Of a DNA stretch of 64,000 nt, positions 1 to 64,000 are shown one piece after another; the first letter of the stretch is position 1, and each line of letters opens with the position of its first letter. Position numbers and translations under genes: made by a program. The DNA is from Petrotoga mobilis SJ95 (GTDB lineage Bacteria; Thermotogota; Thermotogae; Petrotogales; Petrotogaceae): NCBI RefSeq assembly GCF_000018605.1, contig NC_010003.1, positions 1,402,501 to 1,466,500 of the forward strand, in the 5' to 3' direction. The notes beneath the pieces were generated by a model. That model did not search any database and was not told where the DNA came from. It saw only the letters and a list, made by a program, of their open reading frames with translations.

Positions 1-203
1 CCTTAAACCCACGGGGGGTGAAGGGCTTCGCCCTGTAACCTTTTTAAAAGTAGAGTGTTTTTTGTAAGCTGCGCTTAGTCGTTATTTGCGCCCCTTCGCC
101 CCGCAGCCCACCCGTTTAAGGAAGAGGGATCACCCTTCGCCCCGCAGCCCGCCCATCTAAGGAAGAGCGTTGCCCACCCCTTTAAGGAAGGAAATCTTTA
201 CTT
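1..203 (+). repeat. Dispersed GC-rich repeat block 1
   Basis: This block holds no gene. It contains pieces of a composite repeat found about a dozen times in the window: a hairpin module AGGGCTTCGCCCT, a module TAAGCTGCGCTTA, and the core GCGCCCCTTCGCCCCGC followed by AGCCCACCC and a TAAGGAAG tail. Three core or tail copies lie at about 89-125, 132-160 and 170-191. It follows the stop codon of the minus-strand LysO gene, and its left end may continue beyond the window. Confidence 0.9.
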
Positions 204-205
204 TT

Positions 206-778
206 TTAAAAAATTAGTGTTATAAGAATAGGGACGGAAAGAGAAAGTATTACTCCTTGTCCAAAGGCTATTAGAGTAGTTTCTTTATCAGTGCTTTTTG
301 ATATTACTCCAAGCATGGTGTCCATTGAAGTGGCTCCTCCAATTGATGCTGCTCCTAAAGGTGACCATTTAGCAACTAAAGGAATTAAAACTATCGCTAA
401 AATTTCTCTAATTACATTTGCAGTGAAAGAAATTGCTCCTAGAACAGGAGAGTAGAGATTGCTGATCATAACCCCTGAAAGTGAATACCAACCGAATCCT
501 GCAGATGCGCCTAGTGATTCTTTTAAATTTAAATTCGTGAAAAATATTGCTAATGATCCAAAGATAAGACTTCCTAATATAGTTAAAATTGATTGAAAGA
601 GTATATTTTTCATGTTGACTTTTAATTTTGAGAGTATTTTTTCTTCACTGCCAATATCAACCCCAACACTAAAAACTAAAAACATTAATAAAATAGTTGT
701 TAAATTGCTAGGGATATTAAAGTTAAAATAGATACCAGATATTATTCCAGCAACGACTGCAGATAATAGCAATATCAT
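206..778 (-). CDS. lysO: LysO-family lysine exporter, C-terminal half
   Basis: This 190-residue, strongly hydrophobic protein has about five or six membrane segments. It matches the C-terminal part of the LysO (DUF340) lysine exporter family. Seen motifs are FSVGVDIG near residue 38, GFGWYSLSG near 95 and a GGATSMDT segment near 147, which is the conserved acidic/polar region of the family. LysO of enterobacteria is one chain of about 300 residues. Here it is split, with the N-terminal half in the gene directly upstream and a 4-bp ATGA overlap. The two halves probably assemble into one exporter that removes excess lysine from the cytoplasm. The family call is recognition from sequence; the substrate is inferred. 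Confidence 0.75.
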   Translation of the reverse strand: MILLLSAVVAGIISGIYFNFNIPSNLTTILLMFLVFSVGVDIGSEEKILSKLKVNMKNILFQSILTILGSLIFGSLAIFFTNLNLKESLGASAGFGWYSLSGVMISNLYSPVLGAISFTANVIREILAIVLIPLVAKWSPLGAASIGGATSMDTMLGVISKSTDKETTLIAFGQGVILSLSVPILITLIF

Positions 779-1047
779 TTAGTTTTCTCCTTTTTAAAGA
801 ACTTTTCGTAAATGGAAGTGAAAAGAACGCTTCCAATAATGGAAAAAACAGCTATGTATAAAGCTGTGATTCCAATTTCTTTAATTTGAGAAATCAAGAC
901 GTCATCGTTGCCAATTTCATAACCCATGAAAAAGAGTAACAAAACCGTTGACCATAAAACGGGTTTAATTTTTTTCAACCATTTAAGCCATCCTTTTAAT
1001 CCCATGAAAAGGCCAATTGAAAAAGCTATAAGTATTCCCACCATCAT
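775..1047 (-). CDS. lysO: LysO-family lysine exporter, N-terminal half
   Basis: This 90-residue protein with three predicted membrane segments corresponds to the N-terminal LysO domain. Seen motifs are LLLFFMGYEIGNDD near residue 37 and an IIGSVLF segment near 70. A GAGGTGG ribosome-binding site precedes the ATGATG start. The stop overlaps the start of the C-terminal half by 4 bp, so the two are translationally coupled. Splitting of this exporter into two adjacent small genes occurs in other bacteria, so this looks like a normal two-gene form and not decay: both reading frames are intact and both have plausible start signals. Confidence 0.7.
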   Translation of the reverse strand: MMVGILIAFSIGLFMGLKGWLKWLKKIKPVLWSTVLLLFFMGYEIGNDDVLISQIKEIGITALYIAVFSIIGSVLFTSIYEKFFKKEKTK

Positions 1048-1081
1048 AATGGAACCACCTCACACCCTGCCTTTATAATTT

Positions 1082-2092
1082 TTAAAATTTCCCCATTTTT
1101 TTCAGCTTTTCAGATATTTTTCTTACGTCTTGTGAGTTTTCTTCTTTTGTGATTAAGATACCGTTTTCTCCTTCAACCACTATAATATTTGATAATCCAA
1201 CTATTCCTACAAATTTATCGGATTTAACGAACACATTTTTCCCATTTATGACTTCAACATTTTCGTCGTTGTCTGAGTATCCTTGCAGTTCCCTTACAGA
1301 TACCCAGTGCCCTACATCAGACCATGTAAAATCGGCTTTTACTACATAGACTTTATCAGATCGCTCTAATAGGGCGTAATCGATGCTTATTTTTTCGATA
1401 GTGGGCATGATTTTTCTTAAGCTCTCTGTGTCCCATGGAGAGATGTTTATGAGTTTGTTATAGATGTCAGAAGAATGTTTTTTCATTTGTTTTAAGAATG
1501 TGCTTTTTTTCCATACAAAGATCCCGCTGTTCCAATAGAAGTTGCCTTTTGATAGAAAGGTTTTAGCTGTTTCAGGGTCTGGTTTTTCTTTGAATGAATT
1601 GACTTTGTATGTTGAGTTGCTTATTGGTTTTCCTGCTTCTATATAGCCGTAACCAGTTTCTGGCCTGGTTGGTGTTATTCCGAAAGTGAATAGTCCGTTG
1701 AATTCTTGGGCGCCTTGTATTGCCTTTGATAGAGTGTCCCAAAATTTTGATTTGTCAGGTATGTAATGGTCGGCAGGGAGTATTGTTACTATCTCATCAT
1801 CTTGGGCTGCTAGAGTTCCTATCATGCAGGCTGGTGCGGTGTTTCTTGGAATTGGTTCTAAGATGATGTTTTCTTTGGGTATTTCTGGAATTTCTTTCAT
1901 AGTTAGTTGTTGATATTTTTCTGATGTAATGATAAAGATGTCTTTGGGTTCCATTTTGTAGCGCATTCTTTCATAGGTTTCTCTTATGAGGGTTTTGTCT
2001 GAGAAAAGTTTTAGGAATTGTTTTGGTGTTTTTGAGTTTGATAGAGGCCAAAATCTTTCTCCTGAGCCTCCTGCAAGGATTATTGCCTTCAT
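1082..2092 (-). CDS. manC: Mannose-1-phosphate guanylyltransferase
   Basis: This enzyme makes GDP-mannose from mannose-1-phosphate and GTP in the cytoplasm, for polysaccharide or glycan synthesis. The 336-residue chain starts with the nucleotidyltransferase signature LAGGSGERFWPLS (residues 7-19). It carries LPADHYIPD near 104 (metal and nucleotide site), an FKEKP motif near 168 and WNSGIFVWK near 187. The length fits the single-domain form: the C-terminal phosphomannose isomerase domain of the 470-residue bifunctional enzymes is absent. An AAAGGAGG ribosome-binding site lies just before ATG. It stands alone, with a repeat block upstream. Confidence 0.92.
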   Translation of the reverse strand: MKAIILAGGSGERFWPLSNSKTPKQFLKLFSDKTLIRETYERMRYKMEPKDIFIITSEKYQQLTMKEIPEIPKENIILEPIPRNTAPACMIGTLAAQDDEIVTILPADHYIPDKSKFWDTLSKAIQGAQEFNGLFTFGITPTRPETGYGYIEAGKPISNSTYKVNSFKEKPDPETAKTFLSKGNFYWNSGIFVWKKSTFLKQMKKHSSDIYNKLINISPWDTESLRKIMPTIEKISIDYALLERSDKVYVVKADFTWSDVGHWVSVRELQGYSDNDENVEVINGKNVFVKSDKFVGIVGLSNIIVVEGENGILITKEENSQDVRKISEKLKKMGKF

Positions 2093-2110
2093 AATTACCT
2101 CCTTTTGTGA

Positions 2111-2552
2111 TAGCGCCCTTTCACCCCGCAGCCCACCCAGGTGGAAGAGGGACCTGCGGTCCCTTAGACCCGGGGGGTGGAGGGCTTCGCCCTGTAACCC
2201 TTTTAAAAGTAGAGCGTTTTTTGTAAGCTGCGCTTAGTCTTTATTTGCGCCCCTTCGCCCCGCAGCCCACCCATGTGGAAGAGGGGCCTACGGCCCCTTA
2301 GACCCGGGGGGTGGAGGGCTTCGCCCTGTAACCTTTTTAAAAAAGTGCATTTTTTGTGAACTGCGCTTAGTCATTATTTGCGCCCCTTCGCCCGGCAGCC
2401 CACCCATGTGGAAGAGGGACCTACGGTCCCTTAGACCCTGTTTTTCACCCGTAAGGAAGAGGTTCTTTGTTAGCGCCCTTCCCCCGCTCCCCACCCATCT
2501 AAGGAAACGTGTTCTTTTCCTTTCGCCTAGCAGCCCGTCCATAAGGAAGGGA
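2111..2552 (+). repeat. Dispersed repeat block 2, with tandem long units
   Basis: Between manC and glgB there is no gene, only repeats. Two near-complete composite units of roughly 133 bp follow each other (from about 2113 and 2247), then shortened ones. Each long unit runs core (GCGCCC..TTCGCCCCGC), GGGACC-type hairpin, AGGGCTTCGCCCT hairpin, TTTTTAAAA stretch and TAAGCTGCGCTTA module. The first hairpin is GGGACC/GGTCCC at 2149-2163 and 2416-2430 but GGGGCC/GGCCCC at 2283-2297, so both arms changed together. Open frames that cross the block are repeat translations, not genes. Confidence 0.92.
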
Positions 2553-2555
2553 CCT

Positions 2556-4742
2556 TTATTTTATTAGGAATTTGAAATATAGACCACCTAGAGGTGGTAG
2601 TGTGAGTATTATGGATTGTTCTCTTCCATGCATGGGTATGTCTTGAGAGTATACTTCTTTTGGATTGTCGACTCCACTTCCGTAGTATTGTGTCCAGTCT
2701 GTGTTGAGTATTTCTTGGTATACGCCTTTTTTTGGTACGCCTATTCTATAGTTATCCCTTGGCACTGGTGTGAAATTGAAGACGCAGACGATAATTTCAT
2801 CTTCATTTTCTGATTTTCTTATAAAAGATATTACACTGTTGTCCGCATCGTTGAAGTCTATCCATTCGAAGCCTTCATAACGGTGATCAATTTCAAATAA
2901 TGCGGGATGATTTTTGTACAGTATATTTAAGTCTTTTAAAAATAGTTGTGTTTTTTTGTGAGGTTCGTATTGTAATAGGTGCCAGTCTAAACTGTTAGAG
3001 CAGTCCCATTCTTTTCTTTGGGCTATTTCACTTCCCATAAAGAGTAAATTTTTGCCAGGATGGGCATACATGTAGGAGTAAAAGAGCCTTAAGTTGGCGA
3101 ATTTTTGCCAATCATCACCTGGCATTTTTTCCAAAAGGGACCTTTTGCCATGTACGACTTCGTCATGAGAAATGGATAAGATAAAGTTTTCGGAAAAAGC
3201 GTATACTAGGGAAAATGTGAGGTCGTTTTGATGGTATCTTCTAAATATTGGGTCTTTGCTAAAGTATCTTAATGTGTCGTTCATCCAACCCATATTCCAT
3301 TTGAATTCAAAGCCTAAACCGCCCTCGTGTACCGGCGTAGTTACTCCTGGAAACGCCGTAGATTCTTCTGCAACGGTTACAATCCCAGGGAAGTATTGAT
3401 AGGCGACGGTGTTGAGTTGTTTGATGAAATCAATGGCTTCGAGATTTTCTCGCCCACCGTATTTGTTGGGAATCCATTCTCCATCTTGTCTGCTGTAGTC
3501 TAAGTATAGCATTGAAGCTACAGCGTCTACCCTTAAGCCGTCGATGTGGTATTTATCCAACCAAAATAGTGCGTTTGCCAATAGAAAGTTTTTAACTTCG
3601 GTTCTTCCGTAATTGAATATGTAAGTTCCCCAGTCTTTGTGTTCTCCCAATCTGCTGTCGAGGTGTTCGTAAAGGGCTGTGCCATCGAATCTTCCCAAAG
3701 CATGTGCGTCTTTTGGGAAGTGTCCAGGCACCCAATCAACGATGACGCCTATACCTTCTTGATGCATTTTATCTACAAAGTACATGAAATCTTCCGGTTT
3801 TCCAAACCTGCTTGTTGGAGCATAGTAACCTGTTACCTGGTATCCCCAAGAGATGTCTAAGGGGTGTTCGCTTACCGGTAATAGTTCTATGTGAGTAAAA
3901 TGGTTTTCTTTAAGGTATGCTGAAAGTTTTTCCGCTAGTTCCCTATAATTTAGAAATTGATTTTCTTCTTTTCTTGCCCAGGAGCCTAGATGGACTTCAT
4001 AGATAGACATCGGTTCTTTTATCCAATTTTTATTTTTTCTTTCCTCCATCCATTTGGAGTCGTTCCACGTGTGTTTGTTTTGTTTGTCGTATACAATGGC
4101 GGCTGTTTTGGGCCTTACTTCAAAGTAAGTTCCGTAAGGGTCTGTTTTTAGCAAGATGTCTCCATTTTGAGTTTTGATTTCAAATTTGTATAAGTCTCCT
4201 TCAACAACACCGGGAACGAAGATTTCCCATATTCCTGATTGACCTAAGACCCTCATTTGATGAATTCTTCCATCCCAATTGTTGAAATTTCCAACCACGC
4301 TGACTCTTTTAGCGTTTGGTGCCCACGTTGAGAATAAAACCCCTTCGATTCCGTTTATTTTCATGGGGTGCGCGCCTAGTTTTTCGTATATTTTGTAATG
4401 GTTCCCTTCATTGAAGAGATATCTGTCGTATTCAGATATGACTGGTAAAAAAGAGTAGGGGTCTTTGTAAGTCCAGGTGTTGGCGTTGTAGTCTGTGCAT
4501 TTTATTTCGTATTCAAATATTTGTGAACCTGGAATCTTTTTTTCAAAGAGTCCAGTTTTGTGGATTTTATCGAGTTTTATAGTGGTGTTTTTAGAAATCA
4601 AATATGCTTCTTTTGCAAAGGGTTGTAGAACCCTTATGACTAAGTTTTCTTTATCGAGTTCTCTTAAGCCTAGATAGATAAAGGGGTCGTGACATTCGGC
4701 ATTAACAAGCATATTTATTTCTTTTTCCGTTAGTATTGGCAT
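2556..4742 (-). CDS. glgB: 1,4-alpha-glucan branching enzyme (GH13)
   Basis: The enzyme introduces alpha-1,6 branches into glycogen. The 728-residue chain has an N-terminal CBM48-type domain (for example [22 protein letters not shown], here only cited as residues 138-159), then the GH13 barrel. Visible catalytic motifs are [11 protein letters not shown] near 402 (nucleophile Asp), [11 protein letters not shown] near 460 (acid/base Glu) and [10 protein letters not shown] near 526 (third Asp). The C-terminal all-beta domain ends the chain. Length and motif order match full-length bacterial GlgB. An AAAAAGGAGGTGG ribosome-binding site precedes ATG. No other glycogen genes are in the window. Confidence 0.96.
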
Positions 4743-4760
4743 GTGTTGCCACCTCCTTTT

Positions 4761-5753
4761 TTAATTTAGGGTAAAGTATGTGCCGTTTTCTTGTGAGAGT
4801 TTCCCATCTATTTCTAGTTGCATTATAGTGGATAAAATTGCTGAGACGTCTTCTTTTAAGGTTTCACATAGCGAGTCTAAATTATTATTCCCTTCGTTTA
4901 TTAGTTTTAATATTTTTTCTTTTAACTCCATTTCTTCAGGATTTTCATCGTAGTTTTCTACTTCTAAGTTAGTTATTCCAAATAACTCTTTGAGGTGTTG
5001 TATAGATATTATGGGGGTGGCACCAGAGTAGATTAGATAATTCGTTCCGTATGAGTTTAACCTTGTTATATCCCCTGGTACGGCTAATACTTCTCTTCCG
5101 TAATCGAGTGCGTATCTTGCGGTTATCAATGATCCGCTCTTTTTAGCTGCTTCAACGACTATGGTTTTTTCTGATAGAGCTGCAATTATGCGGTTTCTGT
5201 AAGGGAATGTGTACTTTGTTGCCCTGGTACCTGGAAAATATTCTGATATTATTAGACCTTCTTCTTTTATTTTGTTGTAGAGTGATTCGTTTGATTTTGG
5301 ATATATTATGTCAATCCCGTTCCCTAAGACGGCGATCGTTTTTTTGGCGTTTCTTTGAGCTATCGAGTCGATTCCATATGCCATTCCGCTTACTACTGTG
5401 TAGCTGCTCAGGGCTTTGGTGATTTCAATACATATAGATTTTCCGTAATCTGTGGTTTTTCTTGTTCCAACAATCGAGACGGTTTTGCTTTTTAAAAGTG
5501 ATGGATCACCAAAATAGTAAAGAATTACTGGGGGGTCGTTGATGTTTTTTAAGAGATCTGGATATTCTTCGTCCCAGTAAGTGATTATGCCTAAATCTTT
5601 TATTTTGTCTAAGCTTTGAACGATTTTTCTTTTGTTTTCTTCGAACTCTTCTTTGAATAGAGTGGGTGATGTGTCTGTTTCTGTGTATTCTAAGAGTTCT
5701 TTGTTGGATTTTTTATATACTTCTTTGAGGGTTATGATGTCTAGTATGTTCAA
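4761..5753 (-). CDS. dprA: DNA-processing protein DprA/Smf
   Basis: DprA binds incoming single-stranded DNA and loads RecA during natural transformation. In the 330-residue chain the Rossmann-like core shows SIVGTRKTTDYGKS near 93, SGMAYGIDSIAQ near 121, VLGNGIDIIYP near 142 and SGSLITARYALDYGR near 206, all typical of the family. The last 60 residues look like the winged-helix tail found in many DprA proteins. The start is TTG, with AGGAGG about 12 nt upstream, a slightly long spacing. It ends 18 bp before glgB. Presence of dprA suggests DNA uptake ability, but no com genes are in view. Confidence 0.93.
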   Translation of the reverse strand: MNILDIITLKEVYKKSNKELLEYTETDTSPTLFKEEFEENKRKIVQSLDKIKDLGIITYWDEEYPDLLKNINDPPVILYYFGDPSLLKSKTVSIVGTRKTTDYGKSICIEITKALSSYTVVSGMAYGIDSIAQRNAKKTIAVLGNGIDIIYPKSNESLYNKIKEEGLIISEYFPGTRATKYTFPYRNRIIAALSEKTIVVEAAKKSGSLITARYALDYGREVLAVPGDITRLNSYGTNYLIYSGATPIISIQHLKELFGITNLEVENYDENPEEMELKEKILKLINEGNNNLDSLCETLKEDVSAILSTIMQLEIDGKLSQENGTYFTLN

Positions 5754-5825
5754 TGATTGTGAAAGCCTCCTTCCTCCCTGGTTCCCTCTAGAATCAATTT
5801 CTTGTTTTTGTGGAATGATTTTTAT

Positions 5826-6190
5826 TGTTTTTTTGTAAGCTGTGCTTAGTCTTTATTTGCGCCCCTTCGCCCCGCAGCCCACCCATTTAAGGAAGGGACC
5901 TACGGTCCCTTTAACCCAAACATTGAAGGGTAAACCCCTTAAGGGCTCCGTCCGCACCCATAAGGAAAAGAGGTCTTTATTTAGCGCCCTTCGCCCCGCA
6001 GCCCTCCCTTTTTAGGAAGGGACCTGCGGTCCCTTAAACTCTGCTGGGATGAGGGCTTCGCCCTGAGACTTTTTTAAAAGTGGAGCGTTTTTTGTGAGTT
6101 GATTGATTATAAGTTTTTTTGTAAGCTACGCTTAGTCATTATTTGCGCCCCTTCGCCCCGCAGCCCGCCCATTTAAGGAAGAGAGGGCTT
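5826..6190 (+). repeat. Dispersed repeat block 3
   Basis: The 440-bp gap between dprA and the TrmN6-like gene is filled with repeats: TAAGCTGTGCTTA, three GCGCCC cores with AAGGAAG tails, two GGGACC hairpins, an AGGGCTCC-like module and a short TTAAGGG palindrome. No promoter or gene could be separated from the repeat. The minus-strand start of dprA lies 70 bp away. Confidence 0.9.
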
Positions 6191-6194
6191 TCCT

Positions 6195-6893
6195 TTAACT
6201 GCGCTCCGCGCCCCATTCTGAGAGGAAGATTGGAGGGTGAATGAGCAGATTTCTACCTCCGTTTTTTCTGAATGTCAACGAGATTAGTTGGGCGTCTTTT
6301 TCTTTGTTTCCGTAGGCGATATATATGTGTTGAGGTTCTAAATTATTCTTTTCTAAGATTATTAATACGTCTGAAAGAACGTAAGGATGAATTATAAAAC
6401 AGCCTAATCCTTTGTTTTTTAAAAGGTATTTTGAAGCATAGATAAAATCTTCTAATACTTTTAAGTCTTCCGCTGATCTGGCGATTTTTCTATCGCTGAT
6501 TTGACTTTTTAATCCATCAAAGTAGTGTGGAGGATTTGAGATTATATAGTCTATAGATTCTGCGTCAAAATAGTTTTTGACGTTTTTTACTTCTGTATTG
6601 AGGAATTCTACGTTGTTTATTTCGTTTATTTCTTTGTTTTGTAAGGAGTATTCATATAGTTCTTTTTGTATTTCTATGCCTATTATTTTACTGTTTGTTA
6701 GCATTTTTCCAATTACAAGGCTGACGTGTCCTATGCCACTTCCGAGTTCGACGATGGTCGAGTTGTTTTTAGCCGGATGAGTGGCTAATAATAGTACACT
6801 TGCGTGTGTTGGTAGATGATGTTTGTTGGCTGTTTTTAGTTTTAGTGATCTGTAGATTTGGTCTATTTGATGGATTTTGGTGGTTGTGTCCAT
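6195..6893 (-). CDS. trmN6: TrmN6-like tRNA/RNA adenine N6-methyltransferase
   Basis: A 232-residue class I SAM-dependent methyltransferase. It shows the SAM-binding motif VELGSGIGHVSL near 48, an acidic residue at the end of strand 2 (IGIEIQKE near 75) and the catalytic ISNPPHYFDG motif near 118. The last is the NPPY-type signature of N6-adenine methyltransferases such as TrmN6, which modifies A37 of tRNA-Val in E. coli. The substrate here is inferred from family resemblance. ATG is preceded by the repeat core AAAGGGCGCTAACAC, so the only visible Shine-Dalgarno-like stretch (AAAGGG) comes from a dispersed repeat. The C-terminal residues GAERS also look repeat-derived. Confidence 0.75.
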   Translation of the reverse strand: MDTTTKIHQIDQIYRSLKLKTANKHHLPTHASVLLLATHPAKNNSTIVELGSGIGHVSLVIGKMLTNSKIIGIEIQKELYEYSLQNKEINEINNVEFLNTEVKNVKNYFDAESIDYIISNPPHYFDGLKSQISDRKIARSAEDLKVLEDFIYASKYLLKNKGLGCFIIHPYVLSDVLIILEKNNLEPQHIYIAYGNKEKDAQLISLTFRKNGGRNLLIHPPIFLSEWGAERS

Positions 6894-6898
6894 GTGTT

Positions 6899-7396
6899 AG
6901 CGCCCTTTCACCCCGCTCCCCACCCTTTTTAGGAAGGGACCTGTGGTCCCTTAAACTCTACTGGAATGATGGCTTCGCCCTGTGAACCTTTTTAAAAGTG
7001 GAACGTTTTTTGTGAGTTGATTGATTATAAGTTTTTTTGTAAGCTGCGCTTAGTCCCTATTTGCGCCCCTTCGCCCCGCTCCCCACCCGTGAGGAAAAGG
7101 GTCTTTATTTGCGCCCTTTCACCCCGCTCCCCACCCATCTAAGGAAGGGACCTGCGGTCCCTTAAACCCGAATATTAAGGGATTCCCCTTAAAAACCCTA
7201 AATTAAGGTCGAAATCATTTAAAAACATAGTTTACACACTAATGATTTTGTTGTTTTTTTGTAAGCTGCGCTTAGTCTTTATTTGCGCCCCTTCGCCCCG
7301 CAGCCCACCCATCTAAGGAAGGACCTCCGGTCCTTTATATCCAGCTCTCTATCATTAAGGAAAGGACCTGCGGTATCTAGCCCTATTGGGTCCGCT
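6899..7396 (+). repeat. Dispersed repeat block 4
   Basis: About 500 bp without a gene, made of several repeat modules: four GCGCCC cores, GGGACC hairpins, TAAGCTGCGCTTA, a TTAAGGGATTCCCCTTAA-like palindrome followed by AAACCCTAAATTAAGG, and a GGACCTCCGGTCC hairpin near 7321-7333. The block abuts the start of the TrmN6-like gene on one side and the lipoprotein stop on the other. Confidence 0.9.
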
Positions 7397-7398
7397 TT

Positions 7399-9321
7399 TT
7401 ATTCTCTTTGTAGGAATATTGAATATTCTTCCACATTTAGTCTTTCTATTTTTGAATCGATGCTGTTCATGAATGAGAATGTTTCAATGTTCATTAGTTT
7501 TATAGTAGAAGTTTCCATTATTGTTCTACTGTTAATAGAGGAGTTGAAAAGGTCTATTGTTGAGTTTTTAAATAGTGATTCTGCCACGTTGTTCAACGAT
7601 ATTTCTTTTAAGTAAGTGTTATCGATGTAAACACCTGATGAGTTTGTTATTTTAACGTAGTCAGATAAGGATGAGTCGTAAAGACAAACTCTACCTATAC
7701 TTTTTGTGTCAATTGAGCTGTAATTATCAAGGGTTGAGTTTTTAAGAAATAATAATCTTCCTTTGCCTGTAAATTTGATGTTTTCAAAGTCTGTGTCATA
7801 GGCGATTATTGTTCCACCGTTGAGCGCTATTTCCCCTTCCCCAAATATATGAGTTTTATCAAATCCTGGCATTAAAAACATTAGCCCTTCAACAACCACA
7901 GTCGCACCGTTATATAATCTGATCTCGTTTCCAGATTCTACCAAGAATGTTTTTCCTTCTGGTATGAGTATATCAGTATCTATAACAAAAGGCGTGTTAA
8001 TTTGTGGCAAGAAAAGGTTTTTGTCTACTTTGTTTATCGTACCAGAGGCATATGGAACAAGAGCCTCTGAGAGAGTGATTACTGGATCAGAAGGAAACCC
8101 ATGTGTTCCATTGTTGGTAACTTTTCTTACAAAAATAATATCATAATTTGGGTTTTCAAGGAACGTATTTTTTAATTCAAAAACTTTTTTCCATCCCAAT
8201 ATTTCATCATAGCTTTCAACAACGAAATTTTGATAGTTTGGATCATATCGCCAGGATATATAATCCATGTCTTCAGAGATTAGTCTGGCAGTAATTTCAG
8301 GTGGGGTAGGGATTTGATCGTCAACGTTAAAATTTATAAATTTTTCGGTTTTATTTTTGTTGGAGTCAAAAACAATCATTGTTGCTTCAGTTGTTGGCTT
8401 TAGTAACAATTCTGATGTGTATTTAATCTCATTTCCATCGTCTATGAGGACCAAAAAATTATCATCCCAGTCGTCAGAAATCTTCATGTCTATTTCTGAA
8501 AAAAGATTAACGCTTACAATATCTGAATTTATAACCGGCGGTTTGTCAATATTTGTGTCTATTTCGATCGTGTGATAGTAAGTGTTTTCGACATCATCTT
8601 TGAACCGGAGAACGTAATTTTTAATTCCGGAATCTTTGGTTATTTTTATTGAGAAAATGTCTTGTAATGAAGTCGAAGAGGCTAATTCTGTTTCGTTGTA
8701 GTATAAGGAGACTTTAGAAAAGTCTTCTTCATCTACTTTGTATTCTAAATTTAAATTACCTGCCGATAGTTCTTGGTTGAGATATGATGGTTTTGGTGGA
8801 GTGGAATCAAAAGTTATGTTTGTGGCATATTCGGTGATAATTCTGTTTTTGTCATCTAAAAATTTGATGTTGATTTTGTGAGGGCCGTCGCTGATGTCGT
8901 ATAGCGCCCCTTCGCCCCGCTCCCCACCCGTGAGGAAAAGGTTCTCTGTTAGCGCCCCTTCGCCCCGCTCCCCACCCATAAGGAAGGAAGAAGAAGGGGT
9001 TCCCCCTTCATCTATAAGGATAGAGGAGGAAGCGTTTTCTTCATCCATAAGGAAGGAAGAAGAAGTTCCATATTCACCCAAAAGAGGTGAAGAAGAAGTT
9101 CCCTCTTCATCCAAAAAGAGGGAGGAGGGAGCCTCCTCTCCATCGATAATTATTTCTACATTATCATAGTCAAAATTTGTTTTTATCGTTAACGGGATAT
9201 TTGGGGAAATTTTTGTTGGAATTTCGATTTCAAAATTAATATTAGAATTACCATCATATTGGCAACCAAAGAGTAATATTATTAACATCGAGAATAACAA
9301 CATCTTAGAAACTAGCTTCAA
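7399..9321 (-). CDS. Secreted lipoprotein with repeat-derived insert
   Basis: A 640-residue envelope lipoprotein of unknown function. The signal peptide ends in a lipobox IILLFGC with Cys20, so it should be lipid-anchored. Residues about 30-190 are beta-rich and Ig-like (PTKISPNIPLTIKTNF and similar). Between about 66 and 145 sits a low-complexity insert: several roughly 11-residue units of the type TSSSFLMDEE, then two GGERGEGAL units. These are literal translations of the dispersed repeat. The C-terminal 200 residues (GEIALNGGTIIAYDTDFENI and following) resemble a right-handed beta-helix with short rungs. TTG start with GAGGTGG upstream. It is the last gene after hflK-hflC with a 2-bp gap, so probably co-transcribed. 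Confidence 0.75.
   Translation of the reverse strand: MKLVSKMLLFSMLIILLFGCQYDGNSNINFEIEIPTKISPNIPLTIKTNFDYDNVEIIIDGEEAPSSLFLDEEGTSSSPLLGEYGTSSSFLMDEENASSSILIDEGGTPSSSFLMGGERGEGALTENLFLTGGERGEGALYDISDGPHKINIKFLDDKNRIITEYATNITFDSTPPKPSYLNQELSAGNLNLEYKVDEEDFSKVSLYYNETELASSTSLQDIFSIKITKDSGIKNYVLRFKDDVENTYYHTIEIDTNIDKPPVINSDIVSVNLFSEIDMKISDDWDDNFLVLIDDGNEIKYTSELLLKPTTEATMIVFDSNKNKTEKFINFNVDDQIPTPPEITARLISEDMDYISWRYDPNYQNFVVESYDEILGWKKVFELKNTFLENPNYDIIFVRKVTNNGTHGFPSDPVITLSEALVPYASGTINKVDKNLFLPQINTPFVIDTDILIPEGKTFLVESGNEIRLYNGATVVVEGLMFLMPGFDKTHIFGEGEIALNGGTIIAYDTDFENIKFTGKGRLLFLKNSTLDNYSSIDTKSIGRVCLYDSSLSDYVKITNSSGVYIDNTYLKEISLNNVAESLFKNSTIDLFNSSINSRTIMETSTIKLMNIETFSFMNSIDSKIERLNVEEYSIFLQRE
8900..9135 (+). 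repeat. Dispersed repeat inside the lipoprotein gene
   Basis: Two clear core units (about 8905-8940 and 8951-8985, GCGCCCCTTCGCCCCGC plus TCCCCACCC) lie inside the coding region. Beyond them are degenerate AAGGAAGAAGAAG tails that make the short amino-acid repeats. The open frame continues through the whole block because the core is read as GGT GGG GAG CGG and so on, with no stop. Confidence 0.9.
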
Positions 9322-9323
9322 GA

Positions 9324-10184
9324 CTATTCCACCTCATAGAAAAGTTCAAGTAAAGGTGAATCGTTGGGTATTACTAATACGCTGTTGTTGAAAGAGTCTT
9401 TGTAAATGTCTGTTATTTTTTGGAGTTCAAAGAAATCTTGATCCAAGGAATAAGCTTCTGAGTAAATGTTTATTGCGCTTGCCTCACCTGTTCCTCTTAT
9501 GATATCAGCTTCTCTTTGGGCATCTGACCTAATTCTACTTGCTTCTCTATCTGCTTCGGCTTTCATTCTTTGGGCTTCTTTTTCTCCTTCAGCTCTTAAT
9601 TGAGCAGCCATAGCGTATCTTTCGCTTTTCATTCTTTCGTATACAGCTTCGGTGTTCTCTTGAGGAAGATCGGTTCTTTTGAGCCTTACGTCTACTACAT
9701 TTATTCCAAAATCTTCCAGCGATGCCTCACTGCGGTTTTTAATTTCCTCCAAGATTGCAAGCCTTTCGATTGAAAGAACCTCAGGGAATGTGTAATTTCC
9801 TATAACATCTCTTGCATGAGAATAAACTATGTCGTCGATTCTTGTCTTCGCAACTTCTACGGTCCTCAGTGTTTCAATGAACTTTTGAGGATCTTCTATC
9901 CTCCAAATTGCATATGTATCGGCTAAAATAGTTCTTCTGTCGGAAGTTATTACTCTTTCCACAGGTATGTCATAGATCATGATTCTTTTCTCCAATTTTA
10001 CTACGTTGTCTATAAAGGGAGTTTTTACGTAAATCCCTGGTTCTGTTTTTATGCTTATAATATTCCCAAATCTAAGTACTATTGCCTGTTGAGTTTGATC
10101 AACGATGTAGAAAGCCGTAAAACTAAATAGAATTACAAAAAAAGCTACGATTATAACTACTGCCCATAGCGTTGTATTTTTCAA
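9324..10184 (-). CDS. hflC: HflC, SPFH-domain regulator of FtsH
   Basis: HflC forms with HflK a large membrane-anchored complex that modulates the FtsH protease. The 286-residue chain has one N-terminal membrane segment (residues 7-29) and then the SPFH/band-7 domain (VDQTQQAIVLRFG near 28). A charged helical stretch rich in EKEAQRMKAEADREASRIR lies near 200. The length is close to the usual 290-330. The TTG start overlaps the hflK stop (TTTGA). An unusual extra is only the downstream coupling to a lipoprotein gene. Confidence 0.92.
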   Translation of the reverse strand: MKNTTLWAVVIIVAFFVILFSFTAFYIVDQTQQAIVLRFGNIISIKTEPGIYVKTPFIDNVVKLEKRIMIYDIPVERVITSDRRTILADTYAIWRIEDPQKFIETLRTVEVAKTRIDDIVYSHARDVIGNYTFPEVLSIERLAILEEIKNRSEASLEDFGINVVDVRLKRTDLPQENTEAVYERMKSERYAMAAQLRAEGEKEAQRMKAEADREASRIRSDAQREADIIRGTGEASAINIYSEAYSLDQDFFELQKITDIYKDSFNNSVLVIPNDSPLLELFYEVE

Positions 10185-11176
10185 AGTGTATCACCACCAA
10201 TAATTTCGCTTAAATCCAAGAAGTTCAAGGTGTTTCCTTCTTCAGATACTACTTGTATCTTTGAATTTTTAATCATTTGTTGTACAGAGTCTAATATTAA
10301 CCTTTTTCTAGTAATGTCTTCTGAGTTTTGGTATTCTTCCAGTAAAGCTTTGAACCTTTCCGCTTCTCCTGTTGCCTTTGCAACTTGTTCATATGCGTAA
10401 GCTTGTGCATCGTTTAAGATTCTTTGGGCTTCTCCTTCGGCTCTTGGAATGATGTCATTGCCGTACCTTTGAGCTTCGTTTATTGCTGTTTGTTGGTCTT
10501 GACGTGCGTTGTTCACATCATCGAAAGCAGGAACCACAGGTTCTGGTGGGGTTACTGCTTGGAGATAAACGTTTTGTATGAGAATACCGGAGTTGTAACT
10601 GTCCAGTATGGACTGAACTCTTTCAGCTGTTTCCATAGCTATTTGATCTCTCTCTGTAGTCAAGACATTTTCTAAATCTGACAGTGCAACACGTTCTCTA
10701 AGTACACTTTCAGAGGTAGATTTAACTAAGTCGTACCCCTGAATTACATTGAAGGCATACGCTACAGGATCGTTTACCCTATACTGAACCACCGCTTCTA
10801 TACTAATTATATTTTGATCTCCAGTGATCATCTCTGCTTCATCAGTGTATGTGCTGTATGTGGGGGTTCTTCCGGTGCTGGTAGTTCTAAAGCCTAGTTC
10901 AACTTTATTTATTGTTCTTACATCCACTATAACATGCGATTGAATAGGGTAGGGTAGATGAATGTGTAAGCCTGGTCCTGCGGTGGATTTGTATTCACCG
11001 AACGTTTTGACTAATGCTACTTCAGAAGGTCCTACCTGATAAACACCGGTTAAAAGGTAAATACCAATCGCTATGATAACGGCAATAATGATTATATTGC
11101 GCCATCTATGACCTTCATGATTGTTACCTTCGTCGTTAAATTCTTCGTTGGGATTGAAGATCTCATATTCAGCCAA
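10181..11176 (-). CDS. hflK: HflK, SPFH-domain regulator of FtsH
   Basis: The 331-residue partner of HflC. It has an acidic cytoplasmic N-terminus of about 25 residues, one membrane segment (residues 27-45), then the band-7 domain with VGPSEVALVKTFGEY near 48 and LHIHLPYPIQSHVIVDV near 72, both typical of HflK. A coiled-coil region rich in Glu, Ala and Gln follows residue 220. The start is TTG with an AAGAGGTGA ribosome-binding site, and the stop is shared with the hflC start. It is the first gene of hflK-hflC-lipoprotein. The upstream region is a repeat block, and no clear sigma-70 promoter was picked out. Confidence 0.92.
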   Translation of the reverse strand: MAEYEIFNPNEEFNDEGNNHEGHRWRNIIIIAVIIAIGIYLLTGVYQVGPSEVALVKTFGEYKSTAGPGLHIHLPYPIQSHVIVDVRTINKVELGFRTTSTGRTPTYSTYTDEAEMITGDQNIISIEAVVQYRVNDPVAYAFNVIQGYDLVKSTSESVLRERVALSDLENVLTTERDQIAMETAERVQSILDSYNSGILIQNVYLQAVTPPEPVVPAFDDVNNARQDQQTAINEAQRYGNDIIPRAEGEAQRILNDAQAYAYEQVAKATGEAERFKALLEEYQNSEDITRKRLILDSVQQMIKNSKIQVVSEEGNTLNFLDLSEIIGGDTL

Positions 11177-11212
11177 AATTACTCACCTCTTTTAAAAGTA
11201 TGGGATACTATG

Positions 11213-11440
11213 TGTTAGCGCCCTACCCCCGCAGCCCACCCTTCTGAGGAAGGACCTGCGGTCCTTTAAACCCAGACGTTAAGGGGTACCCCCTTAAAAA
11301 CCCTAAATTCAATACATCATTTGCAAAGCGAATGAGATTAGGAGAGTTACTCAAAAGCATTACGAAAAAGACTGTTTTGCACAGATCAGCAAAAAGCTTT
11401 TTGCAAAAATCAGCAAAAGGGCTAAAATTAATTATAACAT
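11213..11440 (+). repeat. Dispersed repeat block 5 with AT-rich modules
   Basis: The block starts with a core copy (GCGCCCTACCCCCGCAGCCC), a GGACCTGCGGTCC hairpin and a TTAAGGGGTACCCCCTTAA palindrome. It continues with an ACCCTAAATTCAATACATC stretch and two TTTTTGCA..CAGCAAAA modules (about 11380-11418). The same order of modules recurs at 62553-62670, which supports a long composite element. No gene is present between hflK and the epimerase. Confidence 0.8.
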
Positions 11441-11513
11441 AAAAGTTGCATATGTTAGAAGCTTTTTTAATCTAATCTATTTAAATTTCAAAAATACATT
11501 TGAGGTTATAGAG

Positions 11514-11532
11514 TGTTATAATAAATATAACA
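11514..11532. promoter_or_regulatory. Inverted repeat upstream of epimerase
   Basis: TGTTATA and TATAACA form perfect 7-bp arms around a 5-bp centre, about 95 bp before the epimerase start. The left arm contains a TATAAT-like sequence (11517-11522), so the palindrome could overlap a promoter. No well-spaced -35 box is evident, so this is only a candidate operator. Confidence 0.35.
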
Positions 11533-11535
11533 CAA

Positions 11536-11600
11536 GGTCACAGGGCAAAGCCACCAACTTCTTTCCTTATGGGCGGGCTGCGGGGCGAAGGGGCGCTAAA
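11536..11600 (-). repeat. Dispersed repeat, inverted copy
   Basis: This copy is in the opposite orientation to most others: CACAGGGCAAAGCC, then CTTTCCTTATGGGCGGGC, then TGCGGGGCGAAGGGGCGCTAAA. It lies in the 5' leader of the plus-strand epimerase. Thus its orientation relative to the gene it precedes is the same as for the minus-strand genes. An upstream in-frame ATG at 11569 lies within the repeat and would add 19 residues. Confidence 0.88.
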
Positions 11601-11625
11601 TCATTATTACTTTTGGAGGCAAAAT

Positions 11626-12567
11626 ATGGCTGATAAAAACAAATATCGAATCCTCGTTACTGGAGGTGCAGGTTTCATAGGTTCAAACTTAGTTGATAGA
11701 TTGATGAAAGAAGGCCATTCCGTAGTTGTTATCGATAATCTTTCCACAGGAAATGTAGAATTCTTGTCACCTATGGCTCTTTTTTATCAACAAGATATTA
11801 GAGATTATAATGTTTTGGAGAAAATATTTGAAACCCACAAGTTTGATTATGTTTTTCATTTGGCGGCGCAGATCTCTGTTCCCGATTCTGTTAAAGACCC
11901 AAACTGGGACGCAGAAATCAATGTGATGGGTACTTTGAATTTATTGAAATTATCCGTTAAGTATGACATAAAAAAGTTCATATTTTCTTCTACAGGCGGG
12001 GCTATTTACGGTGATAACGCTCCTATTCCCACTTCAGAAGATTATTGTCCACATCCTATTAGTCCGTATGCCATTTCAAAACTTGCTTGCGAAAAATACA
12101 TCGAATTTTATTCACTCCAATATGATCTTAATTACACTATATTGAGATATGCGAACGTATATGGTCCCAAACAAACTCCAAAAGGAGAAGCCGGGGTAGT
12201 AGCAATCTTTACACAAAATATGCTTGAAAAAAAAGAGATAGTTATTTACGGTGATGGAGAACAAGTGCGGGATTTCGTACATGTTTTTGATGTCGTTGAA
12301 GCCAATTTTTTATCAATAAATAAAGCTGATAAAGAGACGATAAATATCTCAACCAATAAGAAGACAACTGTAAACGAACTTTTTGAAGTGATGAAAAGGA
12401 AAACAGGGTATGAGAATGCCCCAGTTTATAAGCCAGAAAGAGATGGGGATGTGAAGATAAGCTTACTTTCGAATGCGAAGGCAAAAAGTATTTTAGGATG
12501 GGAGCCTAATTACGATTTAGAAAAAGGGGTGGAAAACACTATTGAGTGGTACACAACCTCTTTATGA
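11626..12567 (+). CDS. NAD-dependent sugar epimerase/dehydratase (GalE-like)
   Basis: A 313-residue extended short-chain dehydrogenase. It shows the NAD-binding motif GGAGFIGSNLVDRL near residue 12, a DNLSTGN motif near 37, SSTGGAIYG near 117 and the catalytic SPYAISKLACEKY (YxxxK) near 142. Most such enzymes interconvert UDP-glucose and UDP-galactose or act on related UDP-sugars; the exact substrate cannot be read here. I place the start at ATG 11626, behind TTTTGGAGG, instead of an upstream in-frame ATG that lies in a dispersed repeat. The end overlaps rarA by 26 bp. Confidence 0.85.
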   Translation: MADKNKYRILVTGGAGFIGSNLVDRLMKEGHSVVVIDNLSTGNVEFLSPMALFYQQDIRDYNVLEKIFETHKFDYVFHLAAQISVPDSVKDPNWDAEINVMGTLNLLKLSVKYDIKKFIFSSTGGAIYGDNAPIPTSEDYCPHPISPYAISKLACEKYIEFYSLQYDLNYTILRYANVYGPKQTPKGEAGVVAIFTQNMLEKKEIVIYGDGEQVRDFVHVFDVVEANFLSINKADKETINISTNKKTTVNELFEVMKRKTGYENAPVYKPERDGDVKISLLSNAKAKSILGWEPNYDLEKGVENTIEWYTTSL

Positions 12568-13777
12568 GATAATTAGACCGAAAAAGGTTGATGAGGTATT
12601 GGGTAACGAAAAGTTGAAAGAAATTCTTAAAACCTGGATAAAAAATAAAAAGGTTAGATCTTTCATTATATATGGGGAACCTGGAAGTGGTAAGTCTACG
12701 ATTGTAAGGGCTTTAATAAACGAAATAAAAGATTATTACGATGTTTTTTCTATTTCAGGGGCAATAGAAGGAAAGAAAAAAATAAAGGATATAATAGAGC
12801 AAAAAAATAATCTTTTTACAAAACCCAAATTATTATTTGTCGACGAAATACATCGATTGAATAAAGCCGAGCAAGATACCTTACTTTTAAGTGTTGAAAC
12901 GGGAGAATTAACTCTCATAGGGGCGACAACAGAAAATCCAGCTATTAGTGTCAACCCTGCTTTGTTATCAAGAGTATTGGTTTTTAAAACTAAAGAACTG
13001 ATTACTGACGATTATGAAAAATTATTCCAACAAATAGAAGATTACTACAAAGATTTAAAAATTACAAAAGAAGCACGCAAAGCACTCATAGAATATGCTG
13101 GAAATGACATCCGAAGGATAATGAATCTAATAGAGACTGCAAATGAAGCTGGGATAAATTCAATTGATTTGGAATTTCTGAAAGATTTTACCGGATATCG
13201 GCTAACTTACGATAAAAACGCAAAATACAGCTTCATTTCTGCATATATAAAAAGTATGAGGGGTAGCGATGTGGATGCGGCTTTGTTATACCTTGCTTAT
13301 ATGCTTGAAAGCGGTGAGGACCCGATGTATATAGCAAGAAGGATGGTTATTTTATCTGCCGAGGATGTTGGTTTGGCTGATCCTAACGCCTTAAATATAG
13401 CTGTATCAGCTATGATAGCTACTGAACATGTTGGTTACCCCGAATGTTACCTTCCGTTATCTGAAGCTACAATGTATCTGTGTTCATCGCCAAAATCCAA
13501 TTCAGCATACCTAGCCTACGCTAAAGCCAAAGAGTTTATAAGCCAAAATAATTTCGAGATTCCCCCTAAATTGATAAATCCTTTGAATAAAAGAATGGAA
13601 AAACAAGGCTTTGGAGAAGGGTACAAGTATCCTCACGATTACGGAGGTTTCGTTAGAGAAAGTTACATGCCAGAAGGTTTTGAAAGTACCCAATTTTTCA
13701 CGCCAAAGGAAATCGGTATTGAAAAACGCATAAAAGAACGATTAAAAGATCTCTGGAAAGATAAGAAGAATTATTGA
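12542..13777 (+). CDS. rarA: Replication-associated recombination protein RarA (MgsA)
   Basis: RarA is an AAA+ ATPase related to clamp-loader subunits and RuvB that acts at stalled replication forks. The 411-residue chain has Walker A GEPGSGKST near 46, Walker B LLFVDEIHRLNK near 97, sensor 1 GATTENP near 126 and an arginine-finger SRVLVF near 141. The C-terminal half has the RarA tetramerisation region (MRGSDVDAALLYLAYMLESGEDPMYIARR at 233-261). The start is TTG with GGGGTGG about 9 nt upstream, inside the epimerase gene, so the pair is probably coupled. Confidence 0.93.
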   Translation: MSGTQPLYEIIRPKKVDEVLGNEKLKEILKTWIKNKKVRSFIIYGEPGSGKSTIVRALINEIKDYYDVFSISGAIEGKKKIKDIIEQKNNLFTKPKLLFVDEIHRLNKAEQDTLLLSVETGELTLIGATTENPAISVNPALLSRVLVFKTKELITDDYEKLFQQIEDYYKDLKITKEARKALIEYAGNDIRRIMNLIETANEAGINSIDLEFLKDFTGYRLTYDKNAKYSFISAYIKSMRGSDVDAALLYLAYMLESGEDPMYIARRMVILSAEDVGLADPNALNIAVSAMIATEHVGYPECYLPLSEATMYLCSSPKSNSAYLAYAKAKEFISQNNFEIPPKLINPLNKRMEKQGFGEGYKYPHDYGGFVRESYMPEGFESTQFFTPKEIGIEKRIKERLKDLWKDKKNY

Positions 13778-13841
13778 ACAACGAGTCATGAAACTTTTTG
13801 CACAAAAATTTAGATAAGTTAGCATTATTGAAATTTTTTTC

Positions 13842-13857
13842 ATTATTCGGGAATAAT
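13842..13857. promoter_or_regulatory. Palindromic element of opp operon 1
   Basis: ATTATTC-GG-GAATAAT has perfect 7-bp arms. It lies 45 bp upstream of the -35 box of the first opp operon. The same 16 bp, together with flanking GAAATTTTTTTC and GCAATAAAT and TTGTTAATTAG blocks, recurs in front of the second opp operon at 20893-20908. Conservation in two otherwise different intergenic regions suggests a shared operator or activator site. Confidence 0.6.
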
Positions 13858-13901
13858 CTGCAATAAATCCTGTAGACTATTGTTAATTAGTTTTTTTCTA
13901 C

Positions 13902-13931
13902 TTGACAATCAAGGTTAATATTTATTATAAT
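13902..13931 (+). promoter_or_regulatory. Sigma-70-type promoter of opp operon 1
   Basis: TTGACA at 13902-13907 and TATAAT at 13926-13931 are separated by 18 bp. Both hexamers are exact consensus. The start codon follows about 40 bp downstream. Confidence 0.85.
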
Positions 13932-13974
13932 ATGAAATAGAATTAAAGATTAATTATGCTATGAGGTGAATATA

Positions 13975-15030
13975 TTGAATGATATCATCTTAGACGTTAG
14001 AAACATGAGTACTCACTTTCCCGTAGCTGAAGGAACGGTTAAAGCTGTTAATCAACTTTCTTTCACTTTGAGTAAAAATGAAACTTTAGGAATCGTTGGT
14101 GAAACAGGATCGGGAAAAAGTGTAGCCATGAAGTCTGTAATGGGGATGATTAAAAGCCCTGGTTATATTACCAAAGAGAGTCAAATATTATTTAAAACAA
14201 ACGAATTCAGTAAAGACGGTAAGGAAGAGTTCGTTGATCTGGCAAAATTAAAACAGAAAGATTTTACAAGGATAAGAGGAAAACATATTGGGATGGTCTT
14301 TCAGGACCCAATGTCTTCTTTGAACCCAATGTTTACAATAGCTGATCAAATGATTGAAACTATTGTTTTTCACCAAAATGTGTCCATAGAAGAAGCAAGG
14401 GAAAGGGCTATAAAACTTTTAGATGATGTAGGGATTGCCAATCCAGCTGAAAGGATCGATGACTTTCCCTTCCAGTTTTCAGGTGGTCAAAGGCAAAGGG
14501 TAGTAATAGCGATAGGGCTTTCTTGCAATCCAGAAATTTTAATCGCCGATGAACCTACCACCGCTTTGGATGTTACTATTCAAGCCCAAATTTTAGAGTT
14601 GATGAAAGATTTGCAAAAAGAGTATGATATGGGAATGATATACATAACTCATGACCTCTCTGTAATAGCTGAAGTTGCCGATAAGGTTATTGTAATGTAT
14701 GGTGGAACACAGATGGAAATGACAGATATTTATACACTTTTTGAAAAACCTAGGCATCCATATACCCATGCTCTGCTTTCCTGTATACCCAGGCACGATA
14801 TAAAGGTAGATCTATTAAACCCTATAAAAGGTCAACCTCCTGTTATGCTGGATCCTCCACCATTGTGTCCTTTTTTGCCAAGATGTCCATATGCCACTGA
14901 TAAGTGTAGGAAAGAATGGCCCGAGTTAACAGAAGTTGAAGAAAATCATTACATAAGATGTTTCAATCCTATATCTGATACTACTCCTGTTCATTATGAC
15001 GATGTGATAGATAAGAAGGAGGCTCTTTGA
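13975..15030 (+). CDS. oppD: Oligopeptide ABC importer ATPase, OppD-type (operon 1)
   Basis: One of two ATPases of an Opp/Dpp-type importer, acting at the cytoplasmic face of the membrane. It shows Walker A GETGSGKS near 42, Q-loop MVFQDPMSSLNPM near 112, signature FSGGQRQR near 162, Walker B LIADEPTTALD near 183 and H-loop ITHDLSVIAEVAD. The C-terminal Cys cluster (CPFLPRCPYATDKC near 303) is the usual oligopeptide-type [4Fe-4S] or structural motif. AGGTGA at 13964-13969 fits a TTG start at 13975 with 5-nt spacing; a GTG at 13966 is an in-frame alternative. It is the first gene of the operon D-F-A-B-C. Confidence 0.93.
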   Translation: MNDIILDVRNMSTHFPVAEGTVKAVNQLSFTLSKNETLGIVGETGSGKSVAMKSVMGMIKSPGYITKESQILFKTNEFSKDGKEEFVDLAKLKQKDFTRIRGKHIGMVFQDPMSSLNPMFTIADQMIETIVFHQNVSIEEARERAIKLLDDVGIANPAERIDDFPFQFSGGQRQRVVIAIGLSCNPEILIADEPTTALDVTIQAQILELMKDLQKEYDMGMIYITHDLSVIAEVADKVIVMYGGTQMEMTDIYTLFEKPRHPYTHALLSCIPRHDIKVDLLNPIKGQPPVMLDPPPLCPFLPRCPYATDKCRKEWPELTEVEENHYIRCFNPISDTTPVHYDDVIDKKEAL

Positions 15031-16238
15031 TGCTTTTAAAAATCCGTAATCTGAAAAAGTATTTTCCAATTAAACAGGGGTTTTTGATAGATAGAACGGT
15101 CGGGTACATTAAAGCAGTGGATGGGGTCAATTTGGACTTAGATATAAATGAGACTTATGGATTGGTTGGAGAGTCAGGTTGTGGAAAGACCACGATTGGT
15201 AAAACGATTTTGAGATTGGAAGATCCTACTTCGGGGAAGATTTTTTTAAACGGAGAAGAAACTTCTCATTATTTTATGAATAAAAGAGCTGGAGCAAAGT
15301 ATTTGGAAAGGGAATACATCGAATACGCTCATGAACTAGAAAAAGAGTTAGGGAGCAAAGAGAAGGTTCTTGAAAGTCTTGAAGAAGAAGAGAGAAAGTA
15401 TATACAATATTACTATGATAATGGAAAAGAAAAATTTTTGGATTATATGTTTAAAGATATAGATAGAAAAAGAGCAGATTTCAGAAGAAATGTTCAAATA
15501 GTGTTTCAGGATCCTACATCTTCTTTGAATCCAAGAATGACTGTAGGACAGACGTTAATTGAACCACTGTTGTTTCACAAGATGGCAAAAAATAAAATAG
15601 AGGCAAAAAATATCGCCCTTGATATGTTGAAAAAAGTTGGTTTGAAACCTTACCATGCTGACAGATATCCTCATCAATTTTCTGGTGGGCAAAGACAGAG
15701 GATTGCCGTAGCACGTGCGATTATTTTAGACCCAAAGTTGATTATCTTGGATGAACCTACTTCTGCGTTAGATGTTTCAGTACAGGCACAGATAATAAAT
15801 CTTTTAAAGACTTTACAGAGTGAGTTCAACGTTGGATATCTCTTTATTTCTCATGATTTAGGGGTTGTTAGGTTCATTTCAAACCATGTTGGGGTAATGT
15901 ACCTTGGAAGATTAGTTGAGTTTGGAGACGGTTCAGAAATATTTGATAGAACCTTACATCCATATTCACAAGCTTTGCTAAATGCCGCTCCTCTTCCAGA
16001 TCCAAGAAAACGAAGAGATAGAAAAAAGTTTTTGGTTAAAGGTCAAGTACCAAGTCCAGTTAATAGGCCTAAGGGATGCTTTTTCAACCCAAGATGTCCC
16101 TACGCTATGGATATATGTAAAAAAGATTACCCTGAATACTATAAAATAAACGAAAACCATTATGTTGCTTGTTTCTTATACAAAGAGGATAGAGATAGAG
16201 GTTTATCACAAGAAAAAGAGGGTAAGTTGGTAAAATAA
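15030..16238 (+). CDS. oppF: Oligopeptide ABC importer ATPase, OppF-type, with insertion
   Basis: Second ATPase of opp operon 1, 402 residues from ATG 15030, behind AAGGAGG and overlapping the oppD stop (TGATG). Walker [10 protein letters not shown] is near 48, Q-loop [13 protein letters not shown] near 162, signature FSGGQRQR near 215, Walker [12 protein letters not shown] near 236, H-loop ISHDLGVV, and C-terminal [14 protein letters not shown]. Usual OppF proteins have about 320-350 residues. The extra length is a charged helical stretch between Walker A and the Q-loop, about residues 85-150, rich in Glu, Lys and Tyr. Confidence 0.92.
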
Positions 16239-16256
16239 CTTAAAGGAGGGATTCAC

Positions 16257-18020
16257 ATGAGAAAGTTGTTGGTACTTTTAGTAGTAGCTTTAAGCGCTTT
16301 GACGATTTTTGCGCAAGAAGCTTACAACCCCGAGTGGCTTATCGCCGATGTAGAAGGTGGTCAAAAGGGTGGAACCTTATACCTTGCAACAACTTCTGGC
16401 CCAAAAACTCTAAATACTTACTGGGCTCAAGAGACATCATCTTCTATCATCATCAATCAAGGTGGTGTATCGTTACTCAGCAGAGATTTTTATGGCCAAC
16501 CAACACAACCATCGCTTGCAAAGGATTGGGGTGTTGAGCGTACAGCAGATGGAGGCACACTTTACTGGTTTGAGATGAGAGAAGGGGTTAAATGGTCCGA
16601 TGGTCACCCACTAACCGTCGACGATGTAGTATTCACATGGGAGAAGATAATAGTCCCAGATTTAACCGCAGATGGTAACGATGTTTATATGGACGCTGAA
16701 GGTAATCTTCCAGAATTGACTGTCGAAGGTAATAGAATAATGTTCAAATATCCTACAGTATTCAGATTTGGGCTTGAAACCGTCGGTGGATTCGCCATAA
16801 TGCCGAAACACGCTTTAGAGGATAAAGTAACGGATGCAGAAACCTTCCAGTCCACTTGGACGGTAGAACAAGTTGATCAAATAGTAGTTGGTGGACCTTT
16901 TAAAGTTACAGAGTACACTGAAGGAGTCAGGGTAGTTTTGGAAAGAAACCCATACTACTTTGAAAAGTCAAAAGACGGGGTCCAACTTCCTTACTTAGAT
17001 AGAATTGTCTTCGAAATAGTGACAGATACTAATGTTGAAAGATTAAGATTCGAGGCAGGAGAAACAGATATGCATGGCCCTGCAGCTAAAGATTTCCCAG
17101 CTTTGAGAGCTCAAGCCGAGGAAAAAGGTTGGAATGTAATAGTAGGTCCAGCAACCGCCGGGTCAAACTTTATAGCTTTCAATTTCAACGCAGCCGATCC
17201 TGTTCATAGGGCATGGTTCAGAAACGATAATTTCAGAAAAGCTGTAGCATATGCCTTTGATAAACAAACTATCATAGACACGCTGTACAACGGTTTAGCC
17301 GTACCTTGTTATGGTCCAAGAACTAATTCTTCAGCTTTCTACAATCCTGAAATTGAGGAGTTAGGATTCAGATATTCTCTTGTTACAGCACAGAGACTGT
17401 TAAGAGAAGCAGGTTTTAGTTGGAATGAGAAAGGCGAGTTAGTCGATTGGGATGGAAATGTTGTTGAGTTTGAATTGAACACCAATGGTGAAAACGTGAT
17501 GAGGAATGAAATTTCTGTTATTTTAGTGGATGCCCTAGGGAAACTTGGAATCAAAGTTAATTACAGGCCAATGCAATTCAACGCAGTGGTTCAAAAAATG
17601 TACTCAGCTAACTGGGATGCAATTATCATTGGATTAGTTGGGGGAGACGATCCTGGATGGGGTACAAACGTTTGGTTGTTAGATGGTGGGTTACATTTCT
17701 GGAACTGGTCTCCTGAAGTTATGGAATGGGTTGATCCAGATGAATATTGGGCACACCCTGCTGAGCAAAGAATTGATGAGATTATGAGAGTTCAGCGTTC
17801 GATTTTAGATAAAGATGAGCTCCAAGAGCTTTGGGACGAATGGCAAATGTTGGTTGCGGAAAATCAGATCTTAGTTTACACAATTTCACAGAATTACTTG
17901 AACATGCATAAAAATACTTTACATTTGTATCCTGTAGAAAAATATGGAACGATCAACCCTTACGGTTATTCCTACTCACCAGGTTTGTGGAAAATTGAGT
18001 ACGCCTGGAAAGAACAGTAA
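16257..18020 (+). CDS. oppA: Oligopeptide-binding protein (SBP family 5), operon 1
   Basis: Extracytoplasmic solute-binding protein delivering peptides (or, in Thermotogota, possibly oligosaccharides) to the permease. The 587-residue precursor has a signal peptide of about 19 residues ending ALTIFA-Q; there is no lipobox Cys. SBP_bac_5 features include YWFEMREGVKWSDGHPLT near 99-116, and FRKAVAYAFDKQTI near 326. A strong AAAGGAGGG ribosome-binding site precedes ATG. A terminator-like hairpin directly downstream should make this protein more abundant than the permeases, as needed. Ligand cannot be read from sequence. Confidence 0.92.
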   Translation: MRKLLVLLVVALSALTIFAQEAYNPEWLIADVEGGQKGGTLYLATTSGPKTLNTYWAQETSSSIIINQGGVSLLSRDFYGQPTQPSLAKDWGVERTADGGTLYWFEMREGVKWSDGHPLTVDDVVFTWEKIIVPDLTADGNDVYMDAEGNLPELTVEGNRIMFKYPTVFRFGLETVGGFAIMPKHALEDKVTDAETFQSTWTVEQVDQIVVGGPFKVTEYTEGVRVVLERNPYYFEKSKDGVQLPYLDRIVFEIVTDTNVERLRFEAGETDMHGPAAKDFPALRAQAEEKGWNVIVGPATAGSNFIAFNFNAADPVHRAWFRNDNFRKAVAYAFDKQTIIDTLYNGLAVPCYGPRTNSSAFYNPEIEELGFRYSLVTAQRLLREAGFSWNEKGELVDWDGNVVEFELNTNGENVMRNEISVILVDALGKLGIKVNYRPMQFNAVVQKMYSANWDAIIIGLVGGDDPGWGTNVWLLDGGLHFWNWSPEVMEWVDPDEYWAHPAEQRIDEIMRVQRSILDKDELQELWDEWQMLVAENQILVYTISQNYLNMHKNTLHLYPVEKYGTINPYGYSYSPGLWKIEYAWKEQ

Positions 18021-18041
18021 TTGTTAGGTTTATTAAAAAAG

Positions 18042-18068
18042 GGCGGAAGGGAAACCTTCTGCCTTTTT
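18042..18068 (+). terminator. Intra-operon hairpin after oppA
   Basis: GGCGGAAGG and CCTTCTGCC pair around a GAAA loop (one G-U pair), followed by TTTTT. It lies between oppA and oppB, so it probably terminates part of the transcripts and adjusts binding protein to permease ratio. Confidence 0.75.
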
Positions 18069-18090
18069 AAAATCATAGTAGGGAGGCTTC

Positions 18091-19071
18091 GTGATCTTGC
18101 TCAAATATATAATTAGAAGGCTTATTCTTGCTATACCTGTGTTGTTAGGAGTATCGGTTATCTCGTTTTTTGTAATGCAGTTGGCACCTGGTGACTTTTT
18201 GGATACATATAGAATAAACCCCAATATCAGTCGCGAACAGATTCAAGAATTAGAAAGATTGTATGGATTGGATAAAAATCCTGTAACCCAGTATTTCTTG
18301 TGGTTAGGAAACATTATGAAGGGAGATTGGGGTTACTCTTTTGTTTATAAAATAGATGTTTGGCAAGTGATGCTGAGAAGACTTGAAGCCACACTTTTAT
18401 TGGGAGTGACAACTTTTATATTTACCTGGGGGATTGGTATACCTTTAGGAATAACAGCAGCGCTTCACCAATACAAATTTACTGACCAAGCTCTTTCAAC
18501 TCTTGGGTTGATAGGTCTTTCAATTCCGAACTTCTTTTTTGCGTTATTATGGTTAATGTGGTCTGCAAATACTGGAATATTTCCCATCGGGGGGATGCTA
18601 TCACGCGAATTTGCTAATCTTCCCTGGTATAAACAGATAGGTGATTTCTTCTGGCATGTGGCTGGTCCTGTAGTTACATTGGGGACAGCATCTCTTGCTG
18701 GAACTATGCGTGTTATGAGAGGACAGATCTTAGATGAGATGAACCAAGATTATGCAGAGTTTGCAAGAGCAAAGGGAATGCCTTCAGACGTTGTCATATA
18801 CAAGCATACGTTGAGAAACGCTATAAACCCTGTAATTACCTCATTGGGATTCAGTTTATCTTCGATATTGGGTGGTGCGTTGATAACGGAATATGTGTTT
18901 TCATGGCCAGGTTTAGGAACTTTGATGAGAGATGCGATCTTCCAGCAAGATATTTATTTAGTAATGGCTAATTTGTTTTTGCAAGGTATTCTATTAATTA
19001 CTGGTAATTTGATCGCTGATATCTTACTTGCTGCATCTGATCCTCGTGTCAGATTAAGAATGAGTGCTTAA
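18091..19071 (+). CDS. oppB: Oligopeptide ABC importer permease, OppB-type (operon 1)
   Basis: A 326-residue inner-membrane permease with six membrane segments. The N-terminus LLKYIIRRLILAIPVLLGVS is typical of OppB/DppB. The EAA loop is seen near 221-240 (EFARAKGMPSDVVIYKHTLR), which contacts an ATPase subunit. The start is GTG with GGGAGG 5 nt upstream. It lies 17 bp before oppC. Confidence 0.93.
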   Translation: MILLKYIIRRLILAIPVLLGVSVISFFVMQLAPGDFLDTYRINPNISREQIQELERLYGLDKNPVTQYFLWLGNIMKGDWGYSFVYKIDVWQVMLRRLEATLLLGVTTFIFTWGIGIPLGITAALHQYKFTDQALSTLGLIGLSIPNFFFALLWLMWSANTGIFPIGGMLSREFANLPWYKQIGDFFWHVAGPVVTLGTASLAGTMRVMRGQILDEMNQDYAEFARAKGMPSDVVIYKHTLRNAINPVITSLGFSLSSILGGALITEYVFSWPGLGTLMRDAIFQQDIYLVMANLFLQGILLITGNLIADILLAASDPRVRLRMSA

Positions 19072-19088
19072 ATTGGAGGGATTTTTAA

Positions 19089-20765
19089 GTGAGAAAAAAG
19101 CAGAAGGACAATTTGAAGAACACACCCCAAAACACACAAAACGATGAAGAACTTTTTGAGCGAGAATTCATGTCAACCCCTGCACTTATTTGGAGGGCAT
19201 TAAGAAGGCACAAATTGGGAATGATATCACTTGTTGTGTTGATCATTTTATATTTACTTGCTATATTTGCAGATTTCGTCTCTCCAATGAATCCATTTAA
19301 TAACCATATTCAGTATAGATTTGCTCCTCCGTCTACGATTTATAGAAAGGATTTATTCACAGGAGATAGAGTTGGACCTCACACTTATCTGTATATGAGT
19401 GAAAGAGATCCAATAACATACCAGAGTGATTATGTAGAAGCAACCCATTTGGATGTAATTAGGGCAAGGGATCCCGAAACAGGTGATTTAATAACCTTTG
19501 AATTAGGTGCATACAATCCAACCTACAATGCAACAGTTTCAGACATTACATATACCTTTAAGAATACTATCATGGCTAAAACTGCAGATGGGGAGTACAT
19601 TGAATTATCAACCAATCGTAAATACGATCAGACCCTGATACCTTTATCTTATTTTACAAAAGAAGAAAACTTAAATGGTCCAGCTTCATATGAAGATGGT
19701 CTTTATGACGTTAATTTTTCAAAGCTTTTGATGGGAGAAGATATTGTTGTCAAAGAAGATAACAGAAGTATGGCAATTAATACTTACAAAAGTGATTATA
19801 GATACGCTCCTAAAATAATGAATCAAGAAATTATCAGCATAGATACTTTTGCTACTTTGGAAGAAATATATGTTTATTTTGACTTTTTACCAGTTGTATT
19901 AACCCCTTCAGATTTACAAGCGGTTAATTTAAAGAATTATCCTATTGAATTTTTCATTCATTCTTGGGATTACAAGCTTTTAGGCCTTTTCCCTAGCAAT
20001 TTACATTTATTTGGAGTCGAAAAACCAAAATTACCTTCATTATCTGATTATTTTTCAAACGATGGGATACTGTATGTATGGGGATCAGACCAATATGGAA
20101 GGGATATTTTCAGTAGGATATTCTTTGCTTCCCGAATTTCCCTTTCTATAGGGTTGATTGGAATATTATTAACTTTTACAATAGGTATTTTTTTAGGCGG
20201 TTTGGCTGGATATTTTGGAGGATGGGTAGACGAAGTGACTATGAGGTTTACGGAAATATTGATGTCCATTCCTAGCCTTTATTTGATATTAACTTTAAGT
20301 GCTGTTTTGCCTACAGGTATATCGCCAGAGATTAGGTATCTTCTGATAGTTGTGATTTTGTCTTTTATTGGCTGGCCCGGAATGACAAGGGTCATAAGAG
20401 GGATGACTATGGGATTGAAACAAACAGAGTTTGTTCAAGCTGCTATAGCCCTAGGATATCCTCCAAGAAAAGTGATCTGGAACCATTTGTTACCGAACAC
20501 TTATACTTACGTAATCGTTTCCGCTACGTTATCTATACCGGGATATATTTTAGGTGAGGCTAGTCTCAGTTTCTTGGGTGTGGGAGTAACTGAACCTGGA
20601 GCCTCGTGGGGCTTGATGCTTTCCCAGGCTCAAGATATACAAGTTTTAACCAGTTACCCTTGGGTACTTTTACCAGGATTGTTTATCATTATAACGGTTC
20701 TTGCCTTCAATTTGTTTGGAGATGCCATAAGGGATGCATTGGATCCACGAGCTTTAGGCTTGTAA
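19089..20765 (+). CDS. oppC: Oligopeptide ABC importer permease, OppC-type, with long periplasmic insert
   Basis: Partner permease of 558 residues; standard OppC proteins have about 300. The first membrane segment is at residues 47-65 (GMISLVVLIILYLLAIFADF). An external segment of about 240 residues follows, and then the five further membrane segments, starting near 345, with the EAA loop FVQAAIALGYPPRKVIWNHL near 446. This extra external domain could contact the binding protein. A shorter version of such an insert is present in the operon 2 OppC. GTG start with GGAGGG upstream; the last gene of the operon, followed by a terminator. Confidence 0.92.
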   Translation: MRKKQKDNLKNTPQNTQNDEELFEREFMSTPALIWRALRRHKLGMISLVVLIILYLLAIFADFVSPMNPFNNHIQYRFAPPSTIYRKDLFTGDRVGPHTYLYMSERDPITYQSDYVEATHLDVIRARDPETGDLITFELGAYNPTYNATVSDITYTFKNTIMAKTADGEYIELSTNRKYDQTLIPLSYFTKEENLNGPASYEDGLYDVNFSKLLMGEDIVVKEDNRSMAINTYKSDYRYAPKIMNQEIISIDTFATLEEIYVYFDFLPVVLTPSDLQAVNLKNYPIEFFIHSWDYKLLGLFPSNLHLFGVEKPKLPSLSDYFSNDGILYVWGSDQYGRDIFSRIFFASRISLSIGLIGILLTFTIGIFLGGLAGYFGGWVDEVTMRFTEILMSIPSLYLILTLSAVLPTGISPEIRYLLIVVILSFIGWPGMTRVIRGMTMGLKQTEFVQAAIALGYPPRKVIWNHLLPNTYTYVIVSATLSIPGYILGEASLSFLGVGVTEPGASWGLMLSQAQDIQVLTSYPWVLLPGLFIIITVLAFNLFGDAIRDALDPRALGL

Positions 20766-20783
20766 TTCTATAATTAATATAAA

Positions 20784-20808
20784 CCCCACGTATTTTGTGG
20801 GGCTTTTT
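20784..20808 (+). terminator. Rho-independent terminator of opp operon 1
   Basis: CCCCAC and GTGGGG pair around GTATTTT, followed by C and TTTTT, 19 bp after the oppC stop. Confidence 0.88.
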
Positions 20809-20892
20809 ATTATGGTATTTGGTTTATATTTTTGTAAAAGCCAAGAAATTTAGTGAAAATTTGAAAAAGTTATCATTAATGAAATTTTTTTC

Positions 20893-20908
20893 ATTATTCG
20901 GGAATAAT
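20893..20908. promoter_or_regulatory. Palindromic element of opp operon 2
   Basis: The same ATTATTC-GG-GAATAAT palindrome as at 13842, 44 bp before the -35 box. The region around it (about 20870-20960) matches 13822-13907 almost base for base, while the flanking genes differ. Confidence 0.6.
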
Positions 20909-20952
20909 CGGCAATAAATACCTTAGATTATTGTTAATTAGTTTTTTCTAAC

Positions 20953-20981
20953 TTGACAAACTCTGTAAACTTGACTATAAT
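20953..20981 (+). promoter_or_regulatory. Sigma-70-type promoter of opp operon 2
   Basis: TTGACA at 20953-20958 and TATAAT at 20976-20981 with 17-bp spacing. It drives a 5' leader of about 105 bp. Confidence 0.85.
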
Positions 20982-21095
20982 TATATATGCTAAAGAAAAT
21001 ATTGTTAAGTAGTAATAATATTATTTTAAGTTTTGGTTTTGTTGTTGGTAAGTTGGTTTCAATTAGGATTTTATAAATCTTAAAGGAGGGGTAAT

Positions 21096-23603
21096 ATGAG
21101 AAAAGTAGCGACTTTTTTGGTGGTTACGTTTGTTTTGATTTCTGCTTTTGCCTTAGCAGAACAGGGACCTATGCCGGATAAGGTGTATTTCGATGTGAGA
21201 ATGCAACAAGACGTCGCAATACAAGATGTCGCAGCTGGAAACGTAGATGTCTTTTTATACGGTGTGGGGGCTCCAGTGATTAATTCTCTGCCCCAATAAG
21301 TGCTTGAAAACTTAGATATTTACAACATTCCATCGGGTTCTTGGTCTTTATTGCTCAATCCTATACCAAACGAACCTCCGTATACGGTGAATGTCGATGG
21401 TGTTGAGTATTTTAACCCGTTGGCGATTCAAGAAGTAAGGTTTGCTTTGAACTTCCTAATTAATCGACAGTATTTAGTCGACGAGATTCTTCAAGGTGCA
21501 GGTGGAGTAATGTATACGATGGCAACCCCCGGACAACCTGGGACCCAACCTTACATTGATATAACTGCAAATATGGGTTTTACTCCAGAAGGTAACCAAG
21601 AGCTAGCCCTTGAAATGATAGAAAACGCTATGAATGAGGCTGCCAATTTGCCTGAAAATAAGGGAAGGTTGGTAAAAGACGGTCAATGGTGGACTTTTGA
21701 TGGACAACCAGTCACGTTAAAGTTCTTAATTCGTGTAGATGATCCTACAGGAAGGTTGCCCGCAGGTAGATACATAGCCGATCAAATTGAAAAAGCTGGT
21801 ATAATGGTTGAAAGATTAGAAATAGATAGATATGCAGCAGTGGATATCGCTTATTACTCAAACCCTGCAGACTTACAATGGCATATGTACACAGAAGGCT
21901 GGGGTGCAGGTGCTACCAGAAAGTACTGGCACCATATTGTTGCTCAAATGTATGCACCTTGGTATGCTAATATGCCAGGAGGTCAAGAGCCAACATTTTG
22001 GAATTATGAACAAGATGAGATCGATGAACTAACTCAAAAGGTTTATTCAGGGAATTTTGCAACAGAAGAAGAGTATTGGGATATGATTCTGAGGGCAACT
22101 GAACTGGGTATAAGAGATTCCGTTAGAATATATCTGACTTATCAAGAAGACTTCTATGTTGCTAACAAAGATAGATTCAACAGGCGAATGGTATATGGGC
22201 TTGGAGATGGACTCAATCAGTGGTCCATTTTAACAGCTGATACGGTAGATCGAGTTTTGAGGGTCACTCAATTCTCTGCCCAAGGATCTTTGTTCATGGG
22301 TGCCTGGGATCCAATAGGAACAGATGGATTCAACGATATGTATTCCATAAACGTTGCATCGAACATGTACGACTACGGGATGTTTGAAAGTCCAGCTTCA
22401 GCTGATCTTACTCCTGCAAAAGTTGTTCCAAGGATGGATACGTTGGATACCAAATTTGAAATTGATGAAAACGGTGAGATGGTTGGTTTAATACCGGTCC
22501 CAGAAGATGCTCTTAGAGTTGATCCAGACAGTAAAAAATGGGTACCTGTAGGACCAGGTGTTACATCTATCAGTGTTGCTACTTACGATATAATATACGG
22601 TGTTTGGAACCATGGGATCTCTGAAAGCTTGGTGGATTATTTGTATGCTCCTGCATATGTATGGGACCTTTCGGTTGATTCTGGACAAGGCGATTCAAGG
22701 TACGATGCAACTTATTCAGCTTCAGCAATGCCTGGATTGGAAGTTGAGGTTGCAAGAAAAGTAAATGAAGACGGTTCAATAACGGTATGGTTTGATTACA
22801 ACTTCCCAGTTGATGATATGTACTTAGCTTCTTGGGGAGCCCCTGGCTGGTCAGTTTCAATGTCTGGGCAACCAATAGGCGTTTCATGGGAAATTGTTGA
22901 AGCTTTGACAAGATTGGTTGAACATGGAGGAGTGTCAGGAAGAGAGTATACATTCTCATCAACAGCCGCAGGCGGAAACGTCTACGAAGTGGATGTTCTT
23001 GAGCCTGTCACGGTTAGCGATATTAAAGCAGAACTACAAAAGATGATCGATGAAAGGTACGTGCCAGTCTACATTGAAGATATGACCACACCTTACGAAG
23101 CTGTTGAAAGATATCAAACGGCACTTGATTTTGTTAATGAATACAACCATGCTTATATAGGTAACGGTCCTTTCAAGATGACCCAATATGATCCAACTGC
23201 ACGTTTTGTTGAATTAACTGCTGTTAGAGATGAGAGGTACCCATTCGAACGTGGATACTGGAATGAGTACTTTGAAACCGTCAGACTTAATGTTGATAGT
23301 ATAGAGCTTGCTTTTGCTGCTATAAGAGGGTTAGACCTGCCGGTTACGATCTATGTATCTGAAGTTCTTTACCCATACGATACATATTCCCCAGCTCCTC
23401 AAGGGGACGTGGAAGTTTCCTTGATCACACCGGAGGGTCCAAAAACTTTCAAGGCTGAAGTAGAAACAGCTGGAACATTTGTAGCAACTATACCTGGAGA
23501 CGTGCTTAATACATTAGAACCTGGTACTTATGCGGTTGTAGTAACTGCAAGGTCGGAAGGAGCAATTCCATCCACTTATTCAACAACAATCGTTGTGTAT
23601 TAA
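21096..23603 (+). pseudogene. oppA: Oligopeptide-binding protein of operon 2, interrupted by in-frame TAA
   Basis: The frame starts at ATG 21096 (AAAGGAGGGG upstream) with a signal peptide ending ISAFALA. After 67 codons it meets TAA at 21297-21299, directly after LPQ. It then continues in the same frame, from GTG 21300, for 767 more residues to 23603. Both parts together would make an 835-residue SBP_bac_5 protein: NFLINRQYLVDEI near residue 124 and a C-terminal beta-sandwich tail (VTIYVSEVLYPYDTY and following). No frameshift is needed, and codon use after the stop is normal. So this is a recent nonsense mutation, a sequencing error, or readthrough. The distal part lacks its own signal peptide. 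All other genes of the operon are intact. Confidence 0.85.
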
Positions 23604-23633
23604 TCTTCTAAAAAAGTCATTTTAGAGTTTAAG

Positions 23634-23657
23634 GGCTCCCTTATGGGAGCCTATTTT
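23634..23657 (+). terminator. Hairpin after the operon 2 binding protein
   Basis: GGCTCCC and GGGAGCC pair around TTAT, followed by TATTTTT. As in operon 1, a partial terminator sits between the binding-protein gene and the permease genes. Confidence 0.8.
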
Positions 23658-23694
23658 TAGAAAAGTTGAACTATATACAGAGGTGATTAACCGT

Positions 23695-24744
23695 ATGTAT
23701 TGGAGATATGCTGTTCGAAGAATATTAATGGGTGTTGTTATTTACGTTGTGGTCATTTTCATTTATTCTGCCTTGTTTAACACGGTGATGGATCAGACGT
23801 TAAATAGTCAAATAGTTGAACAAGTAAACGGTGAAATGATGAAAATGTCACAGGTTGGAACAGATCCTGAATATTTGGTAGAATACAGAGAGAGGCGAAT
23901 CAGTGAGCTTCGTCAATTGTATCACTTAGATGATCCCATACTTTCCAGGATTTTTTGGAGAGCTATCGATACGTTAACATTCAATTATGGGAACTCAACT
24001 GTAATGAGATCTTTTGAAGGTGAAACAGACGTTATTAAAATAGTTCTAGAAAGAATTCCCAACACCTTGATGTTGTTTACTACTGCGATAATTATCGATA
24101 TTTTTATAGGTGTATGGTTGGGTATAAGAAAAGCTCAGAAAGCTGGAAAGTTAATGGATAAGACTACTTCTATAATCACCATGGGGGTGTACGGTCTGCC
24201 ATCTTGGTGGTTTGGAATGGTTATGATTATGTTGTTTGCGTTTGCAATACCTATTTTCCCATCAGGAGGTATGAACAGTGTCCCTCCTCCAACAACCTTT
24301 TTTGGAAGATTCCTTGATACTTTATACCATATGGCTTTACCTGTAATTACTTTAGTGTTCATAGGTTTTTGGGGAAGGGCTTATTTAACAAGGAATATAG
24401 TTTTAGGAAATCTTCAAGAAGATTTCATAATGTCCGCAAGGGCAAGAGGGATTCCTGAAAGGTCTGTTTTATATGGTCATGCTCTAAGAACCTCTGCTCC
24501 TCCTATTTTAACAATGTCGCTTTTATCGTTGTTAGCTTCTTTTTCTGGTGCGTTGGTGTTTGAAGGTATATTTAGTTGGCCTGGAATGGGTAACCTTTAT
24601 TGGGCAGCGGTTCAGATGAACGATATCCCTGTTCTTTTGGGTAACCTTTCCATAACAACACTTATATACATTTCTGGTATCGTAGTTTTGGATTTGATAT
24701 ACGGCTTTTTAGACCCTAGAATAAAAGTTGGTGGGAAAGCGTGA
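23695..24744 (+). CDS. oppB: Peptide ABC importer permease, OppB-type (operon 2)
   Basis: A 349-residue permease starting MYWRYAVRRILMGVVIYVV. AGGTGA at 23681-23686 fits ATG 23695; an in-frame GTG (23683) overlaps that site and is unlikely. After the first membrane segment come about 90 external residues, then five further membrane segments with the EAA loop FIMSARARGIPERSVLYGHAL near 245. Residues GMVMIMLFAFAIPIFPSGG near 175-193 are typical of peptide permeases. The stop overlaps the oppC start by 4 bp. It has a close paralogue at 28203. Confidence 0.92.
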   Translation: MYWRYAVRRILMGVVIYVVVIFIYSALFNTVMDQTLNSQIVEQVNGEMMKMSQVGTDPEYLVEYRERRISELRQLYHLDDPILSRIFWRAIDTLTFNYGNSTVMRSFEGETDVIKIVLERIPNTLMLFTTAIIIDIFIGVWLGIRKAQKAGKLMDKTTSIITMGVYGLPSWWFGMVMIMLFAFAIPIFPSGGMNSVPPPTTFFGRFLDTLYHMALPVITLVFIGFWGRAYLTRNIVLGNLQEDFIMSARARGIPERSVLYGHALRTSAPPILTMSLLSLLASFSGALVFEGIFSWPGMGNLYWAAVQMNDIPVLLGNLSITTLIYISGIVVLDLIYGFLDPRIKVGGKA

Positions 24745-26132
24745 ATAAAACAAATCGTGTTGCCAAGCAATTAAAAGATTTTTGGGATGAGTTTAAGCAA
24801 GTTAAATTTGGTATAGCTGGTATAATTCTTTTAATCCTTTTTGTAATTTTAGTGGTTTTTGAACAATTTTTAATCCCATTTCCTGAAGCTTCTACAAGGT
24901 GGAGGGATATTACCTATTGGGAAGATAACCCTCGAAGCGTTCCCCCTGTTTGGATAAATTGGTTTTCTCAAAAAGATTACACACCGACTGAATATATTGA
25001 AGATTTAGAATATACTGAACAGAACATTTCAGGTCCAATAACTATGTTAAGTTCAGTTATAGAGTATGAGTACGGTTATGACGTTCCACCCGTTGATCTA
25101 ATATATAGAGGGACCTTTAAAGGTAACTTTAGTATGAATATTGTTTTGGAACGTCCTGATGGTAATAAAATCAACTTGGTAAACAAAAGTTTTAGTTCGA
25201 ACACTGAAAAAGACTTCAGAATATCAATTATTAATGAAGCAAATAACAATGTTCAAAGCTTTGCAAGGAGATATGTGCAAAATTTACCGCCAAGAGTTGA
25301 TGTAAATACCGTGCTTTTTTCACAAGCCAACGATGAGCTTTTTTCAAATCCAACTCCATTAAATGGAACTTACAAGCTAAATATTAATCTAATAAAAATG
25401 ACCGAGGACACTGCTATACAAGATACAAGGTTAGTTGTTTCTGGAAGTGTTTCTGGTTTACTAGGTACGGATAACTCTAAAAGAGATGTATGGAGTGGAT
25501 TGGTAGCAGGCATTAAATGGGCTTTGTTCATAGGGCTTATGACATCTGCTATTTCGGTATCGGTAGGCGTGGTTTATGGAGTTGTTTCTGCGTATTATGG
25601 CGGTATAGTCGATTCTATAATGCAAAGAATCTGGGAAATTTTTATCAACATACCACTTCTTCCTGTTTTAATTGTTTTATCAGCAATATTTAAGCCCTCT
25701 ATTTGGAGCCTTATTCTTATGATGAGTTTGTTTTTTTGGGTAGGCCCTGTTAAAACAGTAAGAAGTATGGCTTTGCAAATAAAAGAGGAAACCTATGTTG
25801 AAGCTGCAAAAGCTTTAGGTGCTTCGCATAGAAGAATAATTTTCAGACATATGGTTCCGATCTTGATTCCATACGCCTTTGCAAGTATGGCACTTAATGT
25901 TCCGAGCGCCATTCTTTACGAGGCAACCGTTAGTTTGCTTGGTTTAGGAGATGCCACCATAGTCACCTGGGGGCAAATTCTCCACGATGCCATGAACGGA
26001 GGAGCCGTAACAAACGGTCTTTGGTGGTGGGTTGTACCTCCTGGAATTGCTATTGCTTTAGTAGGTATGACTTTTGCCTTTTTAGGTTTTGCAATGGACA
26101 CCATCTTAAATCCAAAATTGAGAACGAGGTAG
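24741..26132 (+). CDS. oppC: Peptide ABC importer permease, OppC-type (operon 2)
   Basis: A 463-residue permease with GTG start overlapping oppB. One membrane segment at about 23-43, an external insert of roughly 180 residues, then the core with five membrane segments and the EAA loop YVEAAKALGASHRRIIFRHM near 353. The C-terminal FLGFAMDTILNPKLRTR is the usual family end. As in operon 1, the external insert makes it longer than typical OppC. Confidence 0.92.
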   Translation: MNKTNRVAKQLKDFWDEFKQVKFGIAGIILLILFVILVVFEQFLIPFPEASTRWRDITYWEDNPRSVPPVWINWFSQKDYTPTEYIEDLEYTEQNISGPITMLSSVIEYEYGYDVPPVDLIYRGTFKGNFSMNIVLERPDGNKINLVNKSFSSNTEKDFRISIINEANNNVQSFARRYVQNLPPRVDVNTVLFSQANDELFSNPTPLNGTYKLNINLIKMTEDTAIQDTRLVVSGSVSGLLGTDNSKRDVWSGLVAGIKWALFIGLMTSAISVSVGVVYGVVSAYYGGIVDSIMQRIWEIFINIPLLPVLIVLSAIFKPSIWSLILMMSLFFWVGPVKTVRSMALQIKEETYVEAAKALGASHRRIIFRHMVPILIPYAFASMALNVPSAILYEATVSLLGLGDATIVTWGQILHDAMNGGAVTNGLWWWVVPPGIAIALVGMTFAFLGFAMDTILNPKLRTR

Positions 26133-26138
26133 ATATGA

Positions 26139-27110
26139 ATGAATGAGATTTTAAATGTTAAAAATTTAAAAGTGTATTATTATACAAGAAAAGGTGTTGT
26201 AAAAGGATTGGACGATGTGAGTTTTTCCCTGAGAGAAGGGGAAACCTTAGGGCTTGTTGGAGAGTCTGGATGTGGTAAAACAACGTTGGGCATGGGTCTT
26301 TTGAGAATGCCAAGTCCTCCAGGCAAAATCGTAAGTGGAGAGATTAATATAGATGGTGAAAATATAGTCCCTTTAAAAGAATCTGTTTTACGTAAGAGAG
26401 TCAGATGGGAAAAGATTTCCATGGTTTTTCAGGGAGCTATGAATAGTTTGACGCCAGTTTACACCATTAAAAAACAGATGATGGAAACGCTTCAAACTCA
26501 TAGGGAAATGGAAGAAGAAAAGGCTATGGCTATAATTAAAAAATATTTAAATCAAGTGGGGTTATCAGAGGATATTTTGAAGAGATACCCTCACGAATTA
26601 TCGGGAGGGATGAAACAACGTATTGTAATCGCCACAGCGTTGTTTTTAGAGCCCAAAGTGATTATTGCCGATGAACCTACTACAGCCTTAGATGTTGTCG
26701 TTCAAGCTCAAATAATAAATCTTCTGAAAAGGTTAAAAAAGGATCTTAATTTGTCTTTTATCTTTATAACCCATGATTTAGCTACCGAGGCAGAAGTAGC
26801 AGACAGGATAATGGTGATGTATGCAGGTAAGATAGCTGAAATAGGAGAGAATCATCATATTTATGGCCCTCAGGGACCGGCACATCCATATACAAAAGGT
26901 TTGCTGGGAGCTACACCTCTTTTACATAAAAAAGTTGAAGAACTAGCTTTTATACCAGGTGTACCACCTGATTTACTCAATCCACCCAGTGGCTGTCGAT
27001 TCCATGAGCGTTGTCCGGTTGCTTTCGATAGATGCAAAGTAGAAGAACCACCTTTGAAGGAAATTGAACCCGGTCATTTTGCAGCTTGTTGGAGGTGTTT
27101 TGATGAATGA
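26139..27110 (+). CDS. oppD: Peptide ABC importer ATPase, OppD-type (operon 2)
   Basis: A 323-residue ATPase: Walker [10 protein letters not shown] near 40, Q-loop MVFQGAMNSLTPV near 95, signature LSGGMKQR near 152, Walker B IIADEPTTALD near 173, H-loop ITHDLATEAEVAD, and C-terminal CRFHERCPVAFDRC near 286. ATG 26139 is preceded by an overlapping out-of-frame ATG at 26135 (ATGAATGAATG); the in-frame one gives the family N-terminus. The end overlaps the next gene by 8 bp. Confidence 0.93.
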   Translation: MNEILNVKNLKVYYYTRKGVVKGLDDVSFSLREGETLGLVGESGCGKTTLGMGLLRMPSPPGKIVSGEINIDGENIVPLKESVLRKRVRWEKISMVFQGAMNSLTPVYTIKKQMMETLQTHREMEEEKAMAIIKKYLNQVGLSEDILKRYPHELSGGMKQRIVIATALFLEPKVIIADEPTTALDVVVQAQIINLLKRLKKDLNLSFIFITHDLATEAEVADRIMVMYAGKIAEIGENHHIYGPQGPAHPYTKGLLGATPLLHKKVEELAFIPGVPPDLLNPPSGCRFHERCPVAFDRCKVEEPPLKEIEPGHFAACWRCFDE

Positions 27111-28134
27111 TGAAATTATAATGACTGTAAAAAATTTGAAAAAATGGTTTCCCTTGCGAAGAACCATTTCAGAAATATTTCAAGGCAAACGAAGATGGGT
27201 TAGAGCGGTGGATAATGTAAGTTTTGATATAAGAAAGGGAGAGATATTTGGCTTAATTGGAGAATCTGGTTGCGGAAAATCTACTACAGGTAGATTATTG
27301 ATGAAATTAGAAGAACCCACAGAGGGCCAAATAATATTTAAGGGTGAAGATGTTACTTTTTTGTCTTCCACTGAGGAAATTAAGAAGTATAAAGAAGATG
27401 TACAAATGATTTTTCAGGACCCTTACTCTTCGATGAATCCAAGGTTTAGAGTTAGAGATGTTTTGGCAGAACCTTTGATCATTCATAACAAAACCAAAGA
27501 TCCTAATGAAATTGAAGAGATAGCAAAGAATGTTCTAAATGAAGTTAAATTGACGCCTCCTGAAGAGTTTATGGATAGATATCCTCACATGCTCAGCGGA
27601 GGGCAAAGGCAAAGAGTTGCAACGGCAAGGACCTTAGTTCTTTCTCCGGATTTCATAATAGCGGATGAACCCGTTTCTATGATCGATTTATCAACTAGGG
27701 CAGAAATTCTCCACATGATGAAAGATGTTCAGCAAGATTTAGGGCTTACGTATCTATACATAACTCATGACTTATCAACCGCGAGATATTTTTGCGACAG
27801 GATTGCTGTTATGTATCTTGGAAGAATAGTTGAGTTAGGCGATGCTGACGAAATAATTGAAAGACCTCTACATCCATACACCAAAGCTTTGATAGAAGCA
27901 GTACCAGAACCTTTACCTGGAAAAGAAAACGTAATAAAAGAATTACCAATAAAAGGAGAGATCCCATCTGCAGCAAATATACCAAAAGGATGTAGATTCC
28001 ATCCAAGGTGTATTTATGCACAGCCTGAATGTTTTGAGAATGTGGATGATCCAGAGTTGGTAGAAGATTCAAACGGTCACTACGTTGCCTGTTACAGGTA
28101 CAAAGAGATAGATCAGGAAGTAGAAAAGGTTTGA
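27103..28134 (+). CDS. oppF: Peptide ABC importer ATPase, OppF-type (operon 2)
   Basis: A 343-residue ATPase; GGAGGTG at 27091-27097 fixes the start at ATG 27103 and not at the upstream in-frame TTG. Walker A GESGCGKST, Q-loop MIFQDPYSSMNPRF, signature LSGGQRQRV, and Walker B IIADEPVSMID, where the usual TSALD is replaced by VSMID. The H-loop is ITHDLSTARYFCD and the Cys motif CRFHPRCIYAQPEC lies near the C-terminus. Unlike the operon 1 copy it has no insert after Walker A. It is the last gene before the terminator. Confidence 0.93.
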   Translation: MNDEIIMTVKNLKKWFPLRRTISEIFQGKRRWVRAVDNVSFDIRKGEIFGLIGESGCGKSTTGRLLMKLEEPTEGQIIFKGEDVTFLSSTEEIKKYKEDVQMIFQDPYSSMNPRFRVRDVLAEPLIIHNKTKDPNEIEEIAKNVLNEVKLTPPEEFMDRYPHMLSGGQRQRVATARTLVLSPDFIIADEPVSMIDLSTRAEILHMMKDVQQDLGLTYLYITHDLSTARYFCDRIAVMYLGRIVELGDADEIIERPLHPYTKALIEAVPEPLPGKENVIKELPIKGEIPSAANIPKGCRFHPRCIYAQPECFENVDDPELVEDSNGHYVACYRYKEIDQEVEKV

Positions 28135-28139
28135 AAAAT

Positions 28140-28161
28140 CCCCACAAATGTGGGGTTTTTT
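28140..28161 (+). terminator. Rho-independent terminator of opp operon 2
   Basis: CCCCACA and TGTGGGG pair with a 2-nt centre (in practice a 4-nt loop), followed by TTTTTT, 6 bp after the stop codon. Confidence 0.88.
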
Positions 28162-28202
28162 AATTTTGATGAAAATAAATAGATATTAAGGTGGTTACGT
28201 CG

Positions 28203-29138
28203 ATGTATTGGAGATATGCTTTTAAAAGGGTGTTAATGGGTGTTATGATTTATTTTGTTATTATTTTTGTGTATGCTGTACTTTTCAACGTCATGTTTAA
28301 ACTTCACTATAGCTACCTTTTGGAAGGACCAATATTACCCGAGATTTTCTCTGATTGGTTCGATACGATCACTTTTAATTATGGTCAATCTATGTATATA
28401 AGATCTTTTAAAGGAGAAACTGACGTCATTAAAATTATCTTAGAAAGAGTACCTAATACCATGCTTCTTTTTACTATGGCTATTATCATAGATATTTTCT
28501 TGGGGGTGTATTTGGGCATAAAAAAGGCTCAAAAAGCAGGGGGATTCATGGACAAAACAACCTCCATACTTACCATGATTTTTTACGGCCTTCCAACATG
28601 GTGGGTTGGACTGGTAATGATCATGTTTTTTTCTTTCAAAATGCCTTTATTTCCTTCTGGTGGTATATTTAGCATCCCGCCTCCTGTGGGGTTTATAAAA
28701 AGATTTGCAGATATTGTGTATCATTTAATTCTACCTTTAACTACGCTTGTTTTTTTTCGTTTTTGGGGTAGAGCATATTTATCAAGAAATATCGTGTTAG
28801 CAAATTTGCAGAATGATTTCATAATATCCGCAAGGGCTAGGGGCATTCCTGAAAGAAAAGTTTTGTTTGGGCACGCTTTAAGAGCTTCTGCTCCTCCAAT
28901 CTTAACAATGTCGGTTTTATCTGTGCTCGATTCTTTTTCTGGGGCATTGATCATCGAAGGTATTTTTAATTGGCCTGGAATGGGGAACCTTTTTTGGGCT
29001 GCTATTCAACAAGATGATATTCCAGTTCTTTTGGGTAATTTGTCTTTTACAACTCTTTTATACATCTGCGGTATTGTAATTTTAGACTTAATTTACGGGG
29101 TGCTTGACCCTAGAATAAAAGTTGGCGGGAAAGAGTGA
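28203..29138 (+). CDS. Orphan peptide permease, paralogue of operon 2 OppB
   Basis: A 311-residue OppB-type permease that starts MYWRYAFKRVLMGVMIYFV and ends DPRIKVGGKE, almost the same ends as the operon 2 OppB. It aligns along its length except that about 40 external residues after the first membrane segment are missing. AAGGTGG at 28188-28194 supports ATG 28203. It follows the operon 2 terminator and has no partner permease, ATPase or binding protein. It could be an alternative subunit for operon 2 or a duplication remnant. Its frame is fully intact. Confidence 0.88.
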   Translation: MYWRYAFKRVLMGVMIYFVIIFVYAVLFNVMFKLHYSYLLEGPILPEIFSDWFDTITFNYGQSMYIRSFKGETDVIKIILERVPNTMLLFTMAIIIDIFLGVYLGIKKAQKAGGFMDKTTSILTMIFYGLPTWWVGLVMIMFFSFKMPLFPSGGIFSIPPPVGFIKRFADIVYHLILPLTTLVFFRFWGRAYLSRNIVLANLQNDFIISARARGIPERKVLFGHALRASAPPILTMSVLSVLDSFSGALIIEGIFNWPGMGNLFWAAIQQDDIPVLLGNLSFTTLLYICGIVILDLIYGVLDPRIKVGGKE

Positions 29139-29153
29139 ATAAAATCCCGCCAA
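29122..29153. terminator. Hairpin between convergent genes
   Basis: TTGGCGGGA and TCCCGCCAA are perfect 9-bp arms with a 14-nt loop. It overlaps the end of the orphan permease and sits just past the stop of the minus-strand ATPase gene, so it could end transcripts from both sides. T-tracts are weak. Confidence 0.55.
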
Positions 29154-29157
29154 GAGT

Positions 29158-30108
29158 TTAGTTTTGTCTTCCCCTATCCCCATTAGTATATGAAATGAAT
29201 ATCTTTTCGAAATTCACCATTTGCTTTTCTATGCTTACTATTTCTACATTACGTGATTTGAAAAAATCCATAACCTCATATAATTCTGAAGATGTTTTGA
29301 AGTCAACTGTAAGGTCGTAAACGTTACCCTCTTTTGTCAATTCTGTAATGCCAATTTTATCAAGCTCTCTCTCTAAGGTATCTTCTGATCTTACTTTTAT
29401 CTTATAACCCGTTGCACTGAATACATCCATTAGCTTTTTCTTATCTTCACACACAACTATTTTCCCATTGTTTATTATTGCAACTCTATCCGCTATTTCT
29501 TCAACTAATGCCATATCATGGGTAGAAAGTAGAATACTTTTTCCTTTTTGTTTCACGTTTGTTAACAATTTTCTAAATTCTACATTAGAAATTACGTCGA
29601 GCCCAAGAGTAGGTTCATCCAATAGGAGAACATCAGTATCCGCTGCTAAACAAACAGCAAGGGCTGTTTTTTGCTGCATTCCCCTTGAAAGGGTATAAAC
29701 CACTTCGTTGGCTTTTTCTTTAATTCCCAAAAAATCTAAAATATCTAAGGCTTCATTTTTCGATATCTTTTTTCCCCTGATTCCAACAAAATACTGTATA
29801 TTTTCAATTGGGGTTAGCCTGTGATAAAGGTTCCTACTCCCTTCCAAAACTACACTTATCTGTTTAAGAGCTTTAGACCTCTCTGTTTTCAAATCATAAT
29901 CTTTTATTTTTATCTTTCCTTCATCGAAAACAAGAAGGCCACATATACTTTTGATGGTAGTTGTTTTTCCCGCACCATTTGGGCCAAGGAGTGCGAAGAT
30001 CTCTCCTTCTTTCACGTGAAATGAAATCTTATCTACCGCTGTAAGCATTTCTTTTGAAGTTCTTTGAGGGTATCTTTTTAGTAAGTCATTAACTTCAATA
30101 ACGTTCAT
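29158..30108 (-). CDS. ABC-2 type efflux ATPase
   Basis: A 316-residue ATPase of the antibiotic/peptide efflux type: Walker A GPNGAGKTT near 40, Q-loop VVLEGSRNLYHRLTPIEN near 86, signature LSRGMQQKTAL near 139, Walker B LLLDEPTLGLD near 162, H-loop STHDMALVEEIAD. A C-terminal domain of about 90 residues follows the nucleotide-binding domain. It is 15 bp downstream of the permease gene, and GGTGGTGA precedes ATG. The pair lies at the edge of the peptide locus and could export or give immunity to the peptide product; that role is inferred from position and from the shared promoter motif upstream. Confidence 0.88.
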   Translation of the reverse strand: MNVIEVNDLLKRYPQRTSKEMLTAVDKISFHVKEGEIFALLGPNGAGKTTTIKSICGLLVFDEGKIKIKDYDLKTERSKALKQISVVLEGSRNLYHRLTPIENIQYFVGIRGKKISKNEALDILDFLGIKEKANEVVYTLSRGMQQKTALAVCLAADTDVLLLDEPTLGLDVISNVEFRKLLTNVKQKGKSILLSTHDMALVEEIADRVAIINNGKIVVCEDKKKLMDVFSATGYKIKVRSEDTLERELDKIGITELTKEGNVYDLTVDFKTSSELYEVMDFFKSRNVEIVSIEKQMVNFEKIFISYTNGDRGRQN

Positions 30109-30123
30109 CTATTTCACCACCCT

Positions 30124-30885
30124 TTAATATTGTCCCAGAGTTCCTTTAACCATGGCACGTTTTTCAAAACCCCTGAATATAACTATTCCAACCAAAAGAA
30201 ATAACGCTGCAGCTATCCACAAAATAACGTGGTCTTGAATCGGGAACTGATAAAACTTTGTCCCTGTAACCGCCATTCTTCTCATCATCCCCGTTGCTTT
30301 TACCATTGGCAAAAGTTCAAACCAAAGCGCATCAACTTCAAACATCAAAATTGCAAGGAAAGCAAAAGTACATATTTGAATGAATGAAGAAATCTTTTTA
30401 AATATCAAAGCCATTCCTCCCAGAATTAAACCAACACCAACGGCACTAATTGAACCAAGAATAATTAAATAGAGAAGAGTAACAAGGTCAAAATTCAAAG
30501 TTCTTCCTGTTGTAAAAGCTGCTAAATACATTAAAGGTACTATCATTAGAACGTTTATACAAAAATCACTTATCACATGAAAAATCATTTGAAACTCAAA
30601 TTTTACTGGAGACATAAACAGTTGTTCCAAAGTTCCTCTTTCTGCCTCTTGAATTATCCAGTATGAAACACCTTGGAACGAAGCTAAAAACATTATCCAC
30701 ATGAAATAACTCACAATGATTCCATCAATGGTATCTCCAAAATCAGGCCCACTTGCTATCTTAAAGCCAAAAAATATAAGATAGAAAATGATGAAAAGTA
30801 TTATGAATGAAGAAACTGTGTCAAAAAAATATCTCTTCATTTCAATAAAAGTTTTCCTGAAATTTGCAACAAAAGCATTTACCAT
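30124..30885 (-). CDS. ABC-2 type efflux permease
   Basis: A 253-residue membrane protein with six predicted segments. It shows SYWIIQEAERGTLEQLFMSP near 74-93, the amphipathic coupling region seen in ABC-2 permeases. The start has GGAGGGATGAAGG just upstream. It is the first gene of the pair, with a 5' leader of about 150 bp from the promoter at 31042-31069. The leader sequence around 30972-31030 is repeated in front of the propeller gene at 34110-34190. Confidence 0.82.
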   Translation of the reverse strand: MVNAFVANFRKTFIEMKRYFFDTVSSFIILFIIFYLIFFGFKIASGPDFGDTIDGIIVSYFMWIMFLASFQGVSYWIIQEAERGTLEQLFMSPVKFEFQMIFHVISDFCINVLMIVPLMYLAAFTTGRTLNFDLVTLLYLIILGSISAVGVGLILGGMALIFKKISSFIQICTFAFLAILMFEVDALWFELLPMVKATGMMRRMAVTGTKFYQFPIQDHVILWIAAALFLLVGIVIFRGFEKRAMVKGTLGQY

Positions 30886-31041
30886 CCTTCATCCCTCCAT
30901 TTAAAAATAAAATAATAACTCACTTTTGTTTATATATTTTTTGATAATAACAAATATCTACTAATGTTTCAAGGCCATCCTTTGATTTAATCTTTGTTTA
31001 AATAGCACTTGCTAAAATTAATTTTTATACTTTTTAATTTC

Positions 31042-31069
31042 ATTATACCCTTTCCCATATGGTTTTCAA
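31042..31069 (-). promoter_or_regulatory. Shared promoter motif, copy A (efflux pair)
   Basis: Read on the minus strand: TTGAAA (31069-31064), 16 bp with CATATGG and AAAGGG, then TATAAT (31047-31042). The same arrangement occurs at 34196-34223 and 37997-38024. It points toward the ABC-2 permease gene. The gap 30886-31388 otherwise holds only the relic at 31119. Confidence 0.75.
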
Positions 31070-31118
31070 TTGTTTTTTTTATTGGCTTCAAAGATGTATT
31101 GATAAAGTATTATGGAGA

Positions 31119-31195
31119 GAACCTTCTGCTCTTTCTTTTTATGTTTTTGAAGGGGAAGAAAGAGAAGAGTTTGTTAAAATTAGCAACAATTTTTA
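31119..31195 (+). pseudogene. Relic of the 3' end of the TPR-regulator gene
   Basis: About 77 bp match the last codons of the TPR protein gene (39941-40017) with few differences. In one frame it still reads ALSFYVFEGEEREEFVK. It is joined directly to sequence (31047-31112) that matches the upstream region of that same gene (38002-38074). So it looks like a second copy of the divergent promoter plus regulator from which nearly the whole coding region was lost. The open frame that crosses it (31009-31590) uses another reading frame and is not a gene. Confidence 0.75.
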
Positions 31196-31388
31196 CAAGT
31201 TTTCCTTCTAATTTTCCTTCATTTCTCAACTTTTCAGCTATTGTCATAAATATTTCACCCCTTCCCTACTTTCGATTCGATGTAGCTTTTGTGTTCCATC
31301 AGAATGTATATGTATCTCCACGTATTATTTTATGTACATTACTACATAGGTACTTACAATTTTTTACCTTTGTTTTATTAGAATACAG

Positions 31389-32447
31389 TCACATTTTTAA
31401 AGCATCTATAATTTTTTTGGACCAACTTTTCAATTCTTCATTATATTTCTTGCTATACGTAATTACGGCTTCGTTGTACGTTGAATATAACTTGGTTAAA
31501 TCTGACATACATTCAAGTAATCTTTCTTTTCCTTCAACCTTTTCTATTACTACAGAAACTTTCCAACCAACTGTGTACCAAGAACCTTGACCCCCATTAT
31601 TTGTCATTAATTCAAAACCTTCCTTATATAATTCCTCATTATCAGGAAACTCTTCATTTAATATCTTTAACAAAAAATTCTCTATTTTAGAGAAATCTTC
31701 ATTAAATCTTTTTATATTAACATCCCATATTTCTTTTAGGTCTTTGTAATACTTGTTTGGATGATTATCAGGGCCGCGAGCAGCCGCCAACATTGCAAAT
31801 CCTTCGGCAAATGCAGTCGTCCATTCTATTAGCATTTGTGCTTGCTTTGATAGATATTTATATTTTTCAGGTTTATGAACGTCAGAAAAACCAATATGAT
31901 GTAGTTCATGTATCAAAGTATTTTCCAATTTTTCTTTTGAGATATCCGGTGTTAAATTTAAAAACAAAACTAACGTATTTTCAATTGTATGTACGAAGCT
32001 ATTATTTAAAGGTTTTATAACAGGAATAATATAGGTTTCAATTTTTGCCTCTTTCGGAAGATAATTTTTGGTATCAAGAATAATACGTTCTATATCGATT
32101 GATTTGAGTAACTTATAAGCTCTCAAGAAATTTTCGTAATCTTTCAGAGGTCTTTCAAGTATAAAACTTTCCATATCACTGGATTTGGAGATCCCCATAG
32201 ATCTCAAAAAATTTTCGTATTTACTAACTTGACCCTCACCCAGCAAAAAAGACTTAAAATCACTTTCATTAGTTTCTTTTATCTTTAATTTTTCATACAT
32301 ATCATCATCTCTTTTTGCTAACCACTGATATCCTTTGCTTAAAAATAAATCTTCCCAATCAGATTGTGTGATAGTCTCGTTATTATGCATTTTTCCTAAT
32401 ATTTTCAGGACACATTCTACTTGATCGTAAATAAAATTCACACTCAT
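31389..32447 (-). CDS. Gluzincin-like zinc peptidase of the peptide locus
   Basis: A 352-residue protein of which I recognise only the metalloprotease core. LIHELHHIGF has the HEXXH zinc motif (residues 180-184), and WTTAFAEGFAML about 30 residues later gives the likely third ligand Glu215. This layout resembles the DUF2268/DUF5700 type of putative zinc peptidases. The N-terminal 140 residues are helical with two LRSMGIS/LRAYKLL-like repeats. There is no signal peptide, so it probably acts in the cytoplasm. AGGAGTG upstream fits ATG 32447 better than GTG 32456. It could cut the leader of a peptide precursor; that is inference from location. Confidence 0.7.
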   Translation of the reverse strand: MSVNFIYDQVECVLKILGKMHNNETITQSDWEDLFLSKGYQWLAKRDDDMYEKLKIKETNESDFKSFLLGEGQVSKYENFLRSMGISKSSDMESFILERPLKDYENFLRAYKLLKSIDIERIILDTKNYLPKEAKIETYIIPVIKPLNNSFVHTIENTLVLFLNLTPDISKEKLENTLIHELHHIGFSDVHKPEKYKYLSKQAQMLIEWTTAFAEGFAMLAAARGPDNHPNKYYKDLKEIWDVNIKRFNEDFSKIENFLLKILNEEFPDNEELYKEGFELMTNNGGQGSWYTVGWKVSVVIEKVEGKERLLECMSDLTKLYSTYNEAVITYSKKYNEELKSWSKKIIDALKM

Positions 32448-32525
32448 AATCCACACTCCTCATATGATATTTATTGCTGACTTCAGAATCTCTAACCCTT
32501 CTTTACCACTTCTTTACCCCGCTCC

Positions 32526-32735
32526 CTACACATTAGGAACTTTATCCTCAAATTCCTTTAATCTGGAATCGTTAATACTACAGTTTCTTTTGTTATCTTT
32601 TTTTCCGCTACTACTGTGAGGTGTAGAATATACTTTTTTCTTATCGAAGGGTATACCTTTTGGTATTTTGTTACCACCAAGTTCTTTTGTTAAAGTTTTA
32701 ACAGAGATAAGTGTCCCTTTGTTTTTTGATACCAT
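32526..32735 (-). CDS. Possible small protein (69 residues), uncertain
   Basis: A short basic frame with a weak ribosome-binding site (GGGGGAAATTG). The N-terminal half contains LTKELGG, which loosely resembles a double-glycine leader. One Cys is present at residue 52. The C-terminal end runs into a degenerate copy of the dispersed repeat (CCCCGCTCCC near 32518). No family is recognised. It could be a decayed peptide gene or chance. The rest of the gap 32448-33029 has only the inverted repeat at 32822. Confidence 0.3.
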   Translation of the reverse strand: MVSKNKGTLISVKTLTKELGGNKIPKGIPFDKKKVYSTPHSSSGKKDNKRNCSINDSRLKEFEDKVPNV

Positions 32736-32821
32736 CTACAATTTCCCCCTTTTCCTTGAATATAGAAATTCCCCTACTAAATTGTTTGTCAATTTCATTT
32801 CCCACATTCGATCATATTAGG

Positions 32822-32854
32822 TGTCTATGAAAAAGGCTTGTTAACTCATAGACA
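32822..32854. other. Inverted repeat in the gap downstream of the propeller gene
   Basis: TGTCTATGA and TCATAGACA are perfect 9-bp arms around 15 nt. It lies about 175 bp past the propeller gene stop on the minus strand. No T-tract follows, so it may be an operator or an RNA hairpin rather than a terminator. Confidence 0.4.
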
Positions 32855-33029
32855 TAAATACAATAGAACCAATTCCTTATTTTAATGACAATTATTTATC
32901 ACCTAATACATAAATATCTAATTTTTCTACCTTCGTTTTTTGAAAGATATTCCAACAGAAAAACTACTTGAGATGTTTAAGATACAGCTGGTAACCTTTA
33001 TTATAAGCTTTTTTGTTTCTTATATTTTT

Positions 33030-34079
33030 TTATTCATCTTTTAATTTTTCTATTATTGGTAAAGTTTGATATATCTGGTAGTTTTCTTTGGTAACTAATA
33101 TTAAAAATCCTCTGTGCGCCAATAATTTTATCGGTTTCTCTGTAAATGGTTCCTCGTTAAATATTTTAGCTGTATATTTCCCATCATCTTCTTCAACAAG
33201 TACAGCCATTTTGAGCTTGTTATCCGATATAGAATGGTAAAGTATGAAGATATTTCCTAATGAGTCGATCGCAAAACTGATAATCTCATCATCTTTCAAT
33301 TCTTCGACAAATATTACCTCAAAAAATCCTTGGGGGTAAGTGTATTGAAAAATATGGTTTGAAGAATCTCTAACAAATAAACTTCTTTCAAAAGTTAAGG
33401 CTTCTTCAAATTGTTGGGCATCTATACCTACGTATTTTATTCCTGCCGTTGCAGGAAATGAAGAAAGAATCTCACCTGAGATCGTCATCCTGATAATTTC
33501 ATTTTTCTTTTTATCGATAAACCAAAAATCTTCTTTCTTGAAAGACCCATTTTGAATAAATACATTAGTAGGCGGGGAAAGTAATAAGTCATTCTTTGAA
33601 TCAATTCCTACGTCTATTGTATTGACTAAATCACCTTCTAAAGAGAAAACAACTACTTCCTTTATTTTTTCCGAATAACCAACAAAGTACTCTGAACCTT
33701 CACCTGGTATCCATCCTAATTTTACAAAGATTAAGTTACTTAATTCGTAATCTTGATATTCTTCTTTCGGAAATGTGTGAGCAATACTGTGTGGTTCATA
33801 ATTATCAGGTTTGAGAACTGAGTAGATTTCGATAAAATTTTCCACAAGGAGGTTATCTGGATCTGAGTAAACATAAAACTTATTATCGAAAAAAGAAAAT
33901 GCATCAGTAATTGGGGAAGAATTATCACCGGCCGGAGCAAAAGATAAAGTAGAAGATAGAGAAATATTCATAAACATATTCTCCTTTGTTTCGTTAGCAA
34001 ATAAACTGCTAACACCAAAAGCGGTAAACACAAATAAAAGAACAAATAACATCATCCTCTTTTTGATAATCATTTTCAT
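33030..34079 (-). CDS. Secreted beta-propeller-like protein of the peptide locus
   Basis: A 349-residue protein with a signal peptide of about 28 residues (KKRMMLFVLLFVFTAFG.., ending SSLFA-N). The mature part is made of short beta-rich stretches of the kind seen in six-bladed propellers, for example VVVFSLEGDLVNTIDVG, IRMTISGEILSSFPA and FAIDSLGNIFILYHS, each with a turn of the form (S/D)xxG(D/N/E). The function is unknown. Its own promoter (34196-34223) is of the type shared in this locus, so it is likely co-regulated with the maturase and efflux genes. It might bind or sense the exported peptide; that is speculation. Confidence 0.6.
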   Translation of the reverse strand: MKMIIKKRMMLFVLLFVFTAFGVSSLFANETKENMFMNISLSSTLSFAPAGDNSSPITDAFSFFDNKFYVYSDPDNLLVENFIEIYSVLKPDNYEPHSIAHTFPKEEYQDYELSNLIFVKLGWIPGEGSEYFVGYSEKIKEVVVFSLEGDLVNTIDVGIDSKNDLLLSPPTNVFIQNGSFKKEDFWFIDKKKNEIIRMTISGEILSSFPATAGIKYVGIDAQQFEEALTFERSLFVRDSSNHIFQYTYPQGFFEVIFVEELKDDEIISFAIDSLGNIFILYHSISDNKLKMAVLVEEDDGKYTAKIFNEEPFTEKPIKLLAHRGFLILVTKENYQIYQTLPIIEKLKDE

Positions 34080-34195
34080 TAAACCTACTTCTCGTATTTA
34101 ATCTTTCTCATCCAACAACGTTCTAGTCCCATCTTTTGATTTAATCTTTGTTTAAAAAGCACTTGTTACAAGCAATTTTCATCTTTCCTACTTTT

Positions 34196-34223
34196 ATTAT
34201 ACCCTTTTCCATATGATTTTCAA
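34196..34223 (-). promoter_or_regulatory. Shared promoter motif, copy B (propeller gene)
   Basis: On the minus strand: TTGAAA (34223-34218), 16 bp including CATATGG, then TATAAT (34201-34196). It is preceded by an A-rich run ending in ACAG. The transcribed leader also matches the copy A leader over about 60 bp (AAACAAAGATTAAATCAAA). Confidence 0.78.
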
Positions 34224-34274
34224 CTGTTTTTTTAAAGGTTGACTCTATCACGAACATAATGGCTAATTAATCTT

Positions 34275-35993
34275 TCATACAACCAACTGACTTTCTATTA
34301 TTTCTTTGTAAATGGGGGCATTTTTTAATAACTCTTCGTGCATTCCTTCTCCTCTTATCTCTCCATCTTTCAACAGTATCACCTTGTCTGCTTTTCTTAT
34401 CGTTGATAATCTGTGGGATATTATTATCAAAGTCATCTCGTACTCTTTCAATTCATCGAATATTTCTTCTTCTGTTTGAGAATCTACCCCTGACGTTGCT
34501 TCATCCAGTATCAATACCTTTGGTTCCCTTATCAATGCTCTTGCTATCGCTACTCTCTGCCTTTGCCCATCCGATAACTTACTTCCCCTTTCTCCCACTA
34601 CCGTGTCGTATCCTTCATCTAAAAGCCCTATGAATTTATCTACCTTCGCTTTCTTTACCGCCTTCATGAATTCTTCTTGGGTGAATTCATCATCCAGCAT
34701 TATGTTTTCTTTGACCGTCATGTTGAATAAATAATCATCTTGCCTAACAATGGTAATATTTTTTCTTAATTGCTTCAGATTATATTTTTTAACATCTATA
34801 CCGTTGATCATCACTTTTCCTGTAGCGGGTTCGTAGAATCTTGGGATTAGATTAACAAAAGAGGATTTACCTGCACCACTTGTTCCAACAATTGCGACTT
34901 TTTCTTTTGTCCCAATGGTTAAGTTTATATCATGCAAGACAGTGCTGTCTTTATATTTAAAACAAACGTTCTCATAGGTAATAGGGTAATCATTATTAGG
35001 AAAAGATTTTCCTTCTCTCATGTTTTCTTCAGGGAAATCATGTATTTCAAAGATACGTTCTGAAACTTGTCGGACTCTTTGCATTTGAATATAGAAACTG
35101 CTAAGATTTCTTATAGGAGTAAATATCCAACCCAGGTATGCATAAAACCCCATTAGGGTTCCAAGAGTAGCATTTCCTTTTAATATTAGATATGCACCGT
35201 AACCAAGTATCAAAACAGGAATCAATTCATATATAAAAGACATGAAATCTTCAGCAGATTGATTAAGCATATTTAGCCTGTTTTTCTTCTTAACCCAAAT
35301 CCATGATATATAGGAGAATTGTTTTGAAAAAAAATTTTCTTTACAAAAAGATTTTATAGGCATAAGACCTTCTATTTTTTCTCTCAATTCCTCAGTAAGA
35401 TCACTGTAAGCGATCCTTTCTAACTCAGAACTTTTTTGAAGATTTTTATCAAATGCTCGAAGTGAAAAATAATAAAAAGGAACCATGATGAAGGTAATAA
35501 CAGCAAGTTGCCAATTTAGATATAACAAAACCAAAGAAACAACGATGAGTTGTATAATATTATAGGTGATTACTGAGATTCCTGCTCCAAGGAAAAAAGA
35601 AACTTCCAACGTATCGGAAAGCACTCTTGACATGAAATCACCAATTTTGTTATAGGAAAACTCTTTTATAGGGATCGTTAATATTTTTTTAAACATATAA
35701 ATTTGTTCATCTCTTGCAGCTAAATTGGTAGATTTGTAATAGCCATAATTGACAATAAAGGAAATTAACCTTTCAGATAATATTACGATGGTAAAAAGGA
35801 TAACAAATGGTAATATTTGCGAAAATTCATGGTTACCAATTATATCATCAATAAGATATTTGATTAAAAAGGGACTTAGAATAGAAACCAGTAACAATAA
35901 TGGTGTAAGAATCAGAGGAGTTTTCTGATACTTTAAGTATTTTTTGGAGTATTTTAACAATTTTCTCAAACTTCGATTATTTTCTTTTTTCAA
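34275..35993 (-). CDS. ABC exporter (fused permease-ATPase) of the peptide locus
   Basis: A 572-residue half-transporter: six membrane segments over about residues 28-295, then the nucleotide-binding domain with Walker A GTSGAGKSS near 367, Q-loop VRQDDYLF, signature LSDGQRQRV near 471, Walker B VLILDEATSGVD near 490 and H-loop ISHRLSTI. There is no N-terminal C39 peptidase, so it cannot itself cleave a leader. CAGGAGG at 35999-36005 selects the TTG start at 35993. A longer frame to 36068 would overlap the maturase gene. It begins 2 bp after the maturase stop, so the two are tightly coupled. It probably exports the modified peptide as a homodimer. Confidence 0.85.
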   Translation of the reverse strand: MKKENNRSLRKLLKYSKKYLKYQKTPLILTPLLLLVSILSPFLIKYLIDDIIGNHEFSQILPFVILFTIVILSERLISFIVNYGYYKSTNLAARDEQIYMFKKILTIPIKEFSYNKIGDFMSRVLSDTLEVSFFLGAGISVITYNIIQLIVVSLVLLYLNWQLAVITFIMVPFYYFSLRAFDKNLQKSSELERIAYSDLTEELREKIEGLMPIKSFCKENFFSKQFSYISWIWVKKKNRLNMLNQSAEDFMSFIYELIPVLILGYGAYLILKGNATLGTLMGFYAYLGWIFTPIRNLSSFYIQMQRVRQVSERIFEIHDFPEENMREGKSFPNNDYPITYENVCFKYKDSTVLHDINLTIGTKEKVAIVGTSGAGKSSFVNLIPRFYEPATGKVMINGIDVKKYNLKQLRKNITIVRQDDYLFNMTVKENIMLDDEFTQEEFMKAVKKAKVDKFIGLLDEGYDTVVGERGSKLSDGQRQRVAIARALIREPKVLILDEATSGVDSQTEEEIFDELKEYEMTLIIISHRLSTIRKADKVILLKDGEIRGEGMHEELLKNAPIYKEIIESQLVV

Positions 35994-35995
35994 TT

Positions 35996-37399
35996 TTATA
36001 CCTCCTGAGATGTGTTTTTGGCATATTCTAATAGCAACTCTTTTACAATTTGTTTTCGAATTTCGCAATCAGAGAAAGAAGGAACCATATTCCCCCTTTG
36101 CAGATAATTTGCGGAGGGGCAACTAGAACAATAATTTTCTAAATAACAGTTTTTACATTTATCGTATCTTGCCTTTTCAACCATTGCTTTTTGCTTAATC
36201 GCAAAGGTTTCTAAATTCATTTTTAACTTTTCTATATTTTCCCCAACATTTCCTATCCTAAATTTTTCCATTCCCACTAACATATGACAGGAATAAATGT
36301 CTCCAAATGTGTCTACTGCATAACTCTCTATTCCCCCATCACAGAAATATTTAGTGGGGGCATAATTTAGAACAGTATTTTCAACATGTTCTTTGAACTC
36401 ATCTATATTATATCTTGGATAAGAGGTTATGTTTTTTAAGGACTTTAACATTTTAACATCATATTCATGCAACATTTCTATTTCAACGTTTCTTGGCAAA
36501 GCCAAAGAAGGATCTTTAGAGATTACAGGAATTACAAAAACCAATGAATCCTTTAATCCTAATTCTTCTTTAAAATAATTTATTAAATCTGATGGTAATA
36601 TTCCTTTGTCAAAATGGATCTTTGTATAAGTAACTTCGATCGCATGAGGTTGACCGTATTTTTTTAAATAATTGAGATTACCAATCACGGAGTTATAAGA
36701 TGGTTTACCATTCTTAAAAGGTCTTAAAATATTTTGAATTTCAGAAGGTCCATCACAGCTAACTGTCAATCGTATTTCCGGATAATCTTGTAATAGTTTT
36801 GCAAACTTTTTCACTATTTCTTCAGGTACGCCTAATCCACTTTCTACAAGGAAATCTGGTTTCTTCTGAATAATTTTTTCGGAAACTAATTCTTGTATTA
36901 ATTTAATTGTGTACTCTATTAGTTCCAAATTTAATAAAGGTTCTCCACCAAAAAACTGGATCATCCCTATATTATCAAAAATTGAAAGAAAAGATTCCAA
37001 GCTGTTTTTTACAATTAGAGGTTTCATAAAAGAAGGGTGACCATATGTTCCTTTTTTTGCATAGCAATAAAGGCAACCTAACAAGCATTTTTGGGATATT
37101 AAGAGATTGAGCCGACGTAAGTTTTTACTTTCTTTTTTAAAATTTAAATCTCGAAATAACTCTATTAATTCATTTTCTAATTCAGGAGATTTATTTATTT
37201 CTTTTATAACGAATTTTTTTATTTCTTCTTGATTCTCTATTTTTAGAAGTTTGTCAAAGAATTCCATATGCTTTTTATCTAATGAATATGCGTTTAAAGT
37301 TGATTTATCCCATAAAACAGTGGCTCCATTTTTTTGGAACAAGAAAAGATCTTGTAGCCGTTCCCTTTTTGTGATTATCAAATCGAGTGCTTTGTTCAA
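35996..37399 (-). CDS. Radical SAM/SPASM peptide maturase
   Basis: A 467-residue enzyme. Residues 105-112 (CLLGCLYC) form the CxxxCxxC site for the radical SAM [4Fe-4S] cluster. The GGEPLL motif near 145 binds SAM. The C-terminal part has the SPASM cysteines: one in YFCDGG, one in YSCHM, then Cys415, 418, 424, 427 and 445 (CKNCYLENYCSSC..DC). The first 95 residues resemble the peptide-recognition (RRE-like) region of such maturases. Enzymes of this build install thioether or other crosslinks on small peptides. The start is TTG with an AAAGGA site. It lies 114 bp downstream of the precursor gene and next to an exporter. Confidence 0.88.
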   Translation of the reverse strand: MNKALDLIITKRERLQDLFLFQKNGATVLWDKSTLNAYSLDKKHMEFFDKLLKIENQEEIKKFVIKEINKSPELENELIELFRDLNFKKESKNLRRLNLLISQKCLLGCLYCYAKKGTYGHPSFMKPLIVKNSLESFLSIFDNIGMIQFFGGEPLLNLELIEYTIKLIQELVSEKIIQKKPDFLVESGLGVPEEIVKKFAKLLQDYPEIRLTVSCDGPSEIQNILRPFKNGKPSYNSVIGNLNYLKKYGQPHAIEVTYTKIHFDKGILPSDLINYFKEELGLKDSLVFVIPVISKDPSLALPRNVEIEMLHEYDVKMLKSLKNITSYPRYNIDEFKEHVENTVLNYAPTKYFCDGGIESYAVDTFGDIYSCHMLVGMEKFRIGNVGENIEKLKMNLETFAIKQKAMVEKARYDKCKNCYLENYCSSCPSANYLQRGNMVPSFSDCEIRKQIVKELLLEYAKNTSQEV

Positions 37400-37451
37400 T
37401 TAATTCACATCCTTTCGAGTTTGATTTTAATTAATTAAACTTATATCATGT

Positions 37452-37483
37452 ATCAAGGATTCCTTTTTTAAGGAATCCTTGAT
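37452..37483. other. Perfect 14-bp hairpin between precursor and maturase genes
   Basis: ATCAAGGATTCCTT and its exact reverse complement flank a TTTT loop. On the minus strand no long T-tract follows. Its position between precursor and maturase suggests partial termination or mRNA protection that leaves more precursor than enzyme message, as is common for such operons. Confidence 0.8.
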
Positions 37484-37513
37484 CTTACTTACCATCTTAT
37501 TTGCTAATCCGCT

Positions 37514-37600
37514 TTATTTAGGAGCAGGTTGATTACCACAAGAACCAATTAAACATCCACAAGCGGGGACGTCTCTGCTCGTAGTGTTTAATTTTATCAT
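37514..37600 (-). CDS. Cys-rich RiPP precursor peptide (28 residues)
   Basis: A small gene with the strongest ribosome-binding site of the locus (AAAGGAGGTG, 8 nt before ATG). It encodes a leader of about 12 residues (MIKLNTTSRDVP) and a core ACGCLIGSCGN with Cys14, Cys16 and Cys21, then a Pro/Ala-rich tail ending PAPK. The CxC and a third Cys five residues on, among Gly and small residues, are what thioether-forming radical SAM enzymes act on. The next gene downstream is such an enzyme, then an exporter. An in-frame upstream ATG (37675) would give 53 residues but lacks as good a site. The product could be a sactipeptide- or ranthipeptide-like molecule; no known family was recognised. Confidence 0.8.
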   Translation of the reverse strand: MIKLNTTSRDVPACGCLIGSCGNQPAPK

Positions 37601-37781
37601 TATTATCCACCTCCTTTCATTTTTACTTTTTTCTACTTTCCCTGCAGGGTTACTTCTTGCCGGCAAATAATTCATAACCTCACAATCTTTTCCTTCAAAA
37701 ACTTATCTAGATACTTTCTTAAATCTTCTAAGCTTTTTCAAGCGTTGTTTTTTGTCTAGAGTAACTGACCTAAACAAGCAT

Positions 37782-37925
37782 TTACTCTACTTCTTCCACT
37801 ACATTTACAATCTCTGGAGGTTCTATACCATTTGTCTCATTTACTCCATCATTATCTCCTCCAAAAACAAAGATACCCCCTAACACCAGAACAGTGATCA
37901 ACAAAGCAACAAAAAATTTCTTCAT
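37782..37925 (-). CDS. Small secreted or membrane-anchored peptide (47 residues)
   Basis: The frame reads MKKFFVALLITVLVLGGIFV, then a Gly-Gly-Asp turn and an acidic tail of about 25 residues (ending NVVEEVE). So a signal peptide or membrane anchor is followed by a short, negatively charged exported part without Cys. GGGTGAAAGAGG precedes ATG. It is the first gene downstream of promoter copy C and is followed by the precursor gene. A short secreted peptide next to a TPR protein recalls the Phr/Rap or PapR/PlcR type of signalling, but it could equally be an immunity or accessory peptide. Confidence 0.65.
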   Translation of the reverse strand: MKKFFVALLITVLVLGGIFVFGGDNDGVNETNGIEPPEIVNVVEEVE

Positions 37926-37996
37926 CCTCTTTCACCCCCTTGAATTATTCTTTTAATTTAAAACTAATATCCCAAATAATTCAATCCCTCATTTTA

Positions 37997-38024
37997 ATCA
38001 TACCCTTTTCCATATGATTTTCAA
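37997..38024 (-). promoter_or_regulatory. Shared promoter motif, copy C (precursor operon)
   Basis: On the minus strand: TTGAAA (38024-38019), 16 bp with CATATGG, then TATGAT (38002-37997). It should drive the 47-residue peptide, the precursor, the maturase and the exporter. Between it and the first start lies an interrupted inverted repeat, TTGAATTATT (37940-37949) with AATAATTCAA (37975-37984). The remaining sequence to 38293 is the leader of the divergent TPR gene; no clear promoter was picked for that gene. Confidence 0.75.
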
Positions 38025-38293
38025 CTGTTTTTTTAATCGACTTCAAATATTTATTGATAAAGTATTACAGAGATCAGTCAAAAAAATACTTATGTTACAA
38101 TCAAACTCGATAATTTTTGTTATCTTTAAATTACTTATATTTTCTTTTTCTTTTTTTATCTGTATCGTGGTACAATTATGTTTGAATGGTTTCGATCTAT
38201 TTTTAGAAAATTTCTATGTTGAATAGAAGTAAACGAATATTCTATTATTATAACGCTGTGTAAATATTTCATGAGGACAGGGAGGTTCTTAGA

Positions 38294-40018
38294 ATGAATC
38301 TTCGATCTTTAATTGAAATTGTGAGTAAAGGGCAGTTCATAAGACCAATTTTAAATTATGTTATTCATTACTTAGAAAGTGATAGACCAGATAAAAATAA
38401 AAGCATCGTCAATTACATAAACGTTTTGAAATTAAAATGGGATGTTAAATACGATGAAGCCCTTGAGATAATAGATGGAGAGTTACAGGGGTTGAAGAAA
38501 GGTGGTTTATATTATCTTTTTTTGGATCAAAAAATTTATATATTGAATAGAATTAAACAGAAAGAGGACGTTAAAAAAGTATTCGAGGAACTAAAGGATA
38601 ATTTTGATAATATACCTGTTTATCTCAGAAGACTTGTTGTAGAAACTCTAAAAAATCTACATGAATTGTATTATGAATCCGATGAAAATATGGAAAAGAT
38701 AAGATATTGGAGTGAAAGTTATGAAAATACTCCTGCCACCAAAGGCTTCATATTACTATCGAAAGCAAGAGAGAAAAAGAACGAAGAAAGATACGATGAA
38801 GCAGTTTCTTTAAACATCGAAGCATTTAAGATTTTAAAAACCATTCCACATCCTTCTGGTATGGTACAAGCTTTAAATAATATATCTTGGTGGTTGAAAG
38901 ATACAAACAAAGAAAAAGCTTTAGCTTTTTCTTTTCCATTAGGATTCTATCTTGGTTACTATTTTCATGATAATAACTTTAATGTTTTCAATTCACTTGA
39001 TACTATATTTCAAGTACAGAAGAATAATAAAGATCCTTTGGTTTATGAGACCGCCTTCATTTTTTCACGTTTAGTTTCGTCGTTGAGTGGTGATAAGAAA
39101 AAAATAATCTGGAATGAGTTTGAATATACCATTCACGATGTCAGATGTTTTGTTTTGAATATTAGAAATAGAAATAGAAATTACTTAAACACAAAAACCT
39201 TGAGGACTTTCATAAGGAAAGAGATAGGAAAAGAAAAGATATCCATAGATTCAATAAACATTTCTGAAAGAACATTAAAAGAGTTTTTATTTGAAGAGAC
39301 ACAGTACATTCAACCAAGTATCTTGAGAAACATAATAGATGCTCTTGAGTTTGAAATCGATACATCCACACCTATATGTATAATCAAAGAATTGAAAAAG
39401 AAGGATATAGATAAGAAGTTTGAGATAAACCTTGAAAAGTTTAAAAACCTTCCGAAAGGAAGACAAATATCAGAATTCTTTACCTCTTACCTCATTCATT
39501 ACTACAAAGGAGAGATTGATCTAAAAAAGGTAATTAAAGAGATAGAAGATGACAGTTTAATTGAAGAAAGATGTGATTACTACACGAAAGAGTTAATAAA
39601 CTCTATCTTTGAAAGAAATCCAAAGATAGAGTTTAATTCTTTACTAACAAACGTTCAAAAACAAAGAATCTACACAAACAAAAATATAACCTTCAACGAA
39701 CATCCTTTTTATTTGGGAAGGAAAGAAGTTGTAAAAAGGTTTATGAAAGACTTAAATAAAAAGAATTTAAAAGAGTTCATAGAAAATTACATTGGTCTTG
39801 ATACAACACAAAAAAAGACGATAGAAAAGTTCATAATGAATTACGGTAGGTACTATGATTTAAAGGATATCCCCAAAGAATTCACACCGAAAGTGCCAGA
39901 AGAGATTAATCCATTCGTGAAAAAATATACGTTGAAAAGAAAACCTTTGGCTCTTTCTTTTTATGTTTTTGAAGGTGAAGATAGAGAAGAGTTTGTGGAA
40001 ATTATTGGCAATTTTTAA
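38294..40018 (+). CDS. TPR-like protein with possible HTH, putative peptide-responsive regulator
   Basis: A 574-residue soluble protein with no recognised full-length family. Residues about 1-260 look like helical TPR-type repeats (YDEALEIIDGELQGLKKG, RYDEAVSLNIEAFKIL). Residues 307-357 resemble an XRE-type helix-turn-helix (ISIDSINISERTLKEFLFEE followed by a second helix ending IIDALEFEI). The rest is charged and helical. Known RNPP regulators have the HTH first, so this order would be unusual. GGGAGGT precedes ATG. It is divergent from the precursor operon and shares its intergenic region, the typical place for a regulator. A 3' relic of a second copy lies at 31119. Confidence 0.6.
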   Translation: MNLRSLIEIVSKGQFIRPILNYVIHYLESDRPDKNKSIVNYINVLKLKWDVKYDEALEIIDGELQGLKKGGLYYLFLDQKIYILNRIKQKEDVKKVFEELKDNFDNIPVYLRRLVVETLKNLHELYYESDENMEKIRYWSESYENTPATKGFILLSKAREKKNEERYDEAVSLNIEAFKILKTIPHPSGMVQALNNISWWLKDTNKEKALAFSFPLGFYLGYYFHDNNFNVFNSLDTIFQVQKNNKDPLVYETAFIFSRLVSSLSGDKKKIIWNEFEYTIHDVRCFVLNIRNRNRNYLNTKTLRTFIRKEIGKEKISIDSINISERTLKEFLFEETQYIQPSILRNIIDALEFEIDTSTPICIIKELKKKDIDKKFEINLEKFKNLPKGRQISEFFTSYLIHYYKGEIDLKKVIKEIEDDSLIEERCDYYTKELINSIFERNPKIEFNSLLTNVQKQRIYTNKNITFNEHPFYLGRKEVVKRFMKDLNKKNLKEFIENYIGLDTTQKKTIEKFIMNYGRYYDLKDIPKEFTPKVPEEINPFVKKYTLKRKPLALSFYVFEGEDREEFVEIIGNF

Positions 40019-40019
40019 T

Positions 40020-40043
40020 TAAAAAAACGCCCTTTTTTGGGCG
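40020..40043. terminator. Bidirectional terminator between convergent genes
   Basis: CGCCC and GGGCG pair around TTTTTT. On the minus strand the stem is followed by seven T, so it ends the exporter operon; on the plus strand it is followed by CCTTTT and ends the TPR gene. A second small hairpin CCCAAC/GTTGGG lies at 40085-40099. Confidence 0.82.
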
Positions 40044-40110
40044 CCTTTTCAGAAATTGTTTTATTATTTTCATCCATTCTCCATCCCAACTTAGTTGGGG
40101 AGAGAAAGTC

Positions 40111-42126
40111 TTAATTTTCGATAGATGCTATATTTTCTTGTGATGTTTTTGGTTCTTTACTTGGTTTTTTTAAATCAATTCCTAAAAATTGACTCATATA
40201 GAGATTGTAGTAAAAGCCTTCATTTTTCATTAGTTCTTCGTGATTTCCAGTTTCTACAATGGAACCGTGATCCATTACTAAGATTGTGTCGGCATTCCTG
40301 ATTGTAGATAATCTATGAGCAATGATAAAGCTTGTACGTCCTCTCATCAATTTTTCCATAGCTTGTTGTATTAATGTTTCCGTACGTGTGTCAACAGAGC
40401 TCGTTGCCTCATCCAAAATCAAAATTTTAGGGTCTGCAAGGAAAGCCCTTGCAATGGTTATCAATTGTCTTTGACCTTGTGATAGGTTTGAGGCTTCTTC
40501 ATCTATTATTGTGTCGTAACCATGGGGTAATGTTCTAACAAAATGATCCACATACGCTGCTTTAGCAGCTTCGATGATCTCTTCATCAGAGGCATCTTCT
40601 TTGCCGTATGCGATATTTTCTTTAATCGTGCCTCCAAAAAGCCAAGTGTCTTGAAGCACCATACCAAAGTTTTTTCTGAGGTCTGATCTTCTCATTTGCC
40701 TAATGTCAACACCGTCCAAGGTGATTCTTCCATCTGTGACATCATAGAATCTCATTAAAAGGTTTACAAGTGTTGTTTTTCCTGCACCTGTTGGTCCAAC
40801 TATCGCTACATTTTCTCCAGGATGAACAACTAAGTTTAAGCCTTCTATCAAAGGGTTTTTCGGATCATAACTGAAAGATACGTTTTCGAACGCTATTCTT
40901 CCTTCTACTTCAGGTAATTCTACAGGATCGATTGGATCAGGAACCTCGTCCTCTTCATCAAGGAATTCGAATACTCTTTCAGCAGAAGCGATAGTAGATT
41001 GCAAAATATTTATAATATTAGCTGTTTGAACTATTGGTTGGGTGAACATTCTTGAATATTGGATGAACGCCTGGACATCTCCAAGTGTCATTAGACCGTT
41101 TGCTACTCTAAGTCCGCCGATAACACTAACGGCTACATAGTTAAGATTGTTTAGAAAGGCTATTGCAGGTCTTATTATGCCTGATATGAATTGAGATTTG
41201 AAACTTGCTTGGTATAATCTGGCATTTTCGTTGTCGAATGTTTCTTTAGCTTCTTTTTGTTTGTTAAAAACTTTTACAATGTTATGACCTGAATATGTTT
41301 CTTCTACATGACCGTTGAGTTTTCCCGTGCTGTCCCACTGTGTTTCAAACTGTTTCTGAGATTTTTTTACGATGAACATTGTGACAATTAGAGATAAAGG
41401 AATCAACGTCAACGCTATCAATGTGAGCAAGGGACTTATCGTTAACATCATAACGATTACACCGATTATAGTAACAGTAGCTGTTATGATCTGTATTAAC
41501 GTTTGTTGAAGCGTCCTTCCTATATTATCAATATCGTTGGTCACTCTACTGAGAATATCACCGTGGGAATGACTATCAAAATATTTAAGTGGAAGTTTTG
41601 CTAATTTGTTATCAACTTCTTTTCTGAGACTATAGATGGATTTTTGAGAGACACCAGCCATCATATATTGCTGTAGCCAATTGAACAGGGCTGATAAACC
41701 GTAAATTACTAATAGGGTTAATAAGATTTGTACGAGTTTGTTGTAATCGACTCCCTGACCTGGGACTATATTCATTGGTCCAATCATTTCCGCAATTTGA
41801 TCGTTCCCTGAGAGCTTAAGCATTTGTATAGCTTGTTCTTTTGTCATATTTTCTGGCATATTTTTACTTATTATACCTTCGAATAACACATTGGTGGCGT
41901 TACCTATTATCTTAGGGGCTGTTATCATAAAAACGGTAGCCAAAACGGCAAAAGAAACAACGAATAAAATAGGTACTAATTGAGGTTTTAAATATCCAAG
42001 TAATCTTTTTAAGGAACCCCAGAAATTTTTTGGTTTTTCCCCAGGGGTTGCTCCTCGTCTGCCCATTCCCATTCCCCTGGGTTGGTTAGTTGAACTTGTA
42101 GAAGTTTTTGTGTTATTGGGACTCAT
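40111..42126 (-). CDS. Heterodimeric ABC exporter, catalytically complete subunit (TM288-like)
   Basis: A 671-residue half-transporter with a Pro/Gly-rich cytoplasmic N-terminus, six membrane segments and a nucleotide-binding domain. Walker A GPTGAGKTT, Walker B ILILDEATSSVD with the catalytic Glu present, and H-loop IIAHRLSTI are intact. The signature is LSQGQRQ instead of LSGGQ. In heterodimeric exporters such as TM287/288 of Thermotoga, the altered signature sits opposite the degenerate site of the partner, as here. It overlaps the partner gene by 4 bp. It probably exports drugs or lipids. Confidence 0.92.
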   Translation of the reverse strand: MSPNNTKTSTSSTNQPRGMGMGRRGATPGEKPKNFWGSLKRLLGYLKPQLVPILFVVSFAVLATVFMITAPKIIGNATNVLFEGIISKNMPENMTKEQAIQMLKLSGNDQIAEMIGPMNIVPGQGVDYNKLVQILLTLLVIYGLSALFNWLQQYMMAGVSQKSIYSLRKEVDNKLAKLPLKYFDSHSHGDILSRVTNDIDNIGRTLQQTLIQIITATVTIIGVIVMMLTISPLLTLIALTLIPLSLIVTMFIVKKSQKQFETQWDSTGKLNGHVEETYSGHNIVKVFNKQKEAKETFDNENARLYQASFKSQFISGIIRPAIAFLNNLNYVAVSVIGGLRVANGLMTLGDVQAFIQYSRMFTQPIVQTANIINILQSTIASAERVFEFLDEEDEVPDPIDPVELPEVEGRIAFENVSFSYDPKNPLIEGLNLVVHPGENVAIVGPTGAGKTTLVNLLMRFYDVTDGRITLDGVDIRQMRRSDLRKNFGMVLQDTWLFGGTIKENIAYGKEDASDEEIIEAAKAAYVDHFVRTLPHGYDTIIDEEASNLSQGQRQLITIARAFLADPKILILDEATSSVDTRTETLIQQAMEKLMRGRTSFIIAHRLSTIRNADTILVMDHGSIVETGNHEELMKNEGFYYNLYMSQFLGIDLKKPSKEPKTSQENIASIEN

Positions 42127-43856
42127 GCTGTTTCCTCCTCTGGTAACTGGGATTTTACAAGCTCTCTATATACTTCACATGATCGCATAAGTTCTGAATG
42201 TTTTCCTTGTCCTGCTATCGTTCCATCATCGTTTAGAACGATTATTAAATCTGCATTAAGTATAGTACTTACCCTTTGAGCTACTATTATAACTGTGGCA
42301 TTTTTAGTTTCTTCTTTTAAAGCTTCACGAAGGTTCGCATCGGTTCGGTTATCCAAAGCTGAGAAGCTATCGTCGAATATATAGATCTTAGGCTTTTTGA
42401 CGATTGCCCTTGCAATTGATAAACGTTGCCTTTGACCCCCGGAGAAGTTCGTTCCTCCTTGATCAACAGGAGCTTGTAGTTTATCAGGTAATTCTTCTAC
42501 AAAATCTTTCGCTTGGGCTATTTCTAAGGCATGCCACATTTCTTCTTCTGTTGCATCTTTCTTACCATATGCTAAGTTGGAAGCTATCGTTCCACTGAAT
42601 AGATAAGCTTTTTGAGGTACAAAACCTAAGGAGTCTCTAAGATCTTCCATCGACAGTTCTCTAATATCTACACCGTCGATTTCTATTTTCCCATCGGTGA
42701 CTTCGTAAAAGCGTGGGATCAAGTTTATAAGAGTGCTTTTACCGCTTCCGGTACTACCTACAATTGCGGTAGTTTTGCCTGGTTTAGCCTCAAAAGAAAT
42801 ATTTCTTAATACAGGTCTCTCAGCCTCTTCGTACCTAAACGTTACATTTTTGAAGGATACAGTGCCTTTTTTACTTTTCAAAATAACTGGATTGTCTGAT
42901 TCAGTAATTGTAGGCTCTGTTTCTAATACCTCTTTGATACGATCGGCAGATGCTTCTGCACGAGGCCACATGACAAACATCATCATTGCCATCATTATTG
43001 ATATGAGTATTTCCATGATATAGGTTAAGAAGGCTGTCAAGTTGCCTATTGGCATTGCTCCACTGTCTATTCGCATCGAACCGAACCAGAGAATACTTAC
43101 GGTTGAAAGGTTCATAATAAGCATTAGAAGAGGCATACCTAATGCTAATAATCTGTTTACTTTTATAGCGGTTTGAGTTAAGTCGTCATTAACATTATCG
43201 AATCTTTTTTCTTCACTTTTCTCTTTCACAAAAGCCCTGATAACACGTACACCCATTAATTTTTCACGTAGAACACGGTTGACGTTATCAAGCTTTACTT
43301 GCATGCTTCTAAATAGTGGAATTGCCTTACGCATTAGAAAGAATACAACAATTCCCATCAGTGGTATTATCACTAAAAGCGAAGTAGAAAGGACAACGTC
43401 TTGACGTATAGCCATAATAGCACCACCTATTGCCATTATGGGTGCAAGAATCATAACGTTTAACATTATTAATACCAACATTTGAATTTGGTATACATCA
43501 TTCGTGTTTCTCGTTATCAACGAGGCGGTTCCAAACTTGTCTATATCGTTTTGAGAGAAACTCATTACCTTATAATAAAGATCTCTGCGTAAGTCCTGGG
43601 CAAATTTTGCAGAGATTCTTGAGGCAAAAAATGTCGCCCCTACAGCAGCACCAACGAGTAATAGGGAAAATAACAACATCTTTCCTCCGGCTTGCATGAT
43701 GTAATTGAGGTCTCCTTTGGCAACACCGTTGTTGATAATGTCTGCATTTAAGTTTGGTAGGTATAAGTTTGAGACAGCTTGGACGGTGAGTAACACCAAT
43801 GCCAAAATTACTTCTTTATAATACTGTTTTAAATACTTGCTTAGTATGGTTCTCAT
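42123..43856 (-). CDS. Heterodimeric ABC exporter, degenerate subunit (TM287-like)
   Basis: A 577-residue half-transporter. Its ATP site is non-canonical: Walker B reads IYIFDDSFSALD, with Asp in place of the catalytic Glu, and the H-loop His is Gln (IIVAQRVSTI). Walker A GSTGSGKST and signature FSGGQRQR are normal. This pattern is that of the regulatory half of heterodimeric exporters. It begins inside the MarR gene end (4-bp overlap) and precedes the complete subunit, so the three genes form one operon. Confidence 0.92.
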   Translation of the reverse strand: MRTILSKYLKQYYKEVILALVLLTVQAVSNLYLPNLNADIINNGVAKGDLNYIMQAGGKMLLFSLLLVGAAVGATFFASRISAKFAQDLRRDLYYKVMSFSQNDIDKFGTASLITRNTNDVYQIQMLVLIMLNVMILAPIMAIGGAIMAIRQDVVLSTSLLVIIPLMGIVVFFLMRKAIPLFRSMQVKLDNVNRVLREKLMGVRVIRAFVKEKSEEKRFDNVNDDLTQTAIKVNRLLALGMPLLMLIMNLSTVSILWFGSMRIDSGAMPIGNLTAFLTYIMEILISIMMAMMMFVMWPRAEASADRIKEVLETEPTITESDNPVILKSKKGTVSFKNVTFRYEEAERPVLRNISFEAKPGKTTAIVGSTGSGKSTLINLIPRFYEVTDGKIEIDGVDIRELSMEDLRDSLGFVPQKAYLFSGTIASNLAYGKKDATEEEMWHALEIAQAKDFVEELPDKLQAPVDQGGTNFSGGQRQRLSIARAIVKKPKIYIFDDSFSALDNRTDANLREALKEETKNATVIIVAQRVSTILNADLIIVLNDDGTIAGQGKHSELMRSCEVYRELVKSQLPEEETA

Positions 43857-44350
43857 CCTTGATCTTCTCCTTTTTGCAAATGTTTTGATAGGTTGTTGGA
43901 TATTTTTTTTAGTAACTCGTTAAATGTGTTGAGTTCTTCATCTGATAACCCTTCAAAGCTGTATCTCACGATCTTTGAAAAGGATGTTTTTAAATTTTTT
44001 ATTTCTTCTTCTCCTTTTTCAGTTAAATGGATCTGAAGAGTACGCATGTCGTTAGGATCAGATTGGCGGAGTATGAGCCCCATTTTCTCCAGCCTTTTGA
44101 GAATCAAAGAAACAGTTGGAGGAGCTACATTCATGAGTTTTGCAAGATGTATTTGACTTATTCCAGGATTTTTCGAAATGTGCCATAAGCAAACTCCTTG
44201 CCCCGGATAGACATCTTTTTCTGCCATGATTTTAAAATTTAACTGTCTTTGCAGGTTCATTACTTGAAAGAATTGTTGGACAACGTTGATCGTTGAGGGA
44301 TCAAGTTCATCAAAAGGGAAATCTTCTGTGCAAAGTGTTTTGTCTTTCAT
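43853..44350 (-). CDS. MarR-family transcription regulator of the exporter operon
   Basis: A 165-residue winged-helix protein: ISQIHLAKLMNVAPPTVSLI (about 82-101) is the recognition helix region, LEKMGLILRQSDPNDMRTL the wing. Dimerisation helices flank it. It is the first gene before the two exporter subunits, with 4-bp overlaps. Palindromes upstream cover the probable promoter, so it likely represses its own operon until a ligand binds. The extra 20 or so N-terminal residues are acidic. AGAGGAG precedes ATG. Confidence 0.9.
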   Translation of the reverse strand: MKDKTLCTEDFPFDELDPSTINVVQQFFQVMNLQRQLNFKIMAEKDVYPGQGVCLWHISKNPGISQIHLAKLMNVAPPTVSLILKRLEKMGLILRQSDPNDMRTLQIHLTEKGEEEIKNLKTSFSKIVRYSFEGLSDEELNTFNELLKKISNNLSKHLQKGEDQG

Positions 44351-44377
44351 TTCATTTCTCCTCTCATTTCATAATTG

Positions 44378-44515
44378 TTAGCGCCCTTTCACCCCGCTCC
44401 CCACCCGTGAGGAAAAGAGTCTTTATTAGCGCCCTTTCACCCCGCTCCCCACCCGTGAGGAAAAGAGTCTTTATTAGCGCCCTTCCCCCGCCCCCACCCA
44501 TTTAAGGAAAAGATC
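44378..44515 (+). repeat. Dispersed repeat block, 48-bp tandem units
   Basis: Two perfect 48-bp units starting TAGCGCCCTTTCACCCCGCT and ending GAGTCTTTAT, then a third degenerate one (GCGCCCTTCCCCCGCCCCC). They lie in the leader of the MarR gene between its operators and its start codon. A further short piece in reverse orientation, GGCGAAAGGGCGCTAAA, is at about 44694-44710. Confidence 0.9.
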
Positions 44516-44543
44516 TGTAGTTTCAAAGACTGCGTCAATCTTC

Positions 44544-44601
44544 TATTAGTATGCTAATAATTAACTCACTAACTATTAGCATACTAATAATTAGTATACT
44601 A
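44544..44601. promoter_or_regulatory. Three palindromic MarR-type operators over the promoter
   Basis: TATTAGTATGCTAATA (44544-44559), TATTAGCATACTAATA (44574-44589) and TAGTATACTA (44592-44601) share the half-site TTAGTATRC. Their centres are 30 and 15 bp apart. On the minus strand a promoter TTGATA (44620-44615) with 16 bp to TATACT (44598-44593) overlaps the third palindrome, so binding would block RNA polymerase. Autoregulation is inferred. Confidence 0.75.
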
Positions 44602-44776
44602 TCTTTTTTTGAAATATCAAGGTTTTATTTGAAATTTTGATTAATAGTTTATATCTTTTGAATACATCTCTTAATCTTTTGAGTGAGTTACCTGGCGAAA
44701 GGGCGCTAAAAACATTATGAGAAGTGTTGACGAGAAGATAAATTTATAATACTAAACAAATGTATCATAAGATCAA

Positions 44777-46147
44777 TTAATCCTTAAATAATTCAGATAC
44801 CATTTTATCAGGAGTTAAAAGAAACAAGTCGTCAGTTTGAAATTTGAGTAACTCTGGTGTAAAACCAGATTTGGAAAAGAAGATGTATTTTGTTTGCTTG
44901 TTTTCAAAGTTTACATAGTTACTTCTCAGTTTCAGTGTCTCCAAATCTTTTATTCCCATCTTTTTATTAGTCCACTTGCATTCACCAAAGAGGATGTTGT
45001 CGTCGTTATATGCTACTATGTCTATATCATACGATAAGTTTTTTGAATAAGGGACCTTTCCCCAGCTTTTTCCTATATTATTAATGAGAAAACCAGGATA
45101 ATTGGGTTTTTCTTTTAAAAATTGTATGCAGATATTTTCAAACTGATGGCCAATATGAGTGGGCAATTGTTGGTATATTTTTTCTAATGCGCTTTTAGGA
45201 TTGAATTCTATTTCTGAAAGGTATCTACCCAAGAGGTTAAAGTAAAAGTCAAAAAATTCATCGTTTATAGAATATCTTGCGTTTCTTCTTTTTCTGTCTA
45301 ATATGCTGTTTTCTTTTTTTAAAATCTCATAATTATTCACTAGTTCGTTTAAATATTTTGAAAGGGAAGTAGAAGGGATTTTTGAAATGTCTTCTATCTC
45401 CTTGAGAGTTTTATTGCCTCCCCCGATTGCTTCCAATATTGAAAAATAGGATCTATGTTCAGAACCAAATTCTAAAATTAAAATGTTTTTAGACTCTTCT
45501 TTGAAAGGTGAAAAATCGGCGATGAATAAGTCGTATATCTTGTTTTTTAAATTATCTTTGTCTTTAAAGCCCCACAAATATTTGGGAACACCACCTACAA
45601 GGCTATAGATTTCTAAAGCTTCTTCAGTGTCGTAACCAAAGTCGAATAACATCTCTAGTCCGCTTTTTAAGTTGAACTTTTTGAGATTAATAAAGTTATT
45701 CACTCTTCCAAATAAGGGCATTTTTTCTTCCATAAATATTTTTTTGATGAGTCCTGTGTATGAACCCAAAACCGTAAGCTTTGTGTTGTATTTTGTTTCA
45801 TCCCAAGCATGTTGCAAAGAATAAAGTATATCGCTATTTACCAAAAAGAAATTTTGGAATTCATCAAAAATTATGTGATCAAATCTTTCAAAAAGATCCG
45901 TAAAAAGGTCGTACCAATTTGTGTAAATTGCCTTAGAAAAAAGACTACTCAGTTCTTTTAACAGTGCCTCTTCTCTTTTTACTTCAACAAAAAAATATAA
46001 AAAATTCTCACGATTTTCATAGGCTTTTTTAATGAGAGAAGTCTTTCCTATTCTTCTTCTTCCGTATAAAACCGTGAATCTTTTTTCTTCAGAGTTTAGG
46101 ATTTTGGTAAGAGCTTCTAATTCTTTTTCTCTATCATAAAAGTTCAT
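44777..46147 (-). CDS. AAA ATPase with DUF234-type nuclease-like tail
   Basis: A 456-residue protein of the archaeal-type ATPase family, which occurs in many copies in thermophiles and whose role is unknown. Walker A YGRRRIGKTSLIKKAY is near 27, and a DEFQNF Walker B motif near 115. A winged-helix region follows (KTLKEIEDISKIPSTSLSKY near 249-268). The C-terminal domain has a PD-(D/E)xK-like motif IDIVAYNDDNILFGECKW near 374-391. The start codon follows GCGAAGGAGCGCTATAA, a dispersed-repeat copy with a base change that creates AAGGAG. An array of palindromic repeats lies 75 bp upstream. Confidence 0.85.
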   Translation of the reverse strand: MNFYDREKELEALTKILNSEEKRFTVLYGRRRIGKTSLIKKAYENRENFLYFFVEVKREEALLKELSSLFSKAIYTNWYDLFTDLFERFDHIIFDEFQNFFLVNSDILYSLQHAWDETKYNTKLTVLGSYTGLIKKIFMEEKMPLFGRVNNFINLKKFNLKSGLEMLFDFGYDTEEALEIYSLVGGVPKYLWGFKDKDNLKNKIYDLFIADFSPFKEESKNILILEFGSEHRSYFSILEAIGGGNKTLKEIEDISKIPSTSLSKYLNELVNNYEILKKENSILDRKRRNARYSINDEFFDFYFNLLGRYLSEIEFNPKSALEKIYQQLPTHIGHQFENICIQFLKEKPNYPGFLINNIGKSWGKVPYSKNLSYDIDIVAYNDDNILFGECKWTNKKMGIKDLETLKLRSNYVNFENKQTKYIFFSKSGFTPELLKFQTDDLFLLTPDKMVSELFKD

Positions 46148-46203
46148 TTATAGCGCTCCTTCGCCGATACGTTAAGGGGGCAAGCCCAATCATAAAAGTT
46201 CAT
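46133..46203 (+). repeat. Short repeat element flanked by a 15-bp direct repeat
   Basis: ATCATAAAAGTTCAT occurs at 46133-46147 and again, perfectly, at 46189-46203. Between the two is a 41-bp element, 46148-46188, which carries a diverged repeat core (GCGCTCCTTCGCC) and a TTAAGGGGG module. The structure looks like an insertion with a target duplication. The first copy is the start of the ATPase gene. Confidence 0.7.
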
Positions 46204-46220
46204 GACGCACGACTTTTATA

Positions 46221-46280
46221 TACTGATCAGTAATATACTGGTGAGTATATTACTGATCAGTATATTACTCGTCAGTATAT
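46221..46280. repeat. Array of four 15-bp palindromic units
   Basis: Units start at 46221, 46236, 46251 and 46266: TACTGATCAGTAATA, TACTGGTGAGTATAT, TACTGATCAGTATAT and TACTCGTCAGTATAT. Units 1 and 3 contain the perfect palindrome ACTGATCAGT. The period is exactly 15 bp. It lies upstream of the ATPase gene and touches the 3' end of the enolase-superfamily gene. A cooperative operator array is the simplest reading. Confidence 0.8.
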
Positions 46281-47221
46281 TATATCACAATATAATGATC
46301 TATATTCAAATCTATTATATCGAATGCGTTTTTTATTTTGTTAGACCAGTTTAGGTTTATGAGGTGTTCTATTCTTGTGGAGATGACTGTTTCCAAGTTG
46401 AGGGTATTGGCTAAGTCATAGTGCTTTTTTAAGTTGGTTAATCCACCAACTTTGGTGATGTCTAAGACGACCCCTGAAGCAATATTTGATACTCTGATAA
46501 TATCCTCAGGTTGTTCGATGGATTCATCCCAAAAAATCGGGTAGTTTATATCTAGGTTGCTTAAAGTATTTTCTTTATACTTTGGTGTTGGCTGCTCTAA
46601 AGCCATTATTTCCGAGGTTTTTAGAAGTTTTAGAATGAGTCTGATTTCATGTTGGGGGAATAATCCTCTCAGGTCGATCCATAGTTTTTTATTTTTGAAG
46701 AGTTTCAATATTTTTTTAAACTCTGAGAGCAACGGTTTTTCTAAGAACTCCATCTTTACAATTTCTTCATCTTTTTGAATTTCAGGAAGTAAATCAAAGA
46801 TATTGGTGTCTTTTTTCCAAAAAATCCTAAAGAGAGATTCTTGTGAGATACCTTTTTTAGTGGGGAAGAGTAAGTTTATAGGGTCGTAATTGTATTTGTT
46901 TGTTAGGTAGTCAAAAATGGCTAAAAAAACAGCGGTTTTTGAAGAGTTGTCTCTTTTTATCTTTTCATTGAATTTTTCTTCGATATTGGGGATATTTTCA
47001 ATATCATCTTCCATTTCAAATAGGTCTCTAATCAATTCCAATATCGCCATAGTAGTTTTAAATGTTTCGCCAAAATAGTAATTGGGGGTGGCTGCCCCAA
47101 CCCCCTGAATTCCTTGTTTGTCTATGAATTTAAATATCGCATGCTCTTGCCATTCCATATTTAAATTTTTTAAGATTGTTCTTTCTTGCCAGTAATATAC
47201 GTCTCTTTTTCTTTCTTTCAT
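46280..47221 (-). CDS. Divergent enolase-superfamily protein
   Basis: A 313-residue protein that resembles the muconate lactonising enzyme/o-succinylbenzoate synthase/dipeptide epimerase group. The barrel metal ligands appear as WIDLRG near 194, ALEQPTP near 226 and FWDESIEQPEDI near 247. VVLDITKVGGLTNLKKHYDLA near 264-284 has the catalytic Lys region. The usual KxK motif is not evident (VKMEFLEKP near 154 stands there), and the chain is shorter than the usual 340-370. The reaction cannot be assigned. It lies 15 bp after a membrane protein gene and may be co-transcribed with it. Confidence 0.6.
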   Translation of the reverse strand: MKERKRDVYYWQERTILKNLNMEWQEHAIFKFIDKQGIQGVGAATPNYYFGETFKTTMAILELIRDLFEMEDDIENIPNIEEKFNEKIKRDNSSKTAVFLAIFDYLTNKYNYDPINLLFPTKKGISQESLFRIFWKKDTNIFDLLPEIQKDEEIVKMEFLEKPLLSEFKKILKLFKNKKLWIDLRGLFPQHEIRLILKLLKTSEIMALEQPTPKYKENTLSNLDINYPIFWDESIEQPEDIIRVSNIASGVVLDITKVGGLTNLKKHYDLANTLNLETVISTRIEHLINLNWSNKIKNAFDIIDLNIDHYIVI

Positions 47222-47236
47222 GAATTTTCAGCCTTC

Positions 47237-47860
47237 TTAGTATATATTTTCCATGAGTAAAAACCAAAATAAGGAAACTAATATTGCATAGGTTGGCGAT
47301 AAGATTAGCTCTTTTATATTCTTTTCTTTTACAAAGATAAGTTTGTATGCCAACCCAGCACCTAGTGCTATAATAGACCATAGGTAGTTTTGAGCCATCA
47401 TAAAAATGAATATCGCTAACCTTTCCGATGCGCCGATTGTGTCTTTTCTTTCTTTTTCGAATAGGTTGAAAGTTCTGAATAAGAAGCTTCCAAAACTTGT
47501 TGTTACGATCATTCCTACAATATAGAATTGAAAAACATTGGATAAGAAGGAATCTTGAAAAAAGTTTCTGAATAGGTATGACCAAAGAAAAAAAGCCCCT
47601 AAAAATATGATTTCGAAGTAAATGTTGGTGTTTTTGTTTTTTATTCTTAATAAGTCTATACCTATGTGAAGAAGGACAGAAAGTGAAACTATTAAAAGCA
47701 TCCATCCTGTTAACATATCAAAATTGAAAGCCAAAAAGACCAATAAGACCCAGATTAGATGTTTATAATAACTGGATTTATCCAAGAATTTATCAGAATA
47801 AACGTTGGTAAAGGCAAAATCAGATACAAAATGACTTAGAAAGAGTGTCATTGAAAACAT
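47237..47860 (-). CDS. DUF3307-like membrane protein
   Basis: A 207-residue protein with about six membrane segments. The N-terminal pattern LFLSHFVSDF, then K, then H within 30 residues, and HIGIDLLRIKNK near 65, fits the DUF3307 family of unknown function. The C-terminal half carries three more hydrophobic segments. It is 12 bp downstream of the nicotinate phosphoribosyltransferase gene. The overlapping frame at 47130-47705 is a shadow. Confidence 0.6.
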   Translation of the reverse strand: MFSMTLFLSHFVSDFAFTNVYSDKFLDKSSYYKHLIWVLLVFLAFNFDMLTGWMLLIVSLSVLLHIGIDLLRIKNKNTNIYFEIIFLGAFFLWSYLFRNFFQDSFLSNVFQFYIVGMIVTTSFGSFLFRTFNLFEKERKDTIGASERLAIFIFMMAQNYLWSIIALGAGLAYKLIFVKEKNIKELILSPTYAILVSLFWFLLMENIY

Positions 47861-47872
47861 AGTATACCTCCA

Positions 47873-49183
47873 TTAGTATTCCCAATAATTTTTTTCGACG
47901 ACTTTTAATCTTGAGAAGTCTCCTTTTTTTCTTCCTACTTTCGCACAAGGCCTACCATCGACTTCTACTATATCGGCTGTGAAGTCAACTTTTTGTTTCA
48001 GTAACGATGATCCAACACCGTAGAGATCTACGGGAACTTCAAGGGTTTCAAATAAATCAATTTTTTCTTGGTTGAATCCCCCTGAGACCATTATTTTTAA
48101 ATTGTTCATTCCTAGTTCATCGAATTTTCTCCTCGCCCGCCAGACCATCTCCGGGTTAACTCCTAAAGATGATTTGTCTTTTGGAATAACGGATTTGTCC
48201 CTTAAGGATCCGGATGTGTCGAATCTAACTGCCCAAATTTTGTCTTTTCCTTCACCAATTATCTTAGACAAGTCTCCCCTGTCAATATTGGGTTTTTCAC
48301 CGTATATGTGTTCGTAAAAGTCTTTTGCTACTTTGATGGTCGTTCCGATAACGTCGTTGTCCCAGTCTACTAACACCATTCTATTTACGTGACCATCTAC
48401 GTATTTGTTGAAAGCTATAGCTGCGTCTGAGGTGTTACCATTGTAAGCGGCAATTAAGGCATGAGGTATTGTTCCTAGAGATTCAACCCCCCAATAATCA
48501 GCGTTTGCATCGGTAGATACCCCAAAGGCTCCAGCTTTCAAAGCTGCATAACCGTCGGTTGTTTGAACCCAAAAATGGTCGAATCTTGCACTGAAAAATA
48601 AAATCGGTTTTCCTTTGGCAGCATTGACAACTTTCTTTACAGCGGTAGCCGTACTAGAAGCCCTTGCCATTACCCCTAAAAGAAGCGTTTCCAAATACCC
48701 AAAATAAACAGGATTACCCTCGATTACGAAAACAGGTTCCATACTCTTCGCTTCGTCTCCATCGTTTAAAGCTAATACTTCTATTTCGTCCCATTTATCT
48801 ACCCATAAACTGTTTAATAACATTCTTAGGTCCCATTTTTTATTTGTGCAATTTAGAAGTTCTTCTTTGTCCATTCGTGTAGAGGCGTCTTGTATTGCTC
48901 TTTCTATGGTTAAAATTTCATCAAAGATCTCTTTTGCCTTTTCTTCATCTTTGTAGTAACCTGTTCCGTAAGTTAAAAGAGCTAACGCTTCGTCTAGTCC
49001 AACTACTACACAGTCTGCCCTTGGGAAGAATTGATAGGTTACATTTACTTTTCTCTTGTCTTTTTTTAGGACTTCTACATACCTTGTGAAATATTTGTCG
49101 GTGTAATAGCCCATTCTTATTTTGTCGATGGGTACTTTAAAGAGTTTTGGATGTAATCTTTTATTAGTATCGTTTAAATCCAT
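47873..49183 (-). CDS. pncB: Nicotinate phosphoribosyltransferase
   Basis: The enzyme converts nicotinate and PRPP to nicotinate mononucleotide in NAD salvage. Visible family features include the N-terminal YYTDKYFTRYVEVL near 26, ARASSTATAVKK near 174, SARFDHFW near 194 and GVSTDANADYWG near 220. The C-terminal part has MVSGGFNQEKIDLFE and VDLYGVGSSL, which form the phosphate site. The length, 436 residues, fits the archaeal/thermophile-type branch. GAAGGTGG supports ATG 49183 and not the GTG 9 nt upstream. It overlaps the end of ogt by 20 bp. NAD kinase and a sirtuin are found further up the same strand. Confidence 0.9.
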   Translation of the reverse strand: MDLNDTNKRLHPKLFKVPIDKIRMGYYTDKYFTRYVEVLKKDKRKVNVTYQFFPRADCVVVGLDEALALLTYGTGYYKDEEKAKEIFDEILTIERAIQDASTRMDKEELLNCTNKKWDLRMLLNSLWVDKWDEIEVLALNDGDEAKSMEPVFVIEGNPVYFGYLETLLLGVMARASSTATAVKKVVNAAKGKPILFFSARFDHFWVQTTDGYAALKAGAFGVSTDANADYWGVESLGTIPHALIAAYNGNTSDAAIAFNKYVDGHVNRMVLVDWDNDVIGTTIKVAKDFYEHIYGEKPNIDRGDLSKIIGEGKDKIWAVRFDTSGSLRDKSVIPKDKSSLGVNPEMVWRARRKFDELGMNNLKIMVSGGFNQEKIDLFETLEVPVDLYGVGSSLLKQKVDFTADIVEVDGRPCAKVGRKKGDFSRLKVVEKNYWEY

Positions 49184-49775
49184 TTTTTCCACCTTCTGAT
49201 AAATTTTTTTCTAAATCGAGTAGATATTTTTTCCACTTGATAGTTGGAGTGAATTTTCCTATACTACCATCGCTTTTTATTACCCTGTGGCACGGGATAA
49301 TTATGGGTAAAGGGTTTTTCTTCATCAAATTTCCTACAGTTCTGTACGCTTTTGGATTTCCAGCCTTTGATGCCAATTCTTTGTAGGTAATTACACTTCC
49401 CTTTTTTGTGTTATACAGAGTTTCGTAAACCCTTTTTACAAAAGCTGTTTCACCGGGGAAGTCGAATATTTCTTTTGGGATTTTTTGGAGATCTCCATAT
49501 AGATATGCATATATTATATCAAAATGTTTCTTTGTTTTCGAGTTGTAATAATTCTCATTTTTATTAACGCCCCTTCGCCCCGCAGCCCACCCGTCTAAGG
49601 AAGGAAAATCTTTATTCTTTTGTCTTGCAGCCGACCCGTCTAAGGAAGGAAAATCTTTATTCTTTTGTCTTGCAGCCCACCCTTCTTTTTGAAAGGTTAG
49701 CCTTATCTTAGTTATCTTGTCATTTTTGACATAGATTATCACACTACCGATAGGAGTTCCTATTACGGCTTTCAT
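49164..49775 (-). CDS. ogt: Methylated-DNA-protein cysteine methyltransferase with repeat insert
   Basis: Suicide repair protein that takes the alkyl group from O6-alkylguanine. The C-terminal domain is typical: GSVITYKELASKAGNPKAYR near 121-140, VGNLMKKNPLPIIIPCHRVI with the acceptor Cys in PCHRV, and SDGSIGKF. The chain has 203 residues where about 160 are usual. The excess is residues about 29-70, a translation of the dispersed repeat: two 15-residue units AARQKNKDFPSLDG, then WAAGRRGVN. The insert is in the N-terminal, non-catalytic domain, so activity may be kept. The 4-bp overlap with smc suggests coupling. Confidence 0.9.
   Translation of the reverse strand: MKAVIGTPIGSVIIYVKNDKITKIRLTFQKEGWAARQKNKDFPSLDGSAARQKNKDFPSLDGWAAGRRGVNKNENYYNSKTKKHFDIIYAYLYGDLQKIPKEIFDFPGETAFVKRVYETLYNTKKGSVITYKELASKAGNPKAYRTVGNLMKKNPLPIIIPCHRVIKSDGSIGKFTPTIKWKKYLLDLEKNLSEGGKNGFKRY
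49565..49690 (+). repeat. Dispersed repeat inside ogt with 45-bp tandem units
   Basis: One core copy (GCCCCTTCGCCCCGCAGCCC) is followed by two tandem 45-bp units starting GCAGCC at 49582 and 49627, with a third start at 49672. The period is a multiple of three, so the reading frame of ogt is kept. Confidence 0.9.
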
Positions 49776-52700
49776 CTTTCCAACTCCTTGAAATCAACGG
49801 GAACTATGTACGTAGTTCCTTCCCTCATGGTTATTCCGTAAAAAAGCTCGGCAATTTCCATCACTATTTTATTGTGGGTTATTATCAAAAATTGAGACTT
49901 TTTAGAGTTCTCTAATATTAAGTCTGATATTTTGGCAGCGTTTAGGTCATCCAAAGGGGCATCGATTTCATCTAGTATATAAAAAGGACTCGGGTTTAGA
50001 TTCATGAGTGAGAAGAGAAAAGCTATAGCTATGAGAGCTTTTTCTCCTCCTGAAAAGAGAGAGAGCTTTTGAAAGTTCATCCCAGATTTTTTTACAGATA
50101 TTTGGATCCCTTTTTCAAACTCTTTGCCCTCACCAATTAACCTGAGTTCACCGTATCCATTTGGAAAAAGTTTTGAGATGAAGAATGAGAATTCTTTGTT
50201 CAGATTGTTAAAAAATGTGTTGAATTGTCGTTGAGCTTCTTCGTCTAGATTTTTTATACTTTGTTTAAGAGAATTTATGGATTTCATTATGTCTTCTTTG
50301 TTTTTTAGATTTTCTTGGTATTCTTTTTCTACTTCTTCGTATTCGTCTAAAACAGTTAAATCAACCGAACCTAGCTTTTTTAATGAACTTTCCAATTCTT
50401 TTTGTTTGTTCCCAAGTGCCTGGATGTCTTTCTCGGGCAATTCTTTTAGCTCGAACTCTTCTTCGTTAATTTCTAAGTTTTGGGCTTTTTCGTTTAGGAA
50501 TTGTATGTTGTGGTTGGCTTCTTTTATTTCAAATTCAATCTCTTGATTTTTTTGTTTTATTGTATTTATTTCAGTTTTTAACTTGTCTATACGATTTTCA
50601 TAATTTTCCAAGTCTTTGGCCTTGTCGTATTTGCCTGTCCTACTTTGTTTCATCAGTTCAAATAATTTTGAAATTTCGTTGTTGAGAGAGTCTTTTTCTT
50701 TATTGAGTTCGTTTATGGCTTGGTTTATTTTATCGTTCTTTTCTTTTAAGCTATCAAAGGATTCTTTAGTTTTTTGCTGTTTAATTTTTATTTCTTTTAA
50801 TTCATTTTCAATTGCTGACTTTTGATTTTTGTAGTATTCGTACTTTTCTTTTATGCTCTTTAACTCCATTTCTTGGCCTATAAGCTCTTTTTCTATTTGA
50901 TTGAGTAAAGTTCTTTTTTCTTTGATGGTTTCTTCGATTTGTTGCATTTTCTTAGTCGTTTGAGTAGTATTTTGATGGTTATTTTCGATTTCCATTTTTA
51001 ATGATTGTATCTCTTGATCAAGGGTTTTGGTTTTTTCTTCATAGTTTGCTAATCTTTCGTTGTAGAAAGTTATACTTTCTTGCAGATTTTTAATTTCTTC
51101 CTTTATTTTTTTGTAGTCAAGGTCATGTGCGTTTTTTGTTACTGTTGCTTGCCTTAACTCGTCTTTTGTTGATTCTAATTCTTCTTTTTGAAGATTAAGT
51201 TTTTCTTTTACTTTGTTGTATAGGGTTTGTTTGTTTGCAAGGTCGTTTCTGATTTTGTTAAGATCTTCTTCTATTTCAGAGATCTCTCTTTTTCTTTTAA
51301 GAACCGTAGAAGAATGATCGTATTTAGATTTTCCTCCGGTTATGGCACCAGAAGAGTAGACTAACTCGCCGCTGAGAGTGACAATATTTCCAGGATACTT
51401 CATTTTCGATATTTTTATAGCTGTTTCGATATTATCGACTAACAGTGAGTTAGAGAAAACGTACTCCATAACCTTTCGATATTCTTGAGTGTAGTTTACT
51501 AAATTGATTACAAAGTCTATGGTGCCGGGTTCTTTTAAGAAGTTTTTTGGTAATCGTACTTCAGTCCTTAATAGATCAAGTGGAAGAAGGGTGATTTTTC
51601 CATTATTGCCTTTTTTCACAAGATCCAAATACTCTTTTGCCTTTGACGAATTTTTTATTACTATGTTTTGTATTCTTGAACTGGCTATTGTCGAGACCGC
51701 TTCTTCATATTTTTCTTCTGTGTTAATTAAATTGGCAACGACATCCACTACGTTATCGTCATCTTTAAAGACTTTGAAAAATTCTTTTATCGTTGTTGAG
51801 AATCCTTCGTATTCGTTGATCTGCCTGGTTAAAGATTGATATGTGTAAAACAGATTCTTTTCATTTTGTTGAAGAGAGTCAATTTCTGATAAAAGGGTAT
51901 TGTAAGAGTTTTCCGTGTGTTTTAACTCGTCGAATTTCTTTTTTAATCTTTGTTCTAATTGAATTTCAGTGCCTTTTGTATGAGAGAGTAGTTCTTCTAT
52001 TTCTTTCATTTTTTGTAAATTGTTTTCTAATTTTGTTTTCAAGGTATTTATTTGATCTTTTAGTAAGTTAATTCTTTCTTGGTTACTGCTGTATGTTGTT
52101 TGGAGGTTTTTTAGTTCTGTTTCTTTCCTTTCTTTTTCTTGAGATGCCTTTGATAATTCGGATTCTAAGGTTTTGAGCGATTCTTCTTGTTTTTCTATTT
52201 CCTGTATAATACTATTCTTTTTTTCGTTTATAAGGTTTGTTTTGTTTTGGGTTTTTTCTTCTATTTCTCTAAAATCTCTTTCGTTTTTAGAGAGTTCTTT
52301 TAACTGTTGTTCAAGCTTGTTCATTTTTTCTTCTAAAGAGTTTAATTCCCACTCTTTGCTTATTATTGAAGAGTTGTTCTCATTCAGTTCTTCTGTTAAA
52401 TGGTTTTTTTCATTTTCTATCGTTTGAACCCTTTGCCTGTAGTTTTCTACCATGTCTCCGTTGATGGATAGTTGTTTGTCAGTATCTTCTATTTCGCTTT
52501 TTAAATTTCTATAGCTTCTTTCTACTTCAAAAAGCTCTGATAGCAGAGATTTCATTCTTTGAGAATTTTCTTGTATCTCCTTTTGATATGTTTCTATCTT
52601 TTTTAGGAAAGATATTTTAGAAGCACCAAAGTACATCTTTCCTATTCTTTTGATTTCATTACGATATTCAAGGTATTTTTTTGCCCTACCAGCCCTAATG

Positions 52701-53296
52701 GATAAAGATTTTAATCTTTTATCTACAACGAATAGTAAATCGTTGATTCTGTCTAAATTTTCAGTTGTCTTATTCAATAGATTGATCGATATTTCTTTTT
52801 TTTCTAAGTACGTGGCTATGTTTGAAGCATCCAACACGATATCTCTAATATTTTCAGGCGAGGAGTTAACTATTTCACCAATTTGGCCTTGTCCAATAAT
52901 CGAGTAAAAGCTTTTCCCGGTTCCTTTGTTGAATACATTTTGCACTTCTTTAAGTGTGGCGACTTTGTTGTTTACATAGTACTTGTTGGATTCGTCTTTC
53001 TCCAATATTTTTGAGATTTTAATTTTTTCATTGTTGTCGTTTTGTACTACTAGCGAAACTTTTGCATAGTTGGAAGAGTCACTTCCATTGCTTCCTATGT
53101 GCAATACATCGTTTTTTTCTGATATTCTCATCTGTTTTTGAGATTGCTCTCCTAATAACCATCTAATCGCGTCTACAATGTTTGATTTCCCCGATCCGTT
53201 TGGACCGATTATCGCGATAATATTTTTATCTAAATTAAAATATGTTCTTCTGCCAAAACTTTTAAAACCCTCTATCTCTAGGGATAAGAGTTTCAA
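49772..53296 (-). CDS. smc: Chromosome segregation protein SMC
   Basis: A 1174-residue SMC ATPase that forms V-shaped dimers and compacts DNA with ScpA and ScpB. The N-terminal head has Walker A GPNGSGKSNIVDAI near 32. Long coiled coils at about 170-490 and 670-1010 flank the hinge (about 500-660, with GAITGGKSKYD near its end). The C-terminal head has signature LSLFSGGEKALIAIAF and Walker B FYILDEIDAPLDD. Full length. It overlaps udg (4 bp) and ogt (4 bp). Confidence 0.97.
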   Translation of the reverse strand: MKLLSLEIEGFKSFGRRTYFNLDKNIIAIIGPNGSGKSNIVDAIRWLLGEQSQKQMRISEKNDVLHIGSNGSDSSNYAKVSLVVQNDNNEKIKISKILEKDESNKYYVNNKVATLKEVQNVFNKGTGKSFYSIIGQGQIGEIVNSSPENIRDIVLDASNIATYLEKKEISINLLNKTTENLDRINDLLFVVDKRLKSLSIRAGRAKKYLEYRNEIKRIGKMYFGASKISFLKKIETYQKEIQENSQRMKSLLSELFEVERSYRNLKSEIEDTDKQLSINGDMVENYRQRVQTIENEKNHLTEELNENNSSIISKEWELNSLEEKMNKLEQQLKELSKNERDFREIEEKTQNKTNLINEKKNSIIQEIEKQEESLKTLESELSKASQEKERKETELKNLQTTYSSNQERINLLKDQINTLKTKLENNLQKMKEIEELLSHTKGTEIQLEQRLKKKFDELKHTENSYNTLLSEIDSLQQNEKNLFYTYQSLTRQINEYEGFSTTIKEFFKVFKDDDNVVDVVANLINTEEKYEEAVSTIASSRIQNIVIKNSSKAKEYLDLVKKGNNGKITLLPLDLLRTEVRLPKNFLKEPGTIDFVINLVNYTQEYRKVMEYVFSNSLLVDNIETAIKISKMKYPGNIVTLSGELVYSSGAITGGKSKYDHSSTVLKRKREISEIEEDLNKIRNDLANKQTLYNKVKEKLNLQKEELESTKDELRQATVTKNAHDLDYKKIKEEIKNLQESITFYNERLANYEEKTKTLDQEIQSLKMEIENNHQNTTQTTKKMQQIEETIKEKRTLLNQIEKELIGQEMELKSIKEKYEYYKNQKSAIENELKEIKIKQQKTKESFDSLKEKNDKINQAINELNKEKDSLNNEISKLFELMKQSRTGKYDKAKDLENYENRIDKLKTEINTIKQKNQEIEFEIKEANHNIQFLNEKAQNLEINEEEFELKELPEKDIQALGNKQKELESSLKKLGSVDLTVLDEYEEVEKEYQENLKNKEDIMKSINSLKQSIKNLDEEAQRQFNTFFNNLNKEFSFFISKLFPNGYGELRLIGEGKEFEKGIQISVKKSGMNFQKLSLFSGGEKALIAIAFLFSLMNLNPSPFYILDEIDAPLDDLNAAKISDLILENSKKSQFLIITHNKIVMEIAELFYGITMREGTTYIVPVDFKELER

Positions 53297-53973
53297 GTTT
53301 GACTCCCTCCAGCATTTTCGAGGCTTTTGATCTTCTCTTCAACCGTTTTAGTAACCTCTTCAACATCCTTACCTTGTTTTAATGCTCTGTACATGATCCC
53401 GATTATCCTCATATCCAGGTATGCGTACCATTTTGGAGATCCTTTAGTAGAACTTTGGTTTCTTAAGAGGTAACTTGGATGAAAAGTTGGAAAGATTTTA
53501 ATGTCTCCATACCAGTTGAAGAAACGTCCACGCGATTGAGTTATCTTAGATTCACCCGTAAAATAATACAGCGGTGTATTGCCAAGGGTTACGATTATTT
53601 TTGGTTTGATAACAATTATTTGCCCATCAAGATAGGATTGACAACTTTTAACCTCTTCTTGTGTGGGAACCCTATTTTGAGGAGGACGACATTTAACTAT
53701 GTTTGTGATGAAGACATCGTTTCTTTCCAATTTTGCATACTCTTTGAGCATCTTTTCTAAAAGTTGTCCCGCTCTTCCAACGAAAGGCTCTCCCAAAGCG
53801 TCTTCATCTGCACCAGGACCTTCACCTACAAACATTATTGGTGAATCAACGTTTCCGGAACCTGGCACAGTATTAGTTCTTGTAAGATTCAAGGGACACT
53901 TTTCACATACCTCTATCCTTTTGGCGATCATTTCGATATTCTTTTGTTTTTCCTCGTTGCCGTATAGGAACAT
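53293..53973 (-). CDS. Type-4 uracil-DNA glycosylase
   Basis: An iron-sulfur uracil-DNA glycosylase that removes uracil from deaminated DNA. The N-terminal CEKCPLNLTRTN gives the first two cluster Cys. VGEGPGADEDALGEPFVGRAG near 50-70 contains motif GEGPG and the catalytic-site E/D region. TNIVKCRPPQNR near 103 holds another Cys. HPSYLLR near 180 is the motif 2 His. At 226 residues it is slightly longer than usual because of an acidic helical tail. It overlaps smc by 4 bp; a DNA-maintenance group with smc and ogt. Confidence 0.92.
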   Translation of the reverse strand: MFLYGNEEKQKNIEMIAKRIEVCEKCPLNLTRTNTVPGSGNVDSPIMFVGEGPGADEDALGEPFVGRAGQLLEKMLKEYAKLERNDVFITNIVKCRPPQNRVPTQEEVKSCQSYLDGQIIVIKPKIIVTLGNTPLYYFTGESKITQSRGRFFNWYGDIKIFPTFHPSYLLRNQSSTKGSPKWYAYLDMRIIGIMYRALKQGKDVEEVTKTVEEKIKSLENAGGSQT

Positions 53974-53985
53974 TAATATTCCTCC

Positions 53986-56900
53986 TCACATTAATCCAAA
54001 TTCAAACCCATCATCACCATATGAGATATTTTTATCGGGTATATAATTGATAAAAAAAGATATTCTGAACGAGGCTAAATCAAACTGGGGTAGTAAGGAA
54101 AATTTAGTCTGTACGTTCAACGTCCAGCACACAATTTTTTTCTGTATTTCAAACTCTGTGAAATCCCAGCTTTGATCCTCTATATTATAATCAAAGTTTA
54201 TTTTTGCAAACTCGCTTTTATCCCTGTTGTTTATGTCGAAGCCTGTTTCAAGAGACTCTGAAATGCGGTAGGTTGTATCTATTCCAAAAGAGTAATTTGA
54301 ACTTTTTTCCAAGAAATTTAGGTCTAAGTCGTAGACAGTGTACTCTTCCTTCATGTCAAAATCCCCGTAAATTTTGTTACCTTCATAATAAAAAAGAAAA
54401 TACGTTAAAACCTCTGGGATCTTTTTGGTGAATGTTTGTTCATGAATATAATACCTATAATCCAATTGTAGCCGATTTCTATTGTACCTCAAAATTTCTC
54501 TGTTTTCAATATAATCTACCTTAATCTCTTCTTGATGGCCATAATCAAACTCACTTCTATGGGTTAAAGGGCCAATGACGTTGGTTAGTTTGATGTTTGT
54601 TGTATCCGGCTGGATCGTATTGGGATCAGTAGTATCAAACTTGGTCTGTGTTTGTAAGGTATTTTTAGTGTTTAATAGATTTATGTTGGTTTGAGTTTGA
54701 AGTTCCATTTCTTGCAAATCTGGGGAATTTTCAGCATTTCTTAGATCAAAACTTCTGTTTAACTTTGCAGAGTTCGTAAAATTTTTTTCAAAAAGAGAGA
54801 AAGAATACCCTACGTAATCGTTGTAATTCAATTCGTCTGTGGCAGAGGGAGTGAGGGAGTTTTCTAAGACCTTTACGTATTCTAATGAGTTACCAAATTC
54901 GAAAACACCTAAATCAATTTCTAAGCCCGGTTCTAAAGAGTAATCAAAGAGCGTTTTCCCAGAAGAGTATTCTTCACCGGGTATAAAATCGTTGTTATAG
55001 TTGAAGTGAATTGAATCCTCCATGTTGAATTTTAAATCAAAATTATTTCTATCAATCTCATAAAGGGTATCTTTGTAAGAGAAAGTATTTTTAGTTTCTA
55101 ATCGATTTTTGGTGGTTTCTGTTGCGACGGTGGTGTAAGCGTAATCAAAATCGCCGTACATTCTGGCGAATGTTTCATAGAAGTTGTACTTTCCTTCAAT
55201 ATCTATTTCACTTTCTTTCGTATCCCATATCTGATCCATAGAAAGGTTGGATATGTCCCCATATGAATGAGAGTTGAGCTTGAGCTTTGATAAAGAGATC
55301 AAAGATCTCCCATATTTCTTTTGAAAGGCTTGAGATTCAACGTTTAAAAATAGAATATCATCAAATCCCTTAGAATCCCAATAAATGTGTGAATGTATGT
55401 TTTTAAGGTCTCCCAAATTCGTTTCCAATTTTGGGATATTTAACGACAGGGATTTTTCTTTTGTTGCTGGTTGAACTTTTAACTCCAATTTTGCAATTTC
55501 ACTGACTTCGTTATCTTCGAAAAATTGGTAAGAAACTCCTAAGTTGTTATCGTTGGTATCTGGAGAATTCAGACCTGTAGATAGATACAAGCTTCCATAT
55601 AGAAAAGGGACACCGTATTTTAGTGTCACTTCTTGATCTGTTTCTTGTGTGATTAGATCGTTGGCCGTGTTGTAAGATAAGTGGACTTTCGATCCGTTTT
55701 CAAACTTATAATTAATTTCTGTTAGTAGGGAAAATTCGTTGTTATCGTATCCAAACGTGAGAGACATGGGTTCTTCTTCATCTTCTGATAAACTTTGAAA
55801 ATAGAAAGGTAGGTATAGAACGGGGACCCCGAAAAAACTAAGTACCACATCTCTGGCTATTAAAAAATATCCTGGAAATATGTCGACTTTCCTGGCTGAG
55901 AAGTAATAAGTTATACAGTCCTCGCATGTTGTTAATTTCGTCTGGTTTGTTTCTATTATATTTTCTTGCATCGGCTTTTCCATGCTTTCAGACCATATGC
56001 GGACTTCTATTTCTTTCTCTGCCTTATACTTTTGTATGGTATATGAATTTACAAAGACTGCGGAATCTTCCTCGAAGTTTACGGTTATCTCTGAGGCTTG
56101 TATAGAGATATCTTCATATAGATAAGTTATATCTCCAAAGAAAGTCGCTGCTTTAATCGTTCCATCTTCGTTTAATTCACCTTGAGCTGAATCGGCTTTT
56201 ATCGTGGAACCTTCATACTCTACATAGACGTTACCTTCTAAAAATAACAGATCATCTTTCAAATAAAAATCTTCACTCGTTATATTTACAGGTGCAGAAA
56301 AAAAGGAAGAACCAACAAGAATAAACAATATTACAGAGAAAATTCTTTTCAAAGGCTCGAGAAGTTTGTAAGATACTCTTGTATCCAGCATTAAGAATAG
56401 AAAAGTACCAATAATACCAAATATTATGTTGGGGATCCAAACGGATATCGTTGGATTTATTATATGCTCTTTTCCCAAAGCAGACAACCAAGCGCCAGAA
56501 CCTTGATAAATTATTACCAGCACAAAAGTCGTAATTACACTCCAAGATTTACTTGTTAAATTTAAAAACAAGGACAAGGCAATTCCTAAAATACAAATTA
56601 CTAAGGGAGCCAACGAGTTAGCAAATTTTGACTGGTAAGAAACTATTAGACCGGAGACATCCAAACCAAGTTTGGAAAAAGTAGTTATTTTTTCTTTTAG
56701 TTCCTTTGAGGTCATTTCATTAGCACTTTTAGAGAAGTTCAGAAATTCTTCGACATCTTCTTGAATATCGAGTTGCAATTGATCAAAAGTTATGTCTAAG
56801 TCGAGAAATCCATCTTCGTTGGTTCTGAACATCCTTCCGTTTTTCATGTACCAACCGTCAGGACCTTTTTGAGCTTGTTGAGCGTTAAAAACAGCGGTGT

Positions 56901-57447
56901 AATCATTTTTAACCTCGTATAAGAGCACGTCGTATAAAATTCCACTTTCTCTATCTATCTGTTTTACAAAGAGGTATCTTCCATCACCAACATCCACAAA
57001 TTGGTTTTCTTCGATCTGTGCTTGAGGCCTTTGATAGACGTACAATGCCATAGCTTCTTTTGCCTTGTAGTTTGATACGGGTACGATGGTGTTGAAGAGT
57101 GCAAATGTGAAAAAAGATAACAAGAGAGAAATCGTCATGAAAGGTATGATTAATTTTTTCATCGGTATTCCCAACGTTTGTAGAGCAATTATTTCGTTTG
57201 CAGAGGAGAGTTTTGAAATAACCCAAAATATACCAAAAAGCACTCCCACAGGAATGCCCATGGAGATAAAATATGGTAGGTGATACCAAATCAATATCAG
57301 TAGTTTTGAAAATCCCACATTGTTTCTAACGATTATTTCAGATAGTTGGTAAAGTAACTCCAAGCTCACAAAGACTATAAAAGCAATTAAGCCCATAAAA
57401 AATGGCGGTATGAATTCTTTTGAAACGTATTTGAAGAGCTTCTTCAT
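53986..57447 (-). CDS. Fusion of LptF/LptG permease and LptD-like outer-membrane protein
   Basis: One 1153-residue frame. Residues 1-365 are an LptF/LptG-type permease: membrane segments near 12-34, 52-78, 98-122, then a periplasmic beta domain, then three C-terminal segments near 275-355. Residues 367-385 (KRIFSVILFILVGSSFFSA) look like a signal peptide with a cleavable end before Pro386. About 390-500 is an LptA/OstA-type beta-jellyroll (LFLEGNVYVEYEGSTIKAD). From about 500 on, the LptD pattern is seen, with TTCEDCITYYF, YFLIARDVVLSFFGVPVLYL and many alternating beta strands to the C-terminus. In other bacteria these are separate inner- and outer-membrane proteins. Cleavage after 385 would solve the topology problem. 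Confidence 0.8.
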   Translation of the reverse strand: MKKLFKYVSKEFIPPFFMGLIAFIVFVSLELLYQLSEIIVRNNVGFSKLLILIWYHLPYFISMGIPVGVLFGIFWVISKLSSANEIIALQTLGIPMKKLIIPFMTISLLLSFFTFALFNTIVPVSNYKAKEAMALYVYQRPQAQIEENQFVDVGDGRYLFVKQIDRESGILYDVLLYEVKNDYTAVFNAQQAQKGPDGWYMKNGRMFRTNEDGFLDLDITFDQLQLDIQEDVEEFLNFSKSANEMTSKELKEKITTFSKLGLDVSGLIVSYQSKFANSLAPLVICILGIALSLFLNLTSKSWSVITTFVLVIIYQGSGAWLSALGKEHIINPTISVWIPNIIFGIIGTFLFLMLDTRVSYKLLEPLKRIFSVILFILVGSSFFSAPVNITSEDFYLKDDLLFLEGNVYVEYEGSTIKADSAQGELNEDGTIKAATFFGDITYLYEDISIQASEITVNFEEDSAVFVNSYTIQKYKAEKEIEVRIWSESMEKPMQENIIETNQTKLTTCEDCITYYFSARKVDIFPGYFLIARDVVLSFFGVPVLYLPFYFQSLSEDEEEPMSLTFGYDNNEFSLLTEINYKFENGSKVHLSYNTANDLITQETDQEVTLKYGVPFLYGSLYLSTGLNSPDTNDNNLGVSYQFFEDNEVSEIAKLELKVQPATKEKSLSLNIPKLETNLGDLKNIHSHIYWDSKGFDDILFLNVESQAFQKKYGRSLISLSKLKLNSHSYGDISNLSMDQIWDTKESEIDIEGKYNFYETFARMYGDFDYAYTTVATETTKNRLETKNTFSYKDTLYEIDRNNFDLKFNMEDSIHFNYNNDFIPGEEYSSGKTLFDYSLEPGLEIDLGVFEFGNSLEYVKVLENSLTPSATDELNYNDYVGYSFSLFEKNFTNSAKLNRSFDLRNAENSPDLQEMELQTQTNINLLNTKNTLQTQTKFDTTDPNTIQPDTTNIKLTNVIGPLTHRSEFDYGHQEEIKVDYIENREILRYNRNRLQLDYRYYIHEQTFTKKIPEVLTYFLFYYEGNKIYGDFDMKEEYTVYDLDLNFLEKSSNYSFGIDTTYRISESLETGFDINNRDKSEFAKINFDYNIEDQSWDFTEFEIQKKIVCWTLNVQTKFSLLPQFDLASFRISFFINYIPDKNISYGDDGFEFGLM

Positions 57448-58202
57448 GGGTTTTCTTCTCCCAAGAAATAGAAGAGTTCTAAATCGTTATTTCTACATTT
57501 GTACAGTTCTCCTGTCAACGCCCAAATGATATTTTCAGAGATGTTTGTGATAAAATCTGAAAAGTTTGCTAAATTGTTTAAGACTTCTATATGAAGAGAA
57601 GCGGATTTAATAGATTCTTTGGACTTGTACAAGTACGATTTGTAGGCTTCGATCAGTCCTTTCACTTCTTCGTTGAGAATACAACTTTTCTTGGCTTTTT
57701 CAAAAAAACTTTCTTTTACCTGATCTGTCATCAATTTGGCGGCTTTGATATTGATCAAATCTGATAGTGAGGATAAAACAAGTGAAAGGTTCTCTTTGGT
57801 TAATTCCAAACTGTCTTCAAAATTTGTAGCGTTTACAGTAGAAGGGGTTTTGAGTATTTCAATTATCAATTTGGCATTTTTTTCGCATATGTCTCCCATG
57901 TTTTCAAATATTTGGACTAATTTTGAGCTCATGAAACAAGCTTTTAAGTAAATGCCTGTGTAATTACCAGAGGACAATAAGATAACGCTTTCATAATTTA
58001 GGCTTGCTTCGATGAAATCTAATCTGTCGTCTTGATTTATTATTTCTTTTGCTAATTTATCGTTTCTTTCGAGATAAGCATCCCCAAATTTATAGTGCAT
58101 TTCTTGAACTATTCTACCCATTCTCAAGACATTATTCAAATATCGTGTCAATCGATTTAAACTGATGCTGTTGATTTGGCTGACATTCTCTTTTTTGAAC
58201 AA
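57444..58202 (-). CDS. PhoU-like protein
   Basis: A 252-residue all-helical protein. FENMGDICEKNAKLIIEI near 99-116 matches the metal-binding helix of PhoU domains (E/D..GD..ENxA), and the first helices (VLRMGRIVQEMHYKFGDAYL) also fit. PhoU-like proteins modulate phosphate uptake or act with Na/Pi cotransporters. No pst genes are nearby, so the target is unknown. It overlaps the fusion gene by 4 bp. Confidence 0.65.
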   Translation of the reverse strand: MFKKENVSQINSISLNRLTRYLNNVLRMGRIVQEMHYKFGDAYLERNDKLAKEIINQDDRLDFIEASLNYESVILLSSGNYTGIYLKACFMSSKLVQIFENMGDICEKNAKLIIEILKTPSTVNATNFEDSLELTKENLSLVLSSLSDLINIKAAKLMTDQVKESFFEKAKKSCILNEEVKGLIEAYKSYLYKSKESIKSASLHIEVLNNLANFSDFITNISENIIWALTGELYKCRNNDLELFYFLGEENP

Positions 58203-58220
58203 ATTATATGCCTCCTAAAA

Positions 58221-59045
58221 TTATTCAAACCTTCTGCCAAACCCTAATTTTTTATCCAACGCATTGAGATAATTGTTGCCATTTCTTTGGGCAAGTTTTA
58301 TCGTCATCTCACTGGAAGTCACAAATATTGACATCCCTGGTTCCATCCTATGAATGATATCTCCATCCCCGGTTACATATACAAAGCCTTTGCTCATGTT
58401 TTTCAAAATGATCTCTATCCTTTGCGTTGGAGGAGCTATGAAAGGCCTAATGTTGAGGGCATGGGCGGCTAATGGGATGAGCTGAACAACATTCAATTCG
58501 GGGTGAATTATGGGACCTCCAGCAGATAAGGCATACGCAGTGGATCCTGTCGGCGTTGATACAATTAATCCGTCTCCAGCGAATGAGAATAAAGTGTGTT
58601 CCTCAATTTTTACATCAACGTTCATAGTACCTAATGGTTGGCTTTTCAATAAGACGATATCGTTTAAAACAACGACTTTTTTGGTGCCTACATGACATTC
58701 TAAAAGATGTCGAAATGAAAAAGAAATGTTTTCTTTTTGTATATCTTCGATCAATTCTTTTATCTCAGAACTGGAATAAGAACTCAAAAACCCTAAATTC
58801 CCAGTATTAACTGCTATTACAGGTTTTGAAAATATTGCGGCAATTTCAGCTATTTTCAATACCGTCCCATCGCCCCCAAAAATCACGAAAAAATCGGCTA
58901 CTTGGGCTTGTTTTTCCTCCACAGTAGAACCCGCCGCAGCGTAACCAATAACCTCTATATTGCTTTCATTAAAAGGTTTTAATATGTTTTCTTCAAGGTC
59001 ATCGTTAGAAAGTTTAAGTGGATTGTAAAAGATAAAGATCTTCAT
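58221..59045 (-). CDS. nadK: NAD kinase
   Basis: The enzyme phosphorylates NAD to NADP. Motifs in the 274-residue chain: FGGDGTVLKIAE near 56 (GGDG), NTGNLGFLSS near 80, STPTGSTAYALSAGGPIIHP near 158-177 and GDGDIIHRM near 231. Length is normal for the bacterial enzyme. It lies between yggT and the PhoU-like gene in one operon. Confidence 0.95.
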   Translation of the reverse strand: MKIFIFYNPLKLSNDDLEENILKPFNESNIEVIGYAAAGSTVEEKQAQVADFFVIFGGDGTVLKIAEIAAIFSKPVIAVNTGNLGFLSSYSSSEIKELIEDIQKENISFSFRHLLECHVGTKKVVVLNDIVLLKSQPLGTMNVDVKIEEHTLFSFAGDGLIVSTPTGSTAYALSAGGPIIHPELNVVQLIPLAAHALNIRPFIAPPTQRIEIILKNMSKGFVYVTGDGDIIHRMEPGMSIFVTSSEMTIKLAQRNGNNYLNALDKKLGFGRRFE

Positions 59046-59050
59046 AAAAA

Positions 59051-59353
59051 TTACACTCCAATCCTATAACCTAACTCCAATAGAGATTGTACCAAAAATC
59101 TATCTAAAAACATCAATATCAAAAAAGCAATCATTGGAGATAGATCTATATTGCCTATAACTGTGGGTATAAATCTTCTTATAGGATTCAAAATTATATT
59201 AGCAACTGAATCAATAAAACCTCGAAGTCTGTTGTATTGGAAGGGCATTATGAAACTTAATAAAGCGGATACAATTATACAAAATTCAAAAAATACTATT
59301 GCTATTCTTAATATACTTGCTAATGCTATTAAAAGATTTGCTATTACAAACAT
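59051..59353 (-). CDS. yggT: YggT-family membrane protein
   Basis: A 100-residue protein with two hydrophobic segments and, between them, the family motif NIILNPIRRFIPTVIGNIDLS. Function is not settled in general; in several bacteria it sits next to yggS and division genes, as here (yggS is just upstream across a repeat). GGAGGG precedes ATG. Confidence 0.88.
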   Translation of the reverse strand: MFVIANLLIALASILRIAIVFFEFCIIVSALLSFIMPFQYNRLRGFIDSVANIILNPIRRFIPTVIGNIDLSPMIAFLILMFLDRFLVQSLLELGYRIGV

Positions 59354-59396
59354 GGTTCCCTCCTTGTGTTATCATTAAAAACTCTAAAACTTTGTG

Positions 59397-59440
59397 TCAG
59401 CGCCCCTTCGCCCCGCTCCCCACCCTTCTAAGGAAGGTAT
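59397..59440 (+). repeat. Dispersed repeat, single copy
   Basis: TCAGCGCCCCTTCGCCCCGC, TCCCCACCC and CTAAGGAAGG form one short unit between yggS and yggT. Confidence 0.9.
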
Positions 59441-59467
59441 ATGAGTTTTGCTTATTAACCTTATACC

Positions 59468-60163
59468 CTATTCTGGAAGATAACGGTTGCCAAAGATTCT
59501 TGTTCCTATTCTTAAAAGAGTGGCACCTTCTTCTATAGCTATTTTGTAATCGTTAGTCATCCCCATAGATAGTTCTTTTATTGAAGGGTATTTTTTATTT
59601 AGGTTGCCTCTGAGTTCTCGTAAGCTTCGAAAGACGTTTCTTATAACCTCAACGTTGTCAGTGTAAGGAGCCATCGTCATTAGACCAATTATTTTTATAT
59701 TTTTAAAAGATGTTGCATCTTGCAAAAAAGCCTCTACTTCACTTGGAATGAGTCCGGCTTTTGATTGTTCACCAGATATGTTTATTTCTAGAAGAACTTT
59801 TTGTGTTTTATTTATTTCTTCGGCTTTTTTTTGAATTTCCTCTATTTCTTTCATTCTCCAAACTGAATGTATATATTCTGCGATAGGAACGATGTATTTT
59901 ATTTTGTTGGTTTGTATCCTGCCTATGAAATGCCATACAATGTCAAGGTTTTTGAGATCTTCATATTTTTCTCTTAATTCCTGAGCCTTATTTTCTCCAA
60001 AATCTTTATGACCTTCTTCGTATAATGTTTTTATGTTATCACTTGGAAAATTCTTTGAAACAGCAACTAATTTTATAGAGTTCAGATCTCTACCTGATTT
60101 TTCAGCAACTTTTTGTATCTCATTTAACAGGGTGTGATAATTTTCTATTAGAAAATTATTCAT
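59468..60163 (-). CDS. yggS: YggS/PLPBP-family pyridoxal phosphate-binding protein
   Basis: A 231-residue alanine-racemase-like barrel that binds PLP and helps vitamin B6 homeostasis. Lys35 lies in [10 protein letters not shown], the Schiff-base site. Further motifs are [14 protein letters not shown] near 75, [11 protein letters not shown] near 96 and [28 protein letters not shown] near the end (only its first part is needed: [18 protein letters not shown]). It overlaps ruvB by 8 bp. Confidence 0.93.
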
Positions 60164-61211
60164 TAAGCTCCCCCCATAAACTGATATTGTGATTGGAAGT
60201 TTTATAGGTGTAATTTAGTTTTTGGTAGGCTTTTTCAGTTGCCACCCTACCTCGAGGGGTCCTGATAATGAAACCTGCTTGTAGTAGAAATGGTTCATAG
60301 ACCTCACTGATTGAATCGGGTTCTATCCCAATCGATGAAGCTAAGGCATTTATACCCACCGGCCCACCTTCATAGTTTTCTATTATTGTTTTAAGAATTT
60401 TTCGATCCATTTTATCTAAGCCATCTTCATCCATTTCTAATAATTTCATTGTGTTGTCCACATCTTCAGCTTCTATGATGTTTTTTCCAGAAACTTGGAC
60501 AAAATCCCTAACTCTTCTCAAGAGTCTGTTGGCGATCCTGGGGGTTCCCCGAGATCTTTGAGCTAGAATGAGAGATGCATCTTCTTTTATTTTTATATTG
60601 AGTATGTCTGCACTCCTTTTTATGATTAAGTTGAGGTCTTTTGGAGAGTAGAAATCGACTTCCAAAATTATGCCAAACCTACTTCTCAATGGTGGGGCTA
60701 TAAGGCCTAATCGGGTAGTGGCTCCTACCAAGGTGAAAGGTTGTAAGTCAATCCTAATAGAACGAGCAGAAGGACCTTTCCCAATAACAATGTCAAGTTG
60801 AAAATCCTCCATAGCTGAGTATAAGATTTCTTCCACGGTTCTATTCAGCCTGTGGATCTCGTCTATGAATAGTACGTCGCCATTTTCTAAGTTGGTTAAG
60901 ATGGCAGCGAGGTCTCCTGCTTTTTCGATTACAGGACCGCTTGTAATTTGCAAATTAGCACCTAGCTCATTTGAAATTACATAAGCTAGGGTTGTTTTAC
61001 CTAAACCAGGAGGACCTGCTAAAACTACATGATCCATCGCTTCTTTTCTTATTTTAGCAGCTTCTATCGCGACCTTTAACTTTTTTTTTATGTTGTCCTG
61101 GCCTATAAATTCATTCAAGTAATTTGGTCTTAATTTCTTTGATCCTGTATCCTCACCAATAAAAGAGGGATCCAGTAACCTCTTTGGGTTTGTATTTTCT
61201 TTTTCGATCAT
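60156..61211 (-). CDS. ruvB: Holliday junction branch-migration ATPase RuvB
   Basis: Hexameric AAA+ motor of the RuvABC resolvasome. Walker [12 protein letters not shown] near 66, Walker [13 protein letters not shown] near 114, sensor GATTRLG near 163, arginine finger SRFGI near 178, and C-terminal winged helix ([13 protein letters not shown] near 318). 351 residues is normal. AAGGAGT precedes ATG. ruvA and ruvC are not adjacent. Confidence 0.97.
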
Positions 61212-61231
61212 TTTAAAAACTCCTTAGGATC

Positions 61232-62536
61232 TTATGGATAAACTCTGTAAAGTGTTCTTGCAAAAGGAATAGCTTCCCTAATGTGTTCTAAACCACATAT
61301 CCAAGCAACCGTTCTTTCAACGCCTAAACCGAAACCACTGTGTGGAACGCTACCAAACTTTCTTAAATCTATGTACCATTGGTATTGATCTAAAGGAAGA
61401 TTGAATTCTTTTAATCTGTCTATTAGGACTGATTCTTCCCATATTCTTTCGGAAGCCCCTATTATTTCTCCATAACCTTCGGGGGCAAGTAAGTCGTCAC
61501 AGAGTACAACATCAGGGTTGTTTTCATCAGGTTGCATATAGAAAGCCTTAACTTTCCTAGGATACTTTTCCACAAAGAGTGGTTTTTCAAATTGAGAAGC
61601 CAGTACACTTTCTTCATCTGCGCCGAAATCTTCTCCCCATTCTACTTCAAACCCTTTTTTCTTAAGAAAATCAATTGCTTGCGTGTAAGTCATTCTTTCA
61701 AAGGGGGGCTGAATTTTTTGTAGTTTATTTGTATCCCTACCAATTTCTTTTAGATCATCAGAAGCATTTTCTAATACCCTTTTGATTATGAAAGAAACCA
61801 AGCTTTCTTGTAATTTGATGTTGTCTTCATGTTTATAAAAAGCTACTTCGGCTTCATTCATCCAAAATTCGATTAGATGTCTTCTTGTTTTTGATTTTTC
61901 GGATCTGAATGTAGGGCCTAGATTGTACACCTTTCCAAAGGACATCGCCGCAGCTTCTAAGTAAAGTTGACCTGTTTGTGCTAGATATACCTCTCCATAA
62001 TCGAAATAGTCTAATTTGAATGTGTTACCAGCAGATTCCCCTATAGAACCAGTAAATATAGGGGTGTCTATCAAGGTAAAATTATTTTGATTATAAAAAT
62101 CTCTAATTGCCTTTAAAATTTCATTTCTAATATTTAAGATATGAAACTGTCTTCTCGATCTGATCCATAAATGCCTATTTTCCATTAAAAAGTCTATGCC
62201 ATGCTCTTTTTTAGAAATGGGATAGTCTTCAATGGGTTCTTGTATTTTTTTGAAAGAAGTTATATGTAATTCAACGTTTTCAGGAGATCTTTCGTCTTTT
62301 TTTATGGTTCCTTGTAAGATTATGCTGCTTTCCATTTTTATTTTTCTTATGTTTTCAAAGGTTTCATCATCAAAATCCTTTTTTTCAGCTATTCCTTGAA
62401 TGAAACCAGTTCCATCCCTTAACTGTAAGAAAGCAATTTTACCGCTGCTTCTTTTGTTCCATACCCATCCCCGAAATTCTACTGTTTCATTGATGTGTTT
62501 TTTGAAGTCTTTTATATATACCCAATTTGGAATCAT
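61232..62536 (-). CDS. asnS: Asparaginyl-tRNA synthetase
   Basis: Class IIb synthetase charging tRNA-Asn, 434 residues. N-terminal OB-fold anticodon domain (VEFRGWVWNKRSSGKIAFLQ near 20-39), then the catalytic core: motif 2 FRSEKSKTRRHLIEFWMNE near 209-227 and motif 3 GFGLGVERTVAW near 400. The HLIEFW and absence of the bacterial AspRS insertion favour AsnRS over AspRS. GGAGGTGA lies 7 nt before ATG, right at the edge of a repeat block. Confidence 0.92.
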   Translation of the reverse strand: MIPNWVYIKDFKKHINETVEFRGWVWNKRSSGKIAFLQLRDGTGFIQGIAEKKDFDDETFENIRKIKMESSIILQGTIKKDERSPENVELHITSFKKIQEPIEDYPISKKEHGIDFLMENRHLWIRSRRQFHILNIRNEILKAIRDFYNQNNFTLIDTPIFTGSIGESAGNTFKLDYFDYGEVYLAQTGQLYLEAAAMSFGKVYNLGPTFRSEKSKTRRHLIEFWMNEAEVAFYKHEDNIKLQESLVSFIIKRVLENASDDLKEIGRDTNKLQKIQPPFERMTYTQAIDFLKKKGFEVEWGEDFGADEESVLASQFEKPLFVEKYPRKVKAFYMQPDENNPDVVLCDDLLAPEGYGEIIGASERIWEESVLIDRLKEFNLPLDQYQWYIDLRKFGSVPHSGFGLGVERTVAWICGLEHIREAIPFARTLYRVYP

Positions 62537-62547
62537 GCTATCACCTC

Positions 62548-62721
62548 CGGACGTTAAGGGGGTTCCCCCCTTAAAAACCCCAAATCAAGTTCAGGGTCAA
62601 ATTCATTTAAAAACATCGTTTGCACACTGCGGCAAACTTAAAAAATTTTTTTGCACAAAACAGCAAAAGGTGAAACCCCTTAATGCTCTGTTTTAGCGCC
62701 CCTTCGCCCCGCTCCCCACCC
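62548..62721 (+). repeat. Dispersed repeat block upstream of asnS
   Basis: TTAAGGGGGTTCCCCCCTTAA palindrome (given as positions 62555-62575), AACCCCAAATCAAG, TTTGCACACTGCGGCAAA, a TTTTTGCACAAAACAGCAAA module, then a core copy GCGCCCCTTCGCCCCGCTCC at 62696-62715. The last part overlaps the 3' end of the sirtuin gene. The order matches the block at 11213-11440. Confidence 0.85.
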
Positions 62722-63463
62722 ATTCTTTGGCAACTTGCATAAAAAAGGTATCCAGTTCTTCGTTAACAATGAGAGCTACTTTTTGTGGCGGGAGATACAT
62801 TTCTGATATTTCTCCTTTGTTCACAACTATTATCTTGCCTTTAGTTAAGGATGGCAACATTGCTGCTGGTATAACCGCAAGAGAAGATCCTAAAACCAAG
62901 ACAAGTTCCGAATTTTTCATCAATATTTCAGATTCTGTTAGGTATTTTACAGGTTCTCCAAAAAATACTATGTCTGGTTTTATTACTCCACCGCAGTTAT
63001 CACATTTTGGTACTACTTCATTGTTCATCTTTTCTAATATTTCTTCTTGAGAATACTTTCTTTTACATTTTGTGCAGTAATTTTTCCAGCATCCTCCATG
63101 GATTTCATAGACTTTTTTTGAACCGGCTTTTTGGTGTAAAGAGTCTATGTTTTGAGTTACTATCCCTTTTAATTTTCCTTCCTTTTCAAGTTGAACTAAA
63201 AATTTGTGAGTAAAGGTTGGTTCTGCTTTCGTTATGTACTCCAAAAATTTTTTGTGAAACTTATAGAACAAAGAAGGATCCAGATAGAAATAATCTAAAT
63301 CGAAAATTCTCTCAGGATTTTCTATATTTGCCTTCGTGTAGATCCCGTTAGGGCCTCTGAAATCGGGGATACCTGCGTTAGTAGACATCCCCGCACCACT
63401 TAAGACCGCAATGGAATTTGAATTATAAATTAATTCGGCAAATTTTTTTGCAACTTCAGACAT
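62693..63463 (-). CDS. NAD-dependent protein deacylase (Sir2 family)
   Basis: Sirtuin of 256 residues that removes acyl groups from lysines using NAD. GAGMSTNAGIPDFRGPNGIY near 20-39, TQNIDSLHQKAG near 104, catalytic HGG near 122, zinc Cys pairs CTKC and CDNC, and VFFGEPV near 167. The last nine residues (WVGSGAKGR) and the stop codon are encoded by a dispersed repeat, so the natural C-terminus was probably replaced. It starts 8 bp before the end of the upstream gene. Confidence 0.93.
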   Translation of the reverse strand: MSEVAKKFAELIYNSNSIAVLSGAGMSTNAGIPDFRGPNGIYTKANIENPERIFDLDYFYLDPSLFYKFHKKFLEYITKAEPTFTHKFLVQLEKEGKLKGIVTQNIDSLHQKAGSKKVYEIHGGCWKNYCTKCKRKYSQEEILEKMNNEVVPKCDNCGGVIKPDIVFFGEPVKYLTESEILMKNSELVLVLGSSLAVIPAAMLPSLTKGKIIVVNKGEISEMYLPPQKVALIVNEELDTFFMQVAKEWVGSGAKGR

Positions 63464-64000
63464 CTTTTTCTCCTTTTAAAAACTTCAAAAGTTCTTGGGC
63501 GGCTATTAATGGACCTTGGTCTTCATAGCCTTCTACACCAAGTTGTGTCCGAAGTGTCCCGACTTTGACGTTACTTTTCATTAGAGTTTCCATGTATTTT
63601 CTAGCAATTTTTTCGTGTTTTTCTCTTCTTTGGATTGCACCAAAGGGATTGGCAAAGTAACTATAGGTTAGACCTTTCTCTGAAGTAGTACCTTTTGCCA
63701 TTCTTGCACCTTTGGAGAATATATCTAAAGCCTTATCTACGTCATTAAAAAATTCGATTGGTGGTTTGTTGTCGTCTATTTTTTCATAGTTGTTGGCGTA
63801 AAAGAAATAATCAATTTTAGTAGGTCTTATGATATCTTCGTAATTGGAGTATGGTACTATAACTCTGGCGTTGGTTATGTTTGGATTCAAAAAGATACTT
63901 CTATCCATAGCGGAGTAGGCATAACCTGGTTGTAAGTCATCTAGTCTAACAAAAGCACCAGTTTCTGTCCCATACGCAACCACTGTTCCATCTTCTAAAA
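63456..64000 (-). CDS. C-terminal part of an unassigned enzyme, possibly PEPCK-like (partial)
   Basis: The gene runs off the window; the frame stays open beyond residue 1 of the visible GTG (it reads LEDGTVVAYGTETG). 175 or more residues are seen. GARMAKGTTSEKGLTYSYFANPFGAIQRRE and RSIFLNPNITNARVIVPYSNYE (quoted here only by their first parts: GARMAKGTTSEKG, RSIFLNPNITNARV) recall proteins annotated as phosphoenolpyruvate carboxykinase-like in other bacteria. This is from memory and weak; the ATP-binding region would lie outside the window. Confidence 0.45.
   Translation of the reverse strand, partial: LEDGTVVAYGTETGAFVRLDDLQPGYAYSAMDRSIFLNPNITNARVIVPYSNYEDIIRPTKIDYFFYANNYEKIDDNKPPIEFFNDVDKALDIFSKGARMAKGTTSEKGLTYSYFANPFGAIQRREKHEKIARKYMETLMKSNVKVGTLRTQLGVEGYEDQGPLIAAQELLKFLKGEKDV

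Follow-up and report, generated by a model that had tools for sequence, protein, structure and literature searches.

Does a reading frame of 28 residues in the genome of Petrotoga mobilis SJ95 (2,169,548 bases) encode a peptide, and if so, what would be made of that peptide and how would its production be switched? The question was addressed in a stretch of 64,000 nucleotides, referred to here as the window, in which the frame and its immediate neighbors are arranged as follows.

37514..37600, minus strand: precursor gene MIKLNTTSRDVPACGCLIGSCGNQPAPK, 28 aa, ATG start at 37600, TAA stop ending at 37514
37608..37617, minus strand: Shine-Dalgarno sequence AAAGGAGGTG of the precursor gene, 5' of its ATG in the upstream sequence
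35996..37399, minus strand: radical SAM/SPASM maturase (467 aa) that begins at a TTG preceded by AAAGGATGTG; Pfam PF04055 at 1.7e-16
34275..35993, minus strand: ABC exporter with membrane and ATPase domains (PF00664, PF00005), its TTG start at 35993 set from homology in the relative G037

The initial annotation had proposed a 28-residue precursor here, preceded by a ribosome-binding site and carrying three cysteines, two as CxC and the third five residues on. All of this has held up: the frame is present on the minus strand and is conserved in three relatives, the cysteines are residues 14, 16, and 21 (C-x-C-x4-C), and the sequence upstream of the ATG reads ...GAAAGGAGGTGGATAATAATG, with a strong ribosome-binding site at 37617-37608. 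An in-frame upstream ATG would yield an ORF of 53 aa, but this form is disfavored and the 28-aa form preferred, because of the position of the Shine-Dalgarno sequence and the point at which homology begins in the relatives. These relatives, MIKLNSMSKYVLACGCFIGSCGNQPAT (G050), MMKLNTSSRVVPACGCGIGSCGNKPKT (G037), and MTKLNTSSRVVPACGCFVVSCGNKPKT (G051), were found by a six-frame search of 103 Thermotogota genomes at E values of 1e-8 to 1e-9; they are 69-77% identical to the 28-mer and keep all three cysteines. Synonymous codon changes are enriched among them, and dN/dS is ~0.15-0.5, a range that has low statistical power given just 25 codons. Since three relatives retain every cysteine and the dN/dS range lies below 1, the frame is taken to be more than a chance ORF.

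The peptide was also claimed to be paired with a maturase, and this is supported, since the adjacent radical-SAM/SPASM enzyme is kept with the peptide in relatives. In G050, a 90% identical maturase adjoins the peptide, and in G037, a 63% identical maturase lies ~800 bases downstream of it. The absence of the frame or its cysteines from relatives that keep the maturase had been named as fatal to the reading; both relatives with a close maturase retain the frame and all three cysteines. In G051, the peptide lies where a contig stops and no close maturase is found in the assembly, and three further genomes of the genus (G047-G049) have neither peptide nor maturase. The ~800 bases between precursor and maturase in G037 resemble a mobile or repeated non-coding element (L024:9232-9691); similar stretches are present in L127, L128, and L132 and recur in the P. 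mobilis genome.

In contrast, the "clean leader/core division" seen by the initial annotation is not supported by the comparison, as the N-terminal half is as conserved as the core. Conserved cysteines with a variable leader had been expected; among near relatives, the cysteines are indeed conserved but so is the leader, and in the paralogous branches both differ. Nevertheless, a short encoded precursor that adjoins its modifying enzyme and is conserved jointly with it, the arrangement that marks a RiPP, is what is found. The 28-residue gene is thus judged to be real, encoding a tiny Cys-rich peptide beside its own predicted radical-SAM enzyme and exporter, and its assignment as a putative precursor of a radical-SAM-type RiPP is strongly supported.

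The maturase has the features predicted for a SPASM radical SAM enzyme: the CxxxCxxC motif (C105, C109, C112) and seven SPASM cysteines (C353, C371, C415, C418, C424, C427, C445) are conserved over 46 sequences. Its predicted structure has a pLDDT of 91, and its nearest solved structure is CteB (5wgg), with an E value of 1.9e-22 by sequence and 6e-22 by fold. No curated model reaches its cut-off for either the precursor or the maturase. The 28-mer has no match in Pfam or NCBIfam scans; the best NCBIfam score of the maturase is with the PapB model (149.1 bits vs a cut-off of 340), and the SCIFF (ScfB-type) model gives 126.6 bits vs 425. Membership in SCIFF was therefore rejected, given this score and only three cysteines, and membership in the PapB-type ranthipeptides was rejected given the PapB score and the absence of Cys-X3-Asp.

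In the proposed pathway, the ribosome would make the 28-mer as a precursor, which a radical-SAM enzyme would then modify. The maturase would most likely link at least one of the three cysteines, via a sulfur-carbon thioether, to nearby core residues (ACGCLIGSCGN...), the leader would be cleaved, and the adjoining ABC protein would export the product, which would likely act as an anti-competitor peptide or a colony signal. The product may be a sactipeptide, with links from sulfur to alpha-carbons, rather than a ranthipeptide or another crosslinked peptide, a reading given slightly less than an even chance. The core contains no Asp or Glu acceptors and a link to an alpha-carbon does not depend on any particular side chain, but the nearest solved enzyme, CteB, and the top-scoring model, PapB, represent enzymes that form beta- or gamma-carbon thioethers (PMC8326336, PMC8172795).

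The initial annotation could match the peptide to no named class. This stands for the 28-mer, which fits no named precursor family, but not for the system as a whole, which has a relative in the TM1316 peptide/maturase locus of T. maritima. Thermotogota maturases at 33-41% identity have other short peptides with three cysteines nearby: MFELNSKAKMNPAGGCGGIGCGACAALRT and MIELKSKESRTPSGGCGGKGCGNCGAVMR, which represent a second type in Petrotoga; MKKVLIPVETDVTTSSGCRGYAICGSCKDGKLTP, together with two similar peptides; and MQKMPKPVVPNDYLNPGKGCGGAGLVCGWCG, in a T. maritima-type genome. The last of these scores 84.5 bits with the NCBIfam model NF033413 RiPP_TM1316, for which the cut-off is 35. The 28-mer gives no match to this model at E values up to 10 and, falling below the cut-off, was rejected as a member of that precursor family. 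Furthermore, all nine Thermotogota maturases in the tree form one clade (support 100/96), each near a three-Cys peptide of 27-35 aa, and the order of a divergent TPR gene followed by small ORF, precursor, radical-SAM gene, and ABC gene is common to Petrotoga, Kosmotoga-type, and T. maritima-type genomes. Because the nine maturases are one clade and its other members lie beside three-Cys peptides that include RiPP_TM1316, the locus is, by sequence comparison, a Petrotogaceae branch of the Thermotogota TM1316-type system with a different Cys spacing. With TM1316 as the nearest known system, the kind is known and the 28-mer variant is new; a literature search on Petrotoga and RiPPs found nothing. 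Beyond the phylum, the nearest maturases (~30% identity) are from Firmicutes and archaea and have longer precursors, some with three cysteines, e.g., ...CGGGCWGIGCVG; these maturases fall outside the Thermotogota clade and were set aside.

How the operon would be switched depends on features upstream of the precursor and on copies of one of them elsewhere in the window.

37782..37925, minus strand: 47-aa secreted small ORF, candidate pro-pheromone (MKKFFVALLITVLVLGGIFVFGGDNDGVNETNGIEPPEIVNVVEEVE), first gene of the operon, with paralogues and orthologues in the same place
37993..38073, minus strand: promoter/operator block of ~80 nt between the 47-aa ORF and the TPR gene
38294..40018, plus strand: 574-aa TPR protein, predicted peptide-sensing regulator, divergent from the operon, with a central Cro/C1-type HTH region at residues ~300-370
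34192..34272, minus strand: second copy of the block, upstream of the gene at 33030-34079
33030..34079, minus strand: 349-aa protein with a signal peptide; G050 has a homologue where its second three-Cys cluster lies (L026:915-1976)
31038..31118, minus strand: third copy of the block, beside a TPR-gene 3' remnant and facing an ABC pair at 29158-30885

The product of the 47-aa ORF is hydrophobic at its N terminus, and its tail is short and hydrophilic. Small ORFs of this kind were sought by an ATG, GTG, or TTG start with a ribosome-binding site, K/R and then a hydrophobic stretch, a hydrophilic tail, and a divergent position within 900 bases. Across the phylum, 34 TPR genes had enough upstream DNA, and 26 of them passed; among the other genes of these loci, used as controls, 5 of 178 did (p 2e-21), with the proviso that the 34 are not independent events because close paralogues are among them, even though the pattern recurs in several families. 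Thus, a candidate pro-peptide gene beside the sensor, as expected of RRNPP systems, is present.

The TPR protein belongs to a family found in 55 of the 103 Thermotogota genomes, and a single genome can hold as many as 14 matches. The window protein itself has no Pfam HTH match, and its HTH domain was assigned by alignment to relatives. In the T. maritima-type homologue, TPR_12 and the Cro/C1 HTH_26 are above curated Pfam cut-offs, and the HTH (HTH_26/HTH_3, residues about 285-335) follows the TPR part; other relatives give weaker HTH matches in the same place. The N-terminal HTH of RRNPP proteins other than Rap is therefore not found, as the HTH sits behind the TPR repeats. The predicted structure has a pLDDT of 90, and a Foldseek search with it gave no match under 1e-3. 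By structural alignment (VIA), the first 290 residues match best the peptide-bound Rap protein of phage Phi105 (Z 16.9, 269 residues aligned), and the list includes NprR (Z 12.8), other Raps, and AimR; this match is suggestive only, because TPR proteins outside RRNPP score as well (up to Z 15.2).

The block at 37993-38073 contains TTGAAA (38024-38019), a 16-nt spacer, and TATGAT (38002-37997), reading toward the peptide operon, and an inverted repeat, ATCATA-N10-TATGAT, overlaps the spacer and the -10 element. About 12 copies are present in the genome (E below 1e-5), three of them inside the window. Radical-SAM matches are enriched around the copies, with 11 of 32 lying within 5 kb of one when ~1.5 would be expected (p 1e-7). 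The copies precede RiPP and ABC-exporter operons, and the operons near them hold different maturases, together with different Cys-rich peptides and exporters. The models nearest to these maturases include AlbA, Clo7bot, CcpM, and StsB, none of which reaches its cut-off.

Several other observations concern these surroundings. Further Cys-rich precursor-like peptides, e.g., MAEIDVDPEGIGCLACAGCLFPCLICVADGPIPVADSVGLTAGAKAIFAAGVAA, lie by other radical-SAM maturases of the same genome (L126:914-1072 and 6025-6364; L133:5211-5414 and 6315-6479; L130:6809-6982; L132:4350-4532). The TPR-gene remnant beside the third block copy (31116-31195, plus strand) is a 3' end of 86% identical DNA, left by duplication and decay of the cassette. 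Between block copies lies a DUF5700 putative zinc peptidase (31389-32456, minus strand, E 3.6e-30), which could be a processing protease. A tandem 48-nt unit, TTRTTAGCGCCCTTTCACCCCGCTCCCCACCCGTGAGGAAAAGAGTCT, occurs at 44375-44498 as two full copies and one partial copy.

In streptococci, SHP/Rgg pairs control radical-SAM RiPPs (PMC12445099), which suggests an analogous switch in Petrotoga. In this RRNPP-like quorum sensing, the secreted 47-aa product would serve as a pheromone, being processed and re-imported as a signal; the peptide would bind the divergently encoded TPR-HTH protein, and this protein would in turn bind DNA at the repeated promoter block, switching the operon. RiPP production is probably switched by such a peptide-sensing module, and the operon appears to be one of many peptide operons here that are switched by a previously undescribed sensor-pheromone pair. 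It is considered probable that the locus as a whole specifies a radical-SAM RiPP of the TM1316-type branch that is exported and under a peptide-sensing switch. The broader model, in which Thermotogota have their own family of TPR sensors (HTH behind the repeats) paired with divergent pro-peptides, as many as a dozen or so pairs in one genome, and in which every pair drives its own radical-SAM RiPP or exporter operon from a shared block, with the 28-mer as one output, is favored by a small measure.

A rather unlikely alternative retains the RiPP but holds that the cassette is not used for quorum sensing: the TPR-HTH protein would sense, for example, nutrients or stationary phase, and the small ORF would encode an accessory peptide resembling a lipoprotein, or an immunity peptide. 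Genes for processing or import were not identified next to the small ORF, and it is weakly constrained between Petrotoga paralogues (dN/dS about 0.5-1). However, small ORFs almost unrelated in sequence keep the same place, orientation, length, and shape in distant families, as reflected in the 26 of 34 TPR genes vs 5 of 178 controls; their shape, a signal stretch and then a short hydrophilic tail, e.g., GGDNDGVNETNGIEPPEIV, resembles that of the PapR pro-peptides that PMC12445099 gives for the PlcR/TprA family; and Rap proteins with bound peptide rank highest among the structural matches of the TPR protein. In G050, a stop interrupts the small ORF and only remnants of the TPR gene are left, and the precursor and maturase are intact. 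That the 28-mer is a chance ORF before the maturase, with the true precursor elsewhere, such as the 47-aa ORF, is highly improbable, for although the frame is very short and missed by all family models, three relatives keep every cysteine amid many synonymous changes, the ribosome-binding site is ideal, and equivalent peptides occupy the same slot near related maturases.

A peptide-sensing switch for these operons would have consequences beyond this locus. A limited literature search found no description of the regulator/small-ORF/promoter cassette and no paper linking RRNPP-type signaling with Thermotogota, and the recurrent cassette is a more surprising part of the system than the peptide. 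The TM1316 peptide of T. maritima, with its radical-SAM/ABC operon, was reportedly described by Frock et al. in 2013 and is said to be made mainly in stationary phase. Such signaling, if true, would explain this timing and would extend RRNPP-type peptide signaling beyond Bacillota into a deep-branching phylum. In addition, the TM1316-like RiPPs of thermophiles, which have hardly been studied, gain in the 28-mer a new and very short type of three-Cys precursor, and the matched enzyme/substrate pair, coming from a high-temperature organism, is useful for obtaining stable radical-SAM enzymes.

Among known systems, the T. maritima TM1316 locus shares the gene order, from the divergent TPR gene through the secreted small ORF, three-Cys peptide, and radical-SAM/SPASM enzyme to the ABC protein, and a maturase of the same clade; it differs in that the precursor sequence is not recognizably similar, the maturases are 33% identical, and the cysteines are spaced Cx6CxxC (Cx4-6CxxC in related systems) rather than CxCx4C. 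The CteB/CteA SCIFF ranthipeptide system is alike in maturase fold and SPASM cysteines, but its precursor has six cysteines in about 45 residues. PapB/PapA (freyrasin) supplies the top NCBIfam score of the maturase, below the cut-off, whereas the precursor here lacks the Cys-X3-Asp motif and has no Asp in its core. For the PlcR/PapR-type RRNPP sensors, Rap, NprR, and AimR, the likeness consists of a suggestive match in TPR fold, rather than in sequence, and of a neighboring secreted pro-peptide; the domain order differs. Finally, the SHP/Rgg RaS-RiPPs (streptide, streptosactin; PMC12445099) are likewise RiPP operons beside a TPR-HTH gene and a small pro-peptide, with several cassettes per genome; they belong to another phylum, and the predicted Petrotoga regulator carries its HTH after the TPR repeats rather than at the N terminus and has an extra C-terminal domain.
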